Virus record (IMG/VR): IMGVR_UViG_3300030333_004858
Location: 1 to 24,893 of that record
Strand: one strand, 5' to 3'
From: a virus
DNA length: 24,893 bases
The notes beneath the pieces were generated by a model. The model did no database searches and had not been told where the DNA came from. It saw nothing but the letters and a program-made list of their open reading frames with translations. A program made the translations under genes and the position numbers. How positions within the stretch are numbered: position 1 is the stretch's first letter; each line of letters begins with the position of its first letter. Positions 1 to 24,893 of the stretch are shown here, in pieces.

Positions 1-21
1 ATGTTCTTCGATAGTTTTCAT
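1..21 (-). CDS. 5' end of an unidentified late gene (cut by the window edge)
   Basis: Only seven codons are visible, reading MKTIEEH on the minus strand from an ATG at position 21. A GGAG Shine-Dalgarno sequence lies eight bases upstream and a late-promoter-like GATAAATA lies about 35 bases upstream, so this is very probably a real start. It follows the gp27-like hub gene, so a further tail or baseplate gene is likely, but the product cannot be identified from seven residues. Confidence 0.6.
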
Positions 22-53
22 AATTTTATTCTCCGTTACTAGGTAACAATAAC

Positions 54-61
54 TATTTATC
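54..61 (-). promoter_or_regulatory. T4-like late promoter (GATAAATA)
   Basis: On the minus strand this reads GATAAATA, which fits the NATAAATA late -10 motif of T4-like cyanophages. It overlaps the stop codon of the gp27-like gene and precedes the ATG at position 21, giving a short leader with a GGAG ribosome binding site. Its position suggests that the next late gene can be transcribed independently of the long tail operon. Confidence 0.6.
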
Positions 62-1442
62 TTTTATTGATGGAATCTCTACACAAGAACAAGTCTGTGT
101 TCATTTTAATACTTGAAGCAGTACCAGAATGCTGAACTCCAGCAACAACCCATTTACCACTATATTTGCTATCCAATTTAGGTTTATCACCTGTAATTTC
201 AGTAGAAGGTATCTTTAAATCAATACCATTACCACAAAATAAATCTAAATTACCAGGTACAGTAATTTGCATTCTAAGATTCTTGAGTGTTTCTATTCTC
301 ATCCATTGATATGCTTGCAATTCAACTAATTCCTGATAATTCTTTTGTGGATTGTTCTTGTATTTTGGATCAAAAATTTGGTTTGGAAGCATAGTATAAC
401 GAACCCTTTTAGGAAAGTCAACAATATTTCTAATTTCTGGATCCATACCAGAAATAGGATTAACTGCATTACTCTTACCTATATGAGACATCTTTCTCCA
501 TAATTTCTTAACTCCATACCGATATTCTTTACTCTTCATATCAGTACTAACACCCCAACGTGATCTTAATATAGAAACTGGATCAAAACCAACACTATAA
601 CCAGACCAAGTGCCATGCCTCAATCCCATTAAATAACTCTTTTCATCAGGGAAGACAATAGTATCAATTAAATAAGTATCATCACCAGTTGGATCTCTCA
701 TATTCTTAGGAGTGTATGTATACTGATGAACCTTAGCAATTCCTTTATTAGTATCAGTCTCTTCAAGTTTATTATCATTAATATCTTCAATCATTTTATC
801 AATGGATTTGAAATTAAATCCCATTGCATTTTCAAAGAATGTGAATCCATTTTGTAATGTACCGCCTTTAGGATTCTTACGTATACTTCTTTGACATATC
901 CAATAAATTACATCAAGAACTCTCCAATTAGGAGCAACAAATGTATGCTTATTAAGAGTTTCCTCTAAAAACATCCTTTTACCAGTATTCAAATATTTCT
1001 TATCTTTAAGTAATTTTTTAATAATTTCTTCTGCCTTAATCTTTTTATCAAATACCTTTTCACTAGATCCAAATATATTACTAACCTCATTCTTAATGAA
1101 CTCATTGGAACAAGCATTTACTTGAAAGAAGTCAGTAGACTGACCAGTTCTTACACGAGATTCAATTTGATAAGATCTAAAATAATAAGTTCTGTCCTGT
1201 TGTCCAGTTTTAAGTAATAATCTAAACTCCTCAGTTCCTGTTAATGATTGCAATAAACCACCCTGATCCTCAATAATAAACCTAGCTTCCATAGTTGCAG
1301 AACTAATAGATTCATACACTTCCCATCCAGCTAAGTATTCTGTTAGATCATACTTCCCATCACTAGTCTCTACTCGTTTTCCACCACGATAAATACTAAA
1401 TTCAATTTCAACTTCACCTGGCGACTGTCTAGATATCGGCAT
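57..1442 (-). CDS. 27: Baseplate hub protein, gp27-like
   Basis: A 461-residue protein, somewhat longer than T4 gp27 (391 aa). It is probably the trimeric hub at the centre of the baseplate that connects the tail tube to the spike. The N-terminal part (about residues 10-130) has the layout of myophage hub proteins: a tube-like beta domain followed by a YYFRSYQIESRVRTGQSTD stretch. A second block around residues 165-215 (NWRVLDVIYWICQRSI, then FTFFENAMGFNFKSID) resembles the hub domain seen in gp27/gpD-type proteins. The ATG at 1442 is preceded by GAGG at five bases and follows the upstream stop by two bases, so it is the last gene of a tightly packed tail operon. The hub assignment is by sequence pattern and gene order; exact orthology to T4 gp27 is inferred. 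Confidence 0.75.
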   Translation of the reverse strand: MPISRQSPGEVEIEFSIYRGGKRVETSDGKYDLTEYLAGWEVYESISSATMEARFIIEDQGGLLQSLTGTEEFRLLLKTGQQDRTYYFRSYQIESRVRTGQSTDFFQVNACSNEFIKNEVSNIFGSSEKVFDKKIKAEEIIKKLLKDKKYLNTGKRMFLEETLNKHTFVAPNWRVLDVIYWICQRSIRKNPKGGTLQNGFTFFENAMGFNFKSIDKMIEDINDNKLEETDTNKGIAKVHQYTYTPKNMRDPTGDDTYLIDTIVFPDEKSYLMGLRHGTWSGYSVGFDPVSILRSRWGVSTDMKSKEYRYGVKKLWRKMSHIGKSNAVNPISGMDPEIRNIVDFPKRVRYTMLPNQIFDPKYKNNPQKNYQELVELQAYQWMRIETLKNLRMQITVPGNLDLFCGNGIDLKIPSTEITGDKPKLDSKYSGKWVVAGVQHSGTASSIKMNTDLFLCRDSINKR

Positions 1443-1444
1443 AT

Positions 1445-4402
1445 TTACCTCAATGGATTATTAAAGGAGTTCAACACAGCAGCAGTAGTTTTCAATAATG
1501 CACCAAAAACACCACCTGGTGCTCCACTGGAACTATGTTGTCCAGGAGCAACACCCTTAGAATTAGTCAGTATCTGTGATATTGACTGATTTGCTGCACT
1601 AATATATTGTCTAGTATTGCGATTGGATTCATCAATTGCTTGAGTTGTAGCAGCAACTATACCTGTAGTTCTAGCATTAATCTCTTTTCTTGCTCTATTC
1701 CTTTCATCTGTTGCTCTTTGTATTTTCATCTCGTCACTCTTTCTATTCTTAGATTTATTCACATTTCTACTACCACCTTTCTTATTTCCACTACGAGCAC
1801 CTTCAGGACCAGCACCAAATACATTAGTTAACATACTGAATATACCGCCAGGTGCTCCACTTTCGCCACCCATCATATCTTTTGCACCACCAAGAAGACC
1901 ACCAAACAGTTGAGCACCTGTCTGCCCTGTCTTCTTAGTATAAGCAGAACCTGCTTTTCCCAATTCTTTCTTATCACGTTCAGACAATCCCTCTGAACCC
2001 ATCAACTTCTTAATTAAACTGCTTTGCTTATCACCCTTAAATCCAAATTTCATATCCTTATTACCAGCAGTATTAAAGGTATGATTTCCAAATTTAACTT
2101 CATTAACATCCTGTGATCGATCATAGAATGCACTGGAATAATTACGGAATCCTGTTGCAGACATAAGTTTTGCAATCTGCTGAGGATCATCAACCTGATT
2201 TGCAAGTAAACCCTTCAATCTAGAATGACTCTTTGCAATTTCAATTGCTCTAGCAGCAACTTCCAATTCAGATCCAGACCATTTCTTACTAATACGACCA
2301 TCAGTAATAGGACTATACTGACCAGGAGCATGAATAATATCCTTTAAAGATCCACTCTTAGCCATAAATGTTCCTGGATTACCAGTTTCATCAATAATCG
2401 CCTTTCTATTCAAAATACTTCTTGCTACTAATGCCATCCCTGCCATACCCTCTCCTTGAGCTTCAGCAAGAACTAATTTTTGGAACAACTGTTGACTACT
2501 ATTCTTAACTCCCTTCTTCTTCCAATCTTTACCAAGTTTGGATCCAAACTGAGTAGTTAGAGATTTATCACTGATACCCCTAAATGCATTTATTTTATTA
2601 TTTGTAGGATGATATAGTGCTGGTCCAAACCCACCACCACGCTCAAACTTTTTCAATCCAAGTTCAGAAAGATTAAATCCTAATTGCTTTGCTCTATAGA
2701 TTGATCTAGAAACAATACCAGGATCTCTTCTTGTCGCAAAATTATCTAGTGGAATAACAAAACCACTTCCATCTCCTTTTGTTGCAACATATTCAGTTCC
2801 GTGACCGATAAATGATGGTGGTAGTGCAGGATGCATAGACACAGGGAATCCGCTATTAGGTCCTGATATTATACCACTTCCCATTGGATTTACATCACCA
2901 CCAAGCATTCTATTTTTCTTACCACCAAACAATCCCCAACCAGTCTTAAGATCATCCCAAAAACTTTTCTTGGGTTTATTTTCTTCAAATTTACTCTTAA
3001 CACCCTCAAATGCATTTATACCTTTATTAGTAACATCCCTTATTTTTTCCATCTGACCAGGAACAAGAGCATTAAGTATTGATGTTATAGCACCAACCTT
3101 ATTATTACCCATTGCTTCCTTATCTTCTTGCATCTTGCGATTCATATCTGCAAGAGTATCATCCGCTTTCTTCTTGGCAGCAGTTATACCTAACATATCA
3201 GCAAGAATATTCTGATTCTTATCCTTACTATCATCAATAGACTTACTAATATTACCAGGAAGATCAGTAAGTTTTTGCCACCAATTCTTCTTATTTAATT
3301 GATCCTTTTTCTCTTGTTGTTTGTCTGGTAAATTATCTTGGTTTTTTAGGTCTATACCTTGTCCATCCTCATACTTACTAACACCAGTAGGTTTGTAATT
3401 ACCATCGTTAGTAAGATCATCACCATATCTTGATATCGACTTATCTCTATCAGTAGCTCTAACTCCAATTTCTTTTTCAGCATCAGCATCACCTTTTTTG
3501 GAGAAGAATCCCGCAGTTGATTCATCATAACCCTTATCACCAGGAAGTTTACCTTCCTTATCCATCTGAGCTTCAATAGTACCATCAGCAGCTTTTTGAG
3601 GGAATAAAAATTCCATCGCAGCCCATAATGCAGCACCACCAATAAATCCACCAAGCATCCATTTCCTAGCTCTACCACCAGTCATCATAAGACGACCTTT
3701 TCTTCTTAAAAGTTGTCTCTTGACAGTTCTACCCCTTCTATCAAAAAGTGCAAAGACTTTTCTAACATCACCAATAATCTTCCAAGGTTGAGTAAGATAC
3801 CTAATTGCTAAGAATGCTCCAGCAAACCTAAGCCAAATTTTAGTAAACGATTTTATTTTTGTCCAAGGGTCACTATCATCTCTAAGAAGATCATACAAGT
3901 CATCGATCATACCAACAACTTGACTACTAATAAACTTAGCAATAGTGCTAAAAATCTTATGCAGTTTTTCAAGAGTTGCCTTAATCTTCTTCTTATTTGC
4001 TGGATTAGCCAACCACTTCAGGATTGGCATTACTACCATTAATTTAAAGAAACTAGAAAGCATCTTCATAATACTTTCTAAGAATCCAGGTGTTTTTAAC
4101 TCACTAAATTTCTTAAAAAATGATTTTGTAGCTTTAGGTGTTCCTGATGATGTTGGTGCTGTATCAAGATCTTTTAATTTCTTTTTCCTATTCTCTAAAA
4201 GATCTACTTCAATAGCTTTAAGTTCTTTAACTGTTCCAACTATTCCATTAAGAACACCACCAATATTATTAAGTGCTTCTGTATTTAAATTAATAGTACG
4301 AACAAATTCCTTATCTTTTCCACGAGTAGGTCCGCCTGCCGATTCCTTCTTAGTATCGACAAACTTGTATAGGTTAATTTTTCTAGTCTTTTGTATTGCC
4401 AT
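1445..4402 (-). CDS. Large tail protein with SleB-type cell-wall hydrolase domain
   Basis: A 985-residue protein. Residues about 60-240 are basic and amphipathic, with a hydrophobic stretch near 115-130 (FFKLMVVMPILKWLANP), and match the N-terminal region of the preceding gene product. A predicted membrane-like segment follows near residue 250 (GGFIGGAALWAAMEFLF). Residues about 640-770 match the SleB / cell-wall hydrolase family: LVLAEAQGEGMAGMALVARS contains the AEA-x-GE core whose first Glu is the usual catalytic acid, followed by ILNRK and PGQYS. This suggests local peptidoglycan cleavage during DNA injection, a role T4 assigns to gp5 lysozyme. The C-terminus is Gly/Ser-rich with a basic coiled-coil-like stretch (about 890-940). 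The start ATG abuts the upstream stop (TAAATG). The hydrolase call is good; its virion location is inferred from context. Confidence 0.75.
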   Translation of the reverse strand: MAIQKTRKINLYKFVDTKKESAGGPTRGKDKEFVRTINLNTEALNNIGGVLNGIVGTVKELKAIEVDLLENRKKKLKDLDTAPTSSGTPKATKSFFKKFSELKTPGFLESIMKMLSSFFKLMVVMPILKWLANPANKKKIKATLEKLHKIFSTIAKFISSQVVGMIDDLYDLLRDDSDPWTKIKSFTKIWLRFAGAFLAIRYLTQPWKIIGDVRKVFALFDRRGRTVKRQLLRRKGRLMMTGGRARKWMLGGFIGGAALWAAMEFLFPQKAADGTIEAQMDKEGKLPGDKGYDESTAGFFSKKGDADAEKEIGVRATDRDKSISRYGDDLTNDGNYKPTGVSKYEDGQGIDLKNQDNLPDKQQEKKDQLNKKNWWQKLTDLPGNISKSIDDSKDKNQNILADMLGITAAKKKADDTLADMNRKMQEDKEAMGNNKVGAITSILNALVPGQMEKIRDVTNKGINAFEGVKSKFEENKPKKSFWDDLKTGWGLFGGKKNRMLGGDVNPMGSGIISGPNSGFPVSMHPALPPSFIGHGTEYVATKGDGSGFVIPLDNFATRRDPGIVSRSIYRAKQLGFNLSELGLKKFERGGGFGPALYHPTNNKINAFRGISDKSLTTQFGSKLGKDWKKKGVKNSSQQLFQKLVLAEAQGEGMAGMALVARSILNRKAIIDETGNPGTFMAKSGSLKDIIHAPGQYSPITDGRISKKWSGSELEVAARAIEIAKSHSRLKGLLANQVDDPQQIAKLMSATGFRNYSSAFYDRSQDVNEVKFGNHTFNTAGNKDMKFGFKGDKQSSLIKKLMGSEGLSERDKKELGKAGSAYTKKTGQTGAQLFGGLLGGAKDMMGGESGAPGGIFSMLTNVFGAGPEGARSGNKKGGSRNVNKSKNRKSDEMKIQRATDERNRARKEINARTTGIVAATTQAIDESNRNTRQYISAANQSISQILTNSKGVAPGQHSSSGAPGGVFGALLKTTAAVLNSFNNPLR

Positions 4403-7400
4403 TTACCAACCAGCACCTCCCATTCTATTTAACAAACCTTTGACACCACTCATTGATGACAATTGCTCACCAACACCAGAGGATGTATCTACTGGAACTG
4501 GAACTGCCTCAAGTTTTTCCATAATAATAGGAATAGCAACCATCTCGATAGCAGTCTGTAATGCATATTCAGAATCAAACTGACCATCTCTAAAAATTTC
4601 ATTAACATTATCAACAACACCAAGAACTCTCTTATCAACACCCAACTCTGGTGCTAATTCCCTAAGACCAGTTGCAATATCACCACTCTCAGACATACCC
4701 ATCATTGCTCTGTATACTCCACCCATACCAGATTTATCTGCCATTCCACTTATGAAAGAAGCAGGTGAGAAGTCACCAGTAATTAATGAACCCATTCCTG
4801 GAATACTTGCAATTCCAGGTATATTTTGTATAGCAGAACCAATACCAGGAATTGAGTTAAGAACTCCACCCAATCCCATTTTATCAACTGTTGCTCCAAA
4901 TGCTGAAAGTTGATCCCCAAACTTTGTTCCTTGAACTGCAGCACCTAAAGCACCACCATAATTACCTTGTATCAAAGCAGAAGATATTTTACCAATCTTA
5001 GTTTCCATAAAATTATCAAACATCTCCTGACCTTTATTATAAAGATTAGCAAATGGTTTTCCAAAATTATTCTGGAAGAAATTACCTATACCAGTCTCCC
5101 ATTTAGCAAATGTCTCAGGGAATATATTAGCACCAGTATTCCAAAGACTCATAACAGCAGCCATTGGATTACCTTGAGATAGAGCACTAAATGCTCTCAT
5201 TCCTGTTATAACTTTTTCAATCCATGCATATTGTGGAAATACAATAGGTAAAGCAACTGATAATATCTGACCTAACTCACTATTCAGGACATTACTAGCA
5301 ATTTTACCAATATCACCAATAATATTACCAGCAAAATCAACAACAGGTTTAACAACAGTATTATATACTGCTTCAAAAGGAGATTTAATAATATTCCAAA
5401 TCTTTTTGAATGGATTCCATGCTTGACGTAACTCACCAGGTTCTGAGTCAGAGTTTTTCTTACCAGTAAAGACTCCCAGAAAATCCCACCATGCTTTTCC
5501 ACTCTTCTTCTCTGTCTTCCCTTCTTCCTTAGAACCTTCAATTATCTTAGTGGCTTCTGCTAATTTATCTTTAGCATTTGAACCACCAAATTTACTAGCA
5601 ATAGCATTAGTTGCTTCAGTCAAACCAGGAATAAGTTTAAGTAAACCACCATCCTGTTCCCATTGCATTATTGCTTCACCAACTCCAGGTATAATACGAG
5701 CAAGTAAATAAGCATCAATAGTAGTTCCAGCAACCATCATAGGAACACCCCATGTTGCACCTACACCAGTTAATGAACTAATACCACCAGCAACATCTAA
5801 AGTACCAGCAATTGTTTCTAAGACACCAGCAATATTATCACCATATTTAAATGATTGACCAGCAAAATAATAGTTAACTAATCCACCTATAAGTGGTATT
5901 GCTGCTCCAGCTCTTTTACCCCACTTTGCTCCTTGACTACTAATAGCACCCCAAGTTATACCTCTCTTTTGAAGTGCCTTTGTTATCTTATTAATAATTG
6001 GAATTCTATTAATAGCACCTAAAATCTCTTGTCCTTTCTTCAGAAATGTATCAACATATGGTTCAACAAATTCCCATATTGGTTTTAATATTCTATTCTG
6101 TACTGCTTTCTCAATATTACCAGGAAGATTCCAAGCTCTCTTTGCCCATTTACTAGTCCATCTTCCTATACCACTTGCTGCATTACCTGCCCAATTAACA
6201 CCTTTCTTAAAATTCTTTCTAGCAGCAGGACCAATATTAGCAAGAAACTCTGATGTTGCGTCCAGTGCTTTCTTTGTCCTTCCTCCGTCAATCTCTCGAA
6301 TCTTACCACCAATCTTTCCAGGTAATGACTTTAAACCTTCTAATACATCACCACCTTTTTTACCAAGTTCTAATCCTTTAAACCAATTATTTACATTATT
6401 ACCAACCTTAGTAGCATTTTTCCTAACAAGACCTGTAACAGTAGAAAATTTTTCCCCAAGTCTAAGATCCTTAAAAGGATTCTTTATTTTCCAACCTTGA
6501 CCTTTTAACTTACCATCCTTAAACCCACCTTTACTGAATAACCCCTTAAGTCCTATCTGACCTCTACGAATTAATCTTAATCTATCACCAAAATTTGAAG
6601 TACCTTCAATAAATCTTGCATAGGACTTATTCATCCTAGATAGAGATTTCTTAGCCTTCTGGAACCAAGGTAAACGTCGAGGTTTTTGCGGTTTTTTAGG
6701 TAGTTTTCGTAATCTTCCTCGCTGATTAAATCTGGGAACCTCCCAGTTCATTATAAAGTCTAAAATACCTATAATATCGCCAATTAAGGCAAATGGATTA
6801 AGAAGCCACCTTAAACTAATAAAACCAAAAAGAACCTTACCTAGATTCTTTACTTGGTTTATAAATCCTACCTTATTCCCATGTTCATCCTCACCACCCA
6901 ACAACTCAGTCATTGGTGTAAGGATATTATCCATTATCAACCACTGACCAAAGCTGTATAACTTCTTAACAACAAATACAGTCTTTCTTACAAATTCTTG
7001 TAATTTTATCCTATTATTTGGATCTCCCACCCATTTCAGTAGATCCTTTATAACATAAAATTTAAGAATACTTACTATAAATTGAGCAATAGGACCCCAA
7101 ACATTGCCCATCCACCCAAAGATATCACCAAATTTCTTCTTTTCTTTTGTATTAGGTTTTCTTTTAGTAGTTAACTTTCTTCCAATTATTTTATTCTGTT
7201 CTGTCTTATCCTCAGAATCTTGGTCTCTCTGTCGTTGTGCCTTCCTCCTTAATAACTTTTTCTCCATCACATCGAGCTTAACGTTAGCCCATGCAATATC
7301 TCGCATGTCACCAACTACTAGACCAAGACCTGTTACTACTGATCCTAATCTATTCTTAGCTAATACACCTTTTCTTGCAGCACGAATCGCTGGAGAGGAT

Positions 7401-7450
7401 TTACCTGAACTTCCAGGGTTAATAAACTTGTAGGGAGAAAGTTTAGGCAT
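4403..7450 (-). CDS. Very large tail protein, candidate tape measure
   Basis: A 1015-residue protein encoded directly after the tail-assembly chaperone pair, the usual place for a tape measure protein. It begins MPKLSPYKFINP, then a basic, charged helix (about residues 55-110), a hydrophobic stretch with LLKWVGDPNN, and RWLLNPFALIGDIIGILDF near 215. This whole N-terminal part resembles the next gene product. A second hydrophobic region (about 500-590) contains GAAIPLIGGLVNYYFAG and Gly/Ala-rich helices, and the C-terminal third has short Gly-Ile-Pro-rich repeats (GIGSAIQNIPGIASIPGMG). Hydrophobic segments plus long helices are typical of tape measures, which also help cross the inner membrane. 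T4's tape measure gp29 is much shorter (590 aa). The start (TAATG overlap) has AAGG seven bases upstream. The function is inferred from position, size and composition, and homology to gp29 is not evident. Confidence 0.6.
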   Translation of the reverse strand: MPKLSPYKFINPGSSGKSSPAIRAARKGVLAKNRLGSVVTGLGLVVGDMRDIAWANVKLDVMEKKLLRRKAQRQRDQDSEDKTEQNKIIGRKLTTKRKPNTKEKKKFGDIFGWMGNVWGPIAQFIVSILKFYVIKDLLKWVGDPNNRIKLQEFVRKTVFVVKKLYSFGQWLIMDNILTPMTELLGGEDEHGNKVGFINQVKNLGKVLFGFISLRWLLNPFALIGDIIGILDFIMNWEVPRFNQRGRLRKLPKKPQKPRRLPWFQKAKKSLSRMNKSYARFIEGTSNFGDRLRLIRRGQIGLKGLFSKGGFKDGKLKGQGWKIKNPFKDLRLGEKFSTVTGLVRKNATKVGNNVNNWFKGLELGKKGGDVLEGLKSLPGKIGGKIREIDGGRTKKALDATSEFLANIGPAARKNFKKGVNWAGNAASGIGRWTSKWAKRAWNLPGNIEKAVQNRILKPIWEFVEPYVDTFLKKGQEILGAINRIPIINKITKALQKRGITWGAISSQGAKWGKRAGAAIPLIGGLVNYYFAGQSFKYGDNIAGVLETIAGTLDVAGGISSLTGVGATWGVPMMVAGTTIDAYLLARIIPGVGEAIMQWEQDGGLLKLIPGLTEATNAIASKFGGSNAKDKLAEATKIIEGSKEEGKTEKKSGKAWWDFLGVFTGKKNSDSEPGELRQAWNPFKKIWNIIKSPFEAVYNTVVKPVVDFAGNIIGDIGKIASNVLNSELGQILSVALPIVFPQYAWIEKVITGMRAFSALSQGNPMAAVMSLWNTGANIFPETFAKWETGIGNFFQNNFGKPFANLYNKGQEMFDNFMETKIGKISSALIQGNYGGALGAAVQGTKFGDQLSAFGATVDKMGLGGVLNSIPGIGSAIQNIPGIASIPGMGSLITGDFSPASFISGMADKSGMGGVYRAMMGMSESGDIATGLRELAPELGVDKRVLGVVDNVNEIFRDGQFDSEYALQTAIEMVAIPIIMEKLEAVPVPVDTSSGVGEQLSSMSGVKGLLNRMGGAGW

Positions 7451-7632
7451 TACATACCTTGTCGTGCTTCTGTTGCTTGTTGAGCTTTAAGTCTTCGCTC
7501 TTCTTCCTTTAAAAATGCCACCAAAAGATTCATATAAATCTCTTTCTCAAAAGGTATTAAATTATCAATAAATTCAATTGGCCACTTGTGGTGGTGCATT
7601 AATGAGAAATTGACTTCATAATAACTCTGCAA
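7450..7632 (-). CDS. T-like tail assembly chaperone frame (gp51 position), probably translated by frameshifting from gp26
   Basis: An open frame of 60 codons whose first possible initiator is TTG at 7632; the first ATG is only at 7599. Neither has a Shine-Dalgarno sequence. The frame stays open upstream to 7656, where it meets a slippery T TTT TTC in gp26. A -1 shift would therefore give a gp26 fusion of about 304 residues with no stop between. The encoded sequence (HHHKWPIEFIDNLIPFEKEI, then a Glu/Lys/Arg-rich helix) resembles the small C-terminal part of GT-type chaperones: an aromatic-rich start, a Leu/Pro/Phe-Glu turn and a charged helix. Cyanophage genes in this place are often labelled gp51 after T4, but similarity to the 249-aa T4 protein is not visible. 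The following gene overlaps as TAATG. Confidence 0.65.
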   Translation of the reverse strand: MQSYYEVNFSLMHHHKWPIEFIDNLIPFEKEIYMNLLVAFLKEEERRLKAQQATEARQGM

Positions 7633-7649
7633 ACTTTGATGGAGAAGAG

Positions 7650-8363
7650 CTATCCGAAAAAAGCTGCTAATCCTTCAAGTACAACATCACTCTCAACCTT
7701 TGTTTTTGGATTAGTTACCTTAACAGTATGAGATAACTTAGGCATAGATTCAAAGAAATCTTGAATCATCATAAATTGTTTACTACTTAATTGATCAAAA
7801 AATTCAACCAATTCCTCTTTAGGAGTATCAGCAGCTTCATATACCTCTTCAGCATCTGAAATTTGCTTAACACATCCTGCAGCCATTTGGAAAATTTGAT
7901 CAACACCAGGTGCTTCACCTCCAGTAAAATTCATTTCAACAAAACTATCCAAACTAGGATAACCCATAGTCAAAATGATCTCTGGACTTAATTTAATATC
8001 AGTCTTATGTCCCTTTGTTTTAACGACTTTAATCTCATTCAAAGGTATTTTTACCTCGACTGTAGTCTCGTCGTCATCAGGGCATGTAACTTGTACATCA
8101 ACAGTTTCACCTACCGACTTAGTACGAATTTGTAAGAATACAAACTCAATATCAAAAGTAGGTAATTCCTCAACATCATGTATATCTGTACATTCTGTGA
8201 TAATAGTTTTAATAGCAGTTACTATATCAGCCTGATTACCTGTTTCAGTTGCCAAAAGAAGTAATTTCTCTTCTTTAACAAGAAATGGTCTATAATTCAC
8301 AATCCTACCGTCAGATGGTAGTTTCAATTTGTACTTAGGTACATTTAACTTAGGTAATGCCAT
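7650..8363 (-). CDS. 26: gp26-like baseplate/tail assembly protein (G-like chaperone)
   Basis: A 237-residue protein with the pattern of the T4 gp26 family: an N-terminal KLKLPSDGRIVNYRPFLVKE segment, then a run predicting LLLLATETGNQADIVTAIKT, then a beta-rich middle containing EFVFLQIRTKSVGE and a four-residue acidic turn. T4 gp26 (208 aa) is counted among baseplate hub assembly proteins, and the family behaves like a tail-assembly chaperone in gene position. A late promoter (TATAAATA) lies just upstream. The end of the gene reads GLAAFFG followed by TAG and contains the slippery heptamer described separately, so two products are likely: the 237-aa form and an extended fusion with the downstream frame. 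Family membership is fairly secure; the chaperone role is inferred from the frameshift-like arrangement preceding a tape-measure candidate. Confidence 0.8.
   Translation of the reverse strand: MALPKLNVPKYKLKLPSDGRIVNYRPFLVKEEKLLLLATETGNQADIVTAIKTIITECTDIHDVEELPTFDIEFVFLQIRTKSVGETVDVQVTCPDDDETTVEVKIPLNEIKVVKTKGHKTDIKLSPEIILTMGYPSLDSFVEMNFTGGEAPGVDQIFQMAAGCVKQISDAEEVYEAADTPKEELVEFFDQLSSKQFMMIQDFFESMPKLSHTVKVTNPKTKVESDVVLEGLAAFFG
7656..7662 (-). promoter_or_regulatory. Candidate programmed -1 ribosomal frameshift site (T TTT TTC)
   Basis: Read on the minus strand in the gp26 frame, the codons are GCT TTT TTC GGA TAG, so T TTT TTC is a canonical X XXY YYZ heptamer in phase, two codons before the stop. 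A Shine-Dalgarno-like GAAGGA ends eight bases upstream (7671-7676), as at the dnaX frameshift site. Downstream, AGCTCT (7647-7652) can pair with AGAGTT (7624-7629), including one G-U pair, to form a stem. After a -1 slip, reading continues CGG ATA GCT CTT into the downstream frame without a stop. Confidence 0.6.
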
Positions 8364-8385
8364 ATAAAGTTCAATTCAGTAAAAT

Positions 8386-8393
8386 TATTTATA
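8386..8393 (-). promoter_or_regulatory. T4-like late promoter (TATAAATA)
   Basis: The minus strand reads TATAAATA, an exact match to the T4 late promoter consensus, in the 33-base gap between the gp54 stop and the gp26 ATG at 8363. The expected start of transcription, about 12 bases downstream, leaves a short leader. It would drive the long operon running from gp26 to the gp27-like gene. Confidence 0.75.
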
Positions 8394-8396
8394 TCT

Positions 8397-9323
8397 CTAT
8401 CCGATGACCAATTGTGCAGTAGTTGCTTTAACTAAATGTTGTAATACTTGAGCATCTCTAGTAGCATCAACTTGATTATCTCTAGGAATTGCAATATCCC
8501 TCATAGGACCAACTTCATCAACATACCAAGCATCTTTAGGAAAGAATCTATATCTTTCAAAATAAAATCCAACTGTTACTGTCATCATTCTAGCTCTATC
8601 ATTATTAAGTTGCACAGATCCAAGATTATATGGAAATGCATTCCATAACTCCCATTTACCTGTTAGATCATATTTTGATCCTAAATCACTAACTTGACTT
8701 AAATCAGTACCATCAGCAACTTCTGCCAAATTAGCACCTGAAATTGTTACTCCTGGTCTCCTTTCCCACTTATAAATCGATATTCTAGGAGAACAATAAA
8801 AATCATAATATTCACTATATTGATTTGAATCTCTTGAGGTTAAATCCATCCACCTCTCAAAGAAATTCCTTGAATGTTGATTTCTAGGTATAATAAACGT
8901 TGCACTTATTTGACTGTATGCAGTACCTGTAGCATATTTGTATGCAGAACCAACATTAACAATTCCACCAGTTGTAGTTTGTTTACTAGGTACAGTGACT
9001 GTCTGACAATAATAATTAAGAGATTTTCTAAGATTTCCCAAATCAGATACTAAATTAGATCCCCTTTGACCTAAAGTATTATCATGCCCAACACTAATTC
9101 CAATCCTATTCTTTAAAATAGGTGGTGTTGCTATATGAAAAGAAAATAAGTTAGTAAGACTTGGAGTATAATCTGGATCCTTTATAGAAAAAGATACAAA
9201 CTCCTGTAAAGAAGGGTATTGTGCTGCTTCCTGATTAGGAACACTATTATATCCTTCTTGTTGATTTCTCCTAATAGCAGCTTGTGATGTGCTAGTACTT
9301 GTTGTAGGCCAACGGTTTGTCAT
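8397..9323 (-). CDS. 54: Baseplate tail tube initiator gp54
   Basis: A 308-residue protein, close to T4 gp54 (320 aa). In T4 it sits on the hub together with gp48 and starts polymerisation of the tail tube. Tube-like features are the EFVSFSIKDPDYTPSLTNLF segment near residue 42, paired beta strands around residues 105-150 (NYYCQTVTVPSKQTT, SQISATFIIPRNQHSRNFFE) and a C-terminal VTVGFYFERYRFFP near residue 255, all resembling tail-tube (gp19-like) folds. The first ~40 residues are Ser/Thr/Gln-rich and probably flexible. The start overlaps the gp4 stop as TAATG, so translation is probably coupled. The neighbours gp4 and gp26 and the divergent gp48/gp53 pair support the call. Confidence 0.8.
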   Translation of the reverse strand: MTNRWPTTSTSTSQAAIRRNQQEGYNSVPNQEAAQYPSLQEFVSFSIKDPDYTPSLTNLFSFHIATPPILKNRIGISVGHDNTLGQRGSNLVSDLGNLRKSLNYYCQTVTVPSKQTTTGGIVNVGSAYKYATGTAYSQISATFIIPRNQHSRNFFERWMDLTSRDSNQYSEYYDFYCSPRISIYKWERRPGVTISGANLAEVADGTDLSQVSDLGSKYDLTGKWELWNAFPYNLGSVQLNNDRARMMTVTVGFYFERYRFFPKDAWYVDEVGPMRDIAIPRDNQVDATRDAQVLQHLVKATTAQLVIG

Positions 9324-9745
9324 TACGGTTTAAGCTCCTTCTCAGTAATTAACATAAATTCCATATTATGATCCTCACAAAACTCTATTGCGTATTTCCA
9401 TTTTGCTTGATTAACACCCCAAGTCATAACCTCATTAATATACCCTTTAGTCACCTTCCTTTGTTTCTTGGGTTCTTTTGTTTGTTTAAAAGGTTTAACT
9501 TCAACTATATACTTTTTACCGTTGGTTTTTAAATAAAAATCTGGGTAATAAGTATGCCATTTATTATCAACAGGCGAAATATAAGGAATCTTAACTTCTT
9601 CACTTCCCCATTCAGTAATATTGGGATTACTATCACAAAATCTCATAAATTTGAGTTCCCAACCTGAACGATATTTTATATTACGATAATCACCCTTGTA
9701 CTTTCGAGGTTTACTAGGAAAGTACTTTCCTTGTTTATAACGCAT
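9323..9745 (-). CDS. 4: Head completion protein gp4 (endonuclease-like fold)
   Basis: A 140-residue protein, similar in length to T4 gp4 (about 150 aa), needed in T4 to complete DNA-filled heads before tail joining. The sequence has a nuclease-like arrangement of the TnsA/PD-(D/E)XK type: YRSGWELKFMRFCDSNPNI with a conserved Glu, then YYPDFYLKTNGKKYIVEVKP, giving the D...ExK motif, then a basic helix. It begins with RYKQGKYFPSKPRKYKGD, typical of the gp4 family. It is divergent from gp48, and the plus-strand late promoter overlaps its start codon. No clear Shine-Dalgarno sequence precedes the ATG. Its nuclease motif could be mistaken for a homing endonuclease, but length, context and N-terminal signature favour gp4. 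Confidence 0.8.
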   Translation of the reverse strand: MRYKQGKYFPSKPRKYKGDYRNIKYRSGWELKFMRFCDSNPNITEWGSEEVKIPYISPVDNKWHTYYPDFYLKTNGKKYIVEVKPFKQTKEPKKQRKVTKGYINEVMTWGVNQAKWKYAIEFCEDHNMEFMLITEKELKP

Positions 9746-9750
9746 AAATA
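9743..9750 (+). promoter_or_regulatory. T4-like late promoter (CATAAATA) for gp48-gp53
   Basis: CATAAATA on the plus strand fits NATAAATA and lies 31 bases before the gp48 ATG. It overlaps the gp4 start codon (CAT at 9743-9745 is the complement of that ATG), so the two divergent late units share a 36-base intergenic space. On the minus strand a weaker CTAAATA-like motif near 9769-9776 might serve gp4. Confidence 0.65.
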
Positions 9751-9781
9751 CATAGAGGTCACGTAATATTTAGGCTAAGAG

Positions 9782-10888
9782 ATGACGGTTTTTCGATATC
9801 CAATGAAAGCACCTGTCCCAGGAAGTAATGATAATCCAGATTCTTGGGGTGGAACGGAGGCTATCGATTATGTACGTTTCCGTCAATATTATATGAAATT
9901 TAATGAAGGTGCATCATTTGCTTCGGAAACATTAGGTACAAATAACGCTGAAAAGATATATGTAGGTGGTCCTGACGCAGTTTATATCAACATGCCACCA
10001 AACATACAAACCTCATATAATGCATCATATAGAAAGGTAGATCTTGGTATTGCTGGTGCAATGATAGGTGCAGCAGGTGGAACTGAAGCATTTTCTGATA
10101 TGGACACTCTAACTGAAGCTCTTCAATCAGCAGCTGCAGGTGCTTCTCCAGAATTCTTGAATAGTGCAGTTGCAGGTGCAGCTACTGGTGTTAGTGGTGC
10201 ACTAGGTTTAGCAGGAAATATAGGTGCTAACGAATTACAAGCATTAACTAAAGGAAGAGTATTTAACCCATATAGCGAACAAATATTCAGCAATATGTCA
10301 TTTAGATCGCATAATTTTAACTTTAAAATGATTGCGAGAAATCAACAAGAAGGACAACAAATAGAAGAAATAATACACTACTTCAAAAGAGGTAGTCACC
10401 CAACATTCCAAGGTGCAGACTCACTTTTTGATTTTCGTAATAACGAAGATATAGAAAAGATTTATAATGATAAAAAAGAAGATGGTGCAAAAAAATTCTC
10501 TGATTGGTCTGGTAATATTACAAAACTTGAAGGGCAGTTAGGTAATACCGCAATTGGGCAAAATGCGAAATCTCAAAGATTCTTCAAAGTTCCAAATAAG
10601 TTTGAAATAGATTTTGTTCGTTTAGCAGCAGATGAAGATAATTCAACTGTACCTACAGTAACACCAAATTTACACTTTAGAATAATGCCTTCGGTTTGTA
10701 CTGCTATCGGAGTTAACTATACTCCTGATAACCAATATAATGCATTAAAACGAATTGGACATGATCCAGCAGCATCTGAAGCAACAGATCCAACTGTAAG
10801 AAATTTATCAGTACCAGCAGTGGTACTAACATTACAATTCACTGAAGTAAAACTTCTAACTGGCGACGACATAACCAAAGGATACTAA
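9782..10888 (+). CDS. 48: Baseplate tail tube cap gp48
   Basis: A 368-residue protein matching T4 gp48 in length (364 aa). In T4 it joins the baseplate hub before gp54 and the tail tube. Visible features: an N-terminal TVFRYPMKAPVPGS segment followed by strands with RFRQYYMKFNEG, an Ala/Gly-rich central insertion (residues about 95-155) with low complexity, and a C-terminal tube-like half with NMSFRSHNFNFKMIARNQQE and FKVPNKFEIDFVR, ending in VPAVVLTLQFTEVKLL. The ATG has AGG seven bases upstream and a late promoter 31 bases upstream. Its stop overlaps the gp53 ATG as TAATG. Orientation opposite to the rest of the tail cluster is the main peculiarity. Confidence 0.8.
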   Translation: MTVFRYPMKAPVPGSNDNPDSWGGTEAIDYVRFRQYYMKFNEGASFASETLGTNNAEKIYVGGPDAVYINMPPNIQTSYNASYRKVDLGIAGAMIGAAGGTEAFSDMDTLTEALQSAAAGASPEFLNSAVAGAATGVSGALGLAGNIGANELQALTKGRVFNPYSEQIFSNMSFRSHNFNFKMIARNQQEGQQIEEIIHYFKRGSHPTFQGADSLFDFRNNEDIEKIYNDKKEDGAKKFSDWSGNITKLEGQLGNTAIGQNAKSQRFFKVPNKFEIDFVRLAADEDNSTVPTVTPNLHFRIMPSVCTAIGVNYTPDNQYNALKRIGHDPAASEATDPTVRNLSVPAVVLTLQFTEVKLLTGDDITKGY

Positions 10889-11796
10889 TGGCATATTTTA
10901 CTCATTTACCAGATTGCTACATTGGAAAAGGAATTGATGATGACGAATCATTCAATTACCAATTAGTAAAAAACCTATTCAGAAGAATTATTGTTAGAGA
11001 AGACATAGAGAAATATGTAACTATGTTTGAAGTTCAAGCATTACCAGATGGGTTAAAACCCTTTGAAGTTGCTAAAAAAATAACAGGTGACGAAGGTTTA
11101 GACTGGTTAATCCTAATTTTAAATAATATAACTGATATTTACGAACAATGGCCTAAAAAAGAAGAAGATCTGTCAAAATTCGTTTTAGAGAAATATGGTA
11201 CATTTGACAATGTACATCATTATGAAACACAAGAAGTAATATGGGAAGTTCCTGGTGAAGAGGATATAGTAGTTTTTAAAAGAGGTATAGAAGTAAACGA
11301 AGATTTTAGAGCAACTTTACCTGATGGAACTGTAAAATCAAAAGAAGACTCAATATACCCTGTAAGTAACTATGAACACGAAAGTTTTTTAAATGATAAA
11401 AAACGTTTTATACGAGTTCCAACTATGGAATTGATAAACAAGATATTGAGTGAAATTGACGAATTACTAGCATATGAATATCATAGTGAATTGGATGATT
11501 TCAATAATAAGAAGACTTTACTAAATGTTGCTCAAAGATTCTTAGATACAAGAGGTTATGTAGCTGGTTCAGAGACTGTTTCACTAAATCAACTAGGAAC
11601 AATAGTATCTTACGATAACGGACCTGGAAGTACAACAATACAAATTGAAGGTGCTGAATCTACAAGTACAACTGCATCAACAAGTCAAACAACCACTTCT
11701 AGCACTGCAACATCTACCACCACTACTACAACAACTTTAACCTCTACAACAACACAAACATTTGATGGTGGTGAGGCAGCAACTTCCTCATATTAA
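10888..11796 (+). CDS. 53: Baseplate wedge protein gp53 with Ser/Thr-rich C-terminal extension
   Basis: A 302-residue protein. The first ~100 residues (YFTHLPDCYIGKGIDDD, then RRIIVREDIEKYVTMFEVQA, then AKKITGDEGLDWLILILNNI and YEQWP) match the gp53 baseplate wedge family, in which a LysM-like domain follows the N-terminal part. T4 gp53 is only 196 aa. Residues about 250-302 form a low-complexity tail made almost wholly of Ser and Thr with some Ala and Gln. It shares TAATG coupling with gp48. The extension may be surface-exposed or simply an unstructured tail, and its long repeats of Thr codons could vary in length between isolates. It is the last gene of the plus-strand unit and is followed at once by a terminator-like sequence. 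Confidence 0.8.
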   Translation: MAYFTHLPDCYIGKGIDDDESFNYQLVKNLFRRIIVREDIEKYVTMFEVQALPDGLKPFEVAKKITGDEGLDWLILILNNITDIYEQWPKKEEDLSKFVLEKYGTFDNVHHYETQEVIWEVPGEEDIVVFKRGIEVNEDFRATLPDGTVKSKEDSIYPVSNYEHESFLNDKKRFIRVPTMELINKILSEIDELLAYEYHSELDDFNNKKTLLNVAQRFLDTRGYVAGSETVSLNQLGTIVSYDNGPGSTTIQIEGAESTSTTASTSQTTTSSTATSTTTTTTTLTSTTTQTFDGGEAATSSY

Positions 11797-11836
11797 AAAA
11801 AACCCTACACACGAAAAAATGTGCCGAGTTTTTTTT
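11795..11836. terminator. Bidirectional terminator-like hairpin after gp53
   Basis: An A8 run overlapping the gp53 stop, a short stem (CACA at 11808-11811 with TGTG at 11820-11823) and a T8 run at 11829-11836 make a weak but symmetrical hairpin. The A and T runs could also pair, extending the stem. It lies between convergent genes, where a terminator working on both strands would be expected. Confidence 0.5.
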
Positions 11837-11850
11837 GCGCTTATATGGGA

Positions 11851-11874
11851 ATAAAAAGTCGAATAATATACGAC
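11851..11874 (-). terminator. Terminator-like hairpin for the minus-strand small gene
   Basis: On the minus strand GTCG (from 11874) pairs with CGAC (to 11858) around a nine-base AT-rich loop, followed at once by TTTTT. It lies just after the end of the small gene at 11884. The stem is short (four base pairs plus two inner pairs), so this is tentative. It touches the C9 run at 11874-11882. Confidence 0.4.
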
Positions 11875-11883
11875 CCCCCCCCT

Positions 11884-12087
11884 TTATTCCTGCATGGGAC
11901 TACCTGTCCTGTATCGTGCGTTAACAAACATAGTTTCAATCTCTAGGATATAATTTGTATCGATCCACCTAGACTCTTTAATCTCATCCATTGCAACGGA
12001 TGCTTCACAAAATTTGTTTAATGTTTCTTTTCCGTGTGAAGTATAATACTTAGACGGTTGAGGGTGATGAAGATTGTCGCCTGACAT
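11884..12087 (-). CDS. Small hypothetical protein
   Basis: A 67-residue frame from the ATG at 12087; an upstream GTG at 12111 would add eight residues. Neither start has a clear ribosome binding site. The protein is polar and mixed-charge (SKYYTSHGKETLNKFCEASV in the middle, TNYILEIETMFVNARYRTG near the end), with no membrane segment or motif I recognise. It sits alone between terminator-like hairpins at the end of the minus-strand early block. Amino-acid composition looks protein-like, and no other frame is open here, so I regard it as probably real. Function unknown. Confidence 0.5.
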   Translation of the reverse strand: MSGDNLHHPQPSKYYTSHGKETLNKFCEASVAMDEIKESRWIDTNYILEIETMFVNARYRTGSPMQE

Positions 12088-12122
12088 TGGATTGTGTTGA
12101 ATTCTACACACTATTTTATATT

Positions 12123-12170
12123 AGCAAACCCCAATAATAGGGGTTTCTTTATACTATCTTTCGGTTTGCT
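12123..12170. promoter_or_regulatory. Overlapping alternative hairpins (attenuator-like)
   Basis: AAACCCC (12126-12132) pairs perfectly with GGGGTTT (12140-12146). The overlapping AGCAAACC (12123-12130) also pairs perfectly with GGTTTGCT (12163-12170), which directly touches the stop codon of the upstream gene. The two stems cannot form together. On the minus strand there is no U-run after either stem, so simple termination is not obvious; mRNA processing, a 3'-end stabiliser or an attenuator are alternatives. Confidence 0.45.
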
Positions 12171-12730
12171 TAATCCTTTTTGACTTTTATTACTTTAAAA
12201 TCTTGTGCTTGATAGATAAAATTTATAGCAACTCTTCTCGAACTATCATTAACTTCAACTGTCCTATAGTTAACATCAGATCCAAATACAACCATACTAT
12301 TTTCTATACTAGGAACTTTAGTACCATCTTCAAACTCTAAGTATCCATCATTAGTATTAACAAAAAATACCGCAATCTTATCATCATTATTGGTATTAAT
12401 AGAAGATCTTCCACTTATATAAGTGTCTTTAACCATACCAATATCTTTAACAGTCTTTACATCCTTATCATAATTAGAGATACCACCTTTAAAATATCCT
12501 TCAACTTTATATGGTTTAATGACACCCAACTTTACCATAATAGGATCTAATATCACTGCAGTTGCTGCACAAATCTCTTCATCTTCTCTAGGTAACTGTC
12601 CCTTTGCAGAATAAAACAAATGAGAAAGAGTACCATCTTCCTGATAAAACCAAGGACAATCATCACCCATCATGTAAGATTGTAATCCCCCAAACTCCTT
12701 TTCGGGCAGAACGTTATCAATAATATCCAT
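12170..12730 (-). CDS. 2OG-Fe(II) oxygenase-like fold lacking the iron ligands
   Basis: A 186-residue protein similar in length and layout to the small prolyl-4-hydroxylase-like oxygenases common in cyanophages: an N-terminal DNVLPEKEFGGLQSYMMGDD with PWFY, then the core strands KIAVFFVNTNDGYLEFEDGT, VPSIENSMVVFGSD and RRVAINFIYQ. The usual HxD pair should lie near residues 85-100, but the stretch there (YFKGGISNYDKDVKT) contains no His. The second His, expected just after the VFGSD strand, is replaced by DVNYRT. So the fold is recognisable but the Fe(II) site seems lost, suggesting a binding or structural role. The start abuts the upstream stop (TAAATG). The family call rests on strand pattern, not on catalytic residues. 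Confidence 0.55.
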   Translation of the reverse strand: MDIIDNVLPEKEFGGLQSYMMGDDCPWFYQEDGTLSHLFYSAKGQLPREDEEICAATAVILDPIMVKLGVIKPYKVEGYFKGGISNYDKDVKTVKDIGMVKDTYISGRSSINTNNDDKIAVFFVNTNDGYLEFEDGTKVPSIENSMVVFGSDVNYRTVEVNDSSRRVAINFIYQAQDFKVIKVKKD

Positions 12731-13045
12731 TTAAAATCTCGGTATCTTTTGTACTAGTGGAAGGACTTCAGTCTCTACTTTGTCTGCAATCTTATCAACT
12801 ATACTTATATCTATGTCCATAAACGGTGGGATGATACCGAGTAATCTTAGAGTCCCATCTAAAAACAATGCTAAACAAGTAAAACCGAGAATCATACTAA
12901 TAATAGTAGCTTCTCGGTTATGTTTACGCATAGACTCTTCATCTATCCTTCTAGCTTCTTGTAAAGCATCAGCAATTAATACATCCACTTGTTCTTTTGT
13001 GTAACAAAGGCGAGGTAAAATTTTCCTGACAGCTTCTTCAGTCAT
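12731..13045 (-). CDS. Small membrane protein, unknown function
   Basis: A 104-residue protein. Residues about 15-45 form a charged helix (TKEQVDVLIADALQEARRID), followed by a hydrophobic segment around 48-72 (TIISMILGFTCLALFLDGTL then LLGIIPPF) that would make one membrane span or a hairpin. The C-terminal part is an amphipathic helix ending in LPLVQKIPRF. It is packed between the glycine-zipper protein and the 2OG-like gene with three and zero bases between stops and starts, so all three are likely co-expressed. A role at the host membrane (holin or envelope factor) is conceivable from topology alone, and nothing specific supports it. Confidence 0.65.
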   Translation of the reverse strand: MTEEAVRKILPRLCYTKEQVDVLIADALQEARRIDEESMRKHNREATIISMILGFTCLALFLDGTLRLLGIIPPFMDIDISIVDKIADKVETEVLPLVQKIPRF

Positions 13046-13048
13046 GGA

Positions 13049-13459
13049 TTACCCTCCATCAATGTCACATCCTATGACACTACCACTAACGATTCCAAGA
13101 GGAATTGCCCACCAACGTCCATCTCCTTGAGATAGTGCTGCTGCTGCACCTCCACCTAAAATACCACCAAGAACTGCTCCCTCACTACACTCATTACCGT
13201 CAGGTGATGGTGGTCTTTGATAGATTGGTCTTGGTTCTCTTTCTCTAGGAGGTGATGATCTCCATGGCCTACATGGTACTTCAATAGTATCATGCCATGA
13301 CTTAACATATCCTGGACTGTTTGCTGTGCCAGGAACATACTCTTCTCTATATTCTTTGCGTATACATTTTCTCGATGAAGACCAGCCTGGTTGTGACTCG
13401 TACGCTTGAGCACTGCCAGCAATCATAAATGGTATCAATAACAATGGTGCTAGTTTCAT
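13049..13459 (-). CDS. Secreted glycine-zipper protein
   Basis: A 136-residue protein starting at ATG 13459, chosen because AGGAG lies six bases upstream and the next residues form a clear signal peptide (MKLAPLLLIPFMIAGSAQA, cut after AQA). The mature N-terminus is basic and contains four Cys (CIRKEYREEY, VPCRPW, NECSEG and GCDIDGG), and a Pro/Arg-rich linker follows (residues about 75-95). The C-terminal part (GAVLGGILGGGAAAALSQGD and IPLGIVSGSVIG) is a glycine-zipper hairpin like those of periplasmic or outer-membrane 2TM proteins. It probably acts in the host periplasm or membrane; why a phage exports it is unknown. An extended -10 promoter lies just upstream. Confidence 0.75.
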   Translation of the reverse strand: MKLAPLLLIPFMIAGSAQAYESQPGWSSSRKCIRKEYREEYVPGTANSPGYVKSWHDTIEVPCRPWRSSPPREREPRPIYQRPPSPDGNECSEGAVLGGILGGGAAAALSQGDGRWWAIPLGIVSGSVIGCDIDGG

Positions 13460-13480
13460 AATTCTCCTGTTAATATGATT

Positions 13481-13489
13481 ATTATAACA
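13481..13489 (-). promoter_or_regulatory. Extended -10 promoter (TGTTATAAT)
   Basis: The minus strand reads TGT-TATAAT, a perfect -10 with a TGn extension. No good -35 is present. Transcription would start about 15 bases before the ATG at 13459 and could drive the glycine-zipper gene separately from gp32. Confidence 0.5.
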
Positions 13490-13520
13490 GCACAAGAAGG
13501 ATATTAAGTCCTCCTTGTGC
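13490..13520. repeat. Strong 12-bp hairpin after gp32
   Basis: On the minus strand GCACAAGGAGGA pairs with TCCTTCTTGTGC through 12 positions (one G-U) around a seven-base loop, ten bases after the gp32 stop. No U-run follows, so it is not a standard intrinsic terminator. A 3' stability element for the gp32 mRNA, or separation of two transcription units, would fit. Confidence 0.6.
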
Positions 13521-13530
13521 CAGTTTATAA

Positions 13531-14445
13531 TCAGTCCTCCTCTGCTAAAGAAGCAAAGTATGACAATGTATCCTCAGTATCAGTACTTGGAGAGGCAGTT
13601 GATACCTTCTCTCTAAAGTCTGACACTTCTTTACCCCAGTTAGCAGGTACTACTTCCTCTTCACTCTCATCAACTGCAACAGGTGCAGGACGTGGTGAAG
13701 ACTTACCTAAAACAAGATTCAATCTTGCCTTAAGTTGCTCATAACTCTTAAAGTTCTTAGCATCTTCAAACTCTGCTAGGGAATAACCCTTCTTCCAGAT
13801 CCCTTCCAATTCTTCATCACTAAAGTCACCTAACGTAGAAGGTGCAGCGAACTCTGACTTATCATAGTTCCAATACCCATCTACCTTTCTGATCTTAACT
13901 TTAAAATCAGCACCCTTCCAGAAATTGAATGGGTCTAGTGGTGTCTCGTCAGCAAATGCAGGTTGCATTGCTTCGACCAACTTGTCAAAGATCTTCTTAC
14001 CATACTTATAAAGGAATACTCTTCCTTCATTCTCTGGATGAGCAGGGTCTGACACAACATAGATGTTAGAGTAGTAAGAAAGCTTACGCTTCTGTACTCT
14101 AGCAGTTGCTTTATCCTGTTCACGACCACTGTTCCATAGTTCTCTGTTCAGTTCTCCAACGGGATCATCCTTACCAATAGTAGTAAGAGAGTTCTCGATG
14201 TACCACTGACCACCAGGACCCTTGAAAGAGTGTGACCAGATCTTTGCCCAAGGCATATCCTCTCCATCTGGAGCAGGAAGGAATCTAATAACAGCATAAC
14301 CGTTACCAGATTTATCCAACTCAGGTTTCCATAGACGCTCATCAGCACCTGTGGTCTGAGGTTGGTTTAGTTTTTCTATTTCTTGTGTCAGTTTACTAAG
14401 ACTGTTGCCTGTAGAGGCAGCTTTCTTTAGTGAAGCAAATGACAT
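13531..14445 (-). CDS. 32: Single-stranded DNA-binding protein gp32
   Basis: A 304-residue protein starting at ATG 14445 (GGAG upstream; MSFASLKKAAS matches the gp32 N-terminal cooperativity domain). It coats single-stranded DNA and organises T4-type replication, recombination and repair. The core shows LSYYSNIYVVSDPAHPENEG and RVFLYKYGKKIFDKLVEAM, very like T4 gp32, then FKSYEQLKARLNLVLG near residue 235. The last ~50 residues are acidic (DESEEEVV, DTEDTLSYFASLAEED), the domain that contacts other replication proteins. There is no Cys anywhere, so the T4 zinc site is missing; the equivalent region reads GQWYIENSLTTIGKDDPVGE. A strong promoter with an inverted repeat lies upstream. Confidence 0.92.
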   Translation of the reverse strand: MSFASLKKAASTGNSLSKLTQEIEKLNQPQTTGADERLWKPELDKSGNGYAVIRFLPAPDGEDMPWAKIWSHSFKGPGGQWYIENSLTTIGKDDPVGELNRELWNSGREQDKATARVQKRKLSYYSNIYVVSDPAHPENEGRVFLYKYGKKIFDKLVEAMQPAFADETPLDPFNFWKGADFKVKIRKVDGYWNYDKSEFAAPSTLGDFSDEELEGIWKKGYSLAEFEDAKNFKSYEQLKARLNLVLGKSSPRPAPVAVDESEEEVVPANWGKEVSDFREKVSTASPSTDTEDTLSYFASLAEED

Positions 14446-14473
14446 AATCGTATTCTCCGTATTGAGTGTATTA

Positions 14474-14496
14474 ATGCTACTGTATGATCGTAGCAT
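14474..14496. repeat. Inverted repeat over the gp32 promoter -10 and start site
   Basis: ATGCTAC (14474-14480) and GTAGCAT (14490-14496) are a perfect seven-base inverted repeat separated by nine bases. It spans the -10 element and the expected transcription start of gp32. It could be an operator or form a hairpin at the 5' end of the mRNA. T4 gp32 controls its own translation through a leader structure, so autoregulation is a reasonable guess. Confidence 0.45.
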
Positions 14497-14515
14497 ACTA
14501 TTTAGGTGATGTCAA
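14487..14515 (-). promoter_or_regulatory. Sigma70-type early promoter for gp32
   Basis: On the minus strand TTGACA (14510-14515) and TACGAT (14487-14492) are spaced by exactly 17 bases, with TGC forming an extended -10. The -35 is a perfect match, overlapping the end of the preceding small gene. Such promoters are read by host RNA polymerase early in infection. Transcription should begin about 35 bases before the gp32 ATG. Confidence 0.75.
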
Positions 14516-14847
14516 TCAGATTGACTTTTTTGTGCTCTCCCTAACGTATCGAGCATAGCTTCCATGCAGTCTATAAGACTAGCATATCCAAATGCTTGAG
14601 ACAAGGCATCAATCCTTGTCCTCATGTCTGCTGCTTCAGCATCTTCTTTAGATGCTAAAGTTAATCTAGTATAAAAATTCTTTTGTTTGTCTATCAATAC
14701 CTTACACTTATCAATATGTTCAACTCTTTCTTCCTTACTCATCCTATGAAGTTGATTAGTAACTGAAGCTATCTCATGATAAGTATTAAATATGTCATTT
14801 AAATTCTCTTGTACTTGTTCTGATTCAAAAAATGTAGTCTGTGTCAT
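14512..14847 (-). CDS. Hypothetical protein between gp33 and gp32
   Basis: A 111-residue, soluble, mostly helical protein: SEQVQENLNDIFNTYHEIAS, then HRMSKEERVEHIDKCKVLID, then an Ala/Asp/Glu-rich helix and LSQAFGYASLIDCMEAMLDT. No motif is recognised. It occupies the place that gene 59 (helicase loader, 217 aa) holds in T4 between 33 and 32, but it is half the size and I see no clear similarity. Position suggests a role in DNA replication or late transcription. It overlaps the gp33 stop by four bases (ATGA), and its end overlaps the gp32 promoter. Confidence 0.7.
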   Translation of the reverse strand: MTQTTFFESEQVQENLNDIFNTYHEIASVTNQLHRMSKEERVEHIDKCKVLIDKQKNFYTRLTLASKEDAEAADMRTRIDALSQAFGYASLIDCMEAMLDTLGRAQKSQSD

Positions 14848-15095
14848 AAAGGTAATACTCCTTTAGTTGTTTGCTTCATATAATTAAGACGTTGAGCTTC
14901 ATGCTTCAATCTTTCTTTCAATGGTTTTGATAAAAGTTTTGGTACAGTTTCAACTTCAATCTCATTCTCTTGACAGTAAGTTACTACTGCTTCAATGTAT
15001 GTGATAAGACCGTTGCTTTTATGCACTAACCTCTCAATCTCTGCTGAGAATTTTGTAGGGGTTAAAAACTTATCATCCGCAGTTTCTTTAGGCAT
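14844..15095 (-). CDS. 33: Late transcription coactivator gp33
   Basis: An 83-residue protein. I chose ATG 15095 because AGGGGA lies upstream and the longer frame is inside the preceding gene. In T4, gp33 links the RNA polymerase flap to the sliding clamp and allows transcription from late promoters with gp55. The block IERLVHKSNGLITYIEAVVT followed by YCQENEIEVETVPKLLSKPL and KERLKHEAQRLNYM parallels the T4 pattern (helix, short turn with acidic residues, basic helix). The gene lies beside gp32 as in T4. It overlaps the nuclease gene by eight bases. The TATAAATA-type promoters elsewhere in the window are its expected targets. Confidence 0.75.
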   Translation of the reverse strand: MPKETADDKFLTPTKFSAEIERLVHKSNGLITYIEAVVTYCQENEIEVETVPKLLSKPLKERLKHEAQRLNYMKQTTKGVLPL

Positions 15096-15768
15096 TTTTT
15101 CCCCTAACAAATTCTTGGATATAGGATTTAAGTAGGTGTAGATAGTCATCAAGATTGTACTTCTGAAATACTTGTATAGACCCATCTTCAACCGCAATGA
15201 GTGTGACAATTTTCTTTACCTCAATACCTGTACGTTCGAGGAACATTGCTGCGTACGCAGTCTCTTGAACAAAGTAATGTTCAACCCAGTCCTCTTGTTT
15301 TTCTTTGGTGGAGGTTTTAAAATCAATTACTGCTAACTCACCATCAAACTCTGCGATACAGTCTACACGACCAGCAAGTCCAAGGTAATGTGAGTATAGG
15401 AAGGTCTCCAAGCAGTGAATGTTATCAATGCGATCAAGAGTAGTCTTGGCCGACTGAAACATTCTAACAGATAATGGATTATTTTCCAAGTATACTTCAA
15501 GATTTAATTTATCTTTAATATAATCCTCAGTGATACTATGAAAGGCAGTACCTCTTTGTGTTGCTCTAGCAGTAATTTGATTAGCCTCATGCTCACCTAC
15601 TTTCTTCCTCCAGTTTGCAAAGAAGGATGCGTTCTTGAACGATGTGATTGAGGTAACACTCGGATAATATTTATCAGCACCAGGAATAGGATAGAATCTA
15701 ACTCCATCCTCATTTATAGGTTCGACTTCAATCTCCTTAAGAGGAACATCAACAAAGGTAAAACTCAT
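15088..15768 (-). CDS. PD-(D/E)XK exonuclease, RecB/MGME1-like
   Basis: A 226-residue nuclease. The motifs are in the expected order: RATQRGTAFHSITEDYI (motif I, GT-x-x-H) near residue 70, LGLAGRVDCIAEF near 130 with the metal-binding Asp, AVIDFKTSTK near 147 (D-x-K), then VQETAYAAMF near 167 (the QxxAY motif of RecB-type nucleases). Such proteins degrade single-strand ends or help recombination; in cyanophages they are typically found near gp32/gp33 and phoH. The residues needed for catalysis all appear present. The start directly follows the phoH stop (TAAATG), so the two genes are co-transcribed. The exact substrate cannot be inferred. Confidence 0.85.
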   Translation of the reverse strand: MSFTFVDVPLKEIEVEPINEDGVRFYPIPGADKYYPSVTSITSFKNASFFANWRKKVGEHEANQITARATQRGTAFHSITEDYIKDKLNLEVYLENNPLSVRMFQSAKTTLDRIDNIHCLETFLYSHYLGLAGRVDCIAEFDGELAVIDFKTSTKEKQEDWVEHYFVQETAYAAMFLERTGIEVKKIVTLIAVEDGSIQVFQKYNLDDYLHLLKSYIQEFVRGKNA

Positions 15769-16536
15769 TTAGAAACCAAGATTGTATTTTGTAATTAAGT
15801 ATTGTTTGACTAGACCAGATCTTACGATGTCATCTATACCAAACTCAATGCAAGCAAAGTCCTTCATCTCCTGAAGGATCTGTATGAAGTCTGATATCTT
15901 AGACTTCTCTGCTTCTCTTGTTAGATCTGTCTGAGTGATGTCACCACAGAACATAATCTTAGAGTCTTCACCTACTCTTGTTATTATACTATCTAATTCA
16001 TGAAAATTCAAGTTACTAAACTCATCAACTATTACGATAGCATTATCTAATGTAGTACCTCTAATGAATGAAGTACTCCAGAAATCTATTGTCTCTTGTG
16101 TTCTGAGATTATCATACAACATTTCAAATGAATTGTCGTCAGGCATACCAAACATATACCTCACCATATTCTTGTAAGGTATTTGATATAGGTATGACTT
16201 ATCTTCATGGTCGCCAGGAAGAAAACCAATCTCTCTAGTAGGTACTAGTGACCTTACAATGTATATCTTTTCGTAAGGTGAAGTGTCATCTAGTACCTCT
16301 TGGAGTGCTAGGTAAAGCATGATAAATGTCTTACCTGTACCAGCAGCACCATGCAACAGAAGATTCTTCCCCTTCTTATACTCCTCAAACGCAAGTGTTT
16401 GATTGTTAGTAAGAGGTTTGATATCAGTCATGTATGACTTATCAATTGGTTTCTTCCTCTTCATCATCTTCTTAGACATTGGCTGGATAGGATTTCCGTT
16501 ACCATTACCGTTGGTTTTCTTTCTTGCTCTTGGCAT
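15769..16536 (-). CDS. phoH: PhoH-like ATPase
   Basis: A 255-residue P-loop protein. After a basic, Asn/Lys-rich N-terminus come LLLHGAAGTGKTFIMLYLAL (Walker A, GxxGxGKT), IYIVRSLVPTREIGFLPGD (typical of PhoH), AIVIVDEFSNLNFHELDSII (Walker B with DE) and KIMFCGDITQTDL (sensor-like). These are hallmarks of the PhoH family, common in marine phages. Its role is not settled; PhoH proteins are linked to RNA handling and, in some bacteria, to phosphate starvation. The ATG overlaps the upstream stop as TAATG. The surrounding genes (thyX, nuclease, gp32/33) suggest nucleic-acid metabolism. No pho box is evident upstream, although I could only look by eye. Confidence 0.93.
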   Translation of the reverse strand: MPRARKKTNGNGNGNPIQPMSKKMMKRKKPIDKSYMTDIKPLTNNQTLAFEEYKKGKNLLLHGAAGTGKTFIMLYLALQEVLDDTSPYEKIYIVRSLVPTREIGFLPGDHEDKSYLYQIPYKNMVRYMFGMPDDNSFEMLYDNLRTQETIDFWSTSFIRGTTLDNAIVIVDEFSNLNFHELDSIITRVGEDSKIMFCGDITQTDLTREAEKSKISDFIQILQEMKDFACIEFGIDDIVRSGLVKQYLITKYNLGF

Positions 16537-16766
16537 TATGTAAAGCGACTCAGGTTTGCAAGTGGATGTGCCTCTTGTACTTTAGACATGACTTCCTTAA
16601 ATCCATCAGAAGATTTAGGTTTACCATAGGTAGCAGAGGTAGCTTGGTTTCCAAAGTATCTTTCTAACTTTGGATTATCTTCTTTAAACTGATCAAGTTC
16701 AGTCATCGACATACGGTGTTCAGTAACCTCACCTGTTTCCGTATTAATAAAATCGTAAGTAGGCAT
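16536..16766 (-). CDS. FmdB-like small protein lacking its zinc-ribbon cysteines
   Basis: A 76-residue protein beginning MPTYDFINTETGEVTEHRMS, the N-terminal signature of FmdB-type proteins (usually MPTY-x-Y-x-C-x-x-C), but without any Cys. The zinc ribbon must therefore be absent or rebuilt. The rest is polar: KLERYFGNQATSATYGKPKS and a C-terminal amphipathic helix ending with HPLANLSRFT. Cyanophages commonly carry such a protein between thyX and phoH. The start has only a weak CAGAG upstream. Function unknown; the name FmdB comes from a proposed regulatory role in bacteria that has not been shown for phages. Confidence 0.65.
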   Translation of the reverse strand: MPTYDFINTETGEVTEHRMSMTELDQFKEDNPKLERYFGNQATSATYGKPKSSDGFKEVMSKVQEAHPLANLSRFT

Positions 16767-16778
16767 CTCTGGTATGTG

Positions 16779-17426
16779 TTATTCGGGGTGTACATATTCT
16801 AATGCTTCAGCAATGATAGGAAATTGTTCTATGAATATTCCTCTTACTGCTTCTGCAATATCCATGTGTTCCTTTTGGGTTCCATGTGCAGAACGTAAAT
16901 CTATGTAGTGAATCCACGAACGTATACTTCCAGTCATATACAATTTAGTTGGTGTAGCAAGAGGTAGTACAAATCTTGCACACTCCTTAGCAATACCAGC
17001 ATCAAGCATCTCTTTATATAATTTCATTCCATCAATGAAATGTCTTTGCATTTTAATTTCAAAGTCTTGTTGCATCAATGGATCTACATCATCAATACTA
17101 TTCTGTCTATTCTTATCATCCTGTCTGCGTAATGCTGGTAGTGGAATCTCTTTAGCAAGCATACTACTATCAGCATACCTTTGAGAGAACTCTTGGTATG
17201 TAAATGATCTATGTCTTAGTATCTGTGCAGCAAGACCACGTGTAGTTTCAATCTCTACAGTCATGTGTGCTTGCTCAAAGACACTCCAGTGTCCATGTTT
17301 AATACAATACTTTAATAGTCCAGCAACCTTTGGGTTGTCCTGATTCTTAGGGTTAGATACCCTAGCAACATAACCAATAGTTTTCTCTGCGTCAGGAGTC
17401 ACAGAGATCAATGATACTTTACTCAT
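16779..17426 (-). CDS. thyX: Flavin-dependent thymidylate synthase ThyX
   Basis: A 215-residue enzyme that methylates dUMP to dTMP using methylene-tetrahydrofolate, FAD and NADPH. The ThyX signature is clear: [17 protein letters not shown], near residue 75 (the RHRxxSxxExSxRY motif), preceded by a [17 protein letters not shown] block and followed by [20 protein letters not shown], with [20 protein letters not shown] near 175. The length is usual for phage ThyX. It supplies thymidine for the AT-rich phage genome. The ATG overlaps the upstream stop by eight bases, so it is part of a tightly packed run of genes with phoH downstream. Confidence 0.95.
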
Positions 17427-17661
17427 CGTAATTTACATCCTCATGATTAAATAAAATGCGAGACATTATATAAAGACCAAATGCCTTTAGATAACCTATG
17501 GTAGGAAGACCAAATAGACCTGGCATTATCCAGTTCCATACTAGCATAAGAACTAATGGTCTAACTAAATTTGCTACTGCTTCAGCACCTCTTTTGATAT
17601 CTTGTACCTTTTTCTTCTCCTCAGCACTTACTTTAACTTTATCATCAAAGTATACACTCAT
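17419..17661 (-). CDS. Small membrane protein before thyX
   Basis: An 80-residue protein. Start ATG 17661 was chosen because it forms an ATGA overlap with the upstream stop; the longer frame from 17709 lies inside the preceding gene with no ribosome binding site. A charged N-terminal helix ([20 protein letters not shown]) is followed by two hydrophobic stretches around residues 30-47 ([18 protein letters not shown]) and 52-68 ([17 protein letters not shown]), with an acidic end. The topology suggests a two-span inner membrane protein. Function unknown; a holin-like role is possible but not supported by motif. Confidence 0.65.
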
Positions 17662-17933
17662 CCTTTCTTTGATTTTTTGGGTGGTTTTGCTTTCTGGGGT
17701 GGATTCCATAATGTTGGATTGATAGTACCTGCAGTCTGTTTAAAAGTTTGGAAGTCTTTTTTATACTTATCATAGTAATGATCGAACAGTAGTACTTGAC
17801 TACTTGCCATAGAAATATCGTAAGCAATACGATCTTCTTTTTTATACTCTACTATGTAAGCACTATAAGGTAATTTTTTATCATTTGCAAGTGTTGGATC
17901 ACAATCTTCATGTAAGACTTGAACATCACTCAC
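17658..17933 (-). CDS. Hypothetical protein
   Basis: A 91-residue soluble protein of unknown function. It has mixed charge with several aromatics (LPYSAYIVEYKKEDRIAYDI, LLFDHYYDKYKKDFQTF) and a basic, Pro/Lys-rich C-terminus ([14 protein letters not shown]) that may bind nucleic acid or be disordered. The ATG overlaps the upstream stop by four bases (ATGA), and the gene ends in an ATGA overlap with the next small gene, so translation is likely coupled along the whole run. No recognised domain. Confidence 0.7.
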   Translation of the reverse strand: MSDVQVLHEDCDPTLANDKKLPYSAYIVEYKKEDRIAYDISMASSQVLLFDHYYDKYKKDFQTFKQTAGTINPTLWNPPQKAKPPKKSKKG

Positions 17934-18397
17934 GATCTATTACCCCATTCTATTTGTGGGAATGCTTCTGTCACTACTGCTTTAGTAATACGTTTATACT
18001 TTGAGTTTAAGTTACCATCTTTAATAAGACATAACAACTCTGCTTCTTCTTCTGCTAAACCTTCTAGCAACTGAACAAACATTGACTCACGCTTAAGTGA
18101 CTTCAAACTATCTTGACCACCTTTTACAAAGCGATAGAACCCTTTGTATTCCTGTTCCAAACGAGTGTGATCAGTCCCTACTGGTGCATCATTAGGTGTG
18201 TAAGGTACATCACCTTCAGGGAGCATAGAGATAACACTCTCATCAAAGTTCCAAATCAATAAAGATCTTAGAGCTTGTGAGTTATGCTTCTGTAGTAGAG
18301 CAATCTTCTCTGCTTTAGTTTTTGCATTAGAGACCTTTCTCAAGACCTCACTAATAAGTAATCTAGGATTACTATTTTCAATTGATTTTGCTGGCAT
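17930..18397 (-). CDS. Conserved cyanophage protein, unknown function
   Basis: A 155-residue, largely helical protein: SNAKTKAEKIALLQKHNSQA, then LRSLLIWNFDESVISMLPEG, then DVPYTPNDAPVGTDHTRLEQ, then FVQLLEGLAEEEAELLCLIK and KYKRITKAVVTEAFPQIEW. I recall this pattern from T4-like cyanophages as a family of unknown function (possibly DUF6433), but I cannot confirm that from sequence alone. No catalytic motif is visible. It starts two bases after the stop of the upstream membrane protein and overlaps the following gene by four bases, so it belongs to the co-expressed early block. Confidence 0.7.
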   Translation of the reverse strand: MPAKSIENSNPRLLISEVLRKVSNAKTKAEKIALLQKHNSQALRSLLIWNFDESVISMLPEGDVPYTPNDAPVGTDHTRLEQEYKGFYRFVKGGQDSLKSLKRESMFVQLLEGLAEEEAELLCLIKDGNLNSKYKRITKAVVTEAFPQIEWGNRS

Positions 18398-18399
18398 AA

Positions 18400-18630
18400 T
18401 TAATCCTCAGTGTCATCATCTAATTCAGTTTCTTTACGTAGGTAAATTAATTCGTCATGAATTATATTACCATTAGCATCCATCATTTCAGGATGTATAA
18501 CTGCTCTAGCATAGGCAGCGTTTTCAACGTAGTCTTCTACGTACCCCTTTGCTAACCAAGAAACAGTTACCCCAAGGATAAATGCTCCTATAACAACTAA
18601 AACAACCAGTGCAATAATGATTGGTTCCAT
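18400..18630 (-). CDS. Single-span membrane protein
   Basis: A 76-residue protein with one N-terminal membrane segment (IIIALVVLVVIGAFILGVTV, residues about 4-23) followed by a polar, acidic tail that ends ETELDDDTED. This topology, with N-out and a cytoplasmic acidic tail, would suit a small regulator or anchor. A GGAGAG ribosome binding site lies close to the ATG. Function unknown. It follows the 115-residue gene after 21 bases and precedes the 155-residue gene by two, so it is part of the same operon. Confidence 0.7.
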   Translation of the reverse strand: MEPIIIALVVLVVIGAFILGVTVSWLAKGYVEDYVENAAYARAVIHPEMMDANGNIIHDELIYLRKETELDDDTED

Positions 18631-18651
18631 AGTTTCTCTCCGCAGCTATTT

Positions 18652-18999
18652 TTATTTAGAGAGTTTCTTACGACCTGGTTTTCGATCCAGTTCATATTGC
18701 CATGCATCACTCAGTATACCATGAAGATACTTTCGTAACTTTCTTGCTCTTGGTTTTCCTAAATGACCATATGCTTCTCTAAGTTGGCAGTGTTCATTGT
18801 CTGAACCACCTTTAATATATTGTTCTAGATCATACACTAAGAGAGCTAACTCTTTTGCTGTACTAGAATCAATAAACTCTCTAACTTGTCTACGAGTTGC
18901 TTTGATATGCTTAAGATAAGTGTAACATTTGAATAGGTACATCTCCTTTTCAAAAGCACAATCAATAGCATGTTCAACAAGATCGTAGAATTCTTCCAT
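18652..18999 (-). CDS. Hypothetical helical protein next to glutaredoxin
   Basis: A 115-residue basic, helical protein (EEFYDLVEHAIDCAFEKEM, KHIKATRRQVREFIDSSTAK, LGKPRARKLRKYLHGILSDA, ending in ELDRKPGRKKLSK). The basic C-terminus might contact nucleic acids. No family is recognised. It overlaps the glutaredoxin stop (TGATG), so it is probably translated together with it. The three Cys are not arranged as a metal or redox motif. Function unknown. Confidence 0.7.
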   Translation of the reverse strand: MEEFYDLVEHAIDCAFEKEMYLFKCYTYLKHIKATRRQVREFIDSSTAKELALLVYDLEQYIKGGSDNEHCQLREAYGHLGKPRARKLRKYLHGILSDAWQYELDRKPGRKKLSK

Positions 19000-19235
19000 C
19001 AGATAAGATTTTTTTCTCGAAGGTATTTAACAGCATCATTACATCCACCAAGATTTTCATTATTTAAAACTACTTGAGGGAATGTTGAGCCTTCACCGAA
19101 CTGATCATAGAATGCTTTCTTTTCAAAGTCAACCCCTAATTTATAATCAACGTAACTTAAACCTTTAGCAGATAACACATGCTTTATCTTTGAACAGTAA
19201 GGACAACCATCCTTTGAATAGACTGTAAAATTCAT
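18999..19235 (-). CDS. grx: Glutaredoxin
   Basis: A 78-residue glutaredoxin. The active site CPYC is at residues 11-14 within VYSKDGCPYCSKIKHVL. The TFPQV stretch near 51 carries the cis-Pro that follows the thioredoxin-fold beta turn, and NLGGCNDAVKYL gives the glutathione-binding GG pair. Both redox cysteines are present. In T4-like phages such proteins are often electron donors to ribonucleotide reductase (T4 NrdC), though no nrdA/B is in this window. The ATG lies only 14 bases after the terminator of the porin-like unit and has no clear ribosome binding site. Its promoter was not identified. The TGATG overlap links it to the next gene. Confidence 0.92.
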   Translation of the reverse strand: MNFTVYSKDGCPYCSKIKHVLSAKGLSYVDYKLGVDFEKKAFYDQFGEGSTFPQVVLNNENLGGCNDAVKYLREKNLI

Positions 19236-19248
19236 ATTTAATTAGAGA

Positions 19249-19277
19249 ATAAAAAAGGGTATCCGAAGATACCCTTT
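19249..19277 (-). terminator. Rho-independent terminator after the porin-like gene
   Basis: On the minus strand a ten-base-pair perfect stem, AAAGGGTATC with GATACCCTTT (19254-19277), closes a stable TTCG loop and is followed by six or more T residues. It lies about 20 bases after the stop codon at 19298 and so ends the porin-like transcript. Glutaredoxin begins directly after it. Confidence 0.9.
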
Positions 19278-19297
19278 ATTTAGATATTCAGTTCAAC

Positions 19298-19690
19298 TTA
19301 GAATGTGAACTTAAGACCAAGCTTAGCACCCCAATCTACAACGGTGTCGCCAGAAGCGTCTTCGCCATTAGTAGCACCAGAGATCTCTCCGTATACATCA
19401 GTAGCTTCAGCAAGAGCATAAGAAGCACCAATCTTACCAGAAAGTTCTGTTTCTGTATCGTCAGTAGATTCAGTATGTGCTAGTGAAGGACCACCTTGTA
19501 CATAGTAAGCAACCTTACCTTCAGAAGCAACTCCCTCATATCCAATATGGATATCGGTAGATGCAGATGAATAATCTCCATCAGGATAAGAAAGATTTGA
19601 TTCTACATTCACGTATGGACCAGCAAAAGCTGCACCAGCGAGAAGGAATGGAGATGCTGCAACAGCAGCGATTGTTGATTTAATAGTCAT
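19298..19690 (-). CDS. Exported outer-membrane beta-barrel-like (porin-like) protein
   Basis: A 130-residue protein from ATG 19690; an upstream TTG in the same frame is less likely. It has a clear signal peptide (MTIKSTIAAVAASPFLLAGA, then AFA cut site). The mature part alternates strands typical of small beta-barrels (DIHIGYEGVASEGKVAYYVQ, ELSGKIGASYALAEATDVYG, VVDWGAKLGLKFTF) and ends with Phe, the usual signature of outer-membrane barrels recognised by BAM. At about 110 mature residues it could form at most an eight-strand barrel. It is an isolated unit with its own early and late promoters, structured leader and terminator. The localisation is inferred from sequence, and the role (envelope change, superinfection exclusion, virion part) is unknown. 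Confidence 0.75.
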   Translation of the reverse strand: MTIKSTIAAVAASPFLLAGAAFAGPYVNVESNLSYPDGDYSSASTDIHIGYEGVASEGKVAYYVQGGPSLAHTESTDDTETELSGKIGASYALAEATDVYGEISGATNGEDASGDTVVDWGAKLGLKFTF

Positions 19691-19799
19691 GATTGTTTTT
19701 AAAGTATCTCGCAAGGGAAAACCCTGCGGATGGTAGCACCCCCGACATGGGGTACTTTTGACATCTACACAGGGTTACGATAGTTTCGAGTCCTTTGTA
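19691..19799 (-). promoter_or_regulatory. Structured 5' leader of the porin-like gene
   Basis: About 110 bases separate the promoters from the ATG at 19690. On the minus strand two GC-rich hairpins form: ACCCC with GGGGT (19738-19753) and GCAGGG with CCCTTGC around TTTT (19711-19727). Alternatively AACCCTG (19770-19776) can pair over seven bases with CAGGGTT (19720-19726), excluding the second hairpin. No ribosome binding site is obvious before the ATG. GC-rich structure in otherwise AT-rich DNA suggests regulation or RNA stabilisation. Confidence 0.5.
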
Positions 19800-19805
19800 T
19801 GATGG

Positions 19806-19813
19806 TATTTATA
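19806..19813 (-). promoter_or_regulatory. T4-like late promoter (TATAAATA) of the porin-like gene
   Basis: The minus strand reads TATAAATA, an exact T4 late consensus. It overlaps the -10 of a sigma70-type promoter, listed separately, so the gene could be transcribed both early and late in infection. Confidence 0.75.
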
Positions 19814-19839
19814 ATAACATATCTTTACATATCTGTCAA
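19811..19839 (-). promoter_or_regulatory. Sigma70-type early promoter of the porin-like gene
   Basis: On the minus strand TTGACA (19834-19839) is spaced by 17 bases from TATTAT (19811-19816), which is preceded by a TGT extended -10. The -35 is perfect and lies inside the end of the preceding gene. The -10 shares three bases with the late TATAAATA, giving two promoters at one start site. Confidence 0.75.
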
Positions 19840-20061
19840 GGTTTCCGAACGTGATTTAGTACGGTATTCCTCCAACTTCATTCTTGCTTCAACTAACATC
19901 CTTGCTGTATCTAATTTACCATCCAAATATTCACGAGTGTTATCAGGTAACAGCATCACATCCTCTGGTTCTAACAATGAATCGAACTCAAGATCAGTGT
20001 CACCAACAACCTCTCTCAACTCATCAGTTAAATTTTCTTTTCTTATTTTAGGTAGTTCCAT
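19825..20061 (-). CDS. Hypothetical protein after the NifU-like gene
   Basis: A 78-residue acidic, helical protein (LPKIRKENLTDELREVVGDT, FDSLLEPEDVMLLPDNTREY, LDTARMLVEARMKLEEYRTK). No motif is recognised. It is translationally coupled to the NifU-like gene by a TAATG overlap, and its 3' end contains the -35 element of the porin-like promoter. Its association with the NifU-like gene suggests a possible shared role, but nothing in the sequence defines it. Confidence 0.65.
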   Translation of the reverse strand: MELPKIRKENLTDELREVVGDTDLEFDSLLEPEDVMLLPDNTREYLDGKLDTARMLVEARMKLEEYRTKSRSETLTDM

Positions 20062-20348
20062 TATAGTACCTGAACAACACCAACAACATCAGGAATCTCT
20101 TCCTGTAATTTACGTTCTATACCTTGCTTCAAAGTCATTGTACTCATGGCACATGTCTCACACGCACCACCCAATTTTACCTTAACATATCCTGTTTCAT
20201 ATTCTATCTCTACTAACTGAAGGAATCCACCATCAGCTTCAATATAAGGTACGAGTTCTTCTAGAACCCTTACTACATTCTCTTCTGTTAGTTCCATATG
20301 TGTTGCCAAATAGTGTTGCCTCTTAAGGTATTCATTATAATGATCCAT
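20061..20348 (-). CDS. NifU-like C-terminal domain (Nfu-type) iron-sulfur protein
   Basis: A 95-residue protein from ATG 20348, chosen for its TAATG overlap with the upstream stop; an ATG three codons earlier and a Met further in are alternatives. The sequence EENVVRVLEELVPYIEADGG followed by FLQLVEIEYETGYVKVKLGG and ACETCAMSTMTLKQGIERKL is the standard NifU C-terminal domain, with the CxxC pair (C-E-T-C) that in dimers holds a 4Fe-4S cluster for transfer to target proteins. The domain is complete. It could support host or phage Fe-S proteins, such as those of photosynthesis, during infection. It is curious that it is coupled to a large structural gene. Confidence 0.88.
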   Translation of the reverse strand: MDHYNEYLKRQHYLATHMELTEENVVRVLEELVPYIEADGGFLQLVEIEYETGYVKVKLGGACETCAMSTMTLKQGIERKLQEEIPDVVGVVQVL

Positions 20349-22612
20349 TAATAACATACATTAATGGTACTTGCATACTGCTGGTTATAATCTGATGCAA
20401 AGAAGTTAACATCACATTCATTATAATTACCCTCAACACCATTGTGTGCAGTGTGTAATAATAATTCACCATTAGTAGGTAGGTTAGCAGATACACTTAT
20501 TGCATTATTAAGATCTGCTAGTGTCCAACTAGTATTAGTCTTGAATGAATCAACCCAATAATCAAATCCATCTGCCTCTGGTTTCCTACTTATGATAGTA
20601 GCATAAGAAGATACGATTTGATCGAACACTTGTTGATAAGTATAACCTGTTTTGATTGTCATAGTCAACCAAGTAGGAATATAACTTGTTACATAGTCTC
20701 CTAGTAATGTAAAACCATCATTAAACTTAAGGTATCCCTTAGTAGTTCTAGCATATCCAGCAGTAGTAATGCCACCAGTAGGTACGCATGTAGGTTCTAA
20801 CTCATAGTATTCATATCCTGATGCCATCCTAGTATGCCAAAGTAAATTCGGATGATCTTCTTCAATAATATCTGATGTTGGTGGGAATAAATCAAGTGAT
20901 GTAACTATAATATTACCTAAAGAATCAGTCATCTTAAATGCTACACCACCTGGATTAGTAGCCCAGTTATCATTACCTGTACCATTAATAACATTTACAC
21001 ATAACTCATGACCACCTGGTGCAACATTATTAATAGTATAGAAAGTACTATTAGTAAAAGCACCATTCCAAGGTGCTACATTCTGTCCTACAGATCCTAA
21101 ACTAGTACCATCCCATATAAATTCTGCCCAGTTGTCTGCCTGAACCTCAAGTATCATAGTACTTGGGTTAGTAACAGTAACAGTCCAACAACCATTATGA
21201 GTAGTACCTGATAAAGTCTCAGTGTTTGATGGGTATACTGCATACTGATCCATGAAGTCTGACCATGCAGGATGAGGACCAGATCTAACCCACTGAGGTG
21301 TAAATGGTACTGTACATACACCACCTCTACAAATTAAAAGATACCATCCACCTGGATTATCTGCCCATGCATATGGATCTCCAACCAATCTATTTCTAAC
21401 TTCAAACTTTATTAAATGAGTTCCAGGTAAGAGTGTCAATGTAAATGATTCTGTACCCATCCCATTAACATATTCAATCTCTTTATTGATAAGAAGATTA
21501 CCTAAAGGATCAATCCAAGTCATCTTACTATCATTATCAGACTCAACTTGGAATGTAACTGTAACTTCTGAAGCTATATCAATAGTAGTTTCAGCAAACT
21601 GCCAACTATTAAGATGAGGATCTACAACATCATCTGCAGGTTTAACAGAATAGATACCATAATCTTTTAAGAACTGTGTCCAAGGAACTGCTGGATTATT
21701 AGGAGGACCAATATGAATCCAGTTAGTTGTATTAGTACCTTCATTGGCATTGGTAGTACATTTTAATGACGATGCAATCTCAGCACCACCAGAATTATTA
21801 GTAATCCTCCATGCTATAGCAGCAGGGTTTATCCACCACCTATCTCTCCATCCAAAATCATTAGTTACATTAACGGTTACCTTTAGAATACCAGATGATA
21901 AAGTAGATGTTGCTGTATATGGTGTGGTGTAAGTACCTGTATTAAGATTACCACCAACAGCACTAATCAAAGCAGTAGAATTATCATTTATTATAACTTG
22001 TCCTTCCATATCACATCCAAATGTGAAACCATAAGTGTCTCCCACAGGAATAGAAATTAAATAAGTAACACTCTGAGGTTCTCCAGGTAAAGTACATACC
22101 TCTGGATTAACCCAAACAGAATAAGCATTTGCTTGATCATTCCACCACTCTGGACTATCAACATTGAAAGTAACTGGAGATGATTTTGCTCTCTTATATT
22201 TTAATGTATACGTACCGTCTTGCTTATAAAATCTTTTAGGTTGTATATTAATATCAGGATCAAAGGGTGAACAAGAATCCACATCCATTATTGGAGTGAA
22301 AAATGTATCAGTTAATCCCCATGTATTACCGTTGTCCCATATCTCATAATCATCTCTATCAGTACTATACTCATCCTCACAATCATAGAAAGTACCATCA
22401 GGTCTAACCTTACACTTCCTTCCAATCCTAATGGTTGGTGGAGGCATTCCAGGATATACTGGAGGATGTAATACAGGTGGATATATCCATCCATCAGGAT
22501 CAGGCCAATCACGTTTCTTTATAGTCGTGACGAATCTAGGGTCAGGATTATCTACTGGCCCTAGAGGATCGCAAACTGGTCCTGGATTTCCTTCAGGATA
22601 ATAATATGCCAT
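20348..22612 (-). CDS. Large repeat-containing structural/adhesin protein with DUF4214-like end
   Basis: A 754-residue protein. After a Pro/Asp/Tyr-rich N-terminus (about 1-130) come three related modules starting at about residues 155, 310 and 450. Each opens with a W-x-x-F/Q...Y pattern (WTQFLKDYGIYS; WSDFMDQYAVYPS), continues with beta strands and a polar turn, and closes with a W-x-x-NP motif (WWINPAAIAWRI; WADNPGGWYLLI; WATNPGGVAFKM). They resemble PA14/lectin-like ligand-binding modules. Residues about 655-710 (SSYATIISRKPEADGFDYWV and following) resemble DUF4214, often found in secreted or cell-surface proteins. It is probably a tail fibre or virion decoration that touches the host surface. 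A late-like promoter precedes it. Virion location is inferred. Confidence 0.7.
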   Translation of the reverse strand: MAYYYPEGNPGPVCDPLGPVDNPDPRFVTTIKKRDWPDPDGWIYPPVLHPPVYPGMPPPTIRIGRKCKVRPDGTFYDCEDEYSTDRDDYEIWDNGNTWGLTDTFFTPIMDVDSCSPFDPDINIQPKRFYKQDGTYTLKYKRAKSSPVTFNVDSPEWWNDQANAYSVWVNPEVCTLPGEPQSVTYLISIPVGDTYGFTFGCDMEGQVIINDNSTALISAVGGNLNTGTYTTPYTATSTLSSGILKVTVNVTNDFGWRDRWWINPAAIAWRITNNSGGAEIASSLKCTTNANEGTNTTNWIHIGPPNNPAVPWTQFLKDYGIYSVKPADDVVDPHLNSWQFAETTIDIASEVTVTFQVESDNDSKMTWIDPLGNLLINKEIEYVNGMGTESFTLTLLPGTHLIKFEVRNRLVGDPYAWADNPGGWYLLICRGGVCTVPFTPQWVRSGPHPAWSDFMDQYAVYPSNTETLSGTTHNGCWTVTVTNPSTMILEVQADNWAEFIWDGTSLGSVGQNVAPWNGAFTNSTFYTINNVAPGGHELCVNVINGTGNDNWATNPGGVAFKMTDSLGNIIVTSLDLFPPTSDIIEEDHPNLLWHTRMASGYEYYELEPTCVPTGGITTAGYARTTKGYLKFNDGFTLLGDYVTSYIPTWLTMTIKTGYTYQQVFDQIVSSYATIISRKPEADGFDYWVDSFKTNTSWTLADLNNAISVSANLPTNGELLLHTAHNGVEGNYNECDVNFFASDYNQQYASTINVCY

Positions 22613-22631
22613 TTACATATTAATTTTTAAT

Positions 22632-22639
22632 TATTTATT
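22632..22639 (-). promoter_or_regulatory. Late-promoter-like motif (AATAAATA)
   Basis: The minus strand reads AATAAATA, fitting NATAAATA, and lies 20 bases before the ATG at 22612 of the 754-residue structural gene. It overlaps the stop codon of the preceding small gene. The surrounding DNA is very AT-rich, so a chance match is possible, but the position before a structural gene supports it. Confidence 0.5.
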
Positions 22640-22850
22640 TGTCTTCCGTTGATCTAAAATAAGTTCTAACAACTTCTATCTGATCATGATACCTAGCAAT
22701 CTTATCCAACTCACATTGAATTGCTTCAGTAATATCTGAATGCTCTCCAATACCTGCTGGATGTTCTAGATAAACATTAACGTTTGCCTTGTGCTTTTCA
22801 ATTTCCCCACTGGCATGGGCTAGCACCGCCTTGATAAGTGATTCTCTCAT
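22635..22850 (-). CDS. Small conserved cyanophage protein
   Basis: A 71-residue helical protein (MRESLIKAVLAHASGEIEKH, then KANVNVYLEHPAGIGEHSDI, then TEAIQCELDKIARYHDQIEV). I recognise this pattern as widespread in T4-like marine phages, but no function is known to me. The ATG at 22850 has a GAGG ribosome binding site seven bases upstream and an extended -10 promoter about 40 bases upstream. It overlaps the end of the preceding small gene by 53 bases in another frame, which is unusual even for this compact genome. Confidence 0.8.
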   Translation of the reverse strand: MRESLIKAVLAHASGEIEKHKANVNVYLEHPAGIGEHSDITEAIQCELDKIARYHDQIEVVRTYFRSTEDK

Positions 22851-22983
22851 GTATACCTCTTGCGTGATTGTTATGTTCGAGTAACTTATTATACCATACC
22901 ATGTCAGATAAGGAAACCTTTCTACCCAAACGTATTTTACATGCGATTATACTAAACCGCAATCGATATTCTTTGCTTAACAT
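22798..22983 (-). CDS. Small conserved cyanophage protein overlapping the next gene
   Basis: A 61-residue basic protein. The core (ACKIRLGRKVSLSDMVWYNK followed by LLEHNNHARGIHERI) looks like a small family common in cyanophages (pattern: lysine/arginine-rich, then SL-x-D/E-M-x-W, then a short helix). The ATG at 22983 lies within the end of purN. The last ~17 codons overlap the next gene by 53 bases, so the C-terminus may be less constrained. No clear ribosome binding site apart from AGAAG too near the start. Function unknown. Confidence 0.6.
   Translation of the reverse strand: MLSKEYRLRFSIIACKIRLGRKVSLSDMVWYNKLLEHNNHARGIHERITYQGGASPCQWGN
22888..22896 (-). promoter_or_regulatory. Extended -10 promoter (TGGTATAAT)
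   Basis: The minus strand reads TGG-TATAAT, a perfect -10 with a TGn extension, within the 61-residue gene and about 40 bases before the ATG at 22850. The -35 region (TTTCCT at 17 bases) is poor. Likely an early or middle promoter for the 71-residue gene. Confidence 0.5.
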
Positions 22984-23491
22984 CTTCTATTGCTGCTGGC
23001 AAAAGTGAATACTCACGACGTTGTATTGCTCTAGTAAGTGATATGACATCATCATCTGGCATGATAGGTACTTCTCCTTGCATGATGATTGGACCACCAT
23101 CAAGTTCTTCAGTCACATAATGTACAGTGCAACCTGTAACATCATCACCACTATCTAGGGCTTGTTCAACAGCATTTAAACCTTTGTACTTAGGAAGTAA
23201 TGATGGATGTACATTTATGATAGGGCATGGGAACTCAGATGGTTTCTTAAGCACCCTCATATATCCTGCAAGAATTATAAGATCAACATTCCATGCTTTA
23301 AACATGGCAATCATTTTCTCCTCATCCTTATAATTAACATGGCAATAAGGAACACCAAATTTATTTGCTCTCTTAATAGCACCACACTTTTTCTTATTAG
23401 TGACCATTAAAACAACTTCATCTTTAGTACAAGTACGAAGAATGTTCTCGAAGTTAGTTCCGTTACCAGAACACATTACACCTAATCTCAT
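22952..23491 (-). CDS. purN: Phosphoribosylglycinamide formyltransferase PurN
   Basis: A 179-residue enzyme of purine synthesis that formylates GAR using 10-formyl-tetrahydrofolate. Visible motifs: MCSGNGTNFENIL (phosphate-binding loop), LIILAGYMRVL, then INVHPSLLPKYKGLNAVEQA with the active-site Asn-x-His, and TGCTVHYVTEELDGGPIIMQ with the catalytic Asp in a DGGPI context. The catalytic trio Asn, His and Asp is present. It is slightly shorter than bacterial PurN (about 210 aa). Cyanophages carry purine genes to raise nucleotide supply in infected cells. The start overlaps the preceding 40-residue frame as ATGA. Confidence 0.93.
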   Translation of the reverse strand: MRLGVMCSGNGTNFENILRTCTKDEVVLMVTNKKKCGAIKRANKFGVPYCHVNYKDEEKMIAMFKAWNVDLIILAGYMRVLKKPSEFPCPIINVHPSLLPKYKGLNAVEQALDSGDDVTGCTVHYVTEELDGGPIIMQGEVPIMPDDDVISLTRAIQRREYSLLPAAIEDVKQRISIAV

Positions 23492-23610
23492 TGTAGATAC
23501 TCCACTATCTTAAGTATACCATAAGCAGTGAATACTTGGGGAATAATAAATGCTACCATTGCTATCACCCAGAAAACATAGTACCAGTTTTCTTTATTCT
23601 GTGTTCTCAT
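23488..23610 (-). CDS. 40-residue membrane protein upstream of purN
   Basis: A very short gene. The frame from ATG 23610 begins MRTQNKENWYYVFWVIAMVA, continues with FIIPQVFTAYGILKIVEYLQ and ends in TGA at 23488. It has one membrane span (about residues 10-34) with a polar N-terminus. Both ends show ATGA overlaps: with the stop of the preceding gene (23607) and with the purN start (23491). This makes chance unlikely, since the frame fits exactly between two coupled genes. I believe similar small proteins occur at this place in other cyanophages, but I cannot check. Function unknown. Confidence 0.75.
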   Translation of the reverse strand: MRTQNKENWYYVFWVIAMVAFIIPQVFTAYGILKIVEYLQ

Positions 23611-23885
23611 AGTGCTGGATACTCCTCGTTACGTACTTTTTCAGTTTTCATAGTCTTAAATTCTTCTGCCAATCTACTGACTTGTTTCTTATCAAGTCCA
23701 GCAAGACTGATACAGTTCTCTAAGCACCGATAGATACATTCTCTATCACTCATAGGTGGAGCAATCTCCCACCCTTGCTCATCATAATACTTCTTACCTT
23801 CAGTAACTTGTGCCTCTACATGTCCAAGATCTTGTGTCTTAGAAGGATTCTTGTAGTTATGGCTTGTACTCTGGTTCTGGCTCAT
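23607..23885 (-). CDS. Hypothetical protein with Cys-rich centre
   Basis: A 92-residue protein from ATG 23885; a longer frame reaches 23945 but its extra residues are hydrophobic and lie inside the previous gene. Features: a polar, Asn/Ser/Thr-rich N-terminus, the segment GKKYYDEQGWEIAPPMSDRE, then CIYRCLENCISLAGLDKKQV with three closely spaced Cys, then a charged helix. The C-x3-C-x3-C spacing might form a metal site or disulfides. It overlaps the preceding gene by 29 bases and the following gene by four. No ribosome binding site is clear at either start. Function unknown. Confidence 0.6.
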   Translation of the reverse strand: MSQNQSTSHNYKNPSKTQDLGHVEAQVTEGKKYYDEQGWEIAPPMSDRECIYRCLENCISLAGLDKKQVSRLAEEFKTMKTEKVRNEEYPAL

Positions 23886-24144
23886 TAATAGGATGTTTAA
23901 AGTGTTCAGTGTCAAAGTAGGATACACCAGGAGGAGTGGGATCATCGTATGCCATCTTTAACTTACGTTGATACTCACGTTCATTAAGAACTTCATTGAT
24001 AAGGATCTTCATCTCCTTAACATATTCAGGAGTAAACAACCTACGAGGATGAATCATCATAGGTTTATGTTTCTGTGGTTTGCCACTTGGTTTGTAATTA
24101 GGATCAGCAGGACCACTCATCCCTTGAGTGTCAATCTTGCTCAT
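23857..24144 (-). CDS. Hypothetical protein, Pro/Lys-rich
   Basis: A 95-residue polar protein. The N-terminal half is Pro/Lys/His-rich (GPADPNYKPSGKPQKHKPMM), then a helical part (FTPEYVKEMKILINEVLNER) and a C-terminal acidic/Pro-rich tail (DDPTPPGVSYFDTEHF, NEPEPEYKP). A strong AAGGAGG precedes the ATG by six bases, so the start is secure. It overlaps the previous gene by 14 bases and the next by 29. No recognised domain; function unknown. Confidence 0.7.
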   Translation of the reverse strand: MSKIDTQGMSGPADPNYKPSGKPQKHKPMMIHPRRLFTPEYVKEMKILINEVLNEREYQRKLKMAYDDPTPPGVSYFDTEHFKHPINEPEPEYKP

Positions 24145-24313
24145 CTTCCCTCCTTGTTATCCAATCTCTATACATTCTACCATACATCATCCCCTCATGG
24201 GATTTTATATCAGCACCATCTAATAATTCTTTTTCTCTTTCGGTTAGATCACTAACCATTTCTTTGTACTCTTGCTCCCATTTAGGAACATCTTTAATCC
24301 ATTGTTTAGGCAT
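24131..24313 (-). CDS. Small charged protein
   Basis: A 60-residue highly charged protein (KQWIKDVPKWEQEYKEMVSD, LTEREKELLDGADIKSHEGM, YGRMYRDWITRREDEQD), likely helical. It starts about 40 bases after the psbA terminator and leads the overlapping run of small genes that ends at purN. No clear promoter or ribosome binding site is seen in the 30-base leader, although CTAAATAA resembles a degenerate late motif. Function unknown. Confidence 0.65.
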   Translation of the reverse strand: MPKQWIKDVPKWEQEYKEMVSDLTEREKELLDGADIKSHEGMMYGRMYRDWITRREDEQD

Positions 24314-24343
24314 AGTATAAAATGTACAATCGACTTATTTAGA

Positions 24344-24375
24344 CAAAAAAATACCCCGATTTTTTTTCGGGGTAT
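24344..24375 (-). terminator. Rho-independent terminator of psbA
   Basis: On the minus strand ATACCCCGA pairs perfectly with TCGGGGTAT (24351-24375) around an A-rich loop and is followed by a run of seven T residues. It lies about 27 bases after the psbA stop codon. A textbook intrinsic terminator isolating psbA from the small gene run. Confidence 0.92.
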
Positions 24376-24401
24376 CTGGGAATTAAAAAGTGATTTTCGT
24401 T

Positions 24402-24893
24402 TTAGCCTACAGCAGGTGCAACGAGTGCCACTTGACTTGTCTCAGCAGCAGCGAGATCAAGTGGGAAGTTGTGAGCATTACGCTCATGCATTACTTCCAT
24501 ACCAAGGTTTGCTCTGTTAAGAACGTCTGCCCAAGTAGGAACAACCTTACCACCAGAGTCTACTACAGACTGGTTGAAGTTGAATCCATTAAGGTTGAAC
24601 GCCATTGTACAGATACCCATAGAGGTTAACCATACACAGATAACAGGCCATGATGCTAGGAAGAAGTGAAGACTTCTACTGTTGTTGAATGATGCATACT
24701 GGAAGATCAAACGACCAAAGTATCCATGAGCAGCAACGATGTTGTATGTCTCTTCTTCTTGTCCGAACTTGTATCCATAGTTCTGTGAATCTAATCCAGT
24801 TGTTTCACGGATGAGCGAACTGGTGACCAAGGAACCATGCATAGCAGAGAACAAAGCACCACCAAACATACCTGCCACACCTGCCATGTGGAA
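24402..24893 (-). CDS. psbA: Photosystem II reaction centre protein D1 (3' part)
   Basis: Partial: 163 codons reach the window edge, corresponding to about the last 45% of D1. Cyanophage D1 keeps photosystem II working during infection, as host D1 is quickly damaged by light. The sequence shows [20 protein letters not shown], the SLIRETTG and [20 protein letters not shown] loops and the conserved C-terminus [17 protein letters not shown]. That C-terminus carries the manganese-cluster ligands (H332, E333, H337, D342) and Ala344, where CtpA cuts. A 15-residue extension follows ([15 protein letters not shown]). The frame is intact with no intron in this part. A strong terminator follows. The window lacks the 5' end and promoter. 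Confidence 0.97.

Follow-up and report, generated by a model that had tools for sequence, protein, structure and literature searches.

The products of genes 26 and 51 of phage T4 are listed in a review as chaperones of hub assembly, of which gp51 is essential and absent from the phage particle (PMC3004832). In the T4-like cyanophage analyzed here, matches to both protein families lie back to back on the minus strand, in different reading frames, and this arrangement raises the question whether gp26 and gp51 are the products of two genes or of a single gene that is read in two ways. The window, that is, the whole stretch of DNA that we analyzed, comprises 24,893 nucleotides (positions 1 to 24,893 of the IMG/VR record IMGVR_UViG_3300030333_004858) and comes from a T4-like cyanophage, with psbA, phoH and T4-like baseplate genes present.

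Both parts of the locus match profiles of the T4 gp26/gp51 families. In profile searches, the gp26 frame matches PF12322 (T4_baseplate; E=2.6e-75) and phrog_150 (E=3.9e-88), and the product of the -1 frame matches, from its residue 3 on, phrog_634, labelled ‘baseplate hub assembly catalyst’ (gp51; E=1.8e-27). The 3' end of the gp26 frame reads GAA GGA TTA GCA GCT TTT TTC GGA TAG. The initial annotation of this DNA had placed a slippery heptamer, T TTT TTC, near the gp26 stop, and it is indeed found there, in phase (7662-7656, minus strand), with the single codon GGA between it and the TAG. As had also been claimed, the -1 frame is open at the heptamer; it remains open to position 7453, reading FFRIALLHQSLQSYYEVNFSLMHHHKW..., and the predicted gp26-gp51 fusion consists of 304 amino acids. 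The gp51 stop codon TAA (7452-7450) overlaps the ATG of the next gene (TAATG). The heptamer by itself is unremarkable, and its significance comes from conservation: TTTTTTC occurs 6 times in the window against 9.9 occurrences expected, so that the answer must come from a comparison of loci.

Table 1 Features of the gp26/gp51 locus and the adjoining gene, in window coordinates.
Feature	Position	Strand	Remarks
gp26 frame, short chaperone product (TAC-N-like, putative), 237 aa	7650..8363	-	PF12322, phrog_150; stop TAG 7652-7650
Proposed site of -1 frameshifting, heptamer T TTT TTC	7656..7662	-	In phase; conserved across homologous loci
-1 frame extension (TAC-C-like, ‘gp51’), RIALLHQSLQSYYEVNF...	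7453..7656	-	phrog_634; alignment with the T4 gp51 C-terminus
Shine-Dalgarno-like GAAGGA, possible stimulator	7671..7676	-	8 nt upstream of heptamer
Possible 9-bp downstream stem, 5' arm	7646..7654	-	-8.1 kcal/mol, not significant
Possible downstream stem, 3' arm	7620..7628	-	Pairs with 7646-7654
Downstream gene, 1015 aa, candidate tape measure protein	4403..7450	-	Start overlaps gp51 stop

We propose that gp26 and gp51 belong to a single gene with two readings. Most of the ribosomes would translate gp26 up to the TAG codon, yielding the short protein. In a minority, tRNA-Phe would slip back by one base on T TTT TTC, CGG would be the next codon, and the product would be the 304-aa fusion, which includes the small gp51 domain (...LAAFF-RIALLHQ...). 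Both forms would then serve as chaperones that coat the tape measure protein while the tail is being built, as gpG and gpGT do in lambda. A -1 programmed frameshift that gives rise to a short and a fused tail chaperone is very probably the best explanation of this locus; it is the reading offered in the initial annotation, and the comparative evidence in its favor is very strong. At the level of sequence, the case is made by the conserved in-phase heptamer, the open -1 frame, substitutions of the coding type ahead of the first ATG, and the homology with T4; that slippage occurs, the rate at which it would do so, and the relevance of the ratio of short to long product are what we infer.

For the comparison, we drew on one 80-locus IMG/VR set, two wider sets and named phages, in which the end of gp26 was readable at 256 loci; dereplication left 186 loci, and 183 junctions were aligned. 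Of the 256 loci, 255 retain an in-phase heptamer 0, 3 or 6 nucleotides ahead of the gp26 stop (TTTTTTC in 227, TTTTTTA in 26 and TTTTTTT in 2) as well as the open -1 frame, and so do all 97 lineages with less than 75% nucleotide identity; the six T are invariant over the 183 aligned junctions. The codon that precedes the TTT of the heptamer is AGT, TCT, GAT, AAT, GCT or CAT; the encoded residue varies (Ser, Asp, Asn, Ala or His), whereas T occupies the third position without exception. Each of the 186 dereplicated loci has between 57 and 72 open codons in the -1 frame, compared to a median of 8 codons for the +1 frame. A stop codon of the -1 frame (TAG, TGA or TAA) lies directly 5' of the heptamer in 36 of these 186 loci, and in these phages, therefore, no entry into the -1 frame is possible upstream of the heptamer. 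The same pattern is present in Sinorhizobium phage phiM7, Citrobacter phage Ci1, Aeromonas phage CC2, Stenotrophomonas phage Marzo, Acidovorax phage ACP17, Vibrio phages of the genus Schizotequatrovirus, and Pseudomonas phage pf16. No relatives were found in a bacterial genome collection or, with an Ackermannviridae-type query, in IMG/VR, and a wide alignment of proteins proved too divergent for scanning loci.

Two departures from the prevalent form of the site were observed. In a divergent group of 22 dereplicated loci (L225, L246, L256 and others), the heptamer at this position is T TTT TTA rather than T TTT TTC. The locus of Vibrio phage 1.255 (L093) is the only one among the 256 that lacks the T6 heptamer; it reads ACTTTTTCGC TAATG, with the stop overlapping an ATG, and might rely on translational coupling or single-tRNA slippage as an alternative.

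The conservation data also bear on the way in which gp51 is currently annotated. The databases present it as a CDS of its own, which implies a separate short protein, for which ribosomes would re-initiate at a start codon of its own once they have passed the gp26 stop. Separate initiation is possible in the P-SSM2-like group, where an ATG is found within a few codons 3' of the heptamer, soon after the stop, and in the KVP40-like phages and Marzo, where the stop overlaps or abuts an ATG (TAATG in some lineages). However, the annotated gp51 starts vary among relatives, some of the inspected records do not list gp51 at all, and the first ATG shifts from locus to locus, with codon indices anywhere between 4 and 35 among the dereplicated loci. 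In the window, the first ATG of the -1 frame is the 22nd codon counted from the heptamer (index 21); the initial annotation, which reported no ATG until residue 12, was right that the ATG comes late but started its count at a TTG codon (7632). Of the refuting conditions that the initial annotation named, those concerning the sequence of homologous junctions were checked, and the frameshift reading withstood them. The first ATG, which is at least 20 codons downstream of the heptamer in 74 loci, has no fixed position. In these 74 loci, the diversity of the stretch between the heptamer and the first ATG is 0.34/0.29/0.55 by -1 codon position, and the same measure for the gp26-frame coding region just upstream is 0.30/0.22/0.58, all these figures being uncorrected for shared ancestry. 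Because the -1 codon-position diversity resembles that of gp26, this stretch is probably translated in the -1 frame, ahead of any ATG from which an independent gp51 could start.

The invariance of the heptamer and the fusion of the same two domains in T4 (see below) also speak against an own start of gp51. Given the variable starts and the -1 coding periodicity upstream of the first ATG, we rejected re-initiation as the main explanation and consider it highly improbable. One argument against it was dropped, namely, the lack of a Shine-Dalgarno sequence. The initial annotation correctly stated that the downstream frame lacks a ribosome binding site, but little follows from this: genuine starts in these phages are likewise preceded by weak Shine-Dalgarno matches, so that weak matches do not exclude gp51 starts.

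The -1 frameshift reading predicts a protein in which a gp26 domain is joined to a gp51 domain, and T4 encodes such a protein outright. T4 gp51 consists of a gp26 domain and a phrog_634 domain; it aligns to the profile of the predicted fusion across the junction (columns 22-280, E=3.5e-10), with its C-terminus matched to the -1 extension, and T4 gp26 aligns to the short form, ending at FF (E=4.6e-17). Thus, the short form and the fusion are each aligned end to end with a T4 protein. The difference lies in the gene arrangement: in T4, gene 26 is separate from gene 51 and divergent to it, and the end of T4 gene 26 has no T6 run, whereas the phage studied here would use the frameshift form. A frameshift leading from gp26 to gp51 is impossible in T4 itself because the two genes are divergent. 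Given that T4 gp51 resembles the fusion, T4 gp26 resembles the short form, and their genes are separate, T4 uses two genes to make the same two proteins, and the system exists in both a recoded and a two-gene version. Gp51 of the T4 type is represented in 1339 phage records and is full length in nearly all of them.

Two elements flanking the heptamer had been put forward as possible aids to slippage. The hexamer GAAGGA is present eight bases upstream of the heptamer, as described, and most of the 186 loci contain GGAGG, GAGG or AAGG(A) 8-10 nucleotides 5' of the heptamer. This Shine-Dalgarno-like element is mostly explained by the conserved protein sequence and does not clearly go beyond coding constraint, with equal pairing attained in a median of 32% of synonymous shuffles. 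Since shuffled sequences often pair equally well, we dropped the element as proof of the frameshift. On the 3' side, a stem, initially described as consisting of six pairs, is possible and can be extended to 9 bp in the window, but at -8.1 kcal/mol it is not better than those of shuffled sequences (z=-0.91; 39 of 200 shuffles as good). Across the entire set, the 40 nucleotides of RNA downstream of the heptamer fold better than shuffles (mean z of -2.7). In P-SSM2-like phages, the stem comprises 11 bp and shows compensatory pairs, 86% of the cells being paired, compared to 27-49% when the alignment is slid; MED4-213-like phages have a 6-bp GC stem (GCCCTC/GAGGGC), and in many relatives of the window, the downstream stem is weak or absent. 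No consensus RNA fold was found over all 183 junctions because the stems sit in different registers, and Rfam gave no match within the window.

The same fusion could, in principle, be produced if RNA polymerase added or dropped a U at the T run, and six T of fixed length make a possible site of polymerase slippage. Bacterial RNA polymerase slippage, however, usually needs longer runs. Furthermore, the run keeps its codon phase and shows no growth, since 253 of 255 loci have six T and then C or A, and the Shine-Dalgarno-like element and, in some lineages, the 3' stem fit ribosomal rather than polymerase slippage. We accord transcriptional slippage hardly any probability and retain ribosomal frameshifting as the probable origin of the predicted fusion.

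The combination of an invariant heptamer with changing downstream stems suggests a broader evolutionary scenario, which we advance tentatively and regard as somewhat short of evenly probable. In marine and other T4-like phages, one ancestral frameshifted chaperone gene would have kept its slippery site, with the 3' stimulator swapped lineage by lineage, and in the T4 lineage recoding would have been replaced by gene duplication. If so, the locus would provide a natural series of the different ways in which phages hold two proteins at a required ratio.

The short and fused products are most likely tail assembly chaperones of the lambda G/GT type, by analogy, because of the two-product architecture and the T4 relatives: the predicted short and long forms share the N-terminal domain and come from two frames, and T4 has both, as gp26 and gp51. 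The likeness to lambda G/GT noted in the initial annotation is strengthened by the finding that T4 gp51 is built like the predicted fusion. The heptamer differs, being T TTT TTC in this phage, G GGA AAG in lambda and T TTT TTG in P2. Together with lambda gpG/gpGT, the conserved tail-gene frameshifts described by Xu, Hendrix and Duda (2004) represent the close known system; no sequence relation of gp26/gp51 to the lambda gpG families was detected, and no match of gp26 to solved chaperones was found at the sequence level. Among the PDB matches listed for the AlphaFold2 model of gp26 (pLDDT 87), the most probable is the HK97 chaperone 2OB9 (2ob9_B), a weak match (probability 0.30, E=2.5, target TM 0.39), so that the apparent structural similarity of the modelled gp26 to a solved HK97 chaperone is only suggestive.

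The frameshift site had been described as lying just before the tape measure gene. A large gene does adjoin, but its identity as the tape measure gene lacks profile support: the product matches phrog_790, labelled endolysin (E=1.9e-126), and no tape-measure profile was matched in the profile searches. The position and size of the gene are suitable for a tape measure protein, for which it is a candidate. This gene and the one following it in tandem (1445-4402, minus strand), each encoding a protein of about 1000 amino acids, are related to each other over roughly the first 230 residues of their products (BLASTP E=4e-6), and the second shows a weak match, below the cut-off, to the cell-wall hydrolase family PF07486. 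The PHROG label ‘endolysin’ may be misleading for these tandem genes, and one of the two may encode the tape measure protein.

The suspicion voiced in the initial annotation that such a frameshift was undescribed in T4-like phages proved wrong. According to two citing papers (PMC10885494, PMC12846349), Vladimirov, Gautam and Davidson (2022) identified the tail assembly chaperone genes of T4-like phages. As cited in the PRFect paper (PMC10885494), their work found that some T4-like phages have one short and one fused gene, with no frameshifting, and the paper on phage Adele (PMC12846349) credits them with poly-T slippery signals in T4-like TAC-N genes. By these accounts, the system is the same as the one analyzed here, frameshifting has already been reported for T4-like phages, and the present locus is a well-supported further example rather than a new mechanism. 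Our literature search, in which the 2022 study was represented by the papers that cite it, found no frameshift described in cyanophages by name. A similar arrangement is reported in Vandenendeviridae/Andersonviridae (Pseudomonas phage Adele; PMC12846349), with a poly-T slippery motif at the TAC-N end, a -1 frame that is open throughout, and a downstream part misannotated as a gene of its own; the differences are that these phages belong to another group and that the stated motif is GTTTTT.

None of the annotated public records that we inspected contains a joined gp26-gp51 CDS. The -1 extension of the window is matched in 559 phage records, so that the frameshift reading would correct the annotation of at least several hundred public genomes of cyanophages and related phages.

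Observations were also made on three other genes in the window, all on the minus strand. The product of 12170-12730 matches a PHROG labelled ‘DNA endonuclease V’ (E=2e-21) and, by eye, resembles a 2-oxoglutarate/Fe(II) oxygenase, so that the label looks doubtful. The label also looks doubtful for the 754-aa product of 20348-22612, which matches the ‘major head protein’ PHROG phrog_773 in four stretches and is encoded among host-takeover and metabolic genes. The 98-aa product of 20061-20357, assigned to a PHROG of unknown function, contains a CETC-type motif and, by eye, resembles the C-terminal domain of NifU.
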